64,000 nt of DNA from positions 1,488,001 to 1,552,000 of the forward strand of contig NZ_JAINWA010000003.1 of NCBI RefSeq assembly GCF_021021555.1, in the 5' to 3' direction. A model generated the notes under the pieces. That model did not search any database. It was given only the letters and a program-made list of their open reading frames with translations, and had not been told where the DNA came from. Origin of the DNA: Teretinema zuelzerae (GTDB lineage Bacteria > Spirochaetota > Spirochaetia > Treponematales > Treponemataceae). The translations under genes were made by a program, and so were the position numbers. Shown one piece after another: positions 1-64,000 of this stretch; position 1 is the stretch's first letter, and the number at the start of each line of letters is the position of its first letter.

Positions 1-921
1 GGCAGGGCGGGCCTGAGTCGCGAGAGGATTGTCGCGCGCGTAGGTAACCGCGGTCTCGAATAAAACGGGAGCGTTCGGCAATACCCCGGAAGAAGCTTCC
101 CCGCCGTTGGACGACACATAGTAGCGCACGGCGGATGAATACAGCTGTTCTGTATTATACGAGATCGGCGCACCCGAGACAGTGCCGGAAACGCACCCGT
201 CGTAAATCTCCACGAGAGCGTCGTCGCCGAGGGCGATCCGGCTGCCCAAGCCCGCGACGTACGCTGAAACGGACAGAAGGTAGGTGCCGGACGGGATATT
301 TCCCCAATTTAAGCTGAACGATCCCGATATCGAGTCCCAGGTCCACGGCTCGGAGCCCTGAACCCACGGATAGGGCTCAAGACCGCCGGAAACAACGCGA
401 TATAAATCGGGAGAAACAGAGGAGAGCCCGCCGGGATCGGAAAACGTTATATCAAGGATCAGAGATCCGGTTTGTCCGGCCGTTCTGATTCTGTTCACGG
501 AAACCGACAGATTATTCGTTCCGGGGAGCGGAGTTAAAGAAGCGTATCCCGAGGCAGTCGCCAAGGTTCCGGAATACAGGACGACCGAGAAGGTGTACGG
601 AACCATCGGTTCAAGATCGGCGAACTCCATAACCGAGCCCGGGATCGCTTCCTGCACTGAGACTACAGCGCCGAGGGAGTCGCGGACAGTCGCTTCGAGC
701 GTGGTCCACGAGACTGCCGAAAGCGCCGGAGGCCTCAAAACACGGACGGCAGACGACGGAGATTCTCCGCCCGATGCCGAATCCGCCAGCGCGATTTTAA
801 CGACAGCCCTGCCGGCTGCGGGAACGACTGCCGATTCGAGATAGGCGCCGAAGCAGGACGAGAAAACCAGCGCGGCGGCAGCCAATGCGGATATGAATAA
901 CGCGTTCATCGTTTTTTTCAT
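1..921 (-). CDS. Surface lipoprotein, family A (partial, C-terminus beyond window)
   Basis: The frame stays open from an ATG at 921 to the window edge, giving 307 residues of the N-terminal part. The start has an AGGAGGAG-like ribosome site just upstream. Residues 1-22 are a lipoprotein signal peptide ending in the lipobox VFSSC (Cys23), so the protein should be exported and lipid-anchored. The rest is Ser/Thr/Gly-rich beta-type sequence with no enzyme motif. Its segment IPSGTYLLSVSAYV and the later YYVSSNGG region align with MPSGRYLLVPSVLF and CWYVSDAP in the product of the gene at 2979-6155, so the two are paralogues. It lies 35 bases downstream of the gene at 957-2834 and is probably co-transcribed with it. 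Function is unknown; a cell-surface role is inference. Confidence 0.8.
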   Translation of the reverse strand, partial: MKKTMNALFISALAAAALVFSSCFGAYLESAVVPAAGRAVVKIALADSASGGESPSSAVRVLRPPALSAVSWTTLEATVRDSLGAVVSVQEAIPGSVMEFADLEPMVPYTFSVVLYSGTLATASGYASLTPLPGTNNLSVSVNRIRTAGQTGSLILDITFSDPGGLSSVSPDLYRVVSGGLEPYPWVQGSEPWTWDSISGSFSLNWGNIPSGTYLLSVSAYVAGLGSRIALGDDALVEIYDGCVSGTVSGAPISYNTEQLYSSAVRYYVSSNGGEASSGVLPNAPVLFETAVTYARDNPLATQARPA

Positions 922-956
922 TTTTCACTCCTCCTCAGGTCACGCGGACCCGGGTT

Positions 957-2834
957 CTACGGCAACAGAGTAAAGGGCAACACGCCAACGGACGCCTCGC
1001 TAGAGGAATTTACGGCGGTCAGGATGATTTCGTTTACGCCGCTATTCAAAAGTCCGGGATAGGTCGCCAGGGAGAGCACGCAGGTTTGGGTTGTTCCGAT
1101 TACCGTTCCGTTCAACGTCCACAGCCAGCTCGTAAATCCGGCCGGACCGGCGAGGGTGGTAGGAGCGGTAACGGAAATCTCGCTCGGACCGGTAATGGTC
1201 AGCACGGCAGGATCGATCTCGCTTACAGAAAAGGCGATAGATACCGGTTCGACCGGGACGGCGGTCCACACAGCCCACAAGGCGATGTCGACTCCCGGCG
1301 CGCCTGTATATACAGACTTATATGTTGCGTCCGCAGGATACGCGGCAATTCCGGCCGCGGCGTTCGCGGCGGTCGTAGCCCATCCGGCAAACAGGAAGCC
1401 GTCTTTCATATATGCGGTATCCGTAACCGGATCGATAGGATAGATAAGCAGGGTTTCTCCCTGAACCGGAACGCTCAGATGATAAAAAGCCGAGGAAGAC
1501 CCGGCCTCCGGATAACAAAGGAAGGACGAGACGAATCCGGCTTGAGAAGCGTCCACCGAAACGGCAAGATCCCCGCTAACAGAAGAGACTTCAGGGCTCA
1601 TCCAGATGCTGGAGCCGGCAAGATAGTCGTCAGTCCAGGAGCTGAGCGTTTCGAGAGAAAGATCGGCAGGCCACAGACCCGAGGCATCGATCAGAAGGGT
1701 GACGTTATAGGTTTCAGCGTCCACAGGAATCCAGAATTCGCCCGGGGCGATTTTTTGATAGACGGAAAGAAGGAGGGAGCCGTCCGTCCCGACTACGCCA
1801 AACCCCGCTCCGCCCGTCAAATCGCCTTCCGGCGCCGTTGTCGGCGAAACATCGACGATGACCTTCTTACCGATGTACGCCGACGCGCCGGCGAGGGTAA
1901 TCCGCGCCGAAGCTGTCGGGTCGACAGGATCCACAGGGTCGACAGGATCCACAGGGTCGACAGGATCTACAGCCGGAACCTGCGTTGCATCCAGGCGGAA
2001 CCATCCGGCGGCGGCTGAATCCCAGGCACAGCCGAGATAGAAGGAGGCCGTGCCGGAAGCATCCCAACCTGCGTCGGAGGAAGTCCAGGAATAGGAGGAG
2101 TCAGTCTCCCCTGAGCGCGGAATATCGACGACAAAGCGCCCGGAGGAATCATAGAGCTTGAGGACGGCGGGGGCGAAGCTTTCGCCGGCGGAACTTTCAT
2201 TCTGGAAGGAGGCGTCGAGTCTAATCGCGCTCAGCCCGGTCGCTTCAAATCCGGAACCGAGGTTTTTCAGCTGAATAAACCGGAAAGACAGGGAGGCCTG
2301 CTGGGTCTCTTCAAGTGTCGCGAAGAAAGACGAGGAGGCAGGGTCTATGGTCAGGGATGACGGAACGGCAGGAACGAGGGTTGCGCTTACTGAAGCGGTT
2401 TGGCCCGCTTCAAGGGTAATGTCGGGTACCGACGCCCAGGAAGCCGAGCCCTGATATTCGGAGGCGAGAGCTGGAGCGAGGTCTTTCAGTTCTATCGATT
2501 TTAGCCAGGCTGATGAGACCGGAAGAGCAGAATGCACCAGCACGCAGGACGAATAGCGTCCCGGAGGAATCTGCGTTGTTGTAAAGCGTTCGCCGGGAGC
2601 GACCGGCCAGGGGCCCCAGGCCTTCGCGCCGGAGGAGTTGCGCATCTGGATGCTGAGATATCCGGACGAACCGGAAGAGGCGGCCAAGGCCCGCGGGGAG
2701 CGTTCCGATCCGGCCGCGCCGAAGACTATGCTTAATTCAGCCCCGCCCTTCCAGGCTGGGTCGAGACCGGCTGTGCAGGACGCCAGCATCACGCCGACCG
2801 CCGCGAGAACCATTGCGCATCGTACTTTTTTCAT
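957..2834 (-). CDS. Surface lipoprotein, family B, with DPV linker and InlB-like repeat
   Basis: 625 residues. Residues 1-19 form a signal peptide with lipobox MLASC (lipidated Cys20). The N-terminal half is a beta-rich region shared with the product of 6166-8154 (both contain the segment SLTIDPASS). Six to seven Asp-Pro-Val triplets near residue 290 form a stiff linker. After it comes a domain with the InlB/Listeria-Bacteroides repeat pattern (FAGWATT ... LWAVW), then a C-terminal beta-sandwich-like part ending ILTAVNSSSEA, as in PKD/Ig-like modules. Such architecture is typical of exported adhesin-like or substrate-binding lipoproteins, but no activity can be read from it. It sits between family A genes in an alternating array. 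A good ribosome site (GGGAGGAA) precedes the ATG. Confidence 0.85.
   Translation of the reverse strand: MKKVRCAMVLAAVGVMLASCTAGLDPAWKGGAELSIVFGAAGSERSPRALAASSGSSGYLSIQMRNSSGAKAWGPWPVAPGERFTTTQIPPGRYSSCVLVHSALPVSSAWLKSIELKDLAPALASEYQGSASWASVPDITLEAGQTASVSATLVPAVPSSLTIDPASSSFFATLEETQQASLSFRFIQLKNLGSGFEATGLSAIRLDASFQNESSAGESFAPAVLKLYDSSGRFVVDIPRSGETDSSYSWTSSDAGWDASGTASFYLGCAWDSAAAGWFRLDATQVPAVDPVDPVDPVDPVDPVDPTASARITLAGASAYIGKKVIVDVSPTTAPEGDLTGGAGFGVVGTDGSLLLSVYQKIAPGEFWIPVDAETYNVTLLIDASGLWPADLSLETLSSWTDDYLAGSSIWMSPEVSSVSGDLAVSVDASQAGFVSSFLCYPEAGSSSAFYHLSVPVQGETLLIYPIDPVTDTAYMKDGFLFAGWATTAANAAAGIAAYPADATYKSVYTGAPGVDIALWAVWTAVPVEPVSIAFSVSEIDPAVLTITGPSEISVTAPTTLAGPAGFTSWLWTLNGTVIGTTQTCVLSLATYPGLLNSGVNEIILTAVNSSSEASVGVLPFTLLP
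1918..1971 (-). repeat. Three tandem 18-bp units coding for (Asp-Pro-Val)n
   Basis: Three nearly identical 18-base units, plus-strand GGGTCGACAGGATCCACA, lie head to tail inside the family B lipoprotein gene and encode the Asp-Pro-Val linker. Units differ by one base at most, so copy number could change by slippage without breaking the frame. Confidence 0.9.
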
Positions 2835-2978
2835 AGGTTCCTCCCGTTTTCAGACAGAACCCTTCTCACCTAGAATAGTAGGCTACCGAAGGGCATGCTT
2901 TCCAACAGAAGGACGTTATTTTACATTCCGGGCCGCCCTCCACGGATGAACGCAGAGCGGCGCGGAAAACAAACCTTT

Positions 2979-5900
2979 CTAGTAGCGGCGAACAGGACGG
3001 ACGTATTTATATCCTGAGTTCATATCGTACCCGGCCATAGTTTGATCGCTGACGGTAAACGCTTCAGCAATAAACGAGGTGGCGGGTTTGCTAATAGACG
3101 AAGACCAATACGTATTGTTCTTGAACGGTGCGATTCCGGTCGCATGCAAGTTGAGATACATCTGGCCGATTTCATTTGCCGCCGGAAGATACCAATCAGT
3201 TTTCCCATTGTTCGTATATGTCTTACATGCGTTAACCGCAGCTGAATATGTTGTGGAGAACGAATAGATATCTGCGGTATTCTCATAACCAGCGCCCAAG
3301 AGGGCCGTTGTGGTCGGAGGATAATCCGAACGAACATCACCCCAATATAGAGGGTCGGATTCCCACGGCGCCGCTTCCAGGTATGTCCATCCAGTATGAA
3401 CGTCTTCCGAATCGTAATAGAAGATGTGCCCCCCGCCCGTTCCGATCTTGCCGAGAGGATCTGCGTCGGAGGTGTACACCGCGTAGAGAGTCGTATCGCC
3501 GGTAATCATAAAGGCAGTATCGGTAGTAAGCTGAGGATTGACAGCATCGGGATCGAGAGACCAACCGAGGAAACGCTGATGCACATCGGGATGGCCTGCC
3601 ACTTCCGGACCCATAACCAGGCCCGAAATGGCTATGACATTACTCTCTGATCCGGGAGGATAGTTAAACGAATCGGAGGGAGCCGTTCCCGTGCCTCCGT
3701 TCATGTCGTAATACACCCATGCGTCCGGCCGTACGATGACATCGAATGTTTTGGTTAACGATGCGGAACCTTTTGTTATCGTCGCGGTGAGAGTTACCGG
3801 CACCTTTGGAGACGGCGTCGGCGCGGCGACTGTAGAAGGCCGGGTAACGGTCCCCGTTGTGCCTGATACGCTTATTGTCGACGGATCGCTTGAACTCCAG
3901 GAAATAGAGGTTTCATATAATAAGTGGGCAATGCTCAACATCATATTAGTGTAGATAAAATCGGGGTTCGAAAAGCTCGTAGAAAAATCAGCATCCGGCA
4001 AGAACCATGTTTTCCACACTGAAGCTTCGTCGGTTGATGAGGCGAAGGTATGGTTCGACCATGCAGAAGAGGGAGCAATGTCAGCGGTATTTCCGGCTAT
4101 ATAGGGGTTGATTTGTGAAATATCCGAGACTTCCACAGGATATCCCTCTGAGTCTAAAAACGATACTCCTGATTCCCAACTGAAAGCATCGCTGAAAACG
4201 CCGCCGCCTGAACCGGTCGCGTGGTTTCCGGTAATGGACGGCATCGACGCTGTCGATTTGATGCGAATCTCGCCTTCGCCGATTATCGAGACTCCGCCTC
4301 CGTTATACCCGACGCAGTTTCTGATAATGCCCCCTTCGAGAGAGAGAGAACCGCCCGAACCGTACGTCTGCGTCAGCCGGACAACGCCGTTGCCCGTTGA
4401 ACGGAAGTTCTCGATTACCGCGCCTGATCCGAGCGTAAAGACCGCTCCGTTTTCAACCTGCACAGCGCATTCGATTTCCGGTTCGGCGGGAAGCGAAGCG
4501 GGTCCGACGATGACGTTTACGAACGAGAGGTACCTTGAACCGCTCAATTTGAACAAGGGAGCTTTCACCGATCCGCGGGGCGTTATACGGAAAACAGAAC
4601 CTTCAGCGGACACGATATCCTTGCTTGCGTTGTTGCTCAAGTCGAAGCAATCAGTTTCGGAGTCGATGGTTAATTCGATGTCCCGGAGAAGGATGATTTT
4701 TTGGCAGTAACTCGCCATGGCTCTTTTAAATGCCTCCTCGGTTCCAAGAGGCCATTCGGGTATCGAAACGCCCGGCATGTCGGGAGAAAACACCGCGAAC
4801 ATCCGTTCGTAATCATCTTTGATGAAAGACCCCGGATACGCCTGCAGATTATCAGGCATCGAATTGACGGATTGAATATTGTTCGCGATTACGCCGCCGT
4901 TCATACCGATAACGAAGGTTCCTCCTTCGGCAACGTATACGCCGCCGCCAGAAACAGACGCCTTCGAATCGCGGATAGCGCCGCCGTTCAGAATAAAGGA
5001 GGCAGAGCCGGCGACATATACCGCGCCGCCCTCTTGCGGATTTCCCATTGAGGAGAGCTCGATTCCTGTCCGAAGCTCGAGGCTTGCGCCGGCGGCAACA
5101 GTGAAAAAGGAAGCTGCTCCCGAGTTTATATTGCGCACCGCGAGCTCAGAGCCGAGGCTGGCAATCCGCCGCAGAACCAGGGGTTTGGTAACGGCAAAGC
5201 TTTCTACCGCATCGACATCGCAGGACGAAGCGAAAGCAATTTCCGCTGGAAAATCCGGACTGACGAGGGGGGAATCCATCGCGGCGGAGAAGGCCGCGGC
5301 GAAGGAAACGGGAGAGTCGGGGCGGCGCCCGGTGTTGCCGGCCGCAGGAGCATCCGAAACATACCAGCACAGAGCGGCTTTTTTCATGCTCGACAGATCG
5401 CAGGTTATAACCTTGTCTCCGGTAAGGGCTCCGTCGCACACGACGGCATAGAGATCGTCGCCTACCGGCACATTCTGCGATCGACCGTCGAAAAGAACGG
5501 AAGGAACCAGCAGATACCTGCCGCTCGGCATGCCGGACCACGCCAACGAACAGATTCCGTCGACATACGAAACGGATCCGGCAGGCACATCGACGACAGA
5601 AGGAACTTCCGCCGCAAGAGAATACACCGCAACAGAGGCAGATTCGATACCGGGCAAAGATGAAAGATCGTAGCTCACATTCAGCGTGCCGAACCCGTCG
5701 AAAGACCTTCGCAAGGGAATCGTTACGCTCGAGCCTGAAGCCGAAATAACGCAGGGAGCGGAGCCCGAAGCGACGAGATCGTCAGCCTTCGTCTTTACTC
5801 GAATCTGAACAACGTGTTCGACTCCGACAGATAATCCGGTTATATCGAGAATTTCAGCGACAGGATGCCCGAGTTTTTCGAATACCGGTTCTTCTTCTCT

Positions 5901-6155
5901 ATAAATCACAACGTCTATGATCGACCGGTCCTCGGACAAAAGAGAGGGCGGTAAAAGAGCGCGGGACGAAGACGACCCTGAAAGCTGGTTCTCCGATAAC
6001 GAAGGATCGTCCTGCATCAGAATTCGGAGGACTCCCTTTCCGGGGGAATCCGAGACGCCGGAGTCGAGGGTAGAGAGGGGACTGAAGCAGCCGGCAAGAG
6101 AAAGAGAAATCAACGCAAGAGCGATATGTACGGTGAACGAATATATCTTTTTCAT
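2979..6155 (-). CDS. Large surface lipoprotein, family A, with beta-helix-like, InlB-like and DUF1566-like domains
   Basis: 1058 residues. A signal peptide ends in lipobox LAGC (Cys23). Residues about 290-720 have short Gly-rich repeats such as GGGVYVAEGGTF and GGGVSIIGEG, typical of right-handed parallel beta-helix (polymorphic outer-membrane protein-like) rungs. An Ig-like segment follows (SGTTGTVTRP), then an InlB-type repeat (YYDMNGGTGTAPSD ... FLGWSLDPD ... LYAVYTSD). The last 150 residues (KIGTGGGHIFYYDS ... DWYLPAANEIGQMY ... YWSSS ... VRPVRRY) match the DUF1566/Lcl-type C-terminal domain common in exported lipoproteins of spirochaetes and Fibrobacter. It is a paralogue of the partial gene at 1-921. 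It lies 10 bases after the gene at 6166, hence probably one transcript. Function unknown. Confidence 0.85.
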   Translation of the reverse strand: MKKIYSFTVHIALALISLSLAGCFSPLSTLDSGVSDSPGKGVLRILMQDDPSLSENQLSGSSSSRALLPPSLLSEDRSIIDVVIYREEEPVFEKLGHPVAEILDITGLSVGVEHVVQIRVKTKADDLVASGSAPCVISASGSSVTIPLRRSFDGFGTLNVSYDLSSLPGIESASVAVYSLAAEVPSVVDVPAGSVSYVDGICSLAWSGMPSGRYLLVPSVLFDGRSQNVPVGDDLYAVVCDGALTGDKVITCDLSSMKKAALCWYVSDAPAAGNTGRRPDSPVSFAAAFSAAMDSPLVSPDFPAEIAFASSCDVDAVESFAVTKPLVLRRIASLGSELAVRNINSGAASFFTVAAGASLELRTGIELSSMGNPQEGGAVYVAGSASFILNGGAIRDSKASVSGGGVYVAEGGTFVIGMNGGVIANNIQSVNSMPDNLQAYPGSFIKDDYERMFAVFSPDMPGVSIPEWPLGTEEAFKRAMASYCQKIILLRDIELTIDSETDCFDLSNNASKDIVSAEGSVFRITPRGSVKAPLFKLSGSRYLSFVNVIVGPASLPAEPEIECAVQVENGAVFTLGSGAVIENFRSTGNGVVRLTQTYGSGGSLSLEGGIIRNCVGYNGGGVSIIGEGEIRIKSTASMPSITGNHATGSGGGVFSDAFSWESGVSFLDSEGYPVEVSDISQINPYIAGNTADIAPSSAWSNHTFASSTDEASVWKTWFLPDADFSTSFSNPDFIYTNMMLSIAHLLYETSISWSSSDPSTISVSGTTGTVTRPSTVAAPTPSPKVPVTLTATITKGSASLTKTFDVIVRPDAWVYYDMNGGTGTAPSDSFNYPPGSESNVIAISGLVMGPEVAGHPDVHQRFLGWSLDPDAVNPQLTTDTAFMITGDTTLYAVYTSDADPLGKIGTGGGHIFYYDSEDVHTGWTYLEAAPWESDPLYWGDVRSDYPPTTTALLGAGYENTADIYSFSTTYSAAVNACKTYTNNGKTDWYLPAANEIGQMYLNLHATGIAPFKNNTYWSSSISKPATSFIAEAFTVSDQTMAGYDMNSGYKYVRPVRRY

Positions 6156-6165
6156 ATTTCCAACC

Positions 6166-8154
6166 TCACTCTGTCACTTCGATTGTTAGACTGCCGGCAT
6201 ATTCCATATCTTCGGAGGATGCGATCAGAACAACCTCGTTGTCGCCGATTACAACATTCGGAATGCCGCTCAACACGAGGCTAAGGGTTTGCCCGCTTCC
6301 GACGGCCGCGCCGTTGACAAGCCACAAATAGGACGACAAGCCCGGATCGGCAGACAGAATAAGCGTTCCGGACAGGGGCAGCTTGTTGCCGCCGGAAATA
6401 TTCGGGGGAACCAACGTTTCTTCCTGTAAAAGGAAAGCGAATGATAGCGTTTGGTTTATCGGCACTTCTTCTGATTCTTTCCAGACGCCCCACAGCGGTA
6501 TATTCGTTCCGGAAAGACCCGTATAGACCATCATGCCCTGGGCATCGATCTTGTAAGCCGCCAAACCTGCGGCGGCGTCTTCAGGCGATGAAGCCCAACC
6601 CTGGAAAACGAATCCGTCGCGAACATATAAGGCGCCGGTTACGGGATCGGTCGGAGAAAAGAGCTGAACCGCTCCGATTGTTCCGATATTATCGAAAACG
6701 GAGAAAGATGCCGCTCCGGAATCCGGGTATAGATGGAAGGTTGCGGAAGCGAAAAGGTCAGCTTCGGCGACATTCACCGAAAGCACGCCGTCCGAAGGAG
6801 AGACAGGATCGGTTGGAGAATAAAAATAGGTTCCTTCGAGAAAATTCTCCGATTTCGCCATTGCTTCGACCAGGGCGGGAAGATCGGAAACGGCAGTATT
6901 TTTCGGCGGCCTGATGATCACAATGTATGAGTATTTCTTGCTTTGAACCGGAGCCCATAGCGTTACGGCGTTTTCGATAGAATACAGATTAAAAGAGGCG
7001 GAACCATCCGCGCCGACGGTGCCGATCCCTGCGCCTAAACCGCTGACGGGCACGGCTTCAGTTTCTTCTCCGCTGTACTCGGAGGCGAAAGCCAGAATTT
7101 CCCACCCTTTCAGAAGCGCGCTTCCTTTGTATGTTACCGTCGAGGGAGTGGTTACCGGGTCGACAGGGTCGCTCGGGTCGACAGGGTCGGTCGGGTCGGT
7201 CGGGTCGACTGGCTCCGCCGAGGCCGCTATTTGCTCCATGTCTATGCGCATCCAGCCGAGCGATCCCGCGGGCCACAGGCAACCGATGTACAGTTGCTGC
7301 AAATCCGCTTCCTTCAGCCCGGAAGAAGCAAAATCGAAGGTCCACGAGAAGTCGCCTTCCGTTCCGTTTTTGGCGGGAAGAGAAGCCAGTTTCAAACCGG
7401 TTGCGCTGTACAAAGGCAGCGATCCAAGAACTGATGTTTCCGGAGAAGCGGCATCCGCGGATTTTTCAAAGGCAGCGGTTAATATAACAGAGGAAAGCGT
7501 TTCGCCTTCCGCAAGCCCCGAAGAAAGATTTTTGAGGCTGACGAAGCGGAACGCCGAGATCTCGCCGGCATCGGGTTCCAGCTGAACGAAATAATCCGAG
7601 GATGCGGGATCAATGGTCAAGGATTCGGGAACGGCGGGTATGAGGGTGAGGGCAAGATTCGTCGTTTTGCCTTCTGTCAAGACGAGGCCGCTTTTTTCGT
7701 TCCACACCGTCTGTCCGGGATATTTTTTCGCAAGATCCGCGGCGAATGACTCAGATGAAAGAGACGCAAGCCAGGCAGAGTCGATGCGTTGAGAGGAGTA
7801 TACAACGCGGAATTTACGATAGGTTCCGGAGGCGACGTCCGTCGTTACAAAGGGCTTCCCGGCAGAAACAGACCACGGTCCGTACACGGAAACGCCGGCA
7901 TCGGATTCAGCCCTGAAAAGGAGAAAGCCTGAGGCGCCGGTCAACGCGCGCGAAGCGGGCGCGAGAAACAACGCATCCTGCTGCCGGGGAGAGGGAGGTT
8001 CGGGCGTCGAAAAAAGAATCGACACCACGGGGTCGGAACCGGCAGGCTCAAGGCCGTAGCTGCAGGACCAGGCGAAGAGAACCGACAAGGATGACAGCGT
8101 TGCTAAAACACGCGAGAGTTTCTTTTGTTTGAGGGTGCGAGATTTGTGTGCCAT
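6166..8154 (-). CDS. Surface lipoprotein, family B, with DP(T/V) linker and InlB-like repeat
   Basis: 662 residues from the ATG at 8154; an upstream in-frame TTG at 8163 is less likely because AAGGAAAGG is spaced nine bases from the ATG. The signal peptide ends in AWSC, a weak but usable lipobox (Cys31). The sequence parallels the product of 957-2834: same N-terminal beta region (SLTIDPASS), an Asp-Pro linker (EPVDPTDPTDPVDP), an InlB-like repeat (FQGWASSPEDAAAG ... LWGVW) and a final Ig/PKD-like module (LSSYLWLVNGAAVG). Position as first gene of the array suggests that it is transcribed from the 8164-8279 region. Role unknown; the paired arrangement with the family A gene next to it suggests the two products work together. 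Confidence 0.83.
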   Translation of the reverse strand: MAHKSRTLKQKKLSRVLATLSSLSVLFAWSCSYGLEPAGSDPVVSILFSTPEPPSPRQQDALFLAPASRALTGASGFLLFRAESDAGVSVYGPWSVSAGKPFVTTDVASGTYRKFRVVYSSQRIDSAWLASLSSESFAADLAKKYPGQTVWNEKSGLVLTEGKTTNLALTLIPAVPESLTIDPASSDYFVQLEPDAGEISAFRFVSLKNLSSGLAEGETLSSVILTAAFEKSADAASPETSVLGSLPLYSATGLKLASLPAKNGTEGDFSWTFDFASSGLKEADLQQLYIGCLWPAGSLGWMRIDMEQIAASAEPVDPTDPTDPVDPSDPVDPVTTPSTVTYKGSALLKGWEILAFASEYSGEETEAVPVSGLGAGIGTVGADGSASFNLYSIENAVTLWAPVQSKKYSYIVIIRPPKNTAVSDLPALVEAMAKSENFLEGTYFYSPTDPVSPSDGVLSVNVAEADLFASATFHLYPDSGAASFSVFDNIGTIGAVQLFSPTDPVTGALYVRDGFVFQGWASSPEDAAAGLAAYKIDAQGMMVYTGLSGTNIPLWGVWKESEEVPINQTLSFAFLLQEETLVPPNISGGNKLPLSGTLILSADPGLSSYLWLVNGAAVGSGQTLSLVLSGIPNVVIGDNEVVLIASSEDMEYAGSLTIEVTE
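7157..7210 (-). repeat. Six tandem 9-bp units coding for the Asp-Pro linker
   Basis: Six 9-base units of the form GGGTCGNNN on the plus strand follow one another and encode the Asp-Pro-Val/Thr/Ser linker of the family B lipoprotein. The unit is half of the 18-base repeat found at 1918-1971 in the paralogue. Confidence 0.85.
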
Positions 8155-8279
8155 TCGGGACAACCTTTCCTTCTACACTTTTTCGTAAAACAGATGCAGG
8201 ATACAATGAGACAAAGTATAGCCCTTCTGAAAAAGTCGTCAGGGAAACGATGAAAAAAAACGGTTAATTTCCGGTCTTA

Positions 8280-8309
8280 TTGTATACCCGGCCCTTTTCC
8301 GGTTAAAAT
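8280..8309 (+). promoter_or_regulatory. Probable sigma-70 promoter for metA
   Basis: TTGTAT at 8280-8285, an 18-base spacer and TAAAAT at 8304-8309 precede metA by 50 bases. The match to -35/-10 consensus is good but untested. No S-adenosylmethionine riboswitch-like structure was seen between it and the gene. Confidence 0.5.
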
Positions 8310-8359
8310 GCGCCAGATTTAACGCAGAAACACTGCGAAAGACACGAGAGGAGGACACG

Positions 8360-9277
8360 ATGCCTGTAAAAATTCCGGCCAGTTTACCCGCGGCGAAAAT
8401 ACTAACCGACGAGAACATCTTCGTGATGGACGATACGCGGGCGATGATGCAGGACATCCGTCCCCTTAAAATAGCGATTCTCAACCTGATGCCCACAAAG
8501 GAAGTGACAGAGACGCAGCTTCTCCGTTTGCTGGGAAACACGCCGCTTCAGATCGAGGTAACCCTGCTGACAATGGCCAGCCATCAGAGTTCCAACACCG
8601 CAAAAGAATATCTTGAAGCCTTTTACCGCACCTTCGACAGCGTTAAAAACGATAAATACGACGGCCTGATCATTACAGGCGCTCCGGTGGAAAATCTTCC
8701 CTTCGAAGAAGTCGACTACTGGAATGAATTAACCCGCATAATGGACTGGAGCAAAACGCACGTATTCAGCACCCTTCACATTTGCTGGGGATCCCAGGCG
8801 GCGCTCTGGCACCATTACGGCGTGGGAAAGCACGCGCTCGAGGAGAAAACCTTCGGCGTATTCAGCCACCGGGTTCTCAACCCGCACCATAAACTGGTTA
8901 GAGGCTTCGACGAAGCCTTCCTGGCGCCCCACAGCAGGCACACGACGATTCGCCGTGAAGACATTGATAAAGTGGGAGAACTGGAAATCCTGGCCGAGTC
9001 CGACGAAGCGGGAGTGTTCTTGGTCGCGAGCAGGGACGGCCGTTCCATATTCGTGTCCGGGCACGCCGAATACGACGCGGACACGCTCGCGCGGGAGTAT
9101 AACCGGGACGTCGCGCGCGGGCTCAAGATAGAGGTGCCCAAGCACTATTATCCGGACGACAACCCCGAGCACTTTCCGCCGGTGATGTGGCGGGCTCACG
9201 CAAACCTCTTATTCGTGAACTGGCTCAACTATTTCGTATACCAGGAAACTCCGTATCATATAGAAGAAATCAACTGA
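8360..9277 (+). CDS. metA: Homoserine O-acetyltransferase (MetA family)
   Basis: 305 residues, full length for MetA. The enzyme acylates homoserine, the first committed step of methionine synthesis, in the cytoplasm. The catalytic nucleophile is Cys142 in [15 protein letters not shown]; His235 and Glu237 in SGHAEYD complete the triad, at the same numbers as in E. coli. Residue 111 is Glu ([12 protein letters not shown]). In characterised MetA enzymes Glu at this position goes with acetyl-CoA and Gly with succinyl-CoA, so acetyl specificity is predicted despite the common label homoserine succinyltransferase. A strong GAGGAGG ribosome site lies seven bases before the ATG. It is a single gene, converging with the gene at 9282 with four bases between stops. 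Confidence 0.95.
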
Positions 9278-9281
9278 TTTT

Positions 9282-10097
9282 TTACGCTTCATCGCGGCGG
9301 CGGATTCTTTCGCCGATGCGGTGAAGCTTCTTGAACAGGTCGAGCTGGGCGTTATGCCTGCGGCTCCGCATTCCCGGGAAGGCGCGCATGAGGCGGCGCA
9401 TATCCTTCGACCGCTGAACGAGGAACTCAAGCCGCTCGGCGAGCCGCACGTTGAGTTCGCTCCTGTCCTGCAGCACCCGCTCCTTCATCAGCTCAAGACT
9501 CTTCTTTAGGTCAAGCTCGTCGAACCAGTCGCGCGAGGAGAGGGACTCCCGCACGCCTTCCATATATTCGCCGAGCATGGCGAGCCGGTCGGCGAAATTG
9601 ACGAGATCGCGGAGGGTAAGGAAAAAGTCCAGCGACACCGCTCCGAAGAGAACGGCCGCGGCTATGCGGGCGGCGGGCGGCGGCACGAGTGCGACGACTC
9701 TTTCGATCAGAGGGTGCAGATAATACACCCCGAGGAAGCCCATAACGCCGAACATGAGAGAATTGACCAGGCAGATGCGCCCGTGGAGATTAAAGCGCCA
9801 GCGGGAGTAATCCCACCACTTCGTATTGAAAATAGCTTCCAGCGCCCAGCCGGTCGCGTATTCCAGAGCGGTAGTTAGAGCCGCTGCCGCGAAGAAAAGC
9901 GCGACAGGGTTTCCGGCGAAGGGCTCGAGGGCGAATACGACCAGGAGCCCGCCGAAACCGTAAATAGGGCACAAAGGCCCGCGGAGAAAGCCCCTGTTGA
10001 CGAACTTTTTTTCAATCAGCGAACAGTATACGACTTCGGAAATCCATCCGATTACGCTGTAAATAATGAAATACAAAAAGAGGACAGAATTGCTCAC
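9282..10097 (-). CDS. Membrane protein of the ABC_trans_CmpB (PF06541) family
   Basis: 271 residues starting with GTG at 10097 (AAGGAG six bases upstream). Residues 1-160 hold four to five hydrophobic segments with the family pattern IGWISEVVYCSL, NRGFLRGPLCPIYGFGG and WWDYSRWRFNLHGRICL, which is typical of the so-called putative type IV ABC transporter membrane family. The C-terminal 110 residues are charged and predicted helical or coiled-coil (SLELMKERVLQDRSELNVRL), probably cytoplasmic. Despite the family name no ATPase is nearby and transport has not been shown for this family as far as I know. It follows the amylase gene on the same strand after only 42 bases in the opposite order of transcription, so it could be the last gene of the starch transcript. 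Confidence 0.8.
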   Translation of the reverse strand: MSNSVLFLYFIIYSVIGWISEVVYCSLIEKKFVNRGFLRGPLCPIYGFGGLLVVFALEPFAGNPVALFFAAAALTTALEYATGWALEAIFNTKWWDYSRWRFNLHGRICLVNSLMFGVMGFLGVYYLHPLIERVVALVPPPAARIAAAVLFGAVSLDFFLTLRDLVNFADRLAMLGEYMEGVRESLSSRDWFDELDLKKSLELMKERVLQDRSELNVRLAERLEFLVQRSKDMRRLMRAFPGMRSRRHNAQLDLFKKLHRIGERIRRRDEA

Positions 10098-10120
10098 GAA
10101 ACGCTCCTTAGATTGCCGTG

Positions 10121-10273
10121 CTCTGTCCCCCTAATATACTCATTCTTTTACGCTATCAGCAAATACCGCGCTGCCCCGGGGAGGAAGAGTGATCGTTCCG
10201 TCCGGATTCGCCCGGGTTTCGGCGTAGGTCGCGAATACAAGAGAGTATTCCGGGCCGAACGGCAGGGACAGAG
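10121..10273. repeat. Two copies of the dispersed word G(G)GGACAGAG
   Basis: GGGGACAGAG on the minus strand at 10121-10130, in the short gap after the amylase stop, and GGGACAGAG on the plus strand at 10265-10273 inside the amylase gene. These belong to the dispersed 10-base motif described in the findings. Confidence 0.8.
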
Positions 10274-11795
10274 CAACGCTCTCGGAGGACACGTTGTGGA
10301 AGACGTAGGCTGTCTGCGCCGAGTCCGACATTTTCCAGGAAACGATCGAAGATATTCCCGTATCGAAGGGCGAAAGGCGGCCGCGATAGAGGGCGGGATG
10401 GGCGGTTTTCGCGCGCACCGCGCGCCGGTAGTAGTTTAAAAGCGAATCCTTGTCGCGGTTCTGCCGGGCGACGGGAATGGTGTTCCGGTTGTATTTTGAT
10501 TCGATCCACGAGGTTTGCAGGCGGTCTTTTCCCGGATCGTTCCAGAGCATGGGGGTGCGGATCTGTTCGTCCGGCTTTGCGCCCATGAGGCCGATTTCTT
10601 CGCCGTAGTAAATGAAGGGAACGCCCTCCGCAAAGAGATAGAGGGAGGCGGACAGCTTGAGCTGGGCGGGGTCGCCCTTGAGCATGCCGGAAATGCGGTT
10701 CTGGTCGTGGTTGGTCAGGAAGGGCGCGTCGACGTAATCAGGGTTGAATTCGCGGTACGTCTCGTAGTCCGCGAAGAGGGTGTTCGCGAGGTTGTTGCGG
10801 CCGCCGTCTCCGGTGCGGATCATGTCCACGATGCGGGTTCCGAGGTCGAAGTGAAAGGTTGATCCGAGGCCCTGCATGTAGACGGCCCGGGTTCCGGTGG
10901 AATCCCATACCTCTCCCACGGTGTAGGCTTCAGGGTTTTCCGCTCGGATGTGGCCGACGAGCTCCTTCCAGAACGCGACGCCCTGACTTTGGGATTCTTC
11001 GCCCGAGGCGAGCTTCGCGGCATTGAACACATGGCCGGCGGCGTCGAAACGGAAGCCGTCCACGCCCTTGTCCATCCAGAACGAGGTAATCTTCTTGAAT
11101 TCCTCGCGGACGGCCGGATTCGCCAGATTGAAGTCGGGCATGCCGCTTTCGAACAGACCCGCATAATAAGAATCCTTGTATTTGTTCCAGAGGTTGTGCC
11201 CCCATATTTTTTGCTTGAGGTTGTAGCGGGAGTCGTCAGGGCTGATCCAGCGGTACCAGTCGCGGTAGGGGCTTTCGGGATCGCGGGAGGAAATGAACCA
11301 GTCGGTATAGGTAGACGAGTGGTTGCAGGTCATGTCTATGATGACGGAGATTCCGCGGCGGTCTGCTTCCGCGAGGAAGGTTTCGAAGTCTTCCATGGAG
11401 CCGTATTCGGGATTGACCGCGTAGTAATCGTCCACGTTGTAGCCGTGGTAGGACTGGCTGGGGAACATCGGCATGAGCCAGATTCCGGTGACGCCGAGGT
11501 CGGCAACGGTTTCGTTTTTTCCGTCGTTAAGGTAGTCGAGCTTGGCGGTAAGGCCTTTGAAGTCGCCTACCCCGTCGCCGTCGGAATCCGCGAAGGAGCG
11601 CACGAATACGCAGTAATACACGCCTTCGGACGGAGAGGAGGCGGCGCGCGCGACGGGCGCGAGGTTATAGACGGCCGCCTCCGGGTCGATGCGGGCTGAG
11701 CTTCCCGCGCAGGACAGCAGGAACTGGGGAAGAATAAGGAAGCAGGCGAGGACGGCTCCGAAACGGACGCGAAACCCGGATGTTGAAGTGATCAT
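10140..11795 (-). CDS. GH13 alpha-amylase/neopullulanase-type lipoprotein
   Basis: 551 residues from the ATG at 11795, which has GGAG six bases upstream; a longer in-frame start at 11855 would overlap the terminator. The signal peptide ends in lipobox LLSC (Cys29), placing the enzyme at the membrane or cell surface. All four GH13 regions are present: DMTCNHSS, GFRFDAAGH with nucleophile Asp251, VGEVWD with acid/base Glu295, and FLTNHDQNR with Asp364. The N-terminal calcium-type loop DSDGDGVGDFKG is seen. A short all-beta C-terminal domain follows. It hydrolyses alpha-1,4-glucans; exact product range cannot be read. It is the last enzyme after malEFG, 68 bases below malG with a terminator-like hairpin between. 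Confidence 0.92.
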   Translation of the reverse strand: MITSTSGFRVRFGAVLACFLILPQFLLSCAGSSARIDPEAAVYNLAPVARAASSPSEGVYYCVFVRSFADSDGDGVGDFKGLTAKLDYLNDGKNETVADLGVTGIWLMPMFPSQSYHGYNVDDYYAVNPEYGSMEDFETFLAEADRRGISVIIDMTCNHSSTYTDWFISSRDPESPYRDWYRWISPDDSRYNLKQKIWGHNLWNKYKDSYYAGLFESGMPDFNLANPAVREEFKKITSFWMDKGVDGFRFDAAGHVFNAAKLASGEESQSQGVAFWKELVGHIRAENPEAYTVGEVWDSTGTRAVYMQGLGSTFHFDLGTRIVDMIRTGDGGRNNLANTLFADYETYREFNPDYVDAPFLTNHDQNRISGMLKGDPAQLKLSASLYLFAEGVPFIYYGEEIGLMGAKPDEQIRTPMLWNDPGKDRLQTSWIESKYNRNTIPVARQNRDKDSLLNYYRRAVRAKTAHPALYRGRLSPFDTGISSIVSWKMSDSAQTAYVFHNVSSESVALSLPFGPEYSLVFATYAETRANPDGTITLPPRGSAVFADSVKE

Positions 11796-11812
11796 AGCGT
11801 TCTCCATCTTAA

Positions 11813-11844
11813 TAAAAAAGCCCTTCCCCGATCCGGGGAAGGGC
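11813..11844 (-). terminator. Rho-independent terminator after malG
   Basis: An 11-bp perfect stem (GCCCTTCCCCG / CGGGGAAGGGC, loop of three) is followed on the minus strand by TTTTTTATT. It lies between malG and the downstream amylase, so the amylase is either attenuated or separately transcribed. Confidence 0.85.
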
Positions 11845-11862
11845 CGGTAATCCAAAATCAGA

Positions 11863-12771
11863 TTATTCCTTTACTCCGTCCCCCGCAAGAGACTGAAGCA
11901 TCATTTTCTGCCCGGCCATAAAAAGTATAGCGAAGGGAACCGCTACAAGCAAAGCTCCGGCGGCGAACATGGTGAAGTTGTCGTTGGCGCGCCCGTTGAT
12001 GAGTTCGAACAAGCCGACCGCGAGGGTTTTCTTGTCGTCGCTGCGGAGGATGAGGCGCGGGAAGATGAAGTCCATCCAGGGACCGGTGAAGCTGGTGAGG
12101 GCGAGGAACATGATCATGGGCTTTGCCATGGGGATGATGATGCGGACGTAGGTGACGAAGGGGCTCGCTCCGTCTACGCGGGCGGCTTCGTCTATGTTGC
12201 GCGACACGGTGTCGAAGTAGCCCTTCATGAGCCAGGAGCTGTAGGGGACGCTTCCGGTCGCGTACACGAGCACCAGGCCCCAGTGTGAATTGAGCCCGTT
12301 GATGCGCCACAGGATGACGTAGGTCGCGATCATGCCGATGAAGCTCGGGAACATCTGGAGGACGATCATGGAGGCCATCAGCGGCTTGCGGAATTTGAAG
12401 CGGAAACGGGAGAAGATGTAGCCGGAGGTGACGCACACCGCGAGGGTGAGCAGCGTGTTCATGACGGCGATCTTGAGGGTGTTGCGGTACCACACGACAT
12501 AGTTGGTTCCGCGGACGTTGTTGGTGCCGGGCACCATCTGGTCCGAGGGGGTGAGCAGGCGCTGGAACTGGTAAAGAGAGGGCTTCGACGGCCAGGGCAC
12601 GATGCTCGTGGCGGCGAGGGAGTTGGTTTCGGTGAACGCGGCGCTGATCGTGAAGGCGACCGGATAAAGGACGATCAGCACGGTGATCGCGAGAACGAGG
12701 TAGAGGATCGAGGTCACCACAACCGTGCTGGAGCGGCTGTGTTTGCGGGGAAGGGGCTGATAACTGGTCAT
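11863..12771 (-). CDS. malG: Maltodextrin ABC transporter permease MalG
   Basis: 302 residues with six predicted membrane segments. The cytoplasmic EAA loop that contacts the ATPase reads DEAARVDGASPFVTYVRIIIP, as in MalG-type permeases. The segment FSRFRFKFRKPLMASMIVLQMFPSF is the MalG hallmark region. Together with MalF it forms the inner-membrane channel for malto-oligosaccharides delivered by MalE. The start ATG overlaps the malF stop by four bases (ATGA), so the two are translationally coupled. The gene ends with DGVKE, a few bases before a strong terminator. No gene for the partner ATPase (MalK/MsmX) is in the window. Confidence 0.93.
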   Translation of the reverse strand: MTSYQPLPRKHSRSSTVVVTSILYLVLAITVLIVLYPVAFTISAAFTETNSLAATSIVPWPSKPSLYQFQRLLTPSDQMVPGTNNVRGTNYVVWYRNTLKIAVMNTLLTLAVCVTSGYIFSRFRFKFRKPLMASMIVLQMFPSFIGMIATYVILWRINGLNSHWGLVLVYATGSVPYSSWLMKGYFDTVSRNIDEAARVDGASPFVTYVRIIIPMAKPMIMFLALTSFTGPWMDFIFPRLILRSDDKKTLAVGLFELINGRANDNFTMFAAGALLVAVPFAILFMAGQKMMLQSLAGDGVKE

Positions 12772-14138
12772 ATTTCGCCGTCCTTGAATGATTTGGTCTG
12801 GGTGAAGTTGTACACCGCGAAGGGTACAAGCACGACGAAGACGAGGATCGAAAGAACCGACGCGAGGTTGTACATGTTAGGCGTGTTGTAGGTCAGCTTG
12901 TAGATCCAGGATATCAGAAGATCCGTGGCGCCGGCCTGCGTCGTTATCGTGTCCGAGACCTTCGGGTCTCCGGCGGTAAGGAAGAATACCGCGCCGAAGT
13001 TGTTGATGTTGCTGGCGAACTGCATGATGAGGATCGGCATGGTTTGGAAGAGGACAAGCGGCAGGGTGACGTTCCTGAACTGCTGCCACTTGTTCGCTCC
13101 GTCGATGATGGCGGCCTCGTACAGCTGGGACGGAATCGCCGTCATATTGCTGGTGATGAGGATCATGCTGTAGGGGAAGCCGATCCAGATGTTAACCAGG
13201 ATGAGGGTCATGCGCGCGATGTTCGGGTCCGAAAGCCAGGGTATGGGGTTTGCGATAATGCCGAGCTGGATGAGGGTTCGGTTGATCGGGCCGAAGGTTC
13301 CGTTCAGGAGATTCTGCCAGATGAAGAGGCTGAGCATGGTCGGAATCGCGTACGGGAGAATGAAGATGGTTCTGAATATGTTGGAAATTTTGATGCGATG
13401 GTCCACCAGGATGACGGCGAACAGCATTCCGACGAAGTAACAGGTAAAGGTGGAGAACACGGCCCACACGATGGTCCACAGGGCGACGCGGCCGAAGGCG
13501 CTGAACCAGGCGTTCGTCTCCGAGGCGGTGAACATCGTTTTAAAGTTTTCGAAGCCGACCCAGTCGACCAGATTGTTCGGCGGGATGTGGTCGGGCGACG
13601 AATAATTCGTGAAGGCGACGAGGGCGGAGAACACCAGCGGAATGATCGTGAAGAAGGCGATCATGATGAGGATGGGAGTAAGGCCGGCGTAGGGGAAGGA
13701 TGTTTCCTGTATGTGATTGCGGGTTTCCTGATAGGTGGGAAACCGCTGCTTTTCTACAATTTTCTGGGCCGAGCGGCGGGCATCGATGATGTTGAATACA
13801 TAGAAAACCGCGTAGATGATTACGATGATGAGAACGATCAATCCGGTGATCATCATGAAGATCGAATGATCGCGAAGCTTTACGGGAAGGTCCGGCTTGG
13901 GATCCCCGAGAGTTACGAGGCCGATGAGGCTTTTAACGAAGGGCCCTTTGAAATTGAGGGCGAAGGTTCCCGCCTCGAAGAGGCAGAAAAAAAGCATGAG
14001 AGCTTCGAGCAGCGCGAATGCGGCGCCACGAAGATACTGCTTCAGGTAGATAATCTGGCCGAGCCCCATGAAAACGGCCGAAGCCGTCTGGGCTTTGTTA
14101 ACCAGTTTCTTGTCGATAACAGCGACCTGTCGACTCAT
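12768..14138 (-). CDS. malF: Maltodextrin ABC transporter permease MalF
   Basis: 456 residues from the ATG at 14138 (GGAG eight bases upstream); an in-frame GTG at 14147 overlaps that ribosome site and is less likely. The N-terminal 150 residues carry extra membrane segments and a charged stretch (KIVEKQRFPTYQETRNHIQ), as in long MalF proteins. The C-terminal half is the binding-protein-dependent permease domain with EAA loop EAAIIDGANKWQQFRNVTLP. It pairs with MalG. The gene lies between malE and malG on one transcript, with two stem-loops in the malE-malF gap that probably set a lower expression of the permeases than of the binding protein. Confidence 0.93.
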   Translation of the reverse strand: MSRQVAVIDKKLVNKAQTASAVFMGLGQIIYLKQYLRGAAFALLEALMLFFCLFEAGTFALNFKGPFVKSLIGLVTLGDPKPDLPVKLRDHSIFMMITGLIVLIIVIIYAVFYVFNIIDARRSAQKIVEKQRFPTYQETRNHIQETSFPYAGLTPILIMIAFFTIIPLVFSALVAFTNYSSPDHIPPNNLVDWVGFENFKTMFTASETNAWFSAFGRVALWTIVWAVFSTFTCYFVGMLFAVILVDHRIKISNIFRTIFILPYAIPTMLSLFIWQNLLNGTFGPINRTLIQLGIIANPIPWLSDPNIARMTLILVNIWIGFPYSMILITSNMTAIPSQLYEAAIIDGANKWQQFRNVTLPLVLFQTMPILIMQFASNINNFGAVFFLTAGDPKVSDTITTQAGATDLLISWIYKLTYNTPNMYNLASVLSILVFVVLVPFAVYNFTQTKSFKDGEI

Positions 14139-14167
14139 CTGATACACTCCAATTCAGTGATGGAAGA

Positions 14168-14214
14168 GGGAGGCTCCCGAAGGAGCCTCCCCCGGGCGGG
14201 AAGAAAATCCCGCC
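14168..14214 (-). terminator. Two stem-loops between malE and malF
   Basis: GGGAGGCTCC/GGAGCCTCCC (14168-14191) and GGCGGGA/TCCCGCC (14195-14214) form two adjacent hairpins with no strong U-tract. In mal operons such elements stabilise the 3' end of the malE message or reduce read-through; this role is inferred. Confidence 0.6.
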
Positions 14215-14221
14215 GAATGAT

Positions 14222-15421
14222 TTATTTGGCGGCTTCCATCGCGGCGGCGGCGGAGTTCAGCTCTTTCTTGACTTCCGCTCCGTCCCAGATGCTGGCGAAC
14301 GCGGCGCCCATTGCAGACCAGTAGGTTCCCATCTGGGGAATGGTCGGCATGGGAGTGGCGAACTGGGCCTGGGCCAGGATTCCGGCGCTCAGAGGATCGT
14401 TGATGACGATGTCTTTGCGGGGGGGAATCTGCTTGGTCATTTCATAGCGCTTGGAAAGAATTTCCTTCGAGGTGAGGAACTGGGCGAAAGCGGTGGCTTC
14501 CGCGGGGTAGTTGGTGTACGCGCTTACGAAGGCGAGGCGGATGCCGGAGAAGGACGCGGGAGAGGTCTTCTGTCCGGGGAACACGGGGATCGGCGCAATG
14601 CCGAAGTTGAGGTTAGCCTTGGTGTAGTCGCTGATCTTCCAGGGTCCGGTGATGATCATGGGAGCCTTTCCTTCCACGAACGAAGAGTTGCAGAAGTCGC
14701 CGCTCATGTCGGCAGAGGGAACGTCGAGGATGGTCTTGCGGAGTTTCTGGAAATAGGAGAGACCCGCGACAGCGCCTGAGCTGTTGATGTTGTGCTGCTT
14801 GCGGTCGTTTCCGTTCGGTCCGAACAGGGGAGCGCCGAAACCGCCCATGAAGATGTAGTCGAAGTAGGCGTTCGCTACTTCCCAGACGATGGCGTACTTG
14901 TTCTCTGCCTTGTTGTTCCAGGTCTTGGCGAAGGCTTCGACTTCTTCCCAGGTCTTGGGAGCGGTCTTGATGATGTCCTTGTTGTAGAACAGGGCGTAGG
15001 TTTCGATTCCCTGGGGATAGCCGTAGATCTTTCCGTTGTAGGCGGAGCCGATAACGGCCGCGTCTACGAATTTAGAGGCGAAGTCGGGGTCGACGTTTTC
15101 AAGAACATGGCCGCCGTTGATGAGGGCGCCGAGATGGTCGTGGGGCGCAACGAAGATATCCGCACCGACGCCCGCGGGTCCGTCGAGTTCGATCTTGGCG
15201 CGCGAGTCGACCAGGCCGACCGGCTCGTACACGACAGAAACGTTCGGATTCGTTTTCTTGAATTCGGACGCAGCCCACAGGATGAAATCCTTTTCTACGC
15301 CTTCCGATTCCCATACCTTGAGCGTTACCTTTCCGCCCTTGGCGCCGTCTGCGCCGCCGGCAGCGAATGCCGCTCCGGCGAGCAGGGTTGCCGCTGTCAA
15401 AATTGCTGCGATCTTTTTCAT
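14222..15421 (-). CDS. malE: Maltodextrin-binding protein MalE
   Basis: 399 residues. A signal peptide of about 20 residues (ILTAATLLAGAAFA) precedes a mature start rich in Gly/Ala, without a lipobox Cys, so the protein should be periplasmic rather than lipid-anchored. The mature part begins VTLKVWESEGVEKDF and contains the family 1 solute-binding pattern VGADIFVAPHDHLGALINGGHV and the segment MIITGPWKISDY characteristic of maltose/maltodextrin-binding proteins. It delivers malto-oligosaccharides made by the surface GH13 enzymes to MalFG. A strong AGGAGGAG site lies ahead of the ATG. It is 97 bases below the pullulanase gene and leads the transporter cluster. Confidence 0.94.
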   Translation of the reverse strand: MKKIAAILTAATLLAGAAFAAGGADGAKGGKVTLKVWESEGVEKDFILWAASEFKKTNPNVSVVYEPVGLVDSRAKIELDGPAGVGADIFVAPHDHLGALINGGHVLENVDPDFASKFVDAAVIGSAYNGKIYGYPQGIETYALFYNKDIIKTAPKTWEEVEAFAKTWNNKAENKYAIVWEVANAYFDYIFMGGFGAPLFGPNGNDRKQHNINSSGAVAGLSYFQKLRKTILDVPSADMSGDFCNSSFVEGKAPMIITGPWKISDYTKANLNFGIAPIPVFPGQKTSPASFSGIRLAFVSAYTNYPAEATAFAQFLTSKEILSKRYEMTKQIPPRKDIVINDPLSAGILAQAQFATPMPTIPQMGTYWSAMGAAFASIWDGAEVKKELNSAAAAMEAAK

Positions 15422-15436
15422 TCTTCTCTCCTCCTG

Positions 15437-15476
15437 AAAAAAAACTCTATCAACGGCACGTCGAAAGACGATGCCG
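15437..15476 (-). terminator. Possible weak terminator or attenuator before malE
   Basis: A bulged stem (CGGCA.CGTC / GACG.TGCCG) is followed after nine bases by eight T residues on the minus strand. The spacing is longer than in standard terminators, so a processing or attenuation role is equally possible. Confidence 0.4.
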
Positions 15477-15518
15477 AAAATTACATTGTCTGAGGCCGCG
15501 CGGCCGCGGCGAATCCGC

Positions 15519-18386
15519 TCACTTTTTTACGCGGAGCACTGCGCCGGTCAAACCGTCCACGGTCACTGTTGAATCCGCCGCGGAAACTCCCGCGGGCTTT
15601 TTCGCTCCCTCGAGATGGGCTCCGGCCGCGTCCGCGTAAACGACCGCGTCTTTTGCGGAGAGGCTCCCGAGATCGAAGGTCATCGGTTTGGCTTCAGCGT
15701 TCATGAGCACGATCCACACCGAGTCGCCGTGCGCAAGGGTGTATCCAAGGGTTAGCCGGCTCTCTTCCGGACAGGGAAGCAGAGCTGCCGAGGCGTTCAC
15801 GCGGGCCATGTCGCCGATGCGGAACACGTCGAACTTTTTGCGGAGCTCTACGAGGGAGGCCGTATATTCGGGAAGGCCTTCGAAGCCCTCGCCGAGAGTC
15901 CAAACGATCTGATTGATGTCGTCCGAGGAATCGTAGCTGTTGCGAACATACGCGCCGATCGTTTCGTTCTTTTCCTTCGAGACGTTGGGCTTGGTTCTGC
16001 CCCGTTCCTGTCCTCCGTGAAGGAAGGCTATTCCCTGAGACGTAAGAAGGGCGAAGTTGCCGAGCTTGATTCGGCTGACGAGCTCCGCGCGCTGGGCGGG
16101 ATCCGCAGGATCGAGCTTGGCGTTGTGGGCGATGCCGTCCCTGAGGGTGAGGCCGTCGTGGGCGACGAGGTATTGAAGGTTGTCGCCGGGATCGTCCGCA
16201 CGGTAGTTTGACTGAGGCTGGCCGAGAATATTGCGGTAGAGTTTTTCCGTGTTCGGCCCCTGGCGGGTCAGAAAGCCCCTGCCCTGTTCGTTGAAGCCGC
16301 CGGCCTTGAACAGATCGCGGATTTCATCGTTAAACACTGAAACAGAATCAGTCTTGCCCATGTAGGCCTGTTCCATGCCGGCGGTGCCGACCGGTCCATT
16401 GTACATTTTCCACCCCTCTCCGACGAAAAGGGAGTTCGGATTTATCGCCCGGGCGGCCTCCCAGGATTCGAGCACCGTGACGGTATCCATCAATCCCATG
16501 AGGTCGAAGCGGAAGCCGTCTACTTTGTATTCGGAAACCCAGTGCCTCACCGAATCGACGATGAGCCGGCGTGCCATCGCCCGTTCGGTCGCTACGTCGT
16601 TTCCGCAGCCTGAATTGCTCGTAAGCTTGCCCTGGGCGTTCGTACGGAAATAATAGCCGGGCACGATGTCGTCAAGAAAGGATGTATTGGCCATATGGTT
16701 GTAGACGACGTCCAACAGGACTCCGATTCCGGCCTTGTGGCATTCTTCTATCAAAGTGCGCAATTCAGCGACGCGGGAATAGGGATCTTCCGGGCGGGAG
16801 GAGTACCAGCCTTCCGGAGTGAAATAATTGTGGGGATCGTAGCCCCAGTTATAGTTATTCCCGGACACGCGGCCCGAGCCCTCGTAGGCTTTGTCGGTTT
16901 CGTCGGTAAAGTAGAAATTGACGACCGGCATGAGCTGAACGTGGGTGATCCCGAGCTTTTTCAGGTAGGGGATTTTTTCGATGAAGGCGAGATAGGTGCC
17001 CTTTTCCTGCTCTACGGCCGAATCGGGACTGATCGTGAAATCGCGGACGGACATCTCGTAAATGACCGCGTCCTCGCGCTGCTTGAGGGTTACGAAGCCG
17101 GCCGGCGAAGATCCGCGGGGCTGCGCTTTTTTCGAGCCCATGTCGACCACGGCGCCGCGGCCGCTGCCGCCTTCGTTGCGGTAGGCGGCCATAGATCGGG
17201 CGTACGGGTCTAGAACCGTCGCGGAGCCCTTGGCGTTCGTCAGCGTATAATCGTAGAAATAGCCTTCGGGGTCTTTTTCCGAGAAAGACGCCGTCCAGAT
17301 TCCCTGCCTGGAGTCGAAGGCCATGGGGACGCGGTAGTCCGGAGAGGCGGAGTCGGCCCCGGCGTAGAGATTCAACACGGCGGCGGAAGAGGTCGGAGCC
17401 CAAAGCGCGAAGCTCGCGGATTTCCGGGCGGAATCGTAGCGCGCGCCGAGAGGTTGGTCCCTGGATGGAAGGGTTTTCTCCGCGAGCGTTATCGCCAGGC
17501 GGGACGAATCCACCGCCTTCGAGCCTTCGAAAACCGGATTCGATACAATGAGAGGTTCGGAGAGAGTCGCTTCTCCGGCAAGGGTTATGACGACGCGGCG
17601 CGCGTTGTTCCTTGAAGGATCATCAGGAAATTCGGCGTTCGAAACGCGGGCTATCGGCCAGGTTTTTCCGGAAGGCGACGATACGGAGAAACCCGAAGGG
17701 CCGCCGTCGATATCGAGGCCGTATCGCCCGCTTAGCGTCAATTGAATTTCGGTAAGCGAAGAAAGGGCGGCCGAGAGGGCCTTGGGCTTATAGTCGCGGG
17801 CGGCGTATACGTTCGAGTCGCCGGAGAAGATAACGACGCTGTTCGACAGCGCGATATCCCAGAGCCTGTCGTCGTCTCCGTCCTTGGTCCAGCCGCCTTT
17901 CTGGCGGGCGATCATGCCGAACTGACCCTGCGAACCGATCGGCTTGACGCCGAGATCGGAGCCGTCGAGCTTGAAGCGCATATAGCCGATGCCGTCCTGA
18001 ACCTTCCAGTTCTGGGTTTTCGGCCAGGCCGCGTTGCCGTCGCCGCCGGGAAGAGCCCACAGCCACAGAGCCCAGGGTTCATAGTTCTTGTCCGGGCGAA
18101 CGTAGAAAATCGCCAGCTCATCGTCCTTGACGTCGAGCTTTTCCCTGAGGCGGATTACCCCGGAAAGCCCTGAGGGAGCCGCGTTTTCGAACGAGCCGGG
18201 TACGGCGGAGTCCGAGGCGGACCCCTTGCCTGCCGCAGCGGAAGCAAGGCTGCCTGATGACGATGACGGCGAGGTTCCGCAGGAAGCGGCGAAAAAGACG
18301 GCGAATAGAATACAGCTTAAAAGAACGGCTTTGGCCCGGCCAAAGGCGGAGAATGTTTTAGTAGGTACGTATACGGGCAATTTCAA
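15519..18386 (-). CDS. pulA: Type I pullulanase lipoprotein (GH13_14)
   Basis: 955 residues starting with TTG at 18386, chosen because GGAGG lies seven bases upstream. The signal peptide ends in lipobox AASC (Cys36). Residues 76-200 resemble a CBM41/PUD starch-binding module (IFYVRPDKNYEPWALWLW), residues 310-400 a CBM48 (SFALWAPTSSAAVLNLY), and 430-860 the GH13 barrel. The type I pullulanase signature YNWGYDP is at 512-518. Catalytic residues are Asp628 (GFRFDLMG) and Glu657 (VGEGW), with VAHDGLTLRDG as the last conserved region. It cleaves alpha-1,6 branches of pullulan/amylopectin outside the cell membrane. It heads the pullulanase-malEFG-amylase unit and has paired operators upstream. Confidence 0.94.
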   Translation of the reverse strand: MKLPVYVPTKTFSAFGRAKAVLLSCILFAVFFAASCGTSPSSSSGSLASAAAGKGSASDSAVPGSFENAAPSGLSGVIRLREKLDVKDDELAIFYVRPDKNYEPWALWLWALPGGDGNAAWPKTQNWKVQDGIGYMRFKLDGSDLGVKPIGSQGQFGMIARQKGGWTKDGDDDRLWDIALSNSVVIFSGDSNVYAARDYKPKALSAALSSLTEIQLTLSGRYGLDIDGGPSGFSVSSPSGKTWPIARVSNAEFPDDPSRNNARRVVITLAGEATLSEPLIVSNPVFEGSKAVDSSRLAITLAEKTLPSRDQPLGARYDSARKSASFALWAPTSSAAVLNLYAGADSASPDYRVPMAFDSRQGIWTASFSEKDPEGYFYDYTLTNAKGSATVLDPYARSMAAYRNEGGSGRGAVVDMGSKKAQPRGSSPAGFVTLKQREDAVIYEMSVRDFTISPDSAVEQEKGTYLAFIEKIPYLKKLGITHVQLMPVVNFYFTDETDKAYEGSGRVSGNNYNWGYDPHNYFTPEGWYSSRPEDPYSRVAELRTLIEECHKAGIGVLLDVVYNHMANTSFLDDIVPGYYFRTNAQGKLTSNSGCGNDVATERAMARRLIVDSVRHWVSEYKVDGFRFDLMGLMDTVTVLESWEAARAINPNSLFVGEGWKMYNGPVGTAGMEQAYMGKTDSVSVFNDEIRDLFKAGGFNEQGRGFLTRQGPNTEKLYRNILGQPQSNYRADDPGDNLQYLVAHDGLTLRDGIAHNAKLDPADPAQRAELVSRIKLGNFALLTSQGIAFLHGGQERGRTKPNVSKEKNETIGAYVRNSYDSSDDINQIVWTLGEGFEGLPEYTASLVELRKKFDVFRIGDMARVNASAALLPCPEESRLTLGYTLAHGDSVWIVLMNAEAKPMTFDLGSLSAKDAVVYADAAGAHLEGAKKPAGVSAADSTVTVDGLTGAVLRVKK

Positions 18387-18480
18387 TCGAAAGCCTCCAG
18401 ATATATAGGTAGAAAGTCCGGATTAGTCGTCATCCGCGACCCTGCGTTCTGCGGTTAAACGGTTCAGTAAACCCTTTTAA

Positions 18481-18505
18481 TAAACCGGTTTGCTTAACCG
18501 GTTTA
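18481..18505 (-). promoter_or_regulatory. Paired LacI-type operators upstream of the pullulanase gene
   Basis: Two palindromes with core ACCGGT (18484-18489 and 18497-18502) are spaced 13 bases centre to centre and flanked by TAAA/TTTA. Two degenerate copies (TTAAACGGTT near 18455 and AAACCCTT near 18469) continue the roughly 13-base phasing. The CpG-centred palindrome is of the LacI/GalR operator type. The same pair occurs at 31741-31767 in front of the barrel gene. They sit just downstream of the predicted promoter, where a bound repressor would block transcription. Confidence 0.7.
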
Positions 18506-18509
18506 CTGA

Positions 18510-18539
18510 AGTATAACCGCAGTTCCGAAAAATGTGCAA
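18510..18539 (-). promoter_or_regulatory. Probable promoter of the pullulanase-malEFG unit
   Basis: On the minus strand TTGCAC (18539-18534), an 18-base spacer and TATACT (18515-18510) form a good sigma-70 promoter. The -35 lies in the stem of the preceding terminator and the operators lie immediately downstream. Confidence 0.55.
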
Positions 18540-18568
18540 CGAAATTCACGCGGAATTTGCACATTTTT
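18528..18568 (-). terminator. Terminator after the frameshifted amylase
   Basis: AAAAATGTGCAA (18528-18539) pairs with TTGCACATTTTT (18557-18568), giving a 12-bp stem with T-runs on either strand. It separates the upstream enzyme genes from the pullulanase-malEFG unit. Confidence 0.75.
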
Positions 18569-18576
18569 ACGGTATT

Positions 18577-19050
18577 TCAGGAACCCTGCGGGAACGCTGT
18601 CCAGGAAAAAGACCCGTCGGCGCCGAAACGGACGGAAATGTCGTAGAGACCTTCGGAACCGGAGGTCCACTGTATGTTCGGACCGTCCGCGACACCGCCT
18701 TCGCCCCAGTTTTCCTGCCATACCGTGCCGCCGGATGTTTCGAATTTAAACTCATACCGGGTGAGGCCCTTCAGAAACATCGTGACGGACCACACCTCGT
18801 CGCCGTTTTCGATTTTGCCGGCCATCGCGTCCGCGCCCCAGCCGTTCATGCTGCCCCGCAGATAGAGGGTGCCGAGAGCGGGATCCGTAACGGCGGGATC
18901 CGGGTCGTCGGTTTCCGGGATGGCGTGTTCATACGAATAAAGAGGGAGGGCGCCCGCGAATTCTTGCGGGATCGCGCCGGAAACAAGGTAGACGCGGAAG
19001 GCGCAGGGGCCCAGACCGGTTACTGAAAGAACCGGGATTTGAGCGGGTTG
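18577..19050 (-). pseudogene. Out-of-frame C-terminal part of the amylase gene at 19020-20762
   Basis: In the frame one base off from the amylase stop, an open reading runs from the 19050 region to 18577. It first gives AQIPVLSVTGLGPCAFRVYLV, matching the end of the neighbouring paralogue (IAEFKNLGAQDFQLYSM). A linker ETDDPDPAVTDP follows, then about 90 residues of an E-set or starch-binding type domain (LYLRGSMNGWGADA ... WQENWGEGG). Adding one G in the GGGACAGAG run at 19051-19059 joins it to the amylase, giving exactly 729 codons including stop. No ribosome site supports independent translation. So it is the broken-off tail of that enzyme, by mutation, slippage or a sequencing error. Confidence 0.8.
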
Positions 19051-20762
19051 CTCTGTCCCGCGGAAGCAATGAAATCCACCGAAGCGGATGAAGGCCGGCC
19101 CGCCAGAGTCGCGGGCGCGAACGAAGAGGAAGTTTCCGAATCAGAGAATTGCAGACCGGGGACAGAGGAAAGGTCGAAGGAAACGCCTGAATTCCGCTGG
19201 CGGTACTGGCTGTTGAAAACGCAAACGAGGGTTTGCTGTTCGCCCGCGCCGTCAGGAGAGAGGCTGAGCGCGTAGGCGCTGACGCCGTACGGATTCGTGG
19301 ATCCTTCCGGAGCGGAGAGACGGGTATACGCGCCTCTCCGGAGGGATTCGAACCGCGAGCGGAGCCGCAACAGGGCGCGGTGCAGGGACAATACGGAATC
19401 GGGGTCGCTGCTCTGTCCCCCGGCGGAAGGCCAATCGAAGGGCTGTCTGAGGCGGATGTCCCCGTTTCCATAGGCTGCGTCGTTTTCAAGAGCCGCTTCG
19501 TTCCCATAATATACGAAGGGAACCACGGGAAGCAGCAGAGACTGGGCGGTTTTCAGGCGAAGCTCCGCATCAGTCCAGCGTGAAGCGGGGCGATCCGCGA
19601 AATTATCGTGATTGCTTAAAAAACCCGCGTAGGAAACCGGGGTTCCCGGTATCTGCGGAGCGAGATCGGGAGTTCTCCCGAGTTTTCCGGCGAATTCGAA
19701 ATCGAAGAGCATGTGAAATTCAGGGGAAGACTGAGTGCCGAAATACGAGTTCAAGGTTGCTCTGTCCCCGGTAATCCAGGCCTCTCCGACCATGAATTTC
19801 GGCGATCCCCCGCTCGTTACCCCGTAACGATCGACGACCTCCGAGCGCAACTCGCGAAACCACGCGTGGGTCGCCTCGGTATCCGCGAAATCGTCCGCTT
19901 CCTCCACAAGGTAGCGAACGGCATCGATCCTCATGCCGTCGAAGCCCTTGTTGAGCCAGTACCGGGCGACGTTTTTCATCTCTTCGCGGACTTCACGGTT
20001 GCGGTAATTAAGATCCGGCATCCCCGCCCAGAATGGGGCGTAAAAAAACTCGCCGCTGAAAAGGTTCTTGTGCCAGGTGTTCGCCGAACCCATCGGGTTC
20101 CATGAAAGAGCCGAAGCGTTCCACAGATACCAGGATTTTTTTTCCTCTGTCCCCGTTTCGGAATCCATAAACCAGGGATGAGAGGAAGACGTATGATTGG
20201 GCACAAAGTCGAAAATAACCTTCATGCCCCGCGCGTGAGCCGCCTCCAGGAGGGCTTCCACGTCCGATTCGTCGCCGAACAGGGGATTAATCGAGTAATA
20301 ATCGACCGTATCGTAGCCGTGCATGTTGTAGCCGGGAGCCTTGCCCTTTCCGGCGCAGTCGAAAATCGGGGACAGCCACAGGGCGTCGCAGCCGACCTCG
20401 TACTGTATGTAATCGAGCTTCGCCGTTATGCCGGCAATGTCGCCGCAACCGTCGCCGTCCGAATCATAGAAGGACTTCACCCAAATGTGATAGAAGGACG
20501 AATCGATGTACCAGTCGGACGACAGATTTTCAGCCTGATTCGACAGAGCATCGCTCGCCGCTTCGACGTGGCGGGGACTGGCGTATTCGGCCGATCCCGA
20601 CATTTCGAACAAGCCCGCCGCAGGCGCATCCTTCTCCCGGGCGTCGTTAAGGTTTCCGCACGACGCAAAAACGAAAACCGACAGGCAGAAGACGGGCGCC
20701 CAAAACCGGCGGCATCGAGCCTTTTTATGCGGCGACAACGATATTTCGCGTTTTTCTTCCAT
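19020..20762 (-). CDS. GH13 alpha-amylase-type lipoprotein, truncated by a frameshift
   Basis: 580 residues as read. Signal peptide with lipobox FASC (Cys35). GH13 regions: FDFVPNHTSSSHPWF, MRIDAVRYL with nucleophile Asp280, MVGEAWI with Glu327, FLSNHDN with Asp386. The barrel resembles the product of 20774-22594 over its whole length, so the two arose by tandem duplication. The reading stops early at 19020: after residue 567 the frame slips at a GGGACAGAG run, and the paralogue-like end plus a starch-binding-like domain continue in another frame to 18577. The catalytic domain is intact, so a shortened enzyme lacking its C-terminal binding module may still be made. It starts 11 bases after the upstream gene. 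Five copies of the GGGACAGAG word lie inside it. Confidence 0.88.
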   Translation of the reverse strand: MEEKREISLSPHKKARCRRFWAPVFCLSVFVFASCGNLNDAREKDAPAAGLFEMSGSAEYASPRHVEAASDALSNQAENLSSDWYIDSSFYHIWVKSFYDSDGDGCGDIAGITAKLDYIQYEVGCDALWLSPIFDCAGKGKAPGYNMHGYDTVDYYSINPLFGDESDVEALLEAAHARGMKVIFDFVPNHTSSSHPWFMDSETGTEEKKSWYLWNASALSWNPMGSANTWHKNLFSGEFFYAPFWAGMPDLNYRNREVREEMKNVARYWLNKGFDGMRIDAVRYLVEEADDFADTEATHAWFRELRSEVVDRYGVTSGGSPKFMVGEAWITGDRATLNSYFGTQSSPEFHMLFDFEFAGKLGRTPDLAPQIPGTPVSYAGFLSNHDNFADRPASRWTDAELRLKTAQSLLLPVVPFVYYGNEAALENDAAYGNGDIRLRQPFDWPSAGGQSSDPDSVLSLHRALLRLRSRFESLRRGAYTRLSAPEGSTNPYGVSAYALSLSPDGAGEQQTLVCVFNSQYRQRNSGVSFDLSSVPGLQFSDSETSSSFAPATLAGRPSSASVDFIASAGQSNPLKSRFFQ

Positions 20763-21089
20763 ATATAAACCGCCTATTCCGTTTGCATCGAGTAGAGCTG
20801 AAAGTCCTGCGCGCCGAGGTTTTTGAATTCGGCGATGGTTCCTCTCGGGGACAGAGCAGCAGCGGTTTCAGGAAACTCAGGGCTCATCGCTTTGATCGCC
20901 GCGGGAGAGAGGCCTGTTTGCGTAAAAACCGGCTCAAGATCGATTCTGACCGCGGGGATTTCCGCGAGCGAAAGGTTGACCGCGCAGATCAGAATATCCG
21001 AACCCCGCACGAGGGCCCACGCGCCCGTCTGCGGCAGCGTCTCTCCGGTTTCGGCAGACGTCACGCCCGGAAGGAGTATCCTCTGTCCC
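19051..21089. repeat. Cluster of seven copies of G(G)GGACAGAG
   Basis: Exact GGGGACAGAG at 19158-19167 (+), 19411-19420 (-), 19760-19769 (-), 20145-20154 (-) and 20847-20856 (+); GGGACAGAG at 19051-19059 (-) and 21081-21089 (-). They fall in two tandem amylase paralogues, in all three reading frames. At three of them the paralogue aligns without any gap, so the word arose by base change and not by insertion. Confidence 0.85.
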
Positions 21090-22594
21090 TTGCGGAGGGC
21101 GGGATGCGCGTTCCTGAGCGCTATGAGACGGCGGTGAAGAGCGAGCAGCGAGGCCGAATCGGCGATTTGGGCTTGCGCAGAAGACCAGTCGAAGGGAAAG
21201 CGCAGGCGGACGTCCTGGCCGCCGAGTCCCGGCTCGTCTTTCTGCCCGATTTCGTTGCCGTAATATAAAAACGGAATCCCGGGAAAAAGGAGACCCAGGG
21301 ACGAAGCGAGCCGCAGCTCCCTGTCGGTTTTGAAGATAGTTCCGGGCCGGCTCGACAGGTTATCGTGATTGCTGAGAAACACCCCGTACGACGTGCGAGC
21401 GGCGGCTTCGTCGGGAATGTCGGCGCCGTAGCGGAAGATTCCCGTATTCCTGAAACGCACGCCCATGGCGACCGCGTTGGAAAAGTCGAAATCGAAGAGG
21501 GCGTCGAATTCCGCGTCGCCGTTCGCGCCGAAATAGCGCTGAAGCCGCGACGGATTATTGTTAATCCATGCTTCGCCGATCATGAATTTCGGATGGCCCA
21601 GTTCGGCATAGCGCGAAACCACTTCTTCCTGCAGTTCCTCGAAAAAATCATGAGTCGGTTCGGTGTCGACCAAGCCGGCGAGGCTCACCCTGCCTGACTC
21701 GTCCGCTTCTTCGGCCAGATAGCGGACCGCGTCGATCCTGACGCCGTCGAAGCCCTTGTTGAGCCAGAAGCGCACCACGTTCTTCATTTCCTCGCGGACT
21801 TCCCGGTTGCGGTAGTTGAGGTCGGGCATGCCCGACCAGAAGGCGCCGTAGTACCACTCGCCGCGGTCCATGTTCCGGTGCCAGGTCGCGGAATTCCCCA
21901 TGGGAGCCCAGTTCAGCTTTTCGCGGCTCCACAGGTACCAATCCTGCTTTTCCGGATCGCGCCGGGAGGAAAGAAGAAACCACGGATGGGCGGAAGAGGT
22001 GTGGTTGGGAACGTAATCGAAAATCACCTTCATGCCCCGGGAATGAGCTTCGCGCAGAAGTTCTTCCAGATGTTCCATGTTTCCGAAATATTCGTTGACT
22101 TCGTAATAGTCGACCGTGTCGTAGCCGTGCATGTTGTATCCGGGAGCGCCGCCCTTTCCCGCGCAGTCGAATATGGGAGAAAGCCATATCGCGTCAGCCC
22201 CGACATCGTTCTTGATGTAATCGAGCTTCGCCGTGATTCCCCGGAAATCCCCTACCCCGTCGCCGTCGTAGTCGTTGAAGGACTTCACCCAGATGTGGTA
22301 GAACACCGAGTCCTCCTGCCACTTCGGCGAAAGATTCTTCGCCTGGTTTGCCAGCGAGCTCGCTCGAATTTCCGCATGGCGCGGGCTCCGGTAGTCCGGG
22401 TCGCCAGTCCACTCGAAAAGCCGGGGGTCGGCGGCTTCGCCGGACGCCGGGCGGGCAGCCGGCGAAGGCGCGGAGACGGCGGCGGTCGAAGCGGAATCGA
22501 CGGCCGGTCCGCGCGACGCGCAGGACGCGAACGCGAAGCCGAGAAACAGAACCGCGAGCGCGGACAAACGAAAACGGGAAAAGAGGGAAGACAT
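20774..22594 (-). CDS. GH13 alpha-amylase-type lipoprotein
   Basis: 606 residues from the ATG at 22594, which has AGGAG six bases upstream; the in-frame ATG at 22618 lies before that site. The signal peptide ends in lipobox FASC (Cys25). GH13 regions are FDYVPNHTSSAHPWF, VRIDAVRYL with nucleophile Asp288, MIGEAWI with Glu341 and FLSNHDN with Asp411. The NDYDGDGVGDFRG loop is a likely calcium site. A C-terminal beta domain ends LGAQDFQLYSMQTE; the extra binding module of the neighbouring paralogue is absent. The gene follows a strong terminator and leads into the frameshifted copy. It should attack alpha-1,4-glucans at the cell surface; substrate preference is not evident. Confidence 0.92.
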   Translation of the reverse strand: MSSLFSRFRLSALAVLFLGFAFASCASRGPAVDSASTAAVSAPSPAARPASGEAADPRLFEWTGDPDYRSPRHAEIRASSLANQAKNLSPKWQEDSVFYHIWVKSFNDYDGDGVGDFRGITAKLDYIKNDVGADAIWLSPIFDCAGKGGAPGYNMHGYDTVDYYEVNEYFGNMEHLEELLREAHSRGMKVIFDYVPNHTSSAHPWFLLSSRRDPEKQDWYLWSREKLNWAPMGNSATWHRNMDRGEWYYGAFWSGMPDLNYRNREVREEMKNVVRFWLNKGFDGVRIDAVRYLAEEADESGRVSLAGLVDTEPTHDFFEELQEEVVSRYAELGHPKFMIGEAWINNNPSRLQRYFGANGDAEFDALFDFDFSNAVAMGVRFRNTGIFRYGADIPDEAAARTSYGVFLSNHDNLSSRPGTIFKTDRELRLASSLGLLFPGIPFLYYGNEIGQKDEPGLGGQDVRLRFPFDWSSAQAQIADSASLLALHRRLIALRNAHPALRKGQRILLPGVTSAETGETLPQTGAWALVRGSDILICAVNLSLAEIPAVRIDLEPVFTQTGLSPAAIKAMSPEFPETAAALSPRGTIAEFKNLGAQDFQLYSMQTE

Positions 22595-22614
22595 GAAGCA
22601 ACTCCTGATTATGG

Positions 22615-22652
22615 CCAAAAAACACCGGGCTCTCCCTATGGGAGAGCCCGGT
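22615..22652 (-). terminator. Strong rho-independent terminator after the second pullulanase
   Basis: A 13-bp perfect stem (ACCGGGCTCTCCC / GGGAGAGCCCGGT, loop TAT) is followed on the minus strand by GTTTTTTGG. It lies six bases after the pullulanase stop and just upstream of the amylase start at 22594. Confidence 0.92.
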
Positions 22653-22657
22653 ACAGG

Positions 22658-25309
22658 TTATTTCTTTAAGACGAGGAAACTCTTGGGCGGAATCGAGACC
22701 GGAATATCCGCGGTTTCAACCGGAACGCCGGTGTCGACAGAAACAAGCGCGGTGCAGGAAGCAGCGTCTCCGGGGAGCGTCTGCGCGGCTGCGGTCGCGT
22801 TGAAGAACACGAGATAGTCCCCGGTCTCGTAGCGGGTAAAGCCGGAAACCGAGTTCACCGTTGAAGCAGACGCGGCGGTTTCGCCCATGAAGCTTGAGCC
22901 GGCTGATTTCCGCAAGGCGATCAAGCCCTTATACACCTTGTATACGTCGGAATAGGTCGACTTCAAACTCAGGTCGATTTCATTGATCGCGTCGGGAGAA
23001 GAATAGCTGTTTTCGTCGCCTTTTTTTGTGCGCAGGAATTCCTGGCCCCCGTTGATAAAGGGAGTTCCCTTCGCGAGGAAGACGTAGGCGGCGGCGAGCT
23101 TGTTCTGGGCACGCAGTTCGTCCTGCTGGGCGGCGGTAAAGCTCGCGTAGGGTTTCCACGCCGACTGGGAAATTCCGCCGGCGAGGGAGATCGCGAGCTT
23201 GTCCGCGAGGGTGTAGTTGTCGTGGCATTCGACGTAGTTGATCGAGCGTCCGATCTTCGCGGTGAAGCCGCCGGCATAGGAGTCGGTCTTGAGGGAACCG
23301 GAGAGGCCGCTGATAATCGCGGCGTCTGAGAAGGTTCCCTGCACGTGGCCTTTCTTGAAGCCGCCGAACTCCGCTCCCTTGATCGCGTTCCGGTAGTCGT
23401 CGTTGAAGCAGGCCACGCCGTTCACCAAGGCCGAGGCGGAACTGTTGTCGATGGTCGCCTTCGTCGCGCCGTTTACGACAGCCGAAGTTCCGCCGGTCCA
23501 GGGCTCGCCGTACACCATGACGTTGGGGTCTACCGCGGAAAGCGCTTCGTATATTTCCTTCATCGTAGAAGATTCATGAAGGCCCATCAGATCGAACCTG
23601 AAGCCGTTCATGTGATACTCGTTCATCCAGTGGAGGAGGGACTCGATCATGTACTTTTTGAACATGCGGGTGTTCGAAGCGGTCTCGTTTCCGCAGCCTG
23701 AACCGTTCGAGTAGGAGCCGGTCGAGGTCATGCGGTAGTAATAGCCGGGAACGGTCTGATCGAAGAGTGATCCCTTCTGCGTGCCGCTCGTGTGATTGTA
23801 CACGACGTCGAGGTTCACCGCGATTCCCGCGTCGTGGAAGGCCTGAACCATTTCGCGCATTTGAAGAACGGCCTTTCGTCCGTCGTTCGTTCCTTCGTAA
23901 TCGACGTAGCGGCCTTCCGGAACATCGTAGTGGTAGGGATTGTATCCCCAGTTGTAGGCTGTGTTCGAATTGGTTTCCGCGTAATCGAAGGACGGCAGAA
24001 TCTGCACGTGCGTAATGCCCAGGTCGCGCAGATGCTCGTAGAACTTTCCGCCGGTTTCGTTGAGCGCAGCAGTGATGTCCCGGAATTTTCCGGTGCTGTC
24101 GCTTACGAAAGCGCGCGACCAGTCGCGGATGTGCATTTCGTAAATCACCGCTTCCGTGTAGGGTTTCGCTTCCGTTCCGTTCGCGCCGAAGGGATTCCGA
24201 TACGAGGCGCTCCATCCGGCGGGCATTGTTTCCGGGTCGGAAGAAATGTCGGTTATGCGAGCGGCGACCGAATCGGGAGAAGCCGCGCGGGCGTAAAGGT
24301 CGCACACGTAGGCTGTTTCGGCTCCGTTTGAAATCGCGTACTGGTACCAGACTTTTCCGCTCACGTCCACGGACGCTGCCGTCCATACTCCCGTCGCTCC
24401 GTCGAATTCCATGGCTACTGCGGCCGCCGAGCCGGGATCGAACTCCGTCGTTTCTCCCCACATTAAAAGAGAGACGTCGCCTGCAAGCGGGGCCCACACC
24501 TTGAAGGTTCCGCTCGTTCCCGCGAGGGTCAAACCGAGATCCGCTACGGCTCCCGCGTCGAACCATGAATCCAGGAGGCTTCCGTCGAGAACCGCGGTCA
24601 CCGTGTCGGTGTATTCGCCGTCCTTGAGAGACACCGTGTACGGCGGATTTCTCGTCGTTTTAAAATCGACTCCGCCGAGATCTATTTTTTTTCCTGAAAT
24701 AGAGGCAATGGAGAGTACACCGCCGTCGCCGTCTGTTACGATCAGGTTTTCGGCAGTAGCGGCGAGCGAACCCGAAATATCGAGCGTTATTTCGCTGGTT
24801 CCTGTAATCGTGGCGGAAACCAATCCCGCAGCGACCTGGGTCATCGCGGAGTTTACGTATATCGTACCGCTTCCCTGCTTGAGGTAAATTTCGTCGTACT
24901 TCTGCGGAAAGTTGAGCTTGACGTCGGAGTTTCCGGTGGCCTTCGAGCCGGAAGGCCCGATGACGATCATCCCGAGAAGGGCCGGAGATTCGGCAAGCTT
25001 GAGATCTACGCAGATGAAGTCCCCGTTCGAATTCGTAAAGGGAATTCCCTTCGGCCAGGTTTTGCACGCGCCAATCACTGCCGCGTCGAAATCCTCCCAG
25101 GCCCAGACGGTAAAGCCTGATCCCGCGACGGTCGGCTTGAAGTTCACGCGAAGATAGCCTGAGGCGACTTCGGACGAAACTGCCGGCAGATCGTAGGCCG
25201 GGGCGTCCGGATCGGCCGCCGTTGAACCGCCGGAACAGGCGATGAAGCCCGAAGAAAACAGCAGGGCGGCCGCCAAACCGAATAAACGCATACGCAAACG
25301 ATAACTCAT
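22658..25309 (-). CDS. Type I pullulanase-like lipoprotein (GH13_14)
   Basis: 883 residues from the ATG at 25309 (GGGAGG six bases upstream); an in-frame ATG at 25402 would include an untypical extension ahead of the signal peptide. Lipobox FIAC (Cys25). Residues 50-155 resemble CBM41/PUD (FTVWAWEDFD), 260-345 a CBM48 (FKVWAPLAGDVSLLMW), 385-800 the catalytic barrel. The signature reads YNWGYNP (452-458). Nucleophile Asp573 (GFRFDLMG), acid/base Glu602 (YGEPW), third acid in YVECHDNYTL. A paralogue of the pullulanase at 15519-18386 but diverged, so it may prefer different branched glucans. Flanked by terminators on both sides, so it may have its own regulation or rely on read-through. Confidence 0.92.
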   Translation of the reverse strand: MSYRLRMRLFGLAAALLFSSGFIACSGGSTAADPDAPAYDLPAVSSEVASGYLRVNFKPTVAGSGFTVWAWEDFDAAVIGACKTWPKGIPFTNSNGDFICVDLKLAESPALLGMIVIGPSGSKATGNSDVKLNFPQKYDEIYLKQGSGTIYVNSAMTQVAAGLVSATITGTSEITLDISGSLAATAENLIVTDGDGGVLSIASISGKKIDLGGVDFKTTRNPPYTVSLKDGEYTDTVTAVLDGSLLDSWFDAGAVADLGLTLAGTSGTFKVWAPLAGDVSLLMWGETTEFDPGSAAAVAMEFDGATGVWTAASVDVSGKVWYQYAISNGAETAYVCDLYARAASPDSVAARITDISSDPETMPAGWSASYRNPFGANGTEAKPYTEAVIYEMHIRDWSRAFVSDSTGKFRDITAALNETGGKFYEHLRDLGITHVQILPSFDYAETNSNTAYNWGYNPYHYDVPEGRYVDYEGTNDGRKAVLQMREMVQAFHDAGIAVNLDVVYNHTSGTQKGSLFDQTVPGYYYRMTSTGSYSNGSGCGNETASNTRMFKKYMIESLLHWMNEYHMNGFRFDLMGLHESSTMKEIYEALSAVDPNVMVYGEPWTGGTSAVVNGATKATIDNSSASALVNGVACFNDDYRNAIKGAEFGGFKKGHVQGTFSDAAIISGLSGSLKTDSYAGGFTAKIGRSINYVECHDNYTLADKLAISLAGGISQSAWKPYASFTAAQQDELRAQNKLAAAYVFLAKGTPFINGGQEFLRTKKGDENSYSSPDAINEIDLSLKSTYSDVYKVYKGLIALRKSAGSSFMGETAASASTVNSVSGFTRYETGDYLVFFNATAAAQTLPGDAASCTALVSVDTGVPVETADIPVSIPPKSFLVLKK

Positions 25310-25325
25310 GCAATCCTCCCGAAAT

Positions 25326-25358
25326 AAAGAAAAAGGAGGAAGCGCGCTCCGCGCTTCC
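25326..25358 (-). terminator. Rho-independent terminator after the large amylase gene
   Basis: GGAAGCGCG/CGCGCTTCC forms a 9-bp stem with a three-base loop. On the minus strand it is followed by TCCTTTTTCTTT, upstream of the pullulanase start. Confidence 0.8.
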
Positions 25359-25463
25359 CCCGGCCTGAAGAACGCTCTTGCACAGTGTTCTTTCACTATC
25401 ATGAAAAGCCGCCCGTCCGCTTGCGGCGTATGCGGCCGGCTTTACTGAACAACATATTCCCGG

Positions 25464-28460
25464 CTACAGCGAGATCTCCAACGCGGCAGTCTCGTCGATC
25501 ACCAGCGGATCGGTTTCCAGATTGCCGCCGCTGAACTTCCACTCGGAGCTTTCCATTCCCATGCCCCTGAGCTTTTGCGTGTCGTAGTCGTAGGTGTTGA
25601 TGTACACCTTCCAGCCGTCGAGGCTTGCCGGATATCCGAGCGAGGCTCCTTTTACGACGAACACGATTTTTCCCGGCTCGGCCCTCGTGCCTTCTATGCC
25701 GGACCAGTCGACCTCGCTCGTCGGAGAGGGCGAAACCGAGGTTCCGTCTACCGTTGCCGAAGCGTTTTGAGACGAGTAGAACGACGAGCCCCACCCCTCA
25801 GCCTTCAGCATATAGTCCCAGGCGAAACCGCCGGGCAGGGTGTAGTTCTGGCGAGGATGCACGGAGCAGCCCTCAGTCGATCCGGGTTTCGCGAAGAAAA
25901 GGGTGAACATCACGTGATCGAAGGCGTTGATCGTCGGGTTCCAGCCCTTGGTCATGGAGCGCGTGGAAATTTCTATTCGCATATCGGTTCCGGAGGTTTT
26001 TATCGACACTCCGGTAATGTCCATCTGGCCGTCGTAGGGCTGGATCGTCGTCGTCGGCATACCGTACGAATATCCGGCAGGACCCGTATCGTCGTTGACG
26101 GGATCTGAAGCAGCGGCTCGCTCGACGAACGGCCTGTCGATCTTGAAGCTTACCGGCGAGGAGTACGCGACCGCGCCGTCCGCTGCCAGCAACACCGCTT
26201 CGACGTAGTTGGTGCCGTTCGATAGAGATGCGATGCCGCAGTCCAGCTGGAAGGCACCGGCCGTAACGGTAAATTCCTGGGCGTTCGAGTAATCGTTGTT
26301 CTTAACGATTTTAACTGTTCCTGCGTGGGTTGAAGTTCCCGAAACGGATATCGCGTCGCCGGTAAAGACTTCCGTATAAGACGAGGTCAATTCGATTGCA
26401 TGGCTCGTGTCTTCACTTGTTCCGTCGAGGCTGTCCAGAATATACACGCCGTAGCTTTTCCCCGGAACGATGAAGGACAGGGCTCCGTCTGAAGACGCTG
26501 TAAGAGTCTGCGGGTAGCCCGGGGAAGACGGCTGAAGAAGGGAAAGAGAATCGCCTTTCAGGAAAATATTCTGCTCGACGTTGAACACCTGCTCGGCCTC
26601 GGAATTGTTCATAACAAAGAGAGCGCGCGTCCCGGCGGCCCGTTCAAGCGTAACGGCAGAGTCCGCAGGATCGCGGCCGGTAAGGGCGTAGGCGAGCAGG
26701 CCGCCGGTTCCGACGGTGTCCTTCAGGACGGTCGTCCGGTTATAGCGGAACACGTCGTGCGATTTTCGGAGCGCGATGACGTCCTTGAAGAAGGAGTACC
26801 ATTCGCTTGTTTCGTCGAAGGCGTCGGCATCGCATTCGAATCCGCCCGCGAACATGGCGGGCCGCTGGGCGGAGAGGCCCTGTTCGGCCCCGTAGTAAAT
26901 CTGGGGAACGCCCGGCAGGGTCATGATAAGCGCGTAGGCAGCCTTCACGAGCTCTGGGTCGGTGTTCATTATCAGACGGTCCATGTCGTGGTTGTCGATG
27001 AAGGTGACCATTCGGTCGGGATCGCGGTAGCCGACCTTGACCGTGTACCGGTTGTTCAGCACGGAGGAAATCGAGCGGGTCCCGGAGCCGGAAGAAAGGC
27101 AGTTGCGCACGGCGAAGGTCAAAGGGAAGTAGATCATCGAATCGATGCGCGGATCTCCGGTAAGCCTGTTTTTCGAATACGAGGACACGACGGTTTCGTC
27201 GATGCTCCAGGCCTCGCCGAAGGTGATGAAGTCGTTCTTGCCCTTTTGCCTGGCGTATTCCCGCACGCCCTGGTTGTCCGCTTCGGTCGAGTTTATGAAG
27301 CCTTCGAAGAACGCGGGGTCGACATACATGACCGTGTCGATGCGGTATCCGTCGATTCCGGCCTTGTCGATCCAGTAGCGGAAATATCCGCGCAGCAGAT
27401 TCTGAACAACGGGGTTGTCGGTATTCATGTCGTCGAGGTCGCTCATCTGCCAGGTAAGAAGCTGCGAGGAATCGGTATAATCGGTGATCGACGGCTTGAA
27501 GTTATAGAAAGACGAGTTCTTGAATTCGTCTACGGTCAGAAGGTTCGGATCGTTGAACTTCCAGGGCAGCTGGTCAGGAGCGGAAGCCGGAACCGAGTTC
27601 GCGTTCAAAGAAAATACGGAAGAAGGAAGAGTTCCCGCGTTCATGAGCTCTTCCGTAACGGGAGCCGTAATCTTCATGAAGTCGCCCGTATGGTTTACGA
27701 CGATATCCTGAATCACATAGAGATTTTTTTCGTGGGCGTCGTTCACCAAGCTTTGATATTCGCTTAACGAGCCGAAATGGGAATCGGTCTCGGTGAAGTC
27801 CGAGGCCCAGTATCCGTGGTATCCGTGGTAGTTCCCTTCGGAAACCTGATTCTTCACCGGAGGCGTTATCCACACCGCGTCGGCGCCGAGGGATTTGATG
27901 TAATCGAGCTTTTGCCGGACACCCGCGAGGTCTCCGCCGTTGAAGCCCGACTCGGGCTGTCCGGCGAAGGGGGTCGTTTCGTCGAAACCGTCGCCGTCGT
28001 CGTCGTTCGACGCATTGCCGTTGTAGAACCGGTCCGTCAACAGGAAATAAATCACCTTGTCCCGCCAGTTCGGGGAATCCAGAACGGTACCGGCATAGTC
28101 CGTCGAACGGTCGAGATCGAAGTCGAAGGCGGTCTGAGCGTACGCGAAGCTTCCGTCGCTCTGCACGGCGAGAGCTCTGATCACGCACGCTTTGCTTACC
28201 GCGAACGGAGCGGAATATATTGCGGAATCGGTTGTCGGCTTTGTGCCGTCGAGGGTGTAATGAATCGCCCCGCCGGACGCGTTTGAAATAGAGACGGTTT
28301 GAGCTTCGCGGTAAAAACCGCCGATCGGAGTAAAAACAGGATACGATTTATCGATGCCGTCGGTCGGTTCGCCCGGCTTCGCGGAGGAATCGCTGGAACA
28401 GGAAGCAGAAACCAGACTCGCGGCTAAAACGGCGATGCAGGCGAACTTGATTGATTTCAA
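25464..28460 (-). CDS. Large GH13 amylase lipoprotein with Glucodextran_C-like domain
   Basis: 998 residues from TTG at 28460. AAGGAG sits six bases before this TTG but directly abuts the ATG at 28466, so TTG is preferred; the difference is two residues. Lipobox SASC (Cys21). Residues 40-115 match a chitobiase-type module (IHYTLDGTKPTTDSAIYSAP). Residues 130-560 are the GH13 barrel: QDIVVNHTG, YRIDTVMYV with Asp375, FGEAWS with Glu416, FIDNHDMDR with Asp492. An all-beta region follows, then residues 790-990 resemble the C-terminal binding module of glucodextranase (PF09985; HVMFTLFFAKPGS ... GYPASLDGWKV). This layout is similar to cell-wall-bound amylases and amylopullulanases. Confidence 0.9.
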   Translation of the reverse strand: MKSIKFACIAVLAASLVSASCSSDSSAKPGEPTDGIDKSYPVFTPIGGFYREAQTVSISNASGGAIHYTLDGTKPTTDSAIYSAPFAVSKACVIRALAVQSDGSFAYAQTAFDFDLDRSTDYAGTVLDSPNWRDKVIYFLLTDRFYNGNASNDDDGDGFDETTPFAGQPESGFNGGDLAGVRQKLDYIKSLGADAVWITPPVKNQVSEGNYHGYHGYWASDFTETDSHFGSLSEYQSLVNDAHEKNLYVIQDIVVNHTGDFMKITAPVTEELMNAGTLPSSVFSLNANSVPASAPDQLPWKFNDPNLLTVDEFKNSSFYNFKPSITDYTDSSQLLTWQMSDLDDMNTDNPVVQNLLRGYFRYWIDKAGIDGYRIDTVMYVDPAFFEGFINSTEADNQGVREYARQKGKNDFITFGEAWSIDETVVSSYSKNRLTGDPRIDSMIYFPLTFAVRNCLSSGSGTRSISSVLNNRYTVKVGYRDPDRMVTFIDNHDMDRLIMNTDPELVKAAYALIMTLPGVPQIYYGAEQGLSAQRPAMFAGGFECDADAFDETSEWYSFFKDVIALRKSHDVFRYNRTTVLKDTVGTGGLLAYALTGRDPADSAVTLERAAGTRALFVMNNSEAEQVFNVEQNIFLKGDSLSLLQPSSPGYPQTLTASSDGALSFIVPGKSYGVYILDSLDGTSEDTSHAIELTSSYTEVFTGDAISVSGTSTHAGTVKIVKNNDYSNAQEFTVTAGAFQLDCGIASLSNGTNYVEAVLLAADGAVAYSSPVSFKIDRPFVERAAASDPVNDDTGPAGYSYGMPTTTIQPYDGQMDITGVSIKTSGTDMRIEISTRSMTKGWNPTINAFDHVMFTLFFAKPGSTEGCSVHPRQNYTLPGGFAWDYMLKAEGWGSSFYSSQNASATVDGTSVSPSPTSEVDWSGIEGTRAEPGKIVFVVKGASLGYPASLDGWKVYINTYDYDTQKLRGMGMESSEWKFSGGNLETDPLVIDETAALEISL

Positions 28461-28506
28461 TATCATCTCCTTATCCTGTGCGTTCGAACTCGCAAACGCT
28501 GTGTTC

Positions 28507-28553
28507 AAAACGGCTTTTGAATGCCGCAACCGGGTTGCGACATTCAAAAGCCG
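28507..28553 (-). terminator. Long inverted repeat / terminator after the small lipoprotein gene
   Basis: CGGCTTTTGAATG (28511-28523) pairs with CATTCAAAAGCCG (28541-28553), continued inward by CGCAAC/GTTGCG after one mismatch, so about 19 base pairs. Four T residues follow on the minus strand. The stem is unusually long for a terminator. Confidence 0.75.
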
Positions 28554-28600
28554 CACCGGACGGATCCGGTACGGCCAAGGGTTTACGGACTAGATGCGAA

Positions 28601-29446
28601 TTACTCGAGCGTTAAAAGACCGGTCGAGAAGTCCGCTACGAGAACATAGGATTCTCCGTCGCGAGGGTTTGTAACCGTTACGGTGTTCGCCCATGCCTTG
28701 TGAGGTTCAGCCCAGAAGGTTTCCGCGGTGATGGCCTCCGCTGTTACGCCGTCCTCTGCGAGTCCGTCGTCGTTGATCATCTGGATGGCGATGGTTTCTC
28801 CGTCGATTTCAGCGGCGGTCGCGAAGGTGCGGGTACCGGTTCCGTTATCCACGGTGATGGTGTTCGGAGTATCGATGCCCCATGCATTATCGGGAAGCCA
28901 TGCTTCGAGCACATAGAGAATTTCGTCTTCGTAGTCGCTGGCGTTGCGGACGGTGATTCCGGTGATGGTTATGGTCTCGAGAGCGGGGGCCGCCGATTCC
29001 ATCGCCACTCCAGGCCAGGTTCCGCCGGTCAGATTGGTCTCGTCTTCGAGGAAGGCCCATACATGAACGGGGTTCGCCTGCGAATAGATGAAGATCTTCA
29101 GCTTGCCGGCCTCGGACTCAGCCGCGGGGTTGTCGGTTCTCTGGCTCTGCTGGAAAAGGCTGTTCGCGGAATCCCACTCGTAATACACCACTCCCTCGGC
29201 GTTGTAGGCGGACATGTTCTCGCCGAATGCGGGATACTGGGGATTGCCGCTCGAGCTGATGGTCAAAAAGATCTCGGACTCTCCGCGCGACGATACGTCG
29301 ATGGTGGTGTTCCACCAGAATCCGTCGGCGATCTCGAGAGCTACGCCTTCCTTGGGCTCCTCTTTGTCGTTCAGGCTGTTGTCGCAGGACGCCGCTCCGA
29401 ATACCAGCGCCGCGCCGAGCATTGCTCCAATCAGTTTCTTCATCAT
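28601..29446 (-). CDS. Small lipoprotein of the starch locus, unknown function
   Basis: 281 residues. The signal peptide ends in lipobox GAASC (Cys21), with acidic residues right after the Cys (DNSLNDKEEPKEG), then a beta-rich region high in Trp, Asn and Thr. The segment VWAFLEDETNLTGGTWPGVAM resembles the TWPGxxM motif of CBM25/CBM26 starch-binding modules, and repeated aromatic residues fit glucan binding; this is a suggestion, not an identification. ATGATG at the start offers two adjacent initiation codons behind GGAGAG. It lies 27 bases below the barrel gene and above the amylase, so it is probably on the operator-controlled transcript. By position it could play the role SusE/F-type lipoproteins have in Bacteroides. 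Confidence 0.8.
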   Translation of the reverse strand: MMKKLIGAMLGAALVFGAASCDNSLNDKEEPKEGVALEIADGFWWNTTIDVSSRGESEIFLTISSSGNPQYPAFGENMSAYNAEGVVYYEWDSANSLFQQSQRTDNPAAESEAGKLKIFIYSQANPVHVWAFLEDETNLTGGTWPGVAMESAAPALETITITGITVRNASDYEDEILYVLEAWLPDNAWGIDTPNTITVDNGTGTRTFATAAEIDGETIAIQMINDDGLAEDGVTAEAITAETFWAEPHKAWANTVTVTNPRDGESYVLVADFSTGLLTLE

Positions 29447-29473
29447 ATCTTCTCTCCTTATAAAAAATGACTC

Positions 29474-31720
29474 TTAGAGATCCCAGCGGAGGCCGAGGCG
29501 GCACGCTGCCCAACCGTTGTACACTTCGACCGCGTCCTGGGCAGGACTGTCGCCGTTGTATTTCACTTTCGAACCGACTGCGTATCCGTCGAGGTTCAGA
29601 GCATCCTGTCCGTCGCCGAAGTTCTTGTAGGGGTCCATGTCGTAGACGAACTGGGCGTATACGGTGGGCTTGTACATGCGGTTGATTTTCTTCGATACGC
29701 CGATGGCGAAACCGAAGGGATAGTTGTTGTCGCTCAGGGAGCTCTCGGGGGTGAGAGAGCGGAGAGCGAAGGAAACGTCGGTGCGGATTTCCATGGGAAG
29801 GGCCGCGGATACGACGAAGGTGTTGAACATCTGGTTATCGTTGGTGTTGTCCAGTCCGTAGTAGAAGTCGAGAGCTTTAACCGCGGAAGAAACTTCGTTC
29901 ACAGTGAACTTCAAACCGGCGTTGGAGAAGAGCATCGAGCTGTCGTAGCCGGCGAACTTGTCTGCGTCTTCGGTGTTGTATTTTCCCTTTCCGTATACGG
30001 AAACGGAGGATTTCTTGCCCATGACGCTTGAAAGATCGTAGTCGGCGCCGAGGCGGGTTTCGAGCTTCATGCTGTCCTTGCTGTTGAAATTCCAGCGTCC
30101 GTTCGGGAGCCCTGTATTGCCGTAGAGCGCGTAGTATTCATCCCAGTCGGAAACGGTCAGGGGCATTTCCATCGCAGGAGCGAAAGAAACGGTCAAACCG
30201 TCGGCCGCTTTTACGTAGCCGTCGAGGCTGATTCTCTGGCTGTTGAGATATCCCAGCTGTGCGGTCTGGGTGTCTTTGCCCATGTCGTTGTGGTGATCGC
30301 AGACATAGAGCATGTTCGATTCGAGTCCGCGGAAGCGGTAGCCGAGCGTGAAGCCGGCGAAATCTTCCGGAAGCTTGTAGGACGCCTGGACGGTACCGGC
30401 CAGATGCTTGACGGGATCGAAACCATCGGAAAACTTGATAGCCGAGCGGGAATATCCGGTGTAGCCCATCATGTCCCAGAAGCTGCCGTTCGGAACGCGG
30501 TCGAGGTTTTCATAGACGTTCACGACCGCCTGGGCGGCGACATCGACTCCCGCGACCTTGCCCTTGGCGCCGACGATGACGTCGTGCTCGAAGGGTTTCG
30601 AGAAGAGGGTTTCTCCGGTATAGAAGGCGTTGTACTGGGCTTCAGCCGCAACTCCGCCCGCTTCCACTCCGGCGATGGTCCATAAACCGTATTTGGTGCC
30701 CTTGCGATCGGCCGACTTGTTCGGAGCGAACACGAAATTGATCTTCGCATCCCCGATCTGGCGCAGACCGTCTCCGAGGGAGAACACGTTGAATCCGCCC
30801 ATGTGCTGATACCCGGCGTCCCAATTTCCGTCGACTGTCGTCAGAAGGATGGACTTGCTGATTTCGGGCTTGGCGTAGTTGAAACCGGTAAGGTAGTTTA
30901 CATAGCGGGTGTTGAAGCCGAACTTGAGATGTCCCAGGAAGGGATTGGATCCGGGTCCGGCGGAAGTTTCGCTGTTGTCCGTGGTGCGGGCAAGATAGGA
31001 AACGGGGTGTCCGGCAAGACCGTTCACCAGATCGATGAGTCCCTGGTTCCAGGTCACGACGTCTGTACCCGCTTCGTCAAGATCGCGCAGATAGAGCTGT
31101 CCGCCGTCCTGAACAGGGTCGAGTCCGGTTTCCGCAAGCGCGAGCTCGACGAAGAACGGATTGTTGCCGATGAAATTGCCGGTGAGCTTCGAGTAGGACT
31201 TCGCGCCGATGGTGGCGTTGTCCATGCTCAAGCCTTTTTTGGATGCGTCGGTAACCGCGGAAGTGCGGAACTGCGCCTGTGTGCCGATCATGCTCCAGGT
31301 CATGAACTTGATCTTCGCTGAAGGGGCAGCGGCGGAAGCTCCGGCTGCGGCGGCTTTCGAAGCGGCGGCCATGGCGGCTACGTCAACGAATCCGTTTTTA
31401 CCGCCGAATCCGTCGTCGACGAAATCGGGAGCCTTGAGATCAGTAGTCCAGTTTCCGTCGGAAATGAACTTATATCGCATCTCTGTGGCGACGGGCAACA
31501 CTTTCTTGTATTCCCAGCCCTTTTCTACTTTGGTCATGGGCTCGGCAGCGTTCTGCCAATCAGTCCAGGTACCGGCGATTACAACCTCGGTCGCCCGGGG
31601 ATTGCCGTAGAAGAAGGTTACCTCTGCGGTACCGTCTCCCAGGTCCTTTACCGATACGTCCGCGAAAACCGCGGTGCCAACGACCAGTAAAGCAGCGATG
31701 AAAGCAATCAGCTTCTTCAT
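29474..31720 (-). CDS. Outer-membrane beta-barrel with N-terminal CBM48-like glycogen-binding domain
   Basis: 748 residues. Signal peptide of 20 residues ending TAVFA, no lipobox. Residues 21-112 fit the AMPK/isoamylase glycogen-binding fold (CBM48-like): EVVIAGTWTDWQNAAEPM and EMRYKFISDGNWTTD. An Ala-rich linker (residues 114-133) leads to about 600 residues of alternating amphipathic strands with many Tyr/Gly pairs, ending in RLGLRWDL, a C-terminal aromatic strand typical of outer-membrane barrels. The fusion suggests a porin that binds alpha-glucan and lets maltodextrins through the outer membrane. First gene after the promoter and paired operators at 31741-31844, strong GAGGAGG ribosome site. 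No TonB box or plug domain was seen. The transport role is inferred from context. Confidence 0.82.
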   Translation of the reverse strand: MKKLIAFIAALLVVGTAVFADVSVKDLGDGTAEVTFFYGNPRATEVVIAGTWTDWQNAAEPMTKVEKGWEYKKVLPVATEMRYKFISDGNWTTDLKAPDFVDDGFGGKNGFVDVAAMAAASKAAAAGASAAAPSAKIKFMTWSMIGTQAQFRTSAVTDASKKGLSMDNATIGAKSYSKLTGNFIGNNPFFVELALAETGLDPVQDGGQLYLRDLDEAGTDVVTWNQGLIDLVNGLAGHPVSYLARTTDNSETSAGPGSNPFLGHLKFGFNTRYVNYLTGFNYAKPEISKSILLTTVDGNWDAGYQHMGGFNVFSLGDGLRQIGDAKINFVFAPNKSADRKGTKYGLWTIAGVEAGGVAAEAQYNAFYTGETLFSKPFEHDVIVGAKGKVAGVDVAAQAVVNVYENLDRVPNGSFWDMMGYTGYSRSAIKFSDGFDPVKHLAGTVQASYKLPEDFAGFTLGYRFRGLESNMLYVCDHHNDMGKDTQTAQLGYLNSQRISLDGYVKAADGLTVSFAPAMEMPLTVSDWDEYYALYGNTGLPNGRWNFNSKDSMKLETRLGADYDLSSVMGKKSSVSVYGKGKYNTEDADKFAGYDSSMLFSNAGLKFTVNEVSSAVKALDFYYGLDNTNDNQMFNTFVVSAALPMEIRTDVSFALRSLTPESSLSDNNYPFGFAIGVSKKINRMYKPTVYAQFVYDMDPYKNFGDGQDALNLDGYAVGSKVKYNGDSPAQDAVEVYNGWAACRLGLRWDL

Positions 31721-31740
31721 CTAATAGTCCTCCTCACATT

Positions 31741-31767
31741 TTAAACCGGTTTAGTTAACCGGTTTAA
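31741..31767 (-). promoter_or_regulatory. Paired LacI-type operators upstream of the barrel gene
   Basis: Cores ACCGGT at 31745-31750 and 31758-31763, again 13 bases apart, in flanks TTAAA and TTTAA. This is nearly the same as the pair at 18481-18505. It lies between the predicted -10 and the ATG. Confidence 0.72.
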
Positions 31768-31772
31768 AATGG

Positions 31773-31802
31773 ATTTTACGTCTAGTTAACCGGTTTTGTA
31801 AA
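31773..31802 (-). promoter_or_regulatory. Probable promoter of the barrel gene
   Basis: On the minus strand TTTACA (31802-31797), an 18-base spacer and TAAAAT (31778-31773). A third operator (core 31789-31794) lies inside the spacer, a position suited to blocking RNA polymerase. Confidence 0.55.
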
Positions 31803-31844
31803 GAAAAATCTGCTTAGCACCTGAATTTTACTAAACCGGTTCAA
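31784..31844 (-). promoter_or_regulatory. Two further single operators upstream of the barrel gene
   Basis: AGTTAACCGGTTTTG (core 31789-31794) and CTAAACCGGTTCAA (core 31835-31840) repeat the ACCGGT palindrome singly. Four sites in 100 bases allow cooperative or looped repression. Confidence 0.65.
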
Positions 31845-31960
31845 TTTCTTCATATATATGAAATTTGAGTAGGATTTTTATATGCATCTCCTTCACTGGA
31901 ATGAAACAATAAAGTGCTATACCAGCCAATGAAACGCGGACTTCAGGAATGGGCGTCGGC

Positions 31961-31970
31961 GGGGACAGAG
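31961..31970 (+). repeat. Copy of GGGGACAGAG upstream of the pseudouridine synthase
   Basis: Exact GGGGACAGAG in an intergenic setting. Its GGGACA overlaps the position expected for a -35 element 17 bases before TATAGT. Confidence 0.7.
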
Positions 31971-31990
31971 GAGGAGGAATCTGTTATAGT
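31962..31990 (+). promoter_or_regulatory. Possible promoter, leaderless start of the pseudouridine synthase gene
   Basis: TATAGT at 31985-31990 ends six bases before the ATG at 31997; GGGACA at 31962-31967 is a poor -35 at 17-base spacing. If used, the message would begin at or near the start codon. Confidence 0.35.
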
Positions 31991-31996
31991 GGAGGG

Positions 31997-32800
31997 ATGA
32001 AACGGAACGAACCTTTTACAGTACTCTATCAGGACGAAGACATCGTCGTCCTTAATAAATCTTCGGGATTGCTCGTAGCGGCCGACCGCTGGGACCCGGA
32101 CGCGACGCGCCTCGATCTATTAGCGACTGAAGCGTTATGCAAGGAAGGAGAGCGGCTCTATGCCGTTCACCGCATCGACAAGGATACGTCCGGAATCGTT
32201 ATCTACGGAAAAAACGAAGAAGCGCACAGAAAGCTCAGCATATCTTTTCAGAACAGGGAAGTCGATAAAACCTATCACGCGCTGGTTCACGGCAGGCCCG
32301 CCGAAGAAGAGTTCGAGGTGGACATCCCCCTCCGCGCCGACGGAGACGCAAAGCACCGGACGGTGCGGGACAAGCACAAGGGGAAGGACGCGCGGACGCT
32401 GTTCCGCACGCTCGCGGTATGCGGACCCTACGCCTGGCTCGAAGCAAAGCCGATCACCGGACGAACCCATCAGATCAGGGCGCACCTGCAGCTCGAAGGG
32501 ATCACGATAGTCTGCGATCCGCTGTACGGAAAAACCGATCCGCTGTATTTGTCGAAGATAAAAAGAAAGTGGCGGGGAGACGAACTCGAGGAGAGGCCGC
32601 TGCTCGATCGCCTGGGACTGCACGCGTGGAAACTCGTTATCAAGCATCCGACGACCGGAGCGGAAATGGAATTCACCGCCCCGTATCCGAAGGATCTTGA
32701 AACAACGCGAAAACAGCTGGCCAGGGTTTTCCGCACCGACCCCTTCGATTCATACGAAGGCTCCTCGACAGAGGAAGGCGAAGAAAACCCGGACGACTAA
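31997..32800 (+). CDS. RluA-family pseudouridine synthase
   Basis: 267 residues from the ATG at 31997 (MKRNEPF). An in-frame ATG at 31949 adds 16 unlikely Gly-rich residues. The catalytic Asp is in the RluA motif HRIDKDTSGIVIYGKN, and EAKPITGRTHQIRAHL is the second conserved block. There is no S4 domain. Such enzymes convert specific uridines of ribosomal RNA or tRNA to pseudouridine in the cytoplasm; the target is not deducible. GGAGGG directly abuts the ATG, too close for a normal ribosome site, while TATAGT lies six bases upstream, hinting at leaderless translation. The gene converges on the Rsm22-like gene with 21 bases between stops. Confidence 0.88.
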   Translation: MKRNEPFTVLYQDEDIVVLNKSSGLLVAADRWDPDATRLDLLATEALCKEGERLYAVHRIDKDTSGIVIYGKNEEAHRKLSISFQNREVDKTYHALVHGRPAEEEFEVDIPLRADGDAKHRTVRDKHKGKDARTLFRTLAVCGPYAWLEAKPITGRTHQIRAHLQLEGITIVCDPLYGKTDPLYLSKIKRKWRGDELEERPLLDRLGLHAWKLVIKHPTTGAEMEFTAPYPKDLETTRKQLARVFRTDPFDSYEGSSTEEGEENPDD

Positions 32801-32821
32801 AGCAAAGCTCCGGGCGTCCGT

Positions 32822-35053
32822 TTACAGAGTAAGCAGAAGGGCGCCCGTTTTTTCATCCCGCTCAAGCTTGCGTCCGTCGGGACGCGGCACCTTGATGAAC
32901 GAGCCGGAAACGCAGGTTTTCAGCCAGTCCCCGGCCTCGTACTTTCCAACCAGCAGCACCATGCCCATCTCCGAACAGCCGTAGCGGCCGGTCCGGTATT
33001 CAGGCAGACGTATCGGATCGGAAGTCACGCGCACGTCGAGGCTCGCGAACAAGCCCGAAAGCCGGTTCACGACGGACAGATGAGATTCGCCTTCGGCGGA
33101 CGGAGCGGGCGTTGCGTCTGCGGCTTCCGCAGCGCCGTCTGCATCTTCCGCGGACGAGTCTTTGGCTGCCGGATCGCGGCGGGAGAAAATATACGAAAGA
33201 GCGGCGCGGTCTTTGGACAGGCCGGCCGAATCGGATAACTTGTGGAGAGCGGCGGGCGCGTCCGAAGTGTCGAATACGAAGTGGCACCATTTGCCGAAAC
33301 GCAGTCCGGGCAGCGGGCATTCGTTCGCGTGGGGACAGGGAGACAGGGGAACGAAACCGAGCCGGGCCAGCGAATCTCGAAGAAGGGTGATGAATCGGCC
33401 GCCTCTCGGAACTCCGGGCTCGACCACGAGAATCGACGAACGTTCGTCGGCATAGGCGGCGATGTCCGAAGCGTCGTGCTTCGCCTGAGCCTCGATGGGC
33501 TGCGGGCTGTCCCAGAACCGCTCGTTGAACATGTTCGCGCAGGCGACCAGAGCGACCCTGCGTCGCAGAGAAACGCCAAACTCTCCGCGCACGCGCACGA
33601 TCTTCCAGGGCTCGTTTCCCGTTTTCGCCGCGAGAGACAGAAACAGCTCCTCGCCGAGAGACAGGGCGCCCTGCGAAATATCGACGCAATACCAGGTTAT
33701 CTTTTTATCCCGAAGATCAGGCCGGGCCATCCAAAGCGCGATGGGCAGCGTCAGGGGACCGGAGCCCAGATCGGCGGCGATGTCGCCGTCGTTCAATTCA
33801 AGAGGAAGCCGGGCGAATATCTTCGTAAGGCGGACAAGGTTCCACCACTGATAATACCGGACATAAGCCGAGAGAATGGCCGGATCGTTGAGGTAGCCTA
33901 CGCGGCGCTCCGATCTTTCATCGGTCAATTCATGAGACAGCTCGCGGATTCGTTCGGGCAGCTCCTGAAGTTTTTTACTGTCCAGAGGGGTTACCGACTG
34001 GACGAGCTCGGGGAAGGATTCGAGCAAGCTTTTCGTTTCCGGCAGCAGATCTCCGAATACGGGCACGCCCTTTTCCGGAGCATCGAAGCTCCGCGATTTC
34101 CGGGGCGAAGATGCGAAATCCCGGTCGCCGCCGCCCTTCCGGAAATCTTCTTTCACATACCTCGGACGGTCGCCGCGTTCGCCGCCGCGGGAGTCCGGGC
34201 GGTCGCGAGAGGGGCGCGCGGAGTCGTGCGAGTCGGATCGTTCGCGGGAATAGCCCGAGCCTCGAGGAGCCGCAGAATCGCGGGAGTCGGATCGCTCGCG
34301 GGAATAGCTTGAATCCCGGTCGCCGCCGGACGAGGCGCGTCCCTGATAGGGAGCGTCGCGGCCCGGCCGGTCGCCGCGTTCGCCGCCGCGGGAGTCCGGA
34401 CGGTCGCGAGAGGGGCGCGCGGAGTCGCGCGAGTCGGATCGTTCGCGGGAATAGCCCGAGCCACGAGGAGCCGCAGAATCGCGAGAGTCGGAACGCTCGC
34501 GGGAATAGCTGGAATCCCGGTCGCCGCCGGACGAAGCGCGTCCCTGATAGGGAGCGTCGCGGCCCGGCCGGTCGCCGCGTTCGCCGCCGCGGGAGTCCGG
34601 ACGGTCGCGAGAGGGGCGCGCGGAGTCGCGCGAGTCGGATCGTTCGCGGGAATAGCCCGAGCCCTGAGGAGCCGCGGAGTCGCGCGAGTCGGATCGTTCG
34701 CGGGAATAGACTGAGCCCTGAGGAGCCGCAGAATCGCGGGAGTCGGATCGTTCGCGGGAATAGCCCGAGCCTCGAGGAGCCGCAGAATCGCGGGAGTCGG
34801 ATCGCTCGCGGGAATAGCTTGAATCCCGGTCGCCGCCGGACGAAGCGCGTCCCTGATAGGGAGCGTCGCGGCCCGGCCGGTCGCCGCGTTCGCCGCCGCG
34901 GAAGTCCGGGCGGTCGCGAGAGGGGCGCGCGGAGTCGCGCGAGTCGGATCGTTCGCCGCCGGAACTGTCCTTCTTCGAAGGCTTCGGGTGGCGTTTTTTC
35001 TTTTCTACGATGTTTTCCCAAAAGGGCTTCCGGGTTTGATCTTTATCAGTCAT
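32822..35053 (-). CDS. Rsm22-like methyltransferase with long SR/RD-repeat N-terminus
   Basis: 743 residues. Residues 30-300 are low-complexity tandem repeats of Ser-Arg, Asp-Arg and Gly-rich units (YSRERSDSRDSAAPRGSG; RPSRDRPDSRGGERGDRPG), resembling eukaryotic SR/RGG proteins. Residues 330-700 match the Rsm22/METTL17 family: SAM-binding ADLGSGPLTLPIALWM near 422 and, near 573-594, the Cys cluster CPHANECPLPG...KWC that binds a 4Fe-4S cluster in this family. Rsm22 proteins associate with the small ribosomal subunit and aid its assembly. A region rich in Ala/Glu (EDADGAAEAADATPAP) near 640 is an insertion. Highly basic repeats suggest RNA or ribosome binding. The start overlaps the merR stop by eight bases. 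Confidence 0.85.
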   Translation of the reverse strand: MTDKDQTRKPFWENIVEKKKRHPKPSKKDSSGGERSDSRDSARPSRDRPDFRGGERGDRPGRDAPYQGRASSGGDRDSSYSRERSDSRDSAAPRGSGYSRERSDSRDSAAPQGSVYSRERSDSRDSAAPQGSGYSRERSDSRDSARPSRDRPDSRGGERGDRPGRDAPYQGRASSGGDRDSSYSRERSDSRDSAAPRGSGYSRERSDSRDSARPSRDRPDSRGGERGDRPGRDAPYQGRASSGGDRDSSYSRERSDSRDSAAPRGSGYSRERSDSHDSARPSRDRPDSRGGERGDRPRYVKEDFRKGGGDRDFASSPRKSRSFDAPEKGVPVFGDLLPETKSLLESFPELVQSVTPLDSKKLQELPERIRELSHELTDERSERRVGYLNDPAILSAYVRYYQWWNLVRLTKIFARLPLELNDGDIAADLGSGPLTLPIALWMARPDLRDKKITWYCVDISQGALSLGEELFLSLAAKTGNEPWKIVRVRGEFGVSLRRRVALVACANMFNERFWDSPQPIEAQAKHDASDIAAYADERSSILVVEPGVPRGGRFITLLRDSLARLGFVPLSPCPHANECPLPGLRFGKWCHFVFDTSDAPAALHKLSDSAGLSKDRAALSYIFSRRDPAAKDSSAEDADGAAEAADATPAPSAEGESHLSVVNRLSGLFASLDVRVTSDPIRLPEYRTGRYGCSEMGMVLLVGKYEAGDWLKTCVSGSFIKVPRPDGRKLERDEKTGALLLTL
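34150..34960 (-). repeat. Tandem 201-bp and 54-bp repeats in the Rsm22-like gene
   Basis: A 201-base unit (67 codons) occurs in tandem, recognisable by GGTCGCCGCGTTCGCCGCCG near 34170, 34371, 34573 and 34880. It contains a 54-base unit (YSRERSDSRDSAAPRGSG) that is itself repeated up to four times in the third block. Units are nearly identical in DNA, and all period lengths are multiples of three. Confidence 0.85.
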
Positions 35054-35369
35054 CTTTCCATTTCCTTGCGATCCCGAGGACCGCTTCCAATTGCTGCCGG
35101 ATTTCCGATATTTCCCTTCGTCGATCGAGGAAGGCCGGATCCGTTAATTCCTCCAGAAGCCGCTCTCCGGCGCCTTCCAGCGTAAATTTTCTATTCTGCA
35201 CAAGGTGCTTCAAACGAAGCACAAGCTCCAAATCGCGGTCGCCGTAAAAACGCCTGCCCTGCCCGTCCTTACGCGGACGGATGAAGGGAACCGCTTCCTC
35301 CCAATACCGGAGGACATGAGCTTTTAAGCCTGTGCGTTCTTCCATTTCACCGATCGAATACTCGGCCAT
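35046..35369 (-). CDS. MerR-family transcription regulator
   Basis: 107 residues. The N-terminal 70 residues form a MerR winged helix: YSIGEMEERTGLKAHVLRYWEE followed by RPRKDGQGRRFYGDRDLELV. The C-terminal 35 residues are helical and could dimerise; no Cys-rich metal site or ligand domain is present, so this is a minimal MerR of the HspR/short type. It lies 10 bases below der and overlaps the Rsm22-like gene by eight bases, so it is transcribed with housekeeping genes. Its targets are not evident from the sequence. Short MerR proteins in this position are common in Treponema-like genomes, as far as I recall. Confidence 0.88.
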   Translation of the reverse strand: MAEYSIGEMEERTGLKAHVLRYWEEAVPFIRPRKDGQGRRFYGDRDLELVLRLKHLVQNRKFTLEGAGERLLEELTDPAFLDRRREISEIRQQLEAVLGIARKWKDD

Positions 35370-35379
35370 AGAAGCGAAC

Positions 35380-36804
35380 TCACTCGCCCCGTTCTTCCCA
35401 TCGTTTTCGGCTTCCCTTCACTTCCAGAACCACCGGTATGTGGTCGAATCCGAGATCCCTGCGGATACGGTTACGGATATAGGCAAGATACGAGTCGGTC
35501 ACGGCTTCCGGCCGCGTCGCGAATAAAAGGAATTTGACGGGATTAGCCTGAGTTTGAATCATGTAGCGAATTTTGAATTTATTGGTTCTGCCCTGGGGGG
35601 GAGGCGAGGCCGCGACCCAATCCGTGAGAGCGAGATTCACCGCTGAGGTATCAATCTTGCGCGAAAGTTCGTTGTAGAGCATGACGGCTGTGTTGAGAAG
35701 CTCCTTGATCCCGTCTCCTTCCAGAGCAGACAAGGATAGCACGGGAGCGTACTCCATCTGGGCGAACATAACCTTGATATTGCGGACCGCTTCCTTGAAG
35801 GTTTTCTTGTCCTGATCCATCAAGTCCCATTTGTTGAGAACGAACACCACGCCCAGGCCCCTGCTGGAAGCATGCGCGATGATCTTTTTGTCCTGCTCGG
35901 CAAGGCCCTCGCGGGCGTCGATCATGTGGAACACGACGTCCGCGTCATTGAGAGTCTTGATGGCCCTGTTGACGGAATAATATTCGATATCCTCGTGAAC
36001 TCGGCTCTTGCGCCGGATTCCCGCCGTATCGAGCACGGTAAAGGTATGTCCGCGGTATTCGAAATCGCCTTCCACCACGTCCCTGGTAGTTCCTGCGATA
36101 TCGGACACGATCGAGGCTTCGGTTCCGGTAAGCCGGTTCGAAAGCGTGGATTTCCCGGTATTAGGCTTCCCGACGATCGCGATGCGGATCTTCTTTTCCT
36201 CTTCGCCTTCTTCGACCTTGGAAAAATCGAGGCGGGAGGTGATTTCTTCGCTCAGCTCCAGCATGTTGTCGCCGTGTTCGGCCGAAATGCAGAGAACCTG
36301 ATCGAAGCCGTACTGGAGAAAGTTCCACGCGTCGGCTTCCCGCCGGCCGCCTTCCGTCTTATTGACGGCTACCAAAAGGCGGTTGCGGTACGGGCGAAGG
36401 AGCTGTATGAACTCTTCATCCTCGGCCGTAGCAGTGCCGGCCTCGAGCAGAAGCAGGATAAGATCGGCCTTCTTCAGCGCCGCGAGCGTTTTTTCCACGA
36501 CGAGTTCGTCCATGATCGCTTCGACGGTTCCGTGTTCGCGCTCAAGCTTGAAACCGCCGGTGTCCATGATGCGCATCGGTTTGCCGTTGACGAAGGCAGT
36601 CTCTTCAATAGGGTCGCGGGTAACGCCGGGGGTCGGATCGGTGATGGCCCTCCGCTTGCGGAGCATGCGGTTGAACAGGGTCGATTTTCCGACATTCGGT
36701 CTGCCGACGATCACCAGCAGCGGAAGGTTCTTCCATTGTTTGGTTTCGTCGAACTCTCTCTGGAGAACGGCTTCGTCCTCGGTATTCATATCATCTTCAT
36801 TCAT
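35380..36804 (-). CDS. der: Ribosome biogenesis GTPase Der (EngA)
   Basis: 474 residues with two tandem GTPase domains and a C-terminal KH-like domain, the layout unique to Der. First P-loop GRPNVGKS at 34-41 with switch segment DPTPGVTRD; second P-loop GKPNTGKS near 212 with SIVSDIAGTTRD and NKWD. The KH-like part has the typical RTNKFKIRYMIQTQ segment. Der binds the large ribosomal subunit during its maturation in the cytoplasm. A 30-residue acidic N-terminal extension precedes domain 1. An internal ATG six codons in could also be used. The start overlaps the ptsI stop by eight bases, so translation is probably coupled. Confidence 0.96.
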   Translation of the reverse strand: MNEDDMNTEDEAVLQREFDETKQWKNLPLLVIVGRPNVGKSTLFNRMLRKRRAITDPTPGVTRDPIEETAFVNGKPMRIMDTGGFKLEREHGTVEAIMDELVVEKTLAALKKADLILLLLEAGTATAEDEEFIQLLRPYRNRLLVAVNKTEGGRREADAWNFLQYGFDQVLCISAEHGDNMLELSEEITSRLDFSKVEEGEEEKKIRIAIVGKPNTGKSTLSNRLTGTEASIVSDIAGTTRDVVEGDFEYRGHTFTVLDTAGIRRKSRVHEDIEYYSVNRAIKTLNDADVVFHMIDAREGLAEQDKKIIAHASSRGLGVVFVLNKWDLMDQDKKTFKEAVRNIKVMFAQMEYAPVLSLSALEGDGIKELLNTAVMLYNELSRKIDTSAVNLALTDWVAASPPPQGRTNKFKIRYMIQTQANPVKFLLFATRPEAVTDSYLAYIRNRIRRDLGFDHIPVVLEVKGSRKRWEERGE

Positions 36805-38548
36805 ACGTCTTCAGTTTTTCCTGTACTAGTTTCCTGATTTCTCGGGCCGCCGACAATTCCATCGCGGCGGATGCGAGCTCCTGGGCCTCAGGCAGCGACA
36901 CTCTGGCCATCAGCGTCTTCACGCGCTGTATCTGCGGCACGGCCATGCTGAACGTCCGCAATCCCAACCCCGCGAGCAGCACGGCGGCGGAAGGATCTCC
37001 GGCCATCTCGCCGCACATGGACACATCGATGCCGGAACGGTTCGCCGCTTCGATGGTGTGCTTCACGAGACGCAAAACAGCCGGGTTGTAGCAGTCGAAC
37101 AAATGGGCGACCTTCGCGTTCTCCCTGTCAACCGCCATCGTGTATTGTATGAGATCGTTCGTGCCGATGGACATGAAATCGATTTTCTGCGCAAGCAGAT
37201 CCGCGCAAACGGCGGCCGACGGCACTTCGATCATGATTCCCGTTTTAACCTTTTTATTGTACGGCAGTTCGTCCCTGTCGCACTCTTCCTTCGCTTCCTC
37301 CAGCACGTCCAGAACGGCATCCAGTTCCTCGATATTCGATATCATGGGGAACATGATGCGCAGGTCGCCGAAAACGCTGGCCCGCAAGAGCGCGCGCAGC
37401 TGTTCCTTGAACATTTCCCTCCGATCGAGGCAGTAGCGCACCGCGCGCCAGCCCAACAGGGGATTCTTCTCGCCGAGCTCGATCTGCTCTCCGATCATCT
37501 TGTCGGCGCCCGCGTCGAGCGTGCGGATGACTACCGGAGCGCCCTTCATCGCCTCGGCGGCCTTGCGATACGATTCGAACTGCGATTCTTCGTCCGGAAA
37601 GACGGACGCCGCCAGATATAAAAATTCCGACCGGAACAAACCGATGCCTTCGGCCCCGTCTTCAAGAGCGGGAAACGCTTCGTCGGCGAGGGCGATGTTC
37701 GCGTACAAGTTCAGCGCGGTTCCGTCCCTGGTCTGGGAGCGGGCGTGCATGATTTTCGCTTTCTGAATCGTCGAATCGAGAAGGCGGCTTTTCTCCGCGT
37801 GGATGCGCGAGTTCCACGAATTTAGAGCGTCCTTCGTAGGCTGAGCGACAACCAGGCCGTCGGTACCGTCGAGTACGACGGATTCGTTGTCTCCGATGAA
37901 ACGGAGGGCGTCCCGTATGCCCATGACCGCGGGAATGCGCCACGCGCGGGCGAGAATGGCGACATGGCTCGTCGCTCCGCCTTCCTCCAGTATTATGCCG
38001 ACGACTCCGGAATCCCGCAGCGATATCGCTTCGGAAGGGCGGAGATTCTTCGCCACAAGAACGGTTCCGGGAGGAATGAACCGGCTGCGCTGCGAATACC
38101 CGCCGGCGCCGGTTTCAAGCAAATGGCCCATCACGCGGTCGAAGGCGTCTTCGATATCTGTAGCGCGTTCGGCGAGATACGAATCCCCGGTCCGGCGCAA
38201 CAGCGAAATCGCTTCGTCGACCTTATCCTTCAGGGCTGCCTCGATGTTGATGAGGGATGTGTCAAGATACGCGCGGATCTGCGGAATAAACTCGGGATCC
38301 GACAGCATTAACAGGTGCGCGTCGAGAATTTCGGACTGTTCCTGCGAGCGGTCGTCTTTTAAAAGGGCGATTTCAGAGCGGGATAGAGAAAGGGCTGTTT
38401 CGAACCGATTCCAATGGGTTCCCGTTTCCTCCGCCCGGATGGAATGGCGGGGGATGTCGACCGGAGGCTCATCCCTCATGCAAAAAGCCGGCCCGATTAC
38501 AATCCCGCTGGAGGCCGGCAGCCCTTCTAGTTTTCTCACGCCTAACAC
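36797..38548 (-). CDS. ptsI: Phosphoenolpyruvate-protein phosphotransferase (PTS Enzyme I)
   Basis: 583 residues, usual size for Enzyme I. The phosphorylated histidine is His195 in GGATSHVAILAR. PEP-binding barrel motifs are MFPMISNIEEL, FMSIGTNDLIQYTMAVDREN and the active-site Cys in SMCGEMAGD. It passes phosphate from PEP to HPr in the cytoplasm. No HPr or sugar-specific Enzyme II gene is in the window, and in spirochaetes the PTS is often reduced to a regulatory role, so function in sugar uptake cannot be assumed. It heads the ptsI-der-merR-rsm22-like transcript. Confidence 0.95.
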   Translation of the reverse strand: MLGVRKLEGLPASSGIVIGPAFCMRDEPPVDIPRHSIRAEETGTHWNRFETALSLSRSEIALLKDDRSQEQSEILDAHLLMLSDPEFIPQIRAYLDTSLINIEAALKDKVDEAISLLRRTGDSYLAERATDIEDAFDRVMGHLLETGAGGYSQRSRFIPPGTVLVAKNLRPSEAISLRDSGVVGIILEEGGATSHVAILARAWRIPAVMGIRDALRFIGDNESVVLDGTDGLVVAQPTKDALNSWNSRIHAEKSRLLDSTIQKAKIMHARSQTRDGTALNLYANIALADEAFPALEDGAEGIGLFRSEFLYLAASVFPDEESQFESYRKAAEAMKGAPVVIRTLDAGADKMIGEQIELGEKNPLLGWRAVRYCLDRREMFKEQLRALLRASVFGDLRIMFPMISNIEELDAVLDVLEEAKEECDRDELPYNKKVKTGIMIEVPSAAVCADLLAQKIDFMSIGTNDLIQYTMAVDRENAKVAHLFDCYNPAVLRLVKHTIEAANRSGIDVSMCGEMAGDPSAAVLLAGLGLRTFSMAVPQIQRVKTLMARVSLPEAQELASAAMELSAAREIRKLVQEKLKTYE

Positions 38549-38568
38549 TATAACGCAAAAAAACAGCC

Positions 38569-38597
38569 TTGCATACAGCCCTGATTCAGCGTATCAT
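38569..38597 (+). promoter_or_regulatory. Promoter placing the GerMN gene on a leaderless message
   Basis: TTGCAT (38569-38574), a 17-base spacer and TATCAT (38592-38597) are a good sigma-70 match. The -10 ends six bases before the ATG at 38604, so transcription should start at about the start codon. Confidence 0.6.
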
Positions 38598-38603
38598 GAC
38601 CCC

Positions 38604-39485
38604 ATGCCGGACAAAAAGAAGAAAAAATCAGCCTCTTTGGGATGCCTTTTCTGGATCGCATTCATACTTCTTGTACTCATACTTTTCTTCCTGAAGCGCG
38701 ACACGATTTCCTCAGTTCTCGAAAAAACAGGAATCGCCGATACGCTCTTCCGCAATAAAACAGTAACTATCGAATCCGACGAACCGGCGATACCCTCCGT
38801 AAAAAAAACGGACGGAGACGAGCCGCTCCTCATCGTTCCAGCCCCTCAACCCGCCGCGGAAAGCGAAGCGGAACCCGCAGAGCCCCAAAAGACAGAGAGC
38901 CCGAAAAGCGTTGAGGCAGCGGAGAAACCCGCTCCGGCAAAAGAGGCCGAACCGAAGCCCGTCCCCGAAAAAACCGCCGACCGCAATACCGACACCAAGC
39001 CCGCCGCGGCGGCTGAAAAACCGGCGGCGAAGCCGTCGCGGACTCCGGCCGAAAAGCCGGTTCCGCAGAGAAAGGCCCAGCTCTGGTTCGTGGTTATAGA
39101 CGGAGACGGACGGGTGCTGAGAAAACAGGTCGCCCGGGAAGTCCCCAAGACCGATTCGCCCCTGGCGGACAGCCTTGCCTCTCTTTTCTCCGGCCCCAAC
39201 GCCGCCGAGGAAAAAAAGGGATTCAGGACGCTCATCCCTCCGGGAACAAAACTCCTGTCCGCTACTGTTAAAGACGGAGTCGCCACCCTCAATTTCAACG
39301 ACGCGTTCCAGTTCAATCAGTTCGGCATCGAAGGATTCATCGGACAGCTCGCGCAGATCGTCTTCACCGCGACCGAATTTCCCACCGTAGTCTCGGTTCA
39401 AATATTGATAGAGGGGCAGCGCAAGGAATACCTGGGCGGCGAAGGCGTTTGGATCGGCACGCCCCTGTCCAGGGACAAATTCTAA
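38604..39485 (+). CDS. GerMN-domain membrane-anchored protein
   Basis: 293 residues from the ATG at 38604. The frame is open much further upstream, but that part lies antisense to ptsI and lacks a start signal. Residues 1-12 are basic, residues 13-32 one membrane helix (LGCLFWIAFILLVLILFFL). Residues 50-160 are a Pro/Ala/Glu/Lys-rich spacer, as in proteins that reach through the periplasm. The C-terminal 130 residues are a GerMN domain (SLASLFSGPNAAEE ... GTKLLSATVKDGVATLNFNDAF ... VQILIEG). GerMN domains occur in envelope and sporulation proteins; a role in the cell wall is likely but unproven. The -10 element lies six bases before the ATG. The MoxR gene follows after 16 bases. Confidence 0.87.
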   Translation: MPDKKKKKSASLGCLFWIAFILLVLILFFLKRDTISSVLEKTGIADTLFRNKTVTIESDEPAIPSVKKTDGDEPLLIVPAPQPAAESEAEPAEPQKTESPKSVEAAEKPAPAKEAEPKPVPEKTADRNTDTKPAAAAEKPAAKPSRTPAEKPVPQRKAQLWFVVIDGDGRVLRKQVAREVPKTDSPLADSLASLFSGPNAAEEKKGFRTLIPPGTKLLSATVKDGVATLNFNDAFQFNQFGIEGFIGQLAQIVFTATEFPTVVSVQILIEGQRKEYLGGEGVWIGTPLSRDKF

Positions 39486-39501
39486 CTTTCAGGAGACACC
39501 G

Positions 39502-40461
39502 ATGAACAGCGAGGAAGAGCTTCGAACGACGGCAACGCTTGTACGGGAGATCGAAGCATCGGTCTCAGAGATTTTCATCGGATCCCCGCATCTCGTGCGC
39601 CTCGCGGTCCTCGGCCTCGTCGGCTCTCTGCACGTTCTTATAGAAGACATCCCGGGAGTCGGCAAAACGACGCTCGCCCTCTCGCTCGCCGAAGCAGCCG
39701 GCCTCGGCTTTTCGCGCATCCAGTTCACCCCGGATCTATTGCCCGCAGACGTGCTCGGCATGAACGTATGGGACCCGGAATCCCGAAACTTCGTATTCCG
39801 TCCGGGCCCCATAGAAGCCCAGGCAGTGCTCGCGGACGAGCTCAACAGAACCTCGCCCCGCACCCAATCGGCCTTTCTCGAGGCGATGCAGGAAGAACAG
39901 ATCACCATAGACGGCATTTCCAGAAAACTGCCGGAGCCTTTTTTCCTCATAGCCACCCAGAACCCGGGAGCATTCACCGGAACCTTCCCGCTGCCGGAAG
40001 CGGAGCTCGACCGGTTCGGCCTCTCGTTTCAGCTCGGCTATCCGGACGCGAAGGACGAAACCGAAATACTGAAAATCAAAACCCATCCGAACCGCAGGCT
40101 TCGCGCCAGAACCGTCGCGTCCCCGGCCGATATCGCGGCAGCGCGGAATTCCGTGCTTTCAGTGCATGTCTCGGAACCTCTGCGCGAATACATCGTATCA
40201 GTCGCGAGGGCGACCCGGGATCACCCTGACATCCGGCTGGGAGCGAGCCCCCGCGCGGCGATCACACTGCAACAGGCCGCCCGGGCCGCCGCGGCGGCGG
40301 ACGGACGCGACTTCGCGATCCCGGAGGATGTCGAAAACCTCGCGCCGGCGGTTCTCGCCCACCGCATCCAGCTTTCCCCCCAGGCGCGGCTTGCCCGCCT
40401 CGACGCCCCGGAATGCGTCCGGAGAATCGCGGCCTCGATCCCAAAGCCGACGGGACTGTAG
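39502..40461 (+). CDS. MoxR-family AAA+ ATPase
   Basis: 319 residues. Walker A EDIPGVGKTTLAL near residue 50, Walker B VLADELNRTSP, sensor 1 FFLIATQNPGAF, and the MoxR lid with ASPRAAITLQQAARA. MoxR ATPases act as chaperones that insert cofactors or mature secreted or membrane complexes, usually with a DUF58 protein encoded next door, as here. A clear ribosome site (CAGGAGA) precedes the ATG. The next gene starts five bases after the stop. The set GerMN-MoxR-DUF58-transglutaminase is a four-gene operon probably concerned with the cell envelope. Confidence 0.94.
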   Translation: MNSEEELRTTATLVREIEASVSEIFIGSPHLVRLAVLGLVGSLHVLIEDIPGVGKTTLALSLAEAAGLGFSRIQFTPDLLPADVLGMNVWDPESRNFVFRPGPIEAQAVLADELNRTSPRTQSAFLEAMQEEQITIDGISRKLPEPFFLIATQNPGAFTGTFPLPEAELDRFGLSFQLGYPDAKDETEILKIKTHPNRRLRARTVASPADIAAARNSVLSVHVSEPLREYIVSVARATRDHPDIRLGASPRAAITLQQAARAAAAADGRDFAIPEDVENLAPAVLAHRIQLSPQARLARLDAPECVRRIAASIPKPTGL

Positions 40462-40466
40462 CCGGA

Positions 40467-41708
40467 ATGCGCGTCGGAATCTCACCGGGGCCGCTGATTC
40501 TCTGGTCTTCGCTCTCGCTGATTCTGATCACCTTCGACGGCCTCGCCGGCTACCTGTCCGAAATTGCGGCCCTCGTCATCCCTATCGCGCTGATCTGTTC
40601 CTTCGCGCACACGTTCTATTCGATGCACGCCTGCACCTTTCATCAGCGTTTTTCTACCGACCATCCGCTGAAAGGCGAAACGGTGGAATACGAATTGACG
40701 CTGGTGAACGGAGGAATGCTGCCCCTGGGACGGGGAGACTGCTCCTTCGCCGATCCCGGCCCCCTCGGCTCTTTTTCAAAGCCGGCAGAATTTCCGGTGC
40801 GCCCGGAAGAAACACGCATATACGCCGCCGATATACGCTGCGCCTATCGGGGCACCTACAATATCGGACTCACCTCGATCGTCTTTTCGGATCTTTTCGG
40901 CATACTCAGACTCGAAGAGCCGATCGAACCGCGCGTTTTCTACGTATACCCGGAATTGCTGCGGCTCGATCCCTCAGTTGAAAAACTCGCAGCTTCGTCC
41001 GGCCGTGACCGGGCGGGAGAAACAACCGGAGAGGACGACCCGGCCATTTTTGAATATATCGCGCCCATGGAACGGGACAGACGGGGAAAACGCATCGCCT
41101 GGAAATACTGGGCATCCCGGGGATTCCCGGCGGTGATAACGCCCGGCCGTTCCGAGTCGGCGGGGATCCGCATCGTTCTGGATTTGTGGAAGAGCGCCGA
41201 GGAAGCCGATGAACGACTCCCGAGCGAAGACGCGGCCGCAAGCGCCGCGTTTTCCGTCATGCAGGAAATGTCGAAGCGAAACATTCCGGTCGAATTCTAC
41301 GCGGGAGGAGCCCCTTCGCCCGTACACGTTCTTTCCGAATCGGATTTCAGGGCCCTGTTCGATCAATCGCCCAATCTCATCTTTTCCGAAACCGAGCCTC
41401 CGGCAAAAGCCTTCGAATGGGGACAGAGCACGCTTCTCATATCCACGCGCCCGCTTACCGCCGCCGCTGACGGCCGCGCGCCGCTTTTCTCCCTTTTCGA
41501 ATGCGCCATCGCGGCGGGAAACGCTCCGCACCTCCTCCTCTGTCCCCCGCCCTGCCGAGCGGACAGCGAAAAAGAAAACCTCGACGCTCTCGAAGCCCTC
41601 GCGGAAGGGATGCGGTCAGCGCAGAGCGAAGGCAAAATACGCAGCTTATTGCGAATAGCGGATTCCCGAAAGGGGACAGAGGAGATCGCCCATGCGCTCC
41701 GCCTCTGA
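40467..41708 (+). CDS. DUF58-domain protein
   Basis: 413 residues from the ATG at 40467, five bases after the MoxR stop; earlier in-frame starts lie inside moxR. Two membrane helices fill residues 8-50 (LILWSSLSLILI, ALVIPIALICSFAH). A beta domain follows (GETVEYELTLVNGGM), then the DUF58 core with ERDRRGKRIAWKYWASRG near residue 200, and a von Willebrand A-like end. DUF58 proteins work with MoxR ATPases; the molecular job is not settled. Three copies of the GGGGACAGAG word lie in its last 300 bases. The stop overlaps the next start by 17 bases. Confidence 0.9.
   Translation: MRVGISPGPLILWSSLSLILITFDGLAGYLSEIAALVIPIALICSFAHTFYSMHACTFHQRFSTDHPLKGETVEYELTLVNGGMLPLGRGDCSFADPGPLGSFSKPAEFPVRPEETRIYAADIRCAYRGTYNIGLTSIVFSDLFGILRLEEPIEPRVFYVYPELLRLDPSVEKLAASSGRDRAGETTGEDDPAIFEYIAPMERDRRGKRIAWKYWASRGFPAVITPGRSESAGIRIVLDLWKSAEEADERLPSEDAAASAAFSVMQEMSKRNIPVEFYAGGAPSPVHVLSESDFRALFDQSPNLIFSETEPPAKAFEWGQSTLLISTRPLTAAADGRAPLFSLFECAIAAGNAPHLLLCPPPCRADSEKENLDALEALAEGMRSAQSEGKIRSLLRIADSRKGTEEIAHALRL
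41419..41682. repeat. Three copies of GGGGACAGAG within 264 bases
   Basis: Exact copies at 41419-41428 (+), 41538-41547 (-) and 41673-41682 (+), all inside the DUF58 gene. Confidence 0.85.
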
Positions 41709-43755
41709 CGCCCGAAGGCAAGAAAAACGTCCCGGACGCGGACGGAAGAATCGTTTCGCAGCCGCGGCAATAGCGCTTTCTCTCGCTCTTTTGGACGCGC
41801 TCCTGGTATGGCTGTTCGACCGCGTTCTCAAAGCGGAAGGGCCGATTTCCCTCTTGCTGGCATGGACGGCTTCGTCCAGCTGCATCCTTTTTCTGTATTT
41901 CGCGGCCCCGAATACCGCAAGGCAGAACAGCGCGAAAAGACAGATCCGCAGGGCCGTTCACACAGCCCTCCTCCTTATACCCGCCGCCGGCGCGCTCACT
42001 GTTCTGCTACAGGTGCATATCGCGCGGAGATCCCTCGCGGAAGCGTGGCTCGACCTTGCGCGGAGGGGACAGGCCTTCGGCTTTTTTTCGTTCTTCGCCG
42101 CGGAACTCTACGCCCTCTTTCTGCTCGGACCGGCGATTCTGCTCGCGCGCAAACGCTTCGCCGCCGCGGCATTCGCTTTTCTCTTGATACACGGATTGTG
42201 CGCCGGATTAATCCTCGGCAGCCCGCTTCTCCTCTTTTTTTCCCTCATCCTGACGATCGGTCTGCTCGCCAGCCTCCAGAGCGAGAAATCCGCAGAACGG
42301 TCTTTTTTGGCCGGGGTGAAACGAAGACTGCTCCAAACGGCCGCCCCTCTCGGCGCAACGCTCGCAGTCGCCGTACTCGCCGCGGCCGGAGGACTTGCAC
42401 GCTCGGATCTGCTCAAAATCCCCGCGCCCGATCTTGCGCCCCTCATCCTGAAAATCGCGCCGTCATTCCCCCTCGTCCGGGATATTCCGGGCTACGGTTT
42501 CACCGTCGGAGAAGGAAGCCTTCCGCAATCGGTATGGCTCTCTCCGCGTCCGCTCTACCGCATTCAGGGGACGCCGAACAAGGTCTATTATCTTACCTCG
42601 AATCTGTTCGAACGGTGGGACGGACTCTCATGGAGCTTCAGCGCGGACCAGACCGCGGAAGAAAGCCCGATACGGCTGGCCCGGGACGGAGAGCTCCGCG
42701 CAGCCGAGGTAGAGCTTCAGCTTCTGGAAGACTTTTATCCCGGCTTTCCGCTCCCGGAGGACGCGGCCGCGGCCATCATTCCGGACTCGGCTCCCGGAAA
42801 AGCCCGCGTTTCCAGCCATGAAGGACTCCTCTTCGAACCGACGGCGCACCGGGGGCTTTCCGTCCGCTTCGCCCGGAGCCCGGCAAACCCGGAAAGGGAC
42901 GCGGAGGGAGAGCCGACCCTGTCCGGCGGAATGCCTTCTCCGCCGGGTGCGGAAACGGTCAGTCCGAGCGGAAGCGCCCGCCTGAAAAAGCTTGCCGAAG
43001 AGCTTCGCAGGGCGAATCCGGACGACGAAGCATACCTTCAGGCCCTGACGGCTTATTTTTCGGATGGTTTTTCCTATTCACTGGATACAGGATCCTCGAT
43101 CGAAGGGCTTCAGGGGATAGAAAATTTTCTCTTCACGCGGAGATCGGGCTTCTGCCTCTGGTACGCCAGCGCCTTCGTCCTCCTCGCAAGAGACGGCGGG
43201 CTGCCGGCGCGACTCGCGGAGGGCTACCGCATTCAAACCGATTCGGCCGGGCGGGGAACGGTTACCGGAAACCACGCCCACGCATGGCCGGAAGTGTTTT
43301 TCGAAGGCGAATGGACGCGCTTCGAGCCGACTCCGCCCTTCAGGGAGGAGAACCCCTTCCTGCGAATCCGCAGAAGGGACCAGGGCGCGATGAGGCAGAT
43401 TTCAGCGGCCTTGGGCGCCGATGCCCAACAGGAGAGCCCCTCGTCTTCAGCCCAAACCGGATATAGAGAAATTTTGAAGAAAACCGGGAAGATCGCTGCC
43501 GCCGCCGTTCTCGCCGCAGCGATGGGCGCGTTCGCGTTCAGAAGCGCGCAAAGCCCGCGTCGAAAGCTTCGGAGAAGGGCGAGGAAGCTGGTGCGAAAGG
43601 CGAAGGCGAAGGGAATAGACGGCCCTGATTCGACGGGCTGGGTGCGATGGGCGGAAAAAGCCGGCGCGACCTTCCCGCAAAAAAAGTCTGTTATCGGCGA
43701 AACCGCGGAACGGATGATTCGATCGACCTTCGGAAAACCGGAAGCCGAAAGGTAA
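41692..43755 (+). CDS. Membrane protein with transglutaminase-like domain
   Basis: 687 residues. Residues 20-235 hold about six hydrophobic helices. The following region is extracytoplasmic by prediction. Residues 430-550 are a transglutaminase-like core with Cys488 in SGFCLWYASAF, His530 in NHAHAWPEV and Glu545 in FEPTPPF where Asp is more usual. A further membrane helix (IAAAAVLAAAMGAFAF) near residue 610 and a basic tail close the protein. This TgpA-like layout commonly follows MoxR and DUF58 genes. The activity (protease or cross-linking) is unknown. Translation is coupled to the DUF58 gene by a 17-base overlap. It converges with the gene at 43764 after eight bases. Confidence 0.9.
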   Translation: MRSASDARRQEKRPGRGRKNRFAAAAIALSLALLDALLVWLFDRVLKAEGPISLLLAWTASSSCILFLYFAAPNTARQNSAKRQIRRAVHTALLLIPAAGALTVLLQVHIARRSLAEAWLDLARRGQAFGFFSFFAAELYALFLLGPAILLARKRFAAAAFAFLLIHGLCAGLILGSPLLLFFSLILTIGLLASLQSEKSAERSFLAGVKRRLLQTAAPLGATLAVAVLAAAGGLARSDLLKIPAPDLAPLILKIAPSFPLVRDIPGYGFTVGEGSLPQSVWLSPRPLYRIQGTPNKVYYLTSNLFERWDGLSWSFSADQTAEESPIRLARDGELRAAEVELQLLEDFYPGFPLPEDAAAAIIPDSAPGKARVSSHEGLLFEPTAHRGLSVRFARSPANPERDAEGEPTLSGGMPSPPGAETVSPSGSARLKKLAEELRRANPDDEAYLQALTAYFSDGFSYSLDTGSSIEGLQGIENFLFTRRSGFCLWYASAFVLLARDGGLPARLAEGYRIQTDSAGRGTVTGNHAHAWPEVFFEGEWTRFEPTPPFREENPFLRIRRRDQGAMRQISAALGADAQQESPSSSAQTGYREILKKTGKIAAAAVLAAAMGAFAFRSAQSPRRKLRRRARKLVRKAKAKGIDGPDSTGWVRWAEKAGATFPQKKSVIGETAERMIRSTFGKPEAER

Positions 43756-43763
43756 AAAGAGCC

Positions 43764-44567
43764 TTATTGCTTTTCGCGCAGGGCGATCCGCTCGACTCTG
43801 ACCGCGCGCCCTGAAACGGGATCGTAATCGACCACGAGGCCGCGGAGGCTTCCCGGACCGTCCCGGGGTTCGAGCTTGTACAATACCTGCGAAAGATTCC
43901 GTTTCACGGCGTTTTCTGGATCGACCCCGATAACCGAATCGTCGGCGCCGGTCATCCCCAGATCGGTCATGTAGGCTGTTCCTCCGGCGAATATCCGTTC
44001 GTCGGCAGTCTGCACATGAGTGTGAGTCCCAACCACGGCGGCGGCCCGGCCGTCAAGATACAACCCCATCGCTTCCTTTTCCCGGTTGGATTCCGCATGA
44101 AAATCGACGATCGCCGGAAACGGAGCGGCCTCGGCCTTCCAGGACTCGAGTACGGCATCCGCGCGGCGGAAGGGGCAGTCCATCGGATACATATCCTCCC
44201 GGCCCAGGAGATTTATTACGCCGAAGCGGAAGCCGTTTTTTTCGAATATTCCGAAGCCCCTGCCGGGAGTCCCCTCGGGAAAGTTGGCAGGGCGAAGAAT
44301 CTGCTCGCGAGACTCGAGCACCGGCCAGAAATCCCTTTTTTCAAAGGTATGGTTTCCGCCGGTAACGACGTCCACTCCCGCAAGAAAGAGCTTTTCCGCG
44401 TCCTCGGGCGAAAGCCCGATGCCGAAGGTGGCGTTCTCGGCGTTCATTACGACGGCGTCGATCCGCGCTGTTTGAATAAATTCGGGAAGAAGAGTCGTCG
44501 CGCACCGCATTCCGGCCGCGCCGAACACGTCCCCTGCGAGAAAAAATCGGAATATGTCAGTCCTCAT
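43764..44567 (-). CDS. YmdB-family metallophosphoesterase
   Basis: 267 residues, typical for the YmdB/TIGR00282 family. Metal-binding motifs in order: GDVFG near residue 13, NAENATFG, GGNHTFEKRDFW, DFHAESNREKEAMG and GTHTHVQTADE. The Bacillus YmdB protein is a dinuclear-metal enzyme that hydrolyses 2',3'-cyclic nucleotides and affects biofilm and motility choices; the same chemistry is expected here, in the cytoplasm. The start ATG lies within the end of the upstream phosphoesterase gene (11-base overlap), so both are co-translated. Confidence 0.92.
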   Translation of the reverse strand: MRTDIFRFFLAGDVFGAAGMRCATTLLPEFIQTARIDAVVMNAENATFGIGLSPEDAEKLFLAGVDVVTGGNHTFEKRDFWPVLESREQILRPANFPEGTPGRGFGIFEKNGFRFGVINLLGREDMYPMDCPFRRADAVLESWKAEAAPFPAIVDFHAESNREKEAMGLYLDGRAAAVVGTHTHVQTADERIFAGGTAYMTDLGMTGADDSVIGVDPENAVKRNLSQVLYKLEPRDGPGSLRGLVVDYDPVSGRAVRVERIALREKQ

Positions 44568-45270
44568 CGGTATAAACGCCAGTCCTTAAGCTGTTGATGA
44601 TCCCCGTGCGCCAGGGCACTTCGCGCTCCAGAAGGGCGTCGACGGTGCGGTCGATATCATAGGGAATGCGGACCACCTCGAAATCGGCCCGCTCTTCCGT
44701 GATATGAACGATCCCGAAAGACGCTCTGCTGTCGCTGTCCAGGGGCTTTCCCAAACTGCCGGGATTCAGAATCCGGGCCTTCCCTACAGTCTGATTCCGC
44801 GGCACATGGGTGTGGCCGCAAATGTACAGGATATTTCGGGAGGAATCAATCGAGTCGGCGTCGAGCGTTTCTTCGTCGGAACCGTGACGTCCGTGAATCA
44901 TGTCCAAATGGAAGGAACCGGCGTCCGCCTGGAAGCGGATCTTGAGGGCGCGAAGCCACGCGAGGTTTTCCGGCGACAGCTGGGAGCGGGTCCATCGGCT
45001 GTGCAGAACGCCCTCATGGCTGCCGAAATAGGGGTTATGGTCGAGCGCGTGTTCGTTGATGACGTACCGGTCGTGATTGCCGGCGAGGAAAACCTTCGCG
45101 GGGTATGAACGAAGAAGCGAGATGGTTTCTTCGGGAAAGGGTCCGAGGTTGATGTAATCCCCCAGAAAAAACACCGGTTGGCCGTCAAGCTCATTTTCCT
45201 TCAGATAACTGAAGAACGCCTCCAGGGCGGGAAGATTCGCATGGATGTCGGAAGCAAGAATGAGCTTCAT
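44557..45270 (-). CDS. YfcE/MJ0936-type metallophosphoesterase
   Basis: 237 residues. Calcineurin-like motifs: ASDIHANLPALEAF at the N-terminus, FFLGDYINLGPFPEE, LAGNHDRY, MIHGRH and YICGHTHVPR, giving the full set of metal ligands. Proteins of this group hydrolyse phosphodiesters in vitro but physiological substrates are mostly unknown. The gene is the first of a two-gene unit with the YmdB-like gene and is divergent from the BtuF-like gene; the 92-base space between carries promoters for both. The ATG at 45270 was kept because the metal-binding strand starts right after it. Confidence 0.9.
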   Translation of the reverse strand: MKLILASDIHANLPALEAFFSYLKENELDGQPVFFLGDYINLGPFPEETISLLRSYPAKVFLAGNHDRYVINEHALDHNPYFGSHEGVLHSRWTRSQLSPENLAWLRALKIRFQADAGSFHLDMIHGRHGSDEETLDADSIDSSRNILYICGHTHVPRNQTVGKARILNPGSLGKPLDSDSRASFGIVHITEERADFEVVRIPYDIDRTVDALLEREVPWRTGIINSLRTGVYTDED

Positions 45271-45327
45271 ATCCAGACGAGTATAGACCCTCCCCGATAA
45301 ATTATCAATGAATCATTTTTCCGCCCG

Positions 45328-45356
45328 TTGATTGTAAAACAGATGGCCGGTATAGT
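45328..45356 (+). promoter_or_regulatory. Promoter for a leaderless btuF-like message
   Basis: TTGATT (45328-45333), 17-base spacer, TATAGT (45351-45356). Only six bases separate the -10 from the ATG at 45363 and no ribosome site is present, so the message is predicted to be leaderless. Confidence 0.65.
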
Positions 45357-45362
45357 TGCCCC

Positions 45363-46319
45363 ATGACCGAAACATTCGCACCGCGCGCGCGCGCCACAGC
45401 GCTCGCCCTCCTTTTCGCCCTCTTCGCAGCCTCCTGCGGCGTACGCAAAACGCCCGCCGGAACAAACGCGCAAGGCGCCTCCTCTGTCCCCGAAGCCTCG
45501 CGACTCGGATCCCCCGTGAAAATAGCGAGCCTCGCTCCCGCCTACACCAAAACCCTCGTCCGCCTCGGACTCGCGGACTCGATAATCGCGGTCGACTCCT
45601 GGTCGAAAGACATCCCCGGAGTACCCGGCGGCGCGGAGGCCTTCGACATGATGCGGCCCGACAGCGAAAAACTCGCCCTCCTCCAGCCGGACATCCTCTT
45701 TGTGTCGGAAATGACCAAGGCGGGAACGGCGGCGGATCCCTTCAGCCTGTTGGGCGCGCTCGGGATACGGGTCGTCTACCTGGAAACGCCGGCAACGCTC
45801 GCGGAAATCGCGTCTCAAATAGAAGGAATCGCGCGCGAGTGCGGCCGGGAAGAGGAAGGAAGAACGCTGATCTCGGACATGAACGGAAAAATCGCGCGCG
45901 TAGCGGAAAAGGCCCGGACCATCCCGCAAGATAAACGGAAAACGGTGTATTTCGAACTATCGCCCGCGCCGAACCTGTACAGCTTCGGTTCGGGGGTATA
46001 TCTGGACGAGCTGATAACCCTCGCCGGAGGAGCCAACATCCTCTCATCCTATAAAGGTTGGATGGCGGTTGGAGGAGAAACGGTAGCGGCCCGGAATCCC
46101 GACGTCATTTTAACGAACGTCTCTTTTCTGAGCGATCCGGCCGGCGAAATTTCCTCCCGGGCCGGATGGCGCGGAGTCCGGGCGGTACAGACCGGACAGG
46201 TCTATCAAATAAACCCGGACGCGAGCAGCCAGCCGGCCCCGGGAATAGAAGACGCGCTGGAAGAAATCGCGCGCGCGATATATCCTGAATACTTTCCAAC
46301 GGAGAGCGCAAACAAGTGA
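45363..46319 (+). CDS. Cobalamin/iron-siderophore-type ABC transporter binding lipoprotein
   Basis: 318 residues. Signal peptide with lipobox AASC (Cys25). The mature part is a class III binding protein (BtuF/FhuD fold): ASLAPAYTKTLVRLGLADSI, LALLQPDILFVSEM, PNLYSFGSGVYLDELITLAGG and ARNPDVILTNVSF. It captures a B12-, haem- or siderophore-type ligand outside the inner membrane and gives it to the FecCD-type permease encoded next. The permease GTG overlaps its stop. The gene has a strong promoter whose -10 ends six bases before the ATG. No riboswitch (for example a cobalamin box) is possible in this short space, so regulation is unlikely to use one. Confidence 0.9.
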   Translation: MTETFAPRARATALALLFALFAASCGVRKTPAGTNAQGASSVPEASRLGSPVKIASLAPAYTKTLVRLGLADSIIAVDSWSKDIPGVPGGAEAFDMMRPDSEKLALLQPDILFVSEMTKAGTAADPFSLLGALGIRVVYLETPATLAEIASQIEGIARECGREEEGRTLISDMNGKIARVAEKARTIPQDKRKTVYFELSPAPNLYSFGSGVYLDELITLAGGANILSSYKGWMAVGGETVAARNPDVILTNVSFLSDPAGEISSRAGWRGVRAVQTGQVYQINPDASSQPAPGIEDALEEIARAIYPEYFPTESANK

Positions 46320-46467
46320 AGATTCCTTTCTGGGCGATTCTGGTTCTCGGCATAGCGGGCTCCCTCGCCATGCTCTGCATAGCCGCGCTCGCGGGAACGG
46401 CAGACATAGACCCCGTTACGGGACTGCGCATCCTCGCAGGAGCTTTTTCCGCATCTCCTCTGTCCCC
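45482..46467 (-). repeat. Two copies of GGGGACAGAG in the ABC transporter genes
   Basis: Exact minus-strand copies at 45482-45491 (binding-protein gene) and 46458-46467 (permease gene). Confidence 0.8.
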
Positions 46468-47362
46468 GGACATATCCCCGGCGGCGGCCGGAATAATTCT
46501 CGACATACGGCTGCCCCGCATCCTCCTCGCCTGGCTCGCCGGAGCCGCCGTATCGGTTAGCGGAGCGATCATGCAATCGGTCCTGCGCAACCCCCTGGCA
46601 TCCCCGTTCACCCTCGGCGTCTCCGCGGGAGCATCCCTCGGCTCAGGCCTGGTCATGCTCGCGGGCACCGCCTTCCCCTTCGCCGGGGCTCTCGCCATTC
46701 TCTCCGGACTTGCGGTCCCAGCCGCGGGCTTTGTTTCAGGCCTTGCGGCGATATTCCTCCTTCTCGCCTTCTCCCGCTCCCTCGACCCCCGGCTCGACAC
46801 GCACACGGTAATCCTCTCGGGCATGGTGCTCTCCCTCTTCATCAACGCGGCCCTCACCCTCGTCTCCGCCCTCGCCGGCCAGGAGATGAGCCGCCTCATC
46901 CTCTGGCAGATGGGCAGCTTCGCCCTCAAGGGCTGGACTCCGGTAGCCGTACTGGCCCTTCCCGTTTTTCTCGGAATACTCGCCGCGACGGCATACTCCC
47001 GCGAACTGGACATACTCACCTTCGGAGACGAAGAAGCCTCAGCTATCGGCGTAGACATTAAAAAGCACCGCGGAATCCTCATCGCCCTCGCATCCGCCCT
47101 CACCGGCGCCACGGTCGCCTTCGTCGGAGTCATAGGCTTCGTCGATCTCGCCGTGCCCCATCTCGTCAGAAAAATAACCGGGCCCGGCCACCTCAAGGCG
47201 ATTCCGCTTTCCGCGCTGGCAGGGGGAAGCGCGATGGTTCTCGCAGACCTCGCGGCGCGGACGCTCATTCCCCCGCTCGATCTCCCGGTGGGAGCCATTA
47301 CCGCGATCGCCGGAGCCCCGGTCTTCGCCTTCATCTACCTTTCCGGGAGGACGAAAGGATGA
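46316..47362 (+). CDS. FecCD/BtuC-family ABC transporter permease
   Basis: 348 residues with GTG start overlapping the preceding stop by four bases. About ten hydrophobic helices; family motifs IRLPRILLAWLAGAAVSVSGAIMQ, NPLASPFTLGVSAGASLG and GFVDLAVPHLVRKITGPGHL are all present. It forms the homodimeric channel for the ligand bound by the upstream lipoprotein, with the ATPase encoded downstream. Substrate (B12, haem or ferric siderophore) cannot be told from the permease. The stop overlaps the ATPase start by four bases. Confidence 0.93.
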   Translation: MKIPFWAILVLGIAGSLAMLCIAALAGTADIDPVTGLRILAGAFSASPLSPDISPAAAGIILDIRLPRILLAWLAGAAVSVSGAIMQSVLRNPLASPFTLGVSAGASLGSGLVMLAGTAFPFAGALAILSGLAVPAAGFVSGLAAIFLLLAFSRSLDPRLDTHTVILSGMVLSLFINAALTLVSALAGQEMSRLILWQMGSFALKGWTPVAVLALPVFLGILAATAYSRELDILTFGDEEASAIGVDIKKHRGILIALASALTGATVAFVGVIGFVDLAVPHLVRKITGPGHLKAIPLSALAGGSAMVLADLAARTLIPPLDLPVGAITAIAGAPVFAFIYLSGRTKG

Positions 47363-48174
47363 GCGCCGACATTCTCCGGGTAACCGGACTCTCCGCCGAC
47401 TATCCCCGCCGCAAGCAGAGCTCCCGAAAAGACGGACCGATACTCAAGGGCATCGATTTCACCCTCGCGGAAGGACAAAAACTCTGCATCATCGGCCCCA
47501 ACGGCTGCGGCAAAACGACCCTCCTGCGAGCCCTCGCCGGCATTCTTCCCTACCAGGGCTCGATACTCCTGCGCTCGCCCGGCGCGGACGGCGGCTGGAA
47601 AGAACGCAACACGCTGACGAGCCGCGAAGCCGCGACTAAAATCGGCCTGCTCTCCCAGCTTTCCCAAAACCCCTGGCCCTTCACCGTCCGCGAAACCGTC
47701 TCCCTCGGCAGGTACGCCCGAAGCACCGGACTCTTCCCCGACTCTGTTCAAAAGAAGGCGGATTCCGACGCGATCTCCGGCTCCATGCAGGCGTGCGGAA
47801 TCGCCTCCATTTCTGAAACTCCCGTGACGGAGCTTTCAGGCGGACAGCTCCAGCGGGTTTTTCTCTCCCGCGCGCTCGCTCAGGAACCGTCGATACTCCT
47901 CCTCGACGAGCCTACCAACCATCTGGATCTCCGCCACCAGCTCGACCTTCTCTCCCATATCGACGCATGGAGCGCGCAGGGCGGACGCGCCGTCATCGGC
48001 GTCTTTCACGACCTCAACCTCGCCTCCCGCTTCGCAGACGCCGTAATTCTGATGGAAGACGGCCGCGCGGCCTGCTCAGGACCGGCAAAAGACGTCCTCA
48101 GGGGAGAAGAGATCAACCGCGTGTACGGCATGGACGTGGCGCGCACGATCGGCGAGCTTTTACAAAACTGGTGA
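47359..48174 (+). CDS. FecE/BtuD-type ABC transporter ATPase
   Basis: 271 residues. Walker A IIGPNGCGKTTLLRALAG, Q-loop GLLSQLSQN, signature LSGGQLQRVFLSRAL, Walker B SILLLDEPTNHLDL and switch His in GVFHDLNLASRF. It powers uptake through the upstream permease. Translationally coupled by ATGA overlap. A 56-base gap follows before the DRTGG-domain gene, which has its own good ribosome site and may share the transcript. Confidence 0.94.
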   Translation: MSADILRVTGLSADYPRRKQSSRKDGPILKGIDFTLAEGQKLCIIGPNGCGKTTLLRALAGILPYQGSILLRSPGADGGWKERNTLTSREAATKIGLLSQLSQNPWPFTVRETVSLGRYARSTGLFPDSVQKKADSDAISGSMQACGIASISETPVTELSGGQLQRVFLSRALAQEPSILLLDEPTNHLDLRHQLDLLSHIDAWSAQGGRAVIGVFHDLNLASRFADAVILMEDGRAACSGPAKDVLRGEEINRVYGMDVARTIGELLQNW

Positions 48175-48230
48175 TATCTGTTATCTTTCAGCTTGAAGCG
48201 TTTCACGAACGAAAAGGGAGGGCTGGAAAC

Positions 48231-48575
48231 ATGACGATACGAGATCTGGTTGAAACCCTCCCCGCCCACATCGTATGCGGACCGGACGGCTACCAGGATT
48301 TATCGATTTCCTCGGTGCTCGCCGGCGACCTCATGAGCGACATCCTCGTCTCGGTCGAAGGCGGAGCCCTGCTGGTCACCAGTCTCGCGACCGAACAGAC
48401 GATCAGAAGCGCTGACATGGTCGGCTCGCCCGCCGTGCTTTTGGTGAACGACAAGCTGCCCACAGAAGAAATGAGAACTCTCGCAATGGACCTGGACATA
48501 ATTCTTTTCGCAACTCCGCTCCCCATGTACGAAGCCTGCGCGGAAATCGCCAGACTGAAACGCTTATCGGAATAA
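48231..48575 (+). CDS. DRTGG-domain protein
   Basis: 114 residues from the ATG at 48231 (GGGAGG nine bases upstream). The sequence fits the DRTGG domain (PF07085): DLSISSVLAGDLMSDILVS, GALLVTSLATEQTIRSADM, AVLLVNDKLPTEEM and IILFATPLPMYEAC. Free-standing DRTGG proteins often accompany [FeFe]-hydrogenase or CBS/PHP genes, and a second one is found here at 56502-56834 in such a setting. This copy sits behind an ABC importer and in front of a methyltransferase. Ligand and function are unknown; nucleotide binding is often assumed for the domain. Confidence 0.85.
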   Translation: MTIRDLVETLPAHIVCGPDGYQDLSISSVLAGDLMSDILVSVEGGALLVTSLATEQTIRSADMVGSPAVLLVNDKLPTEEMRTLAMDLDIILFATPLPMYEACAEIARLKRLSE

Positions 48576-48577
48576 CC

Positions 48578-49900
48578 ATGAATACAGATGAAATACGATC
48601 GCTGACCCGAGAAATCATGGAACGGGGGCCTGTTTCGCTCACTCTGTCCGTCCCTGCCGGCCGGACAGAGGCCCCGGACAAGATCCGCGTCCGCAAGATC
48701 GCGCTCGCCTCGGGAGAAGCGTGGCAGGTCGAAGAAATCCGCGGATCGAAGGCCTTCCACAAAAACCTGAACGAGTCGGAGCTGCAAGACTATCTCGACG
48801 CGCAAACCGGAAACTATACCCGGGGCGAATTCCTGACAGCTTCCGGACGCCTCCAGCTGCTCGTGAACCGGAAGGGCAAGGCCACCGTGATCAGGAAGAC
48901 GTCGCAGAGCGCCCCCGATGCGGCGTCCGCACCCGGCGGCGCGCAAAGCCCCGGCTCGCATTCATCAGCCTGCTGCCCGGATACAAACGCTTCCGCCGTG
49001 AGGGCGACCCAAAGCCGGTGCGCCTGCGTTCCCCCCGCTACGGCCGCTCAGCCGCATAACCGGCAAAAAAAATACATCCTCCCGGAAGGACAGCCGATTC
49101 CCTTCCTCGTCCATCTGGGAGTCATGACCGCCGACGGCAGGATAATCCGCGCGAAGTACGATAAATACCGCCAGATCAACCGTTTCCTCGAATATATAGA
49201 AGACATCCTCCCCGACGTTTGGCCGGAAAACCCGGCGGAACGCAGAGCGGAAGAACTGGTCGTCGTGGACTTCGGCTGCGGAAAATCCTACCTGACCTTT
49301 GCCGTGCAGTATTATCTTGCCGAACTGAAAAAAATCCCGGTGAGGATATACGGACTCGACCTGAAGGAAGACGTAATTACGGCCTGCAGCGCCCTCGCGC
49401 GGGACTTCGGCTGCGAAAACCTCGTCTTCTCCGTCGGCGACATCGCGAACTTCTCGGGGACAGAGGAAGCCGACCTCGTGATAACCCTCCATGCCTGCGA
49501 CACCGCCACCGATTACGCCCTCGCGAAGGCGGTTCGCTGGCAGGCTCGCGGAATTCTGTCGGTTCCCTGCTGCCAGCACGAGCTTAACGCGCAGATTTCC
49601 GGAGACCTCGACCGGAGAGAACGCTCCGTATTGCGTCCGGCGTTCCGCTTCGGCCTCGTGCGGGAACGGATGGCGGCCCTCTTCACGGACGTTCTGCGGG
49701 CGGAGCTCCTCCAATCGCGCGGATACCGGGTGCAGCTCCTGGAGTTCATCGATATGGCGCATACGCCAAAAAACATACTGATCCGCGCGGTGCGCAATCC
49801 GGACGGAACACGGCCGCCCGAAGGGCAAGAGGCCGTCCAATACGAAGCTCTCCGGGATTTCCTGGGAGCCTCCCCGACCCTCGAAAAGGAGCTCATCTGA
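48578..49900 (+). CDS. Class I SAM-dependent methyltransferase (Methyltransf_32-like)
   Basis: 440 residues. The N-terminal 110 residues are a separate alpha/beta part; residues 115-160 are a low-complexity linker with several Cys. The catalytic part has VVVDFGCGKSYLTFAVQYYL (SAM motif I), IYGLDLKEDVI, LVFSVGDIANF, DLVITLHACDTATDYAL and the family mark VPCCQHELN, as in METTL25/RRNAD1-like proteins. Substrate unknown, RNA is a reasonable guess. The start is two bases after the DRTGG stop and its stop overlaps mnmA (TGATG), suggesting a shared transcript with a tRNA modification enzyme. Confidence 0.86.
   Translation: MNTDEIRSLTREIMERGPVSLTLSVPAGRTEAPDKIRVRKIALASGEAWQVEEIRGSKAFHKNLNESELQDYLDAQTGNYTRGEFLTASGRLQLLVNRKGKATVIRKTSQSAPDAASAPGGAQSPGSHSSACCPDTNASAVRATQSRCACVPPATAAQPHNRQKKYILPEGQPIPFLVHLGVMTADGRIIRAKYDKYRQINRFLEYIEDILPDVWPENPAERRAEELVVVDFGCGKSYLTFAVQYYLAELKKIPVRIYGLDLKEDVITACSALARDFGCENLVFSVGDIANFSGTEEADLVITLHACDTATDYALAKAVRWQARGILSVPCCQHELNAQISGDLDRRERSVLRPAFRFGLVRERMAALFTDVLRAELLQSRGYRVQLLEFIDMAHTPKNILIRAVRNPDGTRPPEGQEAVQYEALRDFLGASPTLEKELI
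49456..49465 (+). repeat. Copy of GGGGACAGAG in the methyltransferase gene
   Basis: Exact plus-strand copy, read in frame as Ser-Gly-Thr-Glu-Glu. Confidence 0.75.
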
Positions 49901-50973
49901 TGGCGAAAATTCTTGTCGGAATGTCAGGCGGAGTAGACAGCTCCGTCGCGGCGAAGCTGCTGCTAGACCAGGGGCACGAAGTCGCCGGCGTTACGCTCAA
50001 ACTCTACTCGAACGAAGACCTCGGCGAACCGGAAAAACAGGGCCGCACCTGCTGCTCGCTCGACGACATCCAGGACGCCCGGCGGGTCGCCTACAAACTC
50101 GGCATCGAGCACTTCGTCTTTAATTTTCAGGAACTCTTCGCGGAAAAGGTGATCGATAAATTCGTGTATACCTATCTGGCCGGCGCAACCCCGAATCCCT
50201 GCATCGACTGCAACCGCTTCATCAAATTCGACAAGCTTGTCGAACGGGCAATCCTCCTCGGCTACGACTACGTCGCCACCGGCCACTACGCGCGGATCGA
50301 GAAAAACCCCGAAACCGGCCGGCTCGACCTTCTGCGGGGAGCAGACCTTTCAAAGGACCAGAGCTACGTTCTGTACTGTCTGACCCAGAACCAGCTCGCC
50401 CACACTCTCTTCCCCCTCGGAGGAATGACCAAGGCGGAAATCAGGCTCATCGCGGAAGACGCGGGCCTCGTCAACGCACGCAAACCCGACAGCCAGGACA
50501 TCTGCTTCGTTCCGGACGGCGATTACGCGGGCTTCATCGAACGGCGAAGCCCCGGAAAAACGAAAAGCGGCGACTTCATCGACGCTCAGGGCAACAAAAT
50601 CGGCACGCATCGGGGCATCACGCATTACACCATCGGCCAGAGGCGCGGCATTGCGACCGCCTTCGGCAAACCGATGTACGTCGCCGCGAAAGACGCGAAA
50701 AACAACACGGTTACGCTCGGGGAAAACCACGAACTTTCGACGCCCGAACTCGTCGCCCGGGACCTGAACCTCATCGCGGTGGAAAAAATAGACAGCCCGA
50801 TGCGGGTTACCGCGAAAATACGGTATAATCAAAAGGATCAGGGAGCCCTGCTTCTTCCCGGCGCCGACAACTCGGTCATAGTCCGGTTCGACGAACCGCA
50901 GCGCGCGGTAGCTCCGGGACAGGCTGTCGTCTTTTATCAGGGAGAACGCGTAATAGGCGGCGGAACAATTTGA
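49900..50973 (+). CDS. mnmA: tRNA-specific 2-thiouridylase MnmA
   Basis: 357 residues. PP-loop SGGVDSSV at 9-16 binds ATP. The catalytic cysteines are Cys101 (PNPCIDCN) and Cys202 (DICFVPDGDY). The motif GIAxxxGxP region reads RRGIATAFGKPMYV, and the C-terminal beta domain contains RYNQKDQGALL. MnmA thiolates U34 of tRNAs for Lys, Glu and Gln in the cytoplasm. Complete and standard in length. It is coupled to the upstream methyltransferase by a one-base overlap. Downstream the ODP gene begins after 50 bases. Confidence 0.97.
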   Translation: MAKILVGMSGGVDSSVAAKLLLDQGHEVAGVTLKLYSNEDLGEPEKQGRTCCSLDDIQDARRVAYKLGIEHFVFNFQELFAEKVIDKFVYTYLAGATPNPCIDCNRFIKFDKLVERAILLGYDYVATGHYARIEKNPETGRLDLLRGADLSKDQSYVLYCLTQNQLAHTLFPLGGMTKAEIRLIAEDAGLVNARKPDSQDICFVPDGDYAGFIERRSPGKTKSGDFIDAQGNKIGTHRGITHYTIGQRRGIATAFGKPMYVAAKDAKNNTVTLGENHELSTPELVARDLNLIAVEKIDSPMRVTAKIRYNQKDQGALLLPGADNSVIVRFDEPQRAVAPGQAVVFYQGERVIGGGTI

Positions 50974-51023
50974 CTGTGCGCCCGTCATGACATACAGTAT
51001 ACTTGACACAGGAGAGTAATCGC

Positions 51024-51800
51024 ATGATCGAAGAAAAAGATGTCTACGGCAAGGTTCTTTACGAGGACGATAACCATAAATACATTTGGCTGGGAACAGA
51101 AAATAAATACCGCAAGGGCGTCATCCAGACAATGCAGTACCTGATCATCGACAACGGAAGGGGCACCCTGCTCGATCCGGGCGGAGTCCATCTTTTTTCA
51201 CGGGTCGTCGCTTCGGTAAGCCGATTCATCTCGATCGATAAAATCGACACTATCTTCTTCTCGCACCAGGATCCGGACGTCTCTTCGGGAATAGCCCTGT
51301 GGCTGGGAGTCACCAAGGCGAAGGTGTACATCTCTTCGCTGTGGACCCGATTCCTCCCCCACTTCGGCATTGTAGACACCTCCCGCGTACTCCCCATAGA
51401 AGACAAGGGCGGAACGCTGAGACTCTCATCCGGAACCGAGCTTCAGTTCGTGCCTTCGCATTTCATGCACTCGCCCGGTCAATTTTCGCTCTACGATCCC
51501 CGCTCGAAAATCCTCTTTACCGGAGACATCGGCGCGGCCGTCTTCGGAGAAGGACAGGAAACCCTTTTTATCGACGATTTCAAGCAGAATATACATCTCA
51601 TCGAAGGGTTCCACGTACGATACATGAACTCGAACGCCGTCGTGAAAAAGTGGTGCTCGATCGTGAGAGCCCTGAATCCCGAAATGATAGCGCCCCAGCA
51701 CGGAGGAATCTATCGCGGCAAGGCCGTGCAGGATTTTCTCGGCTGGCTTTCTGAACTTCGCTGCGGAGCGGATCGCCTCAACGAATACTTCGGTTCATAA
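51024..51800 (+). CDS. ODP-type diiron metallo-beta-lactamase-fold sensor
   Basis: 258 residues from the ATG at 51024 (CAGGAGAG eight bases upstream, in-frame ATG at 51003 rejected). The metallo-beta-lactamase/flavodiiron fold is shown by SHQDPD (His81, Asp83, Asp85), FMHSPGQF (His149), FTGDIGA (Asp168) and APQHGG (His226), i.e. a full diiron ligand set. There is no flavodoxin domain, so it is not an oxygen reductase of the complete flavodiiron type. In Treponema denticola a homologous ODP next to a soluble transducer senses oxygen and iron for chemotaxis. The MCP-like gene starts 11 bases after the stop, as expected for that system. Confidence 0.88.
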   Translation: MIEEKDVYGKVLYEDDNHKYIWLGTENKYRKGVIQTMQYLIIDNGRGTLLDPGGVHLFSRVVASVSRFISIDKIDTIFFSHQDPDVSSGIALWLGVTKAKVYISSLWTRFLPHFGIVDTSRVLPIEDKGGTLRLSSGTELQFVPSHFMHSPGQFSLYDPRSKILFTGDIGAAVFGEGQETLFIDDFKQNIHLIEGFHVRYMNSNAVVKKWCSIVRALNPEMIAPQHGGIYRGKAVQDFLGWLSELRCGADRLNEYFGS

Positions 51801-51811
51801 GGGAGCCTGCT

Positions 51812-52681
51812 ATGGAACGGCACGAAACAGAGCAGAACTATGAAGACGCGATAGACAAGTTCGTAGTCGGCTACAATAAAAGCATCATTCTCAATTCCGT
51901 CACCCTGCATTCGCTGGACATCCTGGATCAAGCCATGGACCAGGTCGAAAGCGGCTTGAACACCATCGTCAGCGCCTTCGAGGAAATGCGTGCGACCAGC
52001 CGGAGCACGTCCGACAACACGAACAGAATAGACTCCATGATGGGAGAGATTCTCGCGAAAAACGGAACAATGAACAACGGCATCGCAGAACGGATGAAGG
52101 AAATCGAAAACGCGGCGGCGAACGCCAGATCGATCGCGACCCTCTTCGAAGAGCTCAAACAGCGCACCCAGAGCGTCGCGGGAATTACCGGGTCGATTCA
52201 GGACGTATCGGACCGCACCGGAATCCTCGCGATCAACGCCTCGATCGAAGCGGCCCGGGCGGGAACAGTCGGAAGGGGCTTCCGCATCATCGCCAACGAG
52301 GTGCGCACCCTTGCCACCCAGACCGGAGACTTCGCCAAGCAGATAGAATCGAACATCGGCGAATTCCAGGGCACCGTTGAAACCCTGAATAAGCAGATGA
52401 GTTCCTTCGTAGACCTCTTCTCGCGTTTCAAGACCTCCTTCGCCGACATTCTCACGAGCTTCTCCGACAACGCCCGCACGATCGACGCCGCGGGCCAATC
52501 GTTGTCGGAAATAACCGGAGCGATCCGCGAGGAAGCCCAGGCCCTGAACGACGGACTGGTCTCCCTCGAGAACGTGAACGACTCCATGCGGGACACTCAC
52601 GCGATTCTCGGCGTCATCCAATCGAGCCACCACTTCCTCGACACCCTGCTTGAGCAATCAAGCGATAGTATGGGGCTGTAA
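51812..52681 (+). CDS. Soluble methyl-accepting chemotaxis transducer
   Basis: 289 residues with no membrane segment or HAMP domain. Residues 100-225 are the MCP signalling domain; the hairpin tip reads ILAINASIEAARAGTVGRGFRIIANEVRTLA. The whole protein is predicted coiled coil. The N-terminal 60 residues (ETEQNYEDAIDKFVVGYNKS) lack a known sensor fold, so the stimulus must come from a partner, most likely the ODP encoded 11 bases upstream. It should dock CheW/CheA in the cytoplasm. Its last 24 bases overlap the 3' end of the convergent ammonium transporter gene. Confidence 0.9.
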   Translation: MERHETEQNYEDAIDKFVVGYNKSIILNSVTLHSLDILDQAMDQVESGLNTIVSAFEEMRATSRSTSDNTNRIDSMMGEILAKNGTMNNGIAERMKEIENAAANARSIATLFEELKQRTQSVAGITGSIQDVSDRTGILAINASIEAARAGTVGRGFRIIANEVRTLATQTGDFAKQIESNIGEFQGTVETLNKQMSSFVDLFSRFKTSFADILTSFSDNARTIDAAGQSLSEITGAIREEAQALNDGLVSLENVNDSMRDTHAILGVIQSSHHFLDTLLEQSSDSMGL

Positions 52682-54511
52682 AGCCTGATCGAGTCTCCCC
52701 CGCAAATCCCGGACCTCCTTCGCCAGGAGAGAGAGCCGGGTGTTGTCGCGGGCGACCGCCATCACATGCACAATCTTCGTCTTCGAGCGGTCCCATATCC
52801 GGTAAAAACTGAAATCGAGGAGACGGCTTTCATAACGGTCGTACCCGGCGGACACCTTGAAATGCGTAGCCTGCAGCGGATTCATCGCCGAAATCGATCG
52901 CTCGTGATGAGACGGATCGAACATGAGGCCGATGAACTCGTCGAATCTCCGGCTCTTGTCGGGAGCGAGCATCCGGCCGAAAAGCGCCTTCACGTCACGG
53001 CCTTCCAGGTTCCTGGAAAGGAAAATCTTCTCCGTAGCGGCCGAATAATTCGGACAAATACGAAAAGCAGGGTCGATCAAAAAAAGCCCGTCGGACACAT
53101 TGCTGAAAATTTCGCGATATTCGTCCTTCGCGATCGTGTTCAACTCCAATCCGGAGAGCACCCGGTTGTACAAGGCGGCGATCTGGCCCGCCTCCGTAAA
53201 CGGCTCCACAGGAGCCCGAAGCGATAAATCGCCTGTTCTCGACTGCTCTTCCATAACGGAAAACAGGCCGGCGAGTTCCGTAACCGCGCCGTGCTCCGCG
53301 GCGTTCAAACCTATATGCTCTTCTGCGGGAGTTACCCGAAGCTTGAAAAAAAGATTAAAAGCCCACAAAGACGCGAGGGACAGAGGAAACGCCCATAGCG
53401 CGCAGGCCGCGACTCCTATCAGCTGAACCAGCAACTGGCTGCCGAACGCCGGAGTCGTGCCGAGAGCCGCAGGATCGCCGAAAATTCCAACCGCAAGCGT
53501 TCCCCAGATGCCGGCTGCCAGATGAACGGGAATCGCTCCGACCGCGTCGTCGATTCTCAGGGCTTCCAGCAGCTTTGTCGCCGCGAGCATCACAACGCCG
53601 GCGGCAGCGCCGATTACGATCGAATCAAGGGAACTTACAGCATGGCAGCCCGCGGTTATCGCGACCAACCCGGCAAGGGCTCCGTTCATCACATAATCCA
53701 CGTCGGGAAGGCCGGTGATGGCCCAGCCGAGGAAAAGAGCCGCGACGAGGCCGGCGGCCGCGGAAAGACAAGTATGCAGAATGATGGAAGGTACCGCTCC
53801 CGTCATCGCGAGAGTGCTCCCTCCGTTGAAGCCGATCCAGCCGAACCAGAGTACGATTACGCCGGCGACTGAAAGCGGAATGTTCGAACCGGGAATCTTC
53901 GTCGCCTTGCCGTCGGCCGAATACCGGCCGGAGCGGGGTCCGAGAACGATGAGACAGGCTAAGGCGACATAGCCGCCGACCGAGTGGACGACCGTCGAGC
54001 CGGCGAAATCGACGAAACCGATCGAAGAGAGCCATCCCGCTCCGCCGCTGATAAGCTCTCCGCCGAGGCCTCCCCAGGCCCAATGGCCGAACACCGGATA
54101 GATGACGGCCGAAAGGAAAAAGGTGCTGACGATGTAGCCGGAATAGCGCATGCGTTCCGCCACCGCCCCGGAAACGATCGTCGCGGAGGTGCTGCAGAAC
54201 ATCGCCTGGAACAGAAAGAATACCGCGAGTGTTCCCGCGGAAAGGGTCGAGGCAGACGCGCTGAAATCGGGAGCGAACAGAGTGGTTCCGATAAGGCCCG
54301 ATCGCGATGTTCCGAACATCAACGCAAAGCCGAAAAGCCAAAACACCAAAAGAGACACGCCCAGATCGGTGAGATTCTTCACCGCGACATTGATGCTGTT
54401 TTTGCTCCGGGTCATTCCCGACTCAACCATGGCGAAGCCCGCCTGCATAAAAAAGACCAACGCGGCGGCGACCGTCACCCATAACCAGTTCAAAAGCGTT
54501 TGAAAATCCAT
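52658..54511 (-). CDS. amt: Ammonium transporter fused to a PAS domain
   Basis: 617 residues from the ATG at 54511 (GGAGAG four bases upstream); a longer frame to 54598 reads through the promoter region. Residues 1-410 are Amt/MEP with 11 helices: [16 protein letters not shown], the pore His in [14 protein letters not shown] and the second pore His in [16 protein letters not shown]. Residues 410-480 form a helical linker with a HAMP-like look ([19 protein letters not shown]). Residues 490-610 are a PAS domain ([19 protein letters not shown]) with a terminal coiled coil. No kinase or cyclase follows, so the fusion may sense transport state and signal by protein contact. Convergent and overlapping with the chemotaxis gene. 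Confidence 0.9.
53377..53385 (+). repeat. Copy of GGGACAGAG in the amt gene
   Basis: Nine-base form with three G residues, antisense to the gene. Confidence 0.6.
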
Positions 54512-54582
54512 ACAACTCTCCTCGCGCGTCCTGCGGGGAGATCCGATAGCAGATGAGGGATCGCCCCCAGCACCTGCGCTGT

Positions 54583-54630
54583 ATGCATAAATATACAATC
54601 ATAATGCATATAAATGCATAACAATGCAAT
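54583..54630. promoter_or_regulatory. Helically phased TGCATA repeats upstream of amt
   Basis: TGCATA at 54584, 54605 and 54615 and TGCAAT at 54625 are spaced 21, 10 and 10 bases, i.e. on one face of the helix, in an A+T-rich stretch between the divergent amt and HAD genes. They look like binding sites for a regulator or bending protein; none is identified. Confidence 0.5.
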
Positions 54631-54680
54631 ATCTCAATCGTCTCTTTTCCAAAAAATAAAAAAAAAGTAGTATACGACCC

Positions 54681-55496
54681 ATGAAACTACAACCCGGCAT
54701 CATCGCAATGGACCTGGACGACACCCTTCTCCGCCACGATCTCACCATTTCAGACCGCACGGTAGCAGACCTGAAAATTGCCATGGAAAAGGGCATAACT
54801 GTCATCCTCGCGTCGGGGAGATCTCCCGGAGCAATGCGGCAATACGCGGAACGGATCGGAATCGACCGGGCGAACAGCTTCATGGTCTGCAACAACGGGG
54901 CGGAGATCATCGCATCCGATACTGAAAAAACCGTTCTCGAACACTTTCTCCCGGAAGACATCGCCATAGAAGCGTTCCGACTGGTCAAGGACGCCGGCCT
55001 TTCCTGCCATATCTACGAAGACGACATCATCCACGTTTCAAAAGAAACAGAATTCTCCGACCGCGACTGGAAGCTTTCAGGACTCAAACCCGTCGTGCCG
55101 GCCGATTACGAGGAGCTTCTCCGCAGAGGAGCCTACAAGCTCGTAATACCCGGAGACCCCGAATACATCGTCCCCGTGGAAGCCGAATTCAAGGTGATAT
55201 TCGAAAACAGGGCGACCATCTTCGTCAGCAAACCATACTTTCTGGAACTCCTTCCCCTCAACTGCGGCAAAGGCGAAGCGCTCAAACACATCGCGGAGAA
55301 CATCCTCGGCCTCGAGAGGGACAGAGTAATGGCCTTCGGCGACAGCATGAACGACGAATCCATGATCAAATACGCCGGACAGAGCGTCGCGATGTGCAAC
55401 GGAAGAAAGGAAATACTGGATCTCGCCGCATATTGCACCCGCCGATCGAACGACGACGACGGAATCGCGGACTTTCTCGAAGAATTCGTGCTCTAA
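54681..55496 (+). CDS. Cof-type HAD-superfamily phosphatase
   Basis: 271 residues. Motif I is AMDLDDTLLRHD (Asp11 nucleophile, Asp13), motif II ILASGRSP, motif III Lys in the LNCGKGEALKHI region and motif IV VMAFGDSMNDESMI. The C2-type cap domain between residues 85 and 190 marks the Cof/YidA group, which dephosphorylates sugar phosphates and similar small molecules in the cytoplasm. It stands alone, divergent from amt. TATACG lies just upstream of the ATG with no clear ribosome site, so it may be another near-leaderless gene. Confidence 0.92.
   Translation: MKLQPGIIAMDLDDTLLRHDLTISDRTVADLKIAMEKGITVILASGRSPGAMRQYAERIGIDRANSFMVCNNGAEIIASDTEKTVLEHFLPEDIAIEAFRLVKDAGLSCHIYEDDIIHVSKETEFSDRDWKLSGLKPVVPADYEELLRRGAYKLVIPGDPEYIVPVEAEFKVIFENRATIFVSKPYFLELLPLNCGKGEALKHIAENILGLERDRVMAFGDSMNDESMIKYAGQSVAMCNGRKEILDLAAYCTRRSNDDDGIADFLEEFVL
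55318..55326 (+). repeat. Copy of GGGACAGAG in the HAD gene
   Basis: Nine-base form with three G residues, sense to the gene. Confidence 0.55.
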
Positions 55497-55557
55497 GAAC
55501 CCGCTTATCCGGACTTTTCTGTACGCATGAACCGGGGTGTAGTATACTTAAGCGCAT

Positions 55558-56505
55558 ATGCTTGCAATACCGATACATCAGGATAATTCGCCGGAAGCGG
55601 TTCTGGAGATTCTGTTTCAACTCAAGGTGCGCGACGTCATGACGCACCACATCCTCACCGGAAAGCCCTCGGAATCGCTGAGGGACATCCGCGAAGTCAT
55701 GAGGAAAAACAGGATCACCGGCATACCCATAGCCGACCAGGGAACGCTTCTCGGCATCGTTTCGATGGACGACATAATAACCGCCCTCGACGAAGGATGG
55801 ATGGACGACCCGGCAAGCCTCCACATGACCACAAAGGTGATCGTCCTCCAGGACACCATGTCCCTTTCCTTCTGCGTATCGTACTTCAACAAATACTCTT
55901 TCGGCCGCTTTCCCGTTCTGGACAAGGATTCCAAACTGGTCGGCATAGTCACCGCATCGGACGTGATCTCGACCTTGCTGGTCGCTCTCAACAAGGAAAT
56001 CGGACGGATACAAAGCGAAGACGCCGCATCGATCGCGGAAGGTAAAATGAACGCGGCCGAGCCTGATTCAGGATGCAGGATAGTCGAGTTCAAGACCGAA
56101 CCGTTCAATTTCGAAATCGCGGGCCGCGCCTCGACAGAGGTAAAGAAAATACTCAAAGGGCTCGGCATAGACCCGGCGATCACCCGCCGCATCGGGATCG
56201 CGAGCTACGAGCTTGAGATAAACCAGGTCGTGCACTCGGAAGGCGGAACGATGAAGTACTCCATCACTCCGGACCGCCTGGTCATAGAAGCCGTCGATAT
56301 CGGACCGGGAATACCGGATCTTTCGAAGGCGATGACGGAAGGATTCTCCACCGCGACCGAGCGGGTCAGATCCCTCGGCTTCGGAGCCGGCATGGGATTG
56401 CCGAACACGAAACGAGTATCGGACGATTTCACCATAGAGTCTGAAGCGGGCACAGGAACCCGCGTCCAGGCGATCTTCAACCTGAAAGGAAGCGCAACGC
56501 CATGA
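55558..56505 (+). CDS. CBS-pair protein with HATPase domain (hydrogenase-associated)
   Basis: 315 residues. Residues 20-145 are two CBS domains (VRDVMTHHILTGKPSES, GIPIADQGTLLGIVSMDDIITAL, RFPVLDKDSKLVGIVTASDVI), which usually bind adenine nucleotides. Residues 175-310 are a GHKL/anti-sigma-type ATPase: RRIGIASYELEINQVVHSEGG, VEAVDIGPGIPDL, GFGAGMGLPNTKRVSD. It lacks a phospho-acceptor His. Such CBS-HATPase proteins are found with DRTGG and PHP proteins next to [FeFe]-hydrogenase genes in Thermotoga and Clostridia; an energy-sensing role in regulating the hydrogenase is inference. TATACT is nine bases before the ATG. The stop overlaps the DRTGG gene by four bases. Confidence 0.87.
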   Translation: MLAIPIHQDNSPEAVLEILFQLKVRDVMTHHILTGKPSESLRDIREVMRKNRITGIPIADQGTLLGIVSMDDIITALDEGWMDDPASLHMTTKVIVLQDTMSLSFCVSYFNKYSFGRFPVLDKDSKLVGIVTASDVISTLLVALNKEIGRIQSEDAASIAEGKMNAAEPDSGCRIVEFKTEPFNFEIAGRASTEVKKILKGLGIDPAITRRIGIASYELEINQVVHSEGGTMKYSITPDRLVIEAVDIGPGIPDLSKAMTEGFSTATERVRSLGFGAGMGLPNTKRVSDDFTIESEAGTGTRVQAIFNLKGSATP

Positions 56506-56834
56506 AAACAAGCGAACTCGCCGGATATCTGGGGGCGGAAAGCCTCAATACCGAATGGACGGACAGGGACATCAAGGGCGTCTACACGACGGACCTCTTA
56601 AGCGACGCGATGGCGAACGCAGTGGACAACGGGATACTCGTCACTATTCAGGCGCATAAAAACACAGTAGCCGTCGCCACGCTGAAGGACCTCGCCGCGA
56701 TAGTAGTCTGCAACAACCGCCCGATACCGGACGACATGATGGAGGCGGCGAAGGAAGAACAAATCGCGCTGTTTCTGACGAAGGAAAGCCAATTCGTCGT
56801 ATCCGGCAAACTCTATCAGGCGTTCAAGGCATAG
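56502..56834 (+). CDS. DRTGG-domain protein (hydrogenase-associated)
   Basis: 110 residues, one DRTGG domain: LAGYLGAESLNTEWTDRDI, VYTTDLLSDAMANAVDNGILV, DLAAIVVCNNRPIPDDMME and IALFLTKESQFV. Translationally coupled to the CBS-HATPase gene by ATGA and followed after 12 bases by the PHP gene. The three form a conserved accessory set next to NADH-linked hydrogenases. A paralogue of the protein encoded at 48231-48575. Biochemical role unknown. Confidence 0.88.
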   Translation: MKTSELAGYLGAESLNTEWTDRDIKGVYTTDLLSDAMANAVDNGILVTIQAHKNTVAVATLKDLAAIVVCNNRPIPDDMMEAAKEEQIALFLTKESQFVVSGKLYQAFKA

Positions 56835-56846
56835 CAGGAATTTTTA

Positions 56847-57587
56847 ATGATTATCAGAGCGGATCTCCATATCCACTCATGCCTCTCGCCCTGCGGGGAT
56901 CTGTCGATGTCACCCCGCGCGATCGCCGGAACCCTCGCGTCCCGCGGCGTTAACCTCGCGGCCCTCACCGACCACAACAGCGCGCTCAACTGTCCCGCCT
57001 TCGACGTCGCCTGCCGCGAAGCCGGCATTGCCGCGCTTTTCGGCATCGAAGCCCAAACCCGGGAGGAATGCCACATGCTCTGCCTGTTTGCAGAACCCGA
57101 AACAGCCCTGAAGCTCGGTGAAGAGCTCTATGCCGTTATGCCGCCCGTGCCCAACAATCCCGGCAAAATGGGCGACCAGGTCTACGTCGACGAGAACGAG
57201 GATATCCTGGGAGAGGTTGAAAAATACCTGGTGACGAGCGCCGATATCGGAATAGACGAGCTCGCAGACCGGGTCCATGAACTCGGAGGCATCGCCGTCC
57301 CCGCTCATGCGGACCGCCCGGCCTTCTCCCTCGTAAGCCAGCTCGGCTTTATTCCGGAAGGAAACTGGGACGCGCTCGAACTGGTGCGCCTTCCGCTATC
57401 GGAGCCGGCGGCTCGGGAGCTCGATACGCGCGGGTATCCGCTGATCACCTCGAGCGACGCGCACTACATCGAACATCTGGCGCGAAGACCCTTCGACCTC
57501 GACATCGCAGACGCCCCCCTGCTCCGCGCGGACGGGCGCGTCGACATGGAAACAATACGGGCCGCCCTTGCGAGGCGGCCCCGTTAA
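56847..57587 (+). CDS. PHP-domain phosphoesterase
   Basis: 246 residues. PHP metal ligands: ADLHIHSCLSPCG (His8, His10), LAALTDHN, FGIEAQTREECHMLC, GGIAVPAHADRP and SSDAHYIEHL. It resembles the TrpH/YciV group, which removes phosphate from nucleotides or RNA ends; the substrate here is unknown. It is the third gene of the CBS-DRTGG-PHP set of the hydrogenase region. Its end carries a GGGCCGCC/GGCGGCCC hairpin (57559-57581) that may help end transcription against the convergent acyl-CoA synthetase gene, although no T-run follows. Confidence 0.88.
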   Translation: MIIRADLHIHSCLSPCGDLSMSPRAIAGTLASRGVNLAALTDHNSALNCPAFDVACREAGIAALFGIEAQTREECHMLCLFAEPETALKLGEELYAVMPPVPNNPGKMGDQVYVDENEDILGEVEKYLVTSADIGIDELADRVHELGGIAVPAHADRPAFSLVSQLGFIPEGNWDALELVRLPLSEPAARELDTRGYPLITSSDAHYIEHLARRPFDLDIADAPLLRADGRVDMETIRAALARRPR

Positions 57588-57604
57588 ATGCTGATACGCA
57601 AATC

Positions 57605-59344
57605 TTAGTTCGAATACGCGCGCTTCACCTTTCGGGTCGTGGTCATTTCCAACGGCTCGGGGATCAGCGTGGTTTTGCTGATTCTCTGATACGGCTGCAG
57701 GCCCTTGTTCACCCGCTCGACAATGTCGTCGACGGCGGTTCGCACCGGATCTTCCGCCTCGGGGGTTCCGCGCATGACATTAAGCCTTTTCAGCAAGTCG
57801 TCGGCAGGATACACCAAGGCCTCGATGCCTTCGCTCTTGGTCTCGGCGTCCATCAGATATCCGCGAACGGTGATCTGTTCGATGTCGTTGTAATACAGCT
57901 GGAACGCGTTCTCGATTTCTTCGGGATACACGTTCTTACCGCCTTCGGTAACGATCATATTCTTCGCCCGGCCGCACAGATACAGATAATGTTCGTCGTC
58001 GAGACGTCCGAGGTCGCCTGTCTTGAACCAGCCGTCGTCGGTGAACACATCGGCGGTCGCTTCGGGCATTTTGTAATAGCCCTTCATGACCATCGGCCCC
58101 TTTATCGCGACCTCTCCGACGCCGTTTTCGTCCGGATCGAGAATTTTCATCTCCATATGGGGAGGAAAATACCGGCCGACGCTGTCTATCTTGAAATTCT
58201 CGACGGGATTCAGGGCGACGATCGGGGACGTTTCGGTCAAGCCGTAACCCTGGATGAAGTCGATGCCGAGTTCGTTGTACACCCGGAACACGCTCGCGGC
58301 GAGCGGTCCGCCGCCCGAAATCGCGATGCGCAGCGTCGCAAGACTGGCCTTGTCGAGAACTGCGTGGAAAATTTTCTTTCCAGGATTTTTCCCGGTGATC
58401 TTTTTGACGAGATAGGAAACGCCCATGAGGAATTTCATCAGGCCGTAGACTACGGGACCCTTGTCCTTGATTCCCTTCATGATGCCGGCAAGGAGTTTGT
58501 TGAAAAGCAGGGGCACTCCGAGAAGCATGGTGATCTTGCCCTCGCGGAGCTCTTTGAGCATGCGTGAAACCGCCATGCTCTTTCCGAACACCACTTCCGC
58601 TCCCACGGAAATCGCTTCGATGAATACGGCGAGCATGGTATAGGAGTGATGGATGGGCAGAAGCGCGTAAAAGACGTCGGTGGCATATATGGAAAGATTC
58701 GACTGGGCTATATAGCAGTCTGAAACCAGGTTTCGATGGGTGAGCATGACTCCCTTCGGAGTGCCCGTCGTACCGGAAGTAAACATGATCGCAGCAAGGT
58801 CCTCTTCTCCGGCAGGAACGATGGACGAGAGAGCCGCTTCGAGATTCTTGGGCTGCAGATTGTACGGATAGGCTCCGGGATCCTTTTTGCTCAGCGACAT
58901 CACCTTCCAGGAGGACTTCAGAGAGACAAAATGCTCGTGCTTTTCCTCGTCGACGAAGAAATACGCCGGATCTGAAGCCTTTAAAAGGTTTTCAATTTCG
59001 TGATCGTGCAGGCCGTAATCTATCGGAATGACGACCGCTCCCGCGTACAGAGTCGCCAGATACGTCACCGCCCATTCGGGAGAGTTTTTTCCGGATACCG
59101 CGACGTGATCGCCCTTTTTCACGCCGTTTTCATGAAGCCATGCCGCAAGAGTTTTAACCTTTGCCAGCGCTTCGTTGTATGTAAGGGTGATGCGCTCGCT
59201 TTCGAAAACGGTAAAACAGGGCCGGGAACCGTATCTCTCGACCGTTATGGAAAACATCTCAGGAAGGGTCGGCCACTCGCCGGTGAAAGTCTTTCCGCGC
59301 CAGGAGTCAAGAAAGGCCCAGGGACTGCGTTCGATCAATTTCAT
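57605..59344 (-). CDS. Long-chain acyl-CoA synthetase-type AMP-forming ligase
   Basis: 579 residues. Adenylate-forming motifs: MFTSGTTGTPKGVMLTHRN (P-loop), GYGLTETSPIVALNP, GWFKTGDLGRLDDEHYLY and the C-terminal Lys in TTTRKVKRAYSN. It lacks a signal peptide. It activates a fatty acid to acyl-AMP and then transfers it to CoA or possibly acyl carrier protein; chain length is not readable. In fermentative spirochaetes it would recycle or take up fatty acids for lipids. The gene lies alone on the minus strand and separates the two halves of the hydrogenase region. Confidence 0.92.
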   Translation of the reverse strand: MKLIERSPWAFLDSWRGKTFTGEWPTLPEMFSITVERYGSRPCFTVFESERITLTYNEALAKVKTLAAWLHENGVKKGDHVAVSGKNSPEWAVTYLATLYAGAVVIPIDYGLHDHEIENLLKASDPAYFFVDEEKHEHFVSLKSSWKVMSLSKKDPGAYPYNLQPKNLEAALSSIVPAGEEDLAAIMFTSGTTGTPKGVMLTHRNLVSDCYIAQSNLSIYATDVFYALLPIHHSYTMLAVFIEAISVGAEVVFGKSMAVSRMLKELREGKITMLLGVPLLFNKLLAGIMKGIKDKGPVVYGLMKFLMGVSYLVKKITGKNPGKKIFHAVLDKASLATLRIAISGGGPLAASVFRVYNELGIDFIQGYGLTETSPIVALNPVENFKIDSVGRYFPPHMEMKILDPDENGVGEVAIKGPMVMKGYYKMPEATADVFTDDGWFKTGDLGRLDDEHYLYLCGRAKNMIVTEGGKNVYPEEIENAFQLYYNDIEQITVRGYLMDAETKSEGIEALVYPADDLLKRLNVMRGTPEAEDPVRTAVDDIVERVNKGLQPYQRISKTTLIPEPLEMTTTRKVKRAYSN

Positions 59345-59380
59345 AATAACCTCTTATAAAAAAAACGGGAGTGTATTAGT

Positions 59381-60469
59381 ATGACAATAAGTATGACACA
59401 CATTACATTTTCAGGGTTGCATATTACCATAAAAAAACCGATCAAATCGATGCTCGCGGCCGGCTTCATCATACTGTTGTTCGGTTCCCAGCCGCTCGCC
59501 TCCCAGGCTCTCGCGGCGGCGGAAAAAGGACAGCTGAAAACGAGGGATCTGTTCGTCAGGAGCGCGAGAACCTACCTCGGCACTCCGTACCGTCTCGGAG
59601 GCGCATCGCGCGCCGGAATGGACTGCTCGGGGCTCGTAATGGCAGCGGCGAACGAAGGCGCGGGAATTGCTACTCCCAGAACGGCCGCGACGATCGCCGA
59701 ATGGACGACGCGGATCGCGAACGACGCGCGCGAACCGGGAGACCTCCTGTTTTTCGGCTCGGGCTCTGGAATCAACCATGTCGGAATATATCTCGGAGCC
59801 GGCTCCTTCATCCATGCCGCCTCGGACGGCCCGAAAACCGGAGTCATCATATCCGATCTGCAGGAAAACTACTGGAAGAAGCACTATCTCTACGCGGGCC
59901 GCTTCCTGCCGCCGGATAACCTCAGACGGGCGGAACCGGGAGCGCTTCCGGAAACGCGCGCCGCGCAGAATACCGAAGATAGCGGGACCGGCGGCGGACA
60001 GAGCATGTTCGCCGGCATCCCCTTCGAAGGTCGCGCAGGCTTCCGCGTTACGCTTACCGGCGCCGGCCTGTGGGATATGATGCCGGGTGTTCCATTTTTT
60101 CGCGGCGGCTCGGTCAACGCGGACATCGCCTGGGTGAAAGGCGTTTCCGTCTATCCGGGACTCGGAGCGGGCTTTGCGGCGGACGCCAGGACCGGATCGC
60201 TCAGCATTCCCCTGACCGCGTCGATCGGCACTTCCACCGGATTCAAGTTCTTCATCGGCACGCAGATACACCTTGCGGCGGACGACGAGCTCGATTCGTC
60301 GCCGCAATTCCCCGGCATCATCGGTCTGGGATGGAACTCGCCGCCGGCGGCGCTGCTTGGACAACGGATCAGCTTTTGGCAGTCGGCCGAATACTCATGG
60401 TTTCCCGACGATACTAGCGGCACCGGATTCAGATTCGGCACGGGGGTAAGCCTCTATTATGATCTATAA
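59381..60469 (+). CDS. NlpC/P60 (C40) cell-wall hydrolase with C-terminal beta domain
   Basis: 362 residues with an uncleaved or cleaved signal segment at 20-46 (MLAAGFIILLFGSQPLASQALA). Residues 52-180 are the C40 peptidase: Cys82 (MDCSGLVMAA), His133 (NHVGIYLG), His145 (FIHAAS). It cuts peptide links in peptidoglycan in the periplasm. Residues 215-362 are beta-rich with Gly/aromatic alternation and end in VSLYYDL, like a small outer-membrane barrel or its half. That would tether the hydrolase to the outer membrane; this is inference. GGGAG precedes the ATG. The stop is inside the next gene (11-base overlap). Confidence 0.87.
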   Translation: MTISMTHITFSGLHITIKKPIKSMLAAGFIILLFGSQPLASQALAAAEKGQLKTRDLFVRSARTYLGTPYRLGGASRAGMDCSGLVMAAANEGAGIATPRTAATIAEWTTRIANDAREPGDLLFFGSGSGINHVGIYLGAGSFIHAASDGPKTGVIISDLQENYWKKHYLYAGRFLPPDNLRRAEPGALPETRAAQNTEDSGTGGGQSMFAGIPFEGRAGFRVTLTGAGLWDMMPGVPFFRGGSVNADIAWVKGVSVYPGLGAGFAADARTGSLSIPLTASIGTSTGFKFFIGTQIHLAADDELDSSPQFPGIIGLGWNSPPAALLGQRISFWQSAEYSWFPDDTSGTGFRFGTGVSLYYDL

Positions 60470-61160
60470 AAACATCGAAACGGCCGCTTTCTTTTGCATC
60501 GCTCTCGCCTGCGCCGCCTTATCGGCATGCGCCCCACAGGCAACGCTTACCCTGAAACCCGAAGGCGGCGCGCGCATTGATTTTCAGATGACGATTTCCC
60601 CGAACGCGGAAAAAACCCTTGAACGGTTTACCGGAACCGGCGGGGACAGAGGAATATTCGACGTCCAAGCGATACAGACAAGCCTTGCCCTCGCCGGTTT
60701 CAAATCGGCCTCCGCGGAAATCGCGCAAAACGCATCCCTCAGCCTTTCTATTCCCGCGGAAAAGGGGCAACAATATCCGGGAGACGCGATTCTCGTCGAC
60801 CATGACAAGAAGACGGCCTCGCTTTCCCTCTCCCGAGATAACCTTTCCGCCGTTTTCGCCGTCTTTCCGCCGGAAACCCTGGATTTCCTCGAACTCCTGA
60901 TGGCGCCGGCGTTCACCGGAGAAGAGCTCGATCGCGAAGAATACGTCGACATCATCGCTTCCGCCTACGGAAAAACCGTCGCCGGCGATCTTGAAAACTC
61001 CGCACTGAGCTTCACCATCCGCGCCCCGGCCCCGATGACCGTCACCGGTTCCAGTGCCGGACTCCAATACAAAAAACTGAACTCTGCGATAGTCTGCACG
61101 ATTCCGCTCGTCGATCTGCTGGTCCTTTCCGAACCAATCACGCTCGACATGCGCTGGTAA
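60459..61160 (+). CDS. Lipoprotein of unknown function
   Basis: 233 residues. The signal peptide ends in lipobox LSAC (Cys24). The mature part alternates beta and helical stretches without a recognised domain (ARIDFQMTISPNAEKTLERF, LSLSRDNLSAVFAVFPPETLDFLELLMAPAF broken by short loops). It shares a transcript with the NlpC/P60 hydrolase (11-base overlap), so a partner role at the envelope is likely. I do not recognise a family. One GGGGACAGAG word lies at 60642-60651, in frame as Gly-Gly-Asp-Arg-Gly. Confidence 0.8.
   Translation: MIYKNIETAAFFCIALACAALSACAPQATLTLKPEGGARIDFQMTISPNAEKTLERFTGTGGDRGIFDVQAIQTSLALAGFKSASAEIAQNASLSLSIPAEKGQQYPGDAILVDHDKKTASLSLSRDNLSAVFAVFPPETLDFLELLMAPAFTGEELDREEYVDIIASAYGKTVAGDLENSALSFTIRAPAPMTVTGSSAGLQYKKLNSAIVCTIPLVDLLVLSEPITLDMRW
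60642..60651 (+). repeat. Copy of GGGGACAGAG in the lipoprotein gene
   Basis: Exact plus-strand copy, sense to the gene. Confidence 0.75.
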
Positions 61161-61175
61161 CGATTTCTGCGCGCG

Positions 61176-61200
61176 GCTTCTCCGAACTTGCCGGAGAAGC
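61176..61200 (+). terminator. Stem-loop after the lipoprotein gene
   Basis: GCTTCTCCG (61176-61184) pairs with CGGAGAAGC (61192-61200), loop of seven. No T-run follows, so termination is uncertain. The rest of the gap to 61324 shows nothing recognisable. Confidence 0.45.
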
Positions 61201-61324
61201 TCGCGACAAACACCCTTGAAAACCGCCTCATTTACAAAGAGTTTTCCCACAATTTTCCATATCGTGCTAAAATGGACGAATAGTACTGGACTGAAGCAGA
61301 TGAAATTCGCCCGCGCTTAACGGA

Positions 61325-61353
61325 TTGAAAATATCTTGTCTTATTAGTACAAT
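61325..61353 (+). promoter_or_regulatory. Probable promoter of the hydrogenase operon
   Basis: TTGAAA (61325-61330), a 17-base spacer and TACAAT (61348-61353). It leaves a leader of about 50 bases that contains an inverted repeat. Confidence 0.55.
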
Positions 61354-61388
61354 ACTCGAAGCATATATCGATATAATTTTATCGAGTG
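61354..61388 (+). promoter_or_regulatory. Inverted repeat in the hydrogenase operon leader
   Basis: ACTCGA at 61354-61359 and TCGAGT at 61383-61388 flank an A+T-rich centre with ATATCGATAT-like symmetry. It could be an operator or an RNA hairpin; it does not match the usual Rex consensus well. Confidence 0.4.
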
Positions 61389-61406
61389 TAAATTGGGGGT
61401 TTTTAC

Positions 61407-61883
61407 ATGGCTACAGCGTGCGAGTTCTCGAACGAACTCAATGCTTTTATCGACGAATGGAAGACGAAACCGGGCAATCTTATCATGATCCTTCACCGGG
61501 TTCAGGAAGAGCAAGGGTTCATCTCCAAGGAAGCCGCTATGGAAGTAGCGGGCCGCACAGGAAATCCATTGGCCCGGGTCTACGGGACGATGTCGTTTTA
61601 TCACTTCTTCAAGACAGTTAAACCCGGAAAGAACAGAATTTCCGTCTGCCTCGGAACCGCCTGCTATCTCAAGGGCGGCCAGGACCTGATCGATGAGTGC
61701 AAGAGCATGCTCGGCCTCTCCGGCGAGCAGATCACCACGGAAGACGGTCTTTTTTCCGTCGAGCCCGTGCGCTGCATCGGCTGCTGCGGTCTCGCTCCCG
61801 TTCTATCCGTCAACGGCGACGTATACGGCAAGCTGACCCGCGACCAGATCGACGGAGTCATCGCCAAATACAAGACAGAATAG
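61407..61883 (+). CDS. hydC: NuoE-like 2Fe-2S subunit of NADH-linked hydrogenase (HydC type)
   Basis: 158 residues, standard for the NuoE/HydC family. A thioredoxin-like fold carries one 2Fe-2S cluster through Cys81, Cys86 (CLGTAC), Cys123 and Cys127 (RCIGCCG). The N-terminal helical part has ILHRVQEEQGFISKEA and YGTMSFYHFF, both typical. In bifurcating hydrogenases this subunit works with the NuoF-like HydB and catalytic HydA in electron flow between NADH, ferredoxin and protons. It is the first gene behind the predicted promoter and is followed by an ATPase gene after four bases. Confidence 0.93.
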   Translation: MATACEFSNELNAFIDEWKTKPGNLIMILHRVQEEQGFISKEAAMEVAGRTGNPLARVYGTMSFYHFFKTVKPGKNRISVCLGTACYLKGGQDLIDECKSMLGLSGEQITTEDGLFSVEPVRCIGCCGLAPVLSVNGDVYGKLTRDQIDGVIAKYKTE

Positions 61884-61887
61884 GCTC

Positions 61888-62448
61888 ATGCACTTCACGC
61901 TCTGCGATATGTTCAGCGATTTGACCCAGAACGCGGTCGAAGCAGGCGCCCGGACTATCACAGTGGAGCTGGACCAGAGCCCCGCCCGCATCGGCTTTCG
62001 AGTGAAGGACGACGGAAAGGGAATGACGGCTGAAGAACTGCAAAAGGCCTCGGATCCGTTTTACACCGACGGGATCAAGCATCCCGGCAGAAAAATCGGA
62101 CTCGGAATACCGTTTTTAATCCAGACTGCCGAAAGCACCGGCGGAACCTGGAACATCAGTTCGGAAAAAGGAAGGGGAACGCTTCTCGAAAGCGCCTTCG
62201 ATCCGACGAACATAGACACGCCGCCGGTCGGCAGTGTCGCCGGATTCATTCGGCAGGTTTTGACTCTCGAAGGCTCGTACGAGATGATAGTCAGGCGCAC
62301 CCGGAAAACGGACGCAGGGGACGAAACATCGTACGAGGTGCGGAGGTCGGAGCTGCTGGAGGCTCTCGGACTCGCGGAAGCGGGCTCCTTTACGGATGCG
62401 AACGCTCTCGCGCTTCTCGGAACATATCTGGAATCAATGGAGGAATAA
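61888..62448 (+). CDS. GHKL-type ATPase of the hydrogenase operon
   Basis: 186 residues. The Bergerat ATP fold is clear: LTQNAVEAGARTITVEL (N box), VKDDGKGMTAEELQ (G1), RKIGLGIPFLIQTAE (G2) and EKGRGTLLES. There is no dimerisation/phospho-acceptor region, so it is not a complete histidine kinase. Stand-alone ATPases of this kind occur between hydC and hydB in Thermotoga- and Clostridium-type clusters. Role unknown; regulation or assembly of the complex is possible. Overlap-free neighbours at four bases on each side indicate one operon. Confidence 0.88.
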   Translation: MHFTLCDMFSDLTQNAVEAGARTITVELDQSPARIGFRVKDDGKGMTAEELQKASDPFYTDGIKHPGRKIGLGIPFLIQTAESTGGTWNISSEKGRGTLLESAFDPTNIDTPPVGSVAGFIRQVLTLEGSYEMIVRRTRKTDAGDETSYEVRRSELLEALGLAEAGSFTDANALALLGTYLESMEE

Positions 62449-62449
62449 C

Positions 62450-62845
62450 ATGGCTAAAATGTCGCTGGAAGACCTGCGCAAGCTGAGGGAATCTACCCAA
62501 CAGCAGATTAAAAAGCGCGATACCGATGATAAAATCGCCCAGATCGTGGTGGGAATGGGAACCTGCGGAATCGCCGCGGGCGCGAAAGAAACACTCGACG
62601 CCTTCGTGAAGGAACTGGACGACAAGGGAATGGGCGGAGACGTCATCATCCGCCAGACAGGCTGCATGGGCCTGTGCCAGAACGAACCCACCGTCGAAGT
62701 GATCATGCCCGGAATGCCCAGCATCATCTACGGCGGAGTCAATGCCGCCGTGGCCCGCGGAATCGTGGAAAAGCACCTGATGAAAAAGGAACTTCTCAAC
62801 GAGCGCATTCTGGACCGTCCTGCCGTGGACATTCTGAAGAAGTAA
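62450..62845 (+). CDS. Small 2Fe-2S ferredoxin-like (thioredoxin-fold) protein
   Basis: 131 residues from the ATG at 62450, with GGAGG six bases upstream; an in-frame ATG at 62396 lies inside the ATPase gene. The thioredoxin-like ferredoxin fold shows Cys39 (GMGTCGIAAGA) and Cys72/Cys76 (TGCMGLCQNEP). Only three of the usual four cluster cysteines are seen; the second position is Gly/Ala. Such proteins are related to the N-terminal domain of HydB/NuoF. It may bind an unusual or no cluster, or act as a scaffold. Located directly before the HydB gene. Confidence 0.87.
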   Translation: MAKMSLEDLRKLRESTQQQIKKRDTDDKIAQIVVGMGTCGIAAGAKETLDAFVKELDDKGMGGDVIIRQTGCMGLCQNEPTVEVIMPGMPSIIYGGVNAAVARGIVEKHLMKKELLNERILDRPAVDILKK

Positions 62846-62858
62846 GGAGCAAAAGACA

Positions 62859-64000
62859 ATGGCATACACCCACTACATACTTGTCTGCGGAGGAACCGGA
62901 TGCGAATCCAGCGGAGCGGACAATATATTCAACACCCTTCAGACCGCGGCCAAAGAGGCCGGAGTCAATGATAAAGTCCAGATCGTAAAGACCGGATGCT
63001 TCGGATTCTGCGAAAAAGGTCCGATCGTCAAGGTTCTGCCCGAAGACTCCTTCTACGTCGAGGTAAAGCCCTCCGACGCCAAGGAAATCATCGAGGAACA
63101 GATCGTAAAGGGACGCGAAGTAAAGCGCCTCCTCTACAACAAGGACAAGAAAGCTAATCAGGTAGAAGAGATCGAGTTCTACCAGAAGCAGCTCCGCATC
63201 GTATTGCGCAACTGCGGCGTCATCAATCCCGAGAATATCGAAGAATACATCGCCCGCGACGGATATCTCGCCCTGGAAAAGGCTCTCTTTTCCCTCACTC
63301 CCCAGCAGATCGTCGACGAAATCAAGGCTTCCGGTCTGAGAGGCCGCGGCGGCGCCGGATTCCCCACCGGACTGAAATGGGAAGCCGGCCTCAAGGCCGC
63401 AGGCGACGTTAAATACGTCGTGTGCAACGCCGACGAAGGCGATCCGGGCGCGTACATGGACCGTTCCACCATCGAAGGCGATCCCCACTCGGTGATCGAA
63501 GCGATGACCATCTGCGGAAAGGCGATCGGAGCAAACACCGGTTTCGTCTACATCCGCGCAGAATATCCCCTCGCCGTAGACCGCCTCAAGATAGCGCTCA
63601 ACCAGGCCCGCGAAGCAGGACTTCTGGGCAAGAACATTCTCGGCTCCGGATTCGATTTCGACATTGAAATCCGCCTCGGCGCCGGAGCCTTCGTATGCGG
63701 CGAAGAAACAGCTCTTCTCCGCTCGATCGAAGGCCAGCGCGGAATGCCCACGCCGAAGCCCCCGTTCCCCGCGCAGTCCGGACTCTGGGGAAAACCCACG
63801 ATCATCAACAACGTTGAAACCTGGGCGAACATCCCGGTCATTCTCAATAAAGGCGCCGAATGGTTCGGAAAAATCGGAACGGCCGACTCCAAAGGAACAA
63901 AGGTATTCGCGCTGACCGGAAAGGTTAAAAACTCCGGCCTCGTCGAAGTTCCGATGGGAACCACCCTCCGCGAAATCATTTTCGAAATCGGCGGCGGCAT
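62859..64000 (+). CDS. hydB: NuoF-like NADH-binding hydrogenase subunit HydB (partial)
   Basis: The frame runs from the ATG at 62859 (AAGGAG upstream) to the window end, 380 residues of an expected 600 or so. Residues 1-95 are a ferredoxin-like domain with Cys10, Cys15, Cys47 and Cys51 (CGGTGCESSG; TGCFGFC). From residue 155 the NuoF core begins: SGLRGRGGAGFPTGLKW (NADH), CNADEGDPGAYMDR (FMN), GAGAFVCGEETALLRSIEG and TIINNVETWANIP. The 4Fe-4S motifs and C-terminal ferredoxin domain would lie beyond the window, as would the catalytic hydA. It oxidises or reduces NAD(H) in the bifurcating hydrogenase. Confidence 0.94.
   Translation, partial: MAYTHYILVCGGTGCESSGADNIFNTLQTAAKEAGVNDKVQIVKTGCFGFCEKGPIVKVLPEDSFYVEVKPSDAKEIIEEQIVKGREVKRLLYNKDKKANQVEEIEFYQKQLRIVLRNCGVINPENIEEYIARDGYLALEKALFSLTPQQIVDEIKASGLRGRGGAGFPTGLKWEAGLKAAGDVKYVVCNADEGDPGAYMDRSTIEGDPHSVIEAMTICGKAIGANTGFVYIRAEYPLAVDRLKIALNQAREAGLLGKNILGSGFDFDIEIRLGAGAFVCGEETALLRSIEGQRGMPTPKPPFPAQSGLWGKPTIINNVETWANIPVILNKGAEWFGKIGTADSKGTKVFALTGKVKNSGLVEVPMGTTLREIIFEIGGG

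Follow-up and report, generated by a model that had tools for sequence, protein, structure and literature searches.

The genes that surround a REP-associated tyrosine transposase (RAYT) gene of Teretinema zuelzerae carry a dense, local cloud of a short, exact word, GGGACAGAG. This local, intragenic word cloud is an unusual variant of the repeats associated with RAYTs. It probably exemplifies a broader pattern, in which some RAYTs keep a halo of exact, non-palindromic words in the codons of their neighbours (through drive, reward or writing) and so shape unrelated proteins, such as CarB and other biosynthetic enzymes, by proximity alone. One copy of the word marks the site of a frameshift in an amylase gene; that frameshift is a side effect of the words or an assembly error, and is minor on its own.

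A broken amylase frame and the base that is missing

The amylase gene lies in the 64,000-nt stretch of T. zuelzerae DNA that was analysed (the window; Table 1). As assembled, its minus-strand ORF reaches a stop 12 codons past the word copy at the frameshift site, and an ORF scan of the window reveals a second minus-strand frame, open from 19140 to 18580; one added base fuses the two frames into 729 codons, stop included. Orthologues in four other genomes (G005, G002, G009 and G022) continue in one unbroken frame through the junction and into the same C-terminal module. The T. zuelzerae gene is therefore truly interrupted in this assembly. The first-pass annotation had placed the frameshift at the G-run of a copy of GGGACAGAG, and had proposed that one extra G restores a 729-codon gene. 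Both statements hold: the minus-strand copy has three G after a C, and the two frames join just as the four orthologues read through. It had also reported that the restored end matches the neighbouring paralogue. Here the match is genuine for the domain that precedes the module, but the module itself is absent from the paralogue.

Table 1. Coordinates in the window of the amylase genes and of the copies of GGGACAGAG.
Feature	Position	Strand	Context or basis
GH13 alpha-amylase-like ORF as assembled, 580 aa	19020–20762	-	PF00128, E 6e-68; stops before C-terminal module
Gene remainder in other frame: end of preceding domain and starch-binding-like module	18577–19059	-	Open frame, orthologue alignment, profile matches
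44-nt word-bearing expansion, frame lost inside	19033–19076	-	9–15 nt in orthologues
Paralogous amylase without C-terminal module	20774–22618	-	Adjoins amylase gene
Word copy, frameshift site, without usual purine before GGG	19051–19059	-	Amylase gene
Word copy	19159–19167	+	Amylase gene, antisense; stretch longer than in orthologues
Word copy	19411–19419	-	Amylase gene, in place
Word copy	19760–19768	-	Amylase gene, in place: TGDRATL vs NGDRPLL in orthologues
Word copy	20145–20153	-	Amylase gene, variable-length loop
Word copy	20848–20856	+	Paralogous amylase
Word copy	21081–21089	-	Paralogous amylase
Word copy	10121–10129	-	Window word search
Word copy	10265–10273	+	Window word search
Word copy	31962–31970	+	Window word search
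Word copy	41420–41428	+	Window word search
Word copy	41538–41546	-	Window word search
Word copy	41673–41681	+	Window word search
Word copy	45482–45490	-	Window word search
Word copy	46458–46466	-	Window word search
Word copy	49457–49465	+	Window word search
Word copy	53377–53385	+	Window word search
Word copy	55318–55326	+	Followed by TA, less typical
Word copy	60643–60651	+	Window word search

The description of the lost module as starch-binding-like is a reasonable assignment. A profile of five amylase tails has weak matches to the starch-binding domains of glucoamylase and CGTase (best E 0.003), and the tail of one orthologue matches AMPK1_CBM with an E of 8e-6, just under the cut-off. The AlphaFold model of the amylase tail is all-beta, at low confidence, and the tail alone gave no match against Pfam. 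In a plasmid search, the amylase region returned just distant GH13 matches.

Between two conserved anchors, the T. zuelzerae amylase gene contains 44 nt where the orthologues contain 9, 9, 12 and 15 nt. Given this expansion, homology alone locates the frame loss only within 19033–19076, and it is the word consensus that pinpoints the base. A purine precedes GGGACAGAG in all 156 copies from five clusters in four other genomes, and precedes GGG in 77 of the 81 other copies considered in T. zuelzerae; the remaining four, also without the [CG]A that normally follows the word, seem to be chance matches. Among the convincing words, only the one at the amylase frameshift, with CAAC after the word and C before GGG, has a pyrimidine at this position. 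Judged from the consensus, a single missing G would account for the broken amylase frame and the broken word alike. The earlier statement that most copies have four G fits 44 of the 81 other copies, but 30 have three and seven have five.

A RAYT gene at the centre of the word cloud

The window contains 19 copies of GGGACAGAG, against 0.48 expected. Genome-wide there are 122 copies, with 82 of them in C3:1.44–1.70 Mb and 75 within 80 kb of a RAYT gene; elsewhere the word is at background. The RAYT gene (C3:1575516–1576079, 187 aa) lies outside the window, 67 kb to the right of the amylase gene. It was identified by profile search (NF047646, 89.3 bits against a cut-off of 80), has a solved relative in TnpAREP 4er8 (E 3e-14), and keeps the HUH (NHFH) and catalytic tyrosine (YIEENP) motifs intact, with H59, H61 and Y119 invariant in 18 homologues. 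It is the single RAYT match in the T. zuelzerae genome, a low copy number that sets it apart from an amplified IS. The density of words is highest at C3:1574501, some 1 kb from the RAYT gene, and decays from 15 per 10 kb at 0–5 kb to 0.03 beyond 320 kb, reaching background from about 160 kb. Up to 10 kb from the gene there are 26 words (0.67 expected), and up to 40 kb there are 51 (2.7 expected).

The word consensus is RGGGACAGAG[C/G]A; information in the flanks ends at about 12 positions, and the consensus is not self-complementary. Inverted pairs of words, of the kind seen in REPIN doublets, are not in excess, and close pairs are mainly direct repeats at 18–60 bp. No word-bearing terminal inverted repeats surround the RAYT gene, where only an unrelated, imperfect 13-nt pair was found, and the words favour neither strand, whether judged against the RAYT or against genes.

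Two local features of the region stand beside this general pattern. The stretch 19051–21089 has seven words in 2 kb, spread over two amylase genes 67 kb from the RAYT gene, and is a hot spot above the smooth decay. Around the RAYT gene itself, G+C drops from about 0.57 to 0.49 across a block of biosynthetic genes (C3:1560001–1585000); this block may be a horizontally acquired segment.

Exact words in codons, here and beside other RAYTs

Across six clusters, 203 of 234 words lie inside ORFs, compared with 218 expected from coding density; 103 are in sense and 100 in antisense orientation, in all phases. In CarB, encoded 6–10 kb from the T. zuelzerae RAYT gene, there are three words, and none in the orthologues of 10 congeners, among them G004 and G006, which have their RAYTs at other places. 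For two of the CarB words the length is unchanged, and the third is in a longer linker. Likewise, in a gene neighbourhood common to G004 and G010, words replace codons and the flanking codons are conserved. Classical insertion of the word into genes was considered and rejected for most copies, as gene lengths are unchanged.

The words are exact. In the core of the T. zuelzerae cluster there are 45 exact words against 0.7 expected, compared with 10 one-mismatch forms against 11.2 expected by chance, and exact words with chance-level near-matches recur in five other clusters (six in all). They are also kept: between G047 and G055, which are 77–81% identical in the compared regions, 62 of 75 words (counted from both sides) are conserved, against about 22% of composition-matched controls, and the words are therefore maintained. 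Words that are not shared differ from the partner sequence by more bases than controls do, with a mean of 4.4 versus 2.8 between G004 and G010 (P 0.003) and 2.9 versus 2.1 between G047 and G055 (P 0.08). These larger differences fit multi-base writing and repeated selected substitutions equally.

The link between word and RAYT extends to other genomes. In a survey of 59 genomes of the order, all 13 genomes with at least five copies of the 11-mer GGGACAGAGCA have a RAYT, compared with seven of the 46 others (Fisher P 2e-8, for genomes that, being related, are not fully independent). The word clusters lie on RAYT contigs and in unrelated gene neighbourhoods, and congeners without a RAYT are without the words. 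Other RAYTs are accompanied by other words: GGGACAGAC, GGGACGGAG, GGGGACGGT, AGTGTCCC, CCTGGTAC and CCTGGCAC. One genome (G058) has four RAYTs and four different words, in a nearly block-diagonal table, and another (G043) has two words. The closest RAYTs among the named genomes scanned are from Treponema and other Spirochaetes. Local words near RAYTs also exist in several other phyla, mostly outside ORFs, and the words of G018, G040 and G058d are mostly outside ORFs too. Five RAYT loci in the order (L088, L094, L095, L100 and L103) have hardly any such words in 20 kb, or none.

Two genomes depart from the one-gene, one-word arrangement in other ways. At L083 (G038, C1:48001–68000), a second word, AGTTCCTC, occurs in 20 copies in 20 kb, beside GGGACAGA around the RAYT. 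The Treponema MAG G056 has 28 RAYT matches, an amplified family with weak local words only; elsewhere RAYTs are low-copy.

Known relatives, and how the words may arise and persist

RAYTs are seen as single-copy genes that are maintained vertically (PMC8049555). They have been described with GTAG-tagged REPs on their flanks, and their relatives the TIRYTs with GGGGWSAS terminal repeats (PMC3733652, PMC6006769). REPs are GTAG-tagged palindromes of 20–40 nt, scattered over the genome and mostly outside genes (PMC3733652, PMC3116915), and REPINs are extragenic doublets (PMC3116915). The T. zuelzerae system shares with the RAYT/TnpAREP and REP/REPIN systems of E. coli and Pseudomonas the HUH-tyrosine protein family and the single-copy gene, and, as in those systems, each RAYT is tied to its own repeat family (PMC6006769). 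The repeat itself is different: it is a non-palindromic, exact word of 9–11 nt in coding sequence, confined to roughly 100–160 kb around the RAYT rather than dispersed over the genome. There is no GTAG- or CGTC-tagged palindrome, and the copies are neither mostly extragenic nor genome-dispersed. REPs within genes have been reported as insertions (PMC3733652). REP variants with one substitution are, in P. fluorescens, far commoner than expected by chance (PMC3116915), whereas one-mismatch forms of the word are at chance. The likeness to TIRYTs and TIRtrons is that GGGGACAG fits GGGGWSAS, and that the transposase is a RAYT relative with a repeat linked to its gene (PMC3733652). TIRYT subclass 2.1 proteins are described as long, with a C-terminal HTH extension (PMC6006769); the RAYT here has 187 aa and a short tail, and may differ from them in this. 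Its gene lacks word-bearing terminal inverted repeats, and the words occupy in-place positions within ORFs across about 100 kb.

DNA uptake sequences, as found in Neisseria and the Pasteurellaceae, are short words on both strands, many of them coding and apparently kept against point mutation. The word resembles them in each of these respects, but it is local rather than enriched genome-wide, is tied to a linked gene, and has no excess of near-matches. Literature searches for the word itself returned unrelated sequence matches only. In literature that included few subscription papers, nothing was found that describes a coding word of RAYTs which is local, exact and in place, and an earlier description is possible. 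RAYTs, whose benefit is unclear, have persisted in bacteria over very long periods, and work on REPs has mostly treated them as extragenic elements. An exact coding word that is linked to a RAYT and decays with distance offers a direct handle on RAYT action, as it predicts the RAYT's target, its range, and the release of words once the RAYT is lost. By the same token, an unusual residue or an occasional frameshift in a gene close to a RAYT may reflect pressure at the DNA level rather than protein function.

We lean towards an explanation in which the word is the RAYT's putative recognition word, linked exact copies are favoured, and the amylase word was spoiled by the loss of a G, with no programmed switch involved. 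The RAYT would recognise RGGGACAGAG[C/G]A and act mainly close to where it is encoded; linked words that are exact would be favoured, and mutated ones lost, either via host selection or via a drive that helps the linked RAYT to persist. New words would arise mainly by substitution, where the protein tolerates it, and occasionally in small linker expansions. The amylase gene would have gained several words, the last of them in a linker expansion, and this last word would then have lost one G of its RGGG run—spoiling the word and cutting off the starch-binding-like module—either in a recent mutation or through a base dropped in assembly.

Two other accounts of the words were weighed. The RAYT could write them directly, moving a short, word-bearing single strand into nearby lagging-strand gaps and overwriting about ten bases in a single event; its reach would not extend beyond the neighbourhood of its gene. 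We think this rather unlikely, yet it is a serious rival to the preferred account. Direct writing would suit the exactness of the words and their chance-level near-matches, replacement without change of length, the decay with distance, and the excess of base differences in non-shared words; yet several non-shared words differ by just one or two bases between conserved flanks, the long-term conservation between G047 and G055 requires extra maintenance, and no HUH enzyme is reported to act in this way in the literature searched. The other account, in which the word is a host site for chromosome organisation, replication or regulation and the domain merely includes the RAYT gene, is very improbable. 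It draws on a clustered DNA-level signal that is present on both strands and conserved between species, and on the G+C drop in the core, but clusters follow RAYT genes into unrelated neighbourhoods, different RAYTs of one genome have different words, congeners without a RAYT have none, and neither a GC-skew switch nor a dif-like site was found at the density peak. Organisation of the replication-terminus or KOPS/matS kind was rejected specifically, there being no skew switch, no change of orientation and no dif-like site.

Within the preferred reading, in which one lost G breaks both the word and the amylase frame, the loss may itself be an artefact. That four G are present in the chromosome and the 728-residue enzyme is intact, so that the word cloud is real and the frameshift is not, is a serious possibility, though short of probable: one G restores both the frame and the word's otherwise invariant purine, the module is intact and the orthologues are continuous, and the three large contigs may be long-read assemblies, in which short G-runs could be under-called. 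Against this, the ORF list of the window consists mostly of long, tiled genes, which implies that indel errors are not common. The first-pass annotation had proposed, as the alternative to a base lost in assembly, a slippage switch between forms of the amylase with and without the module. To such a switch, in which the word's G-run would gain and lose a G at a high rate, we give hardly any credence. The base was indeed lost at the word itself, and beyond it the frame stays open over some 155 codons of gene-like GC3, which argues that the change is recent or reversible. As in phase-variable contingency loci, a one-base change in G-run length breaks the frame. However, a run of three or four G is short for a contingency tract, even the range of three to five G among the copies is short, and the three G here do not make a hypermutable tract. 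Moreover, 51 of the 81 other copies have four or five G, mostly in intact ORFs, and 71 of the 78 main-region copies are contained in ORFs of 80 codons or more, with no sign that other copies break genes; and the words are accounted for by the RAYT.

Two sets of copies show further structure. The amylase copy at 19051 and the CarB linker copy (C3:1583794), both in linker expansions, have CTTCCGC before and AAATCCC after the word in common, and both encode SAGTEQ...IP, provided that the amylase frame is mended. This pair is the best of all copies, with a score of 25 against a control maximum of 24, and is not clearly beyond controls; copying of longer segments between words was rejected, as flank similarity is no better than in shifted controls. 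Far from any RAYT, locus L014 (C1:1138751–1138864) contains six tandem words at a spacing of 20–21 bp, followed downstream by a promoter-like sequence and a very small ORF, with a further copy at C1:1139396 in the next, rsgA-like gene. The tandem words may be what is left of a former RAYT position, or may form a binding array of independent origin.
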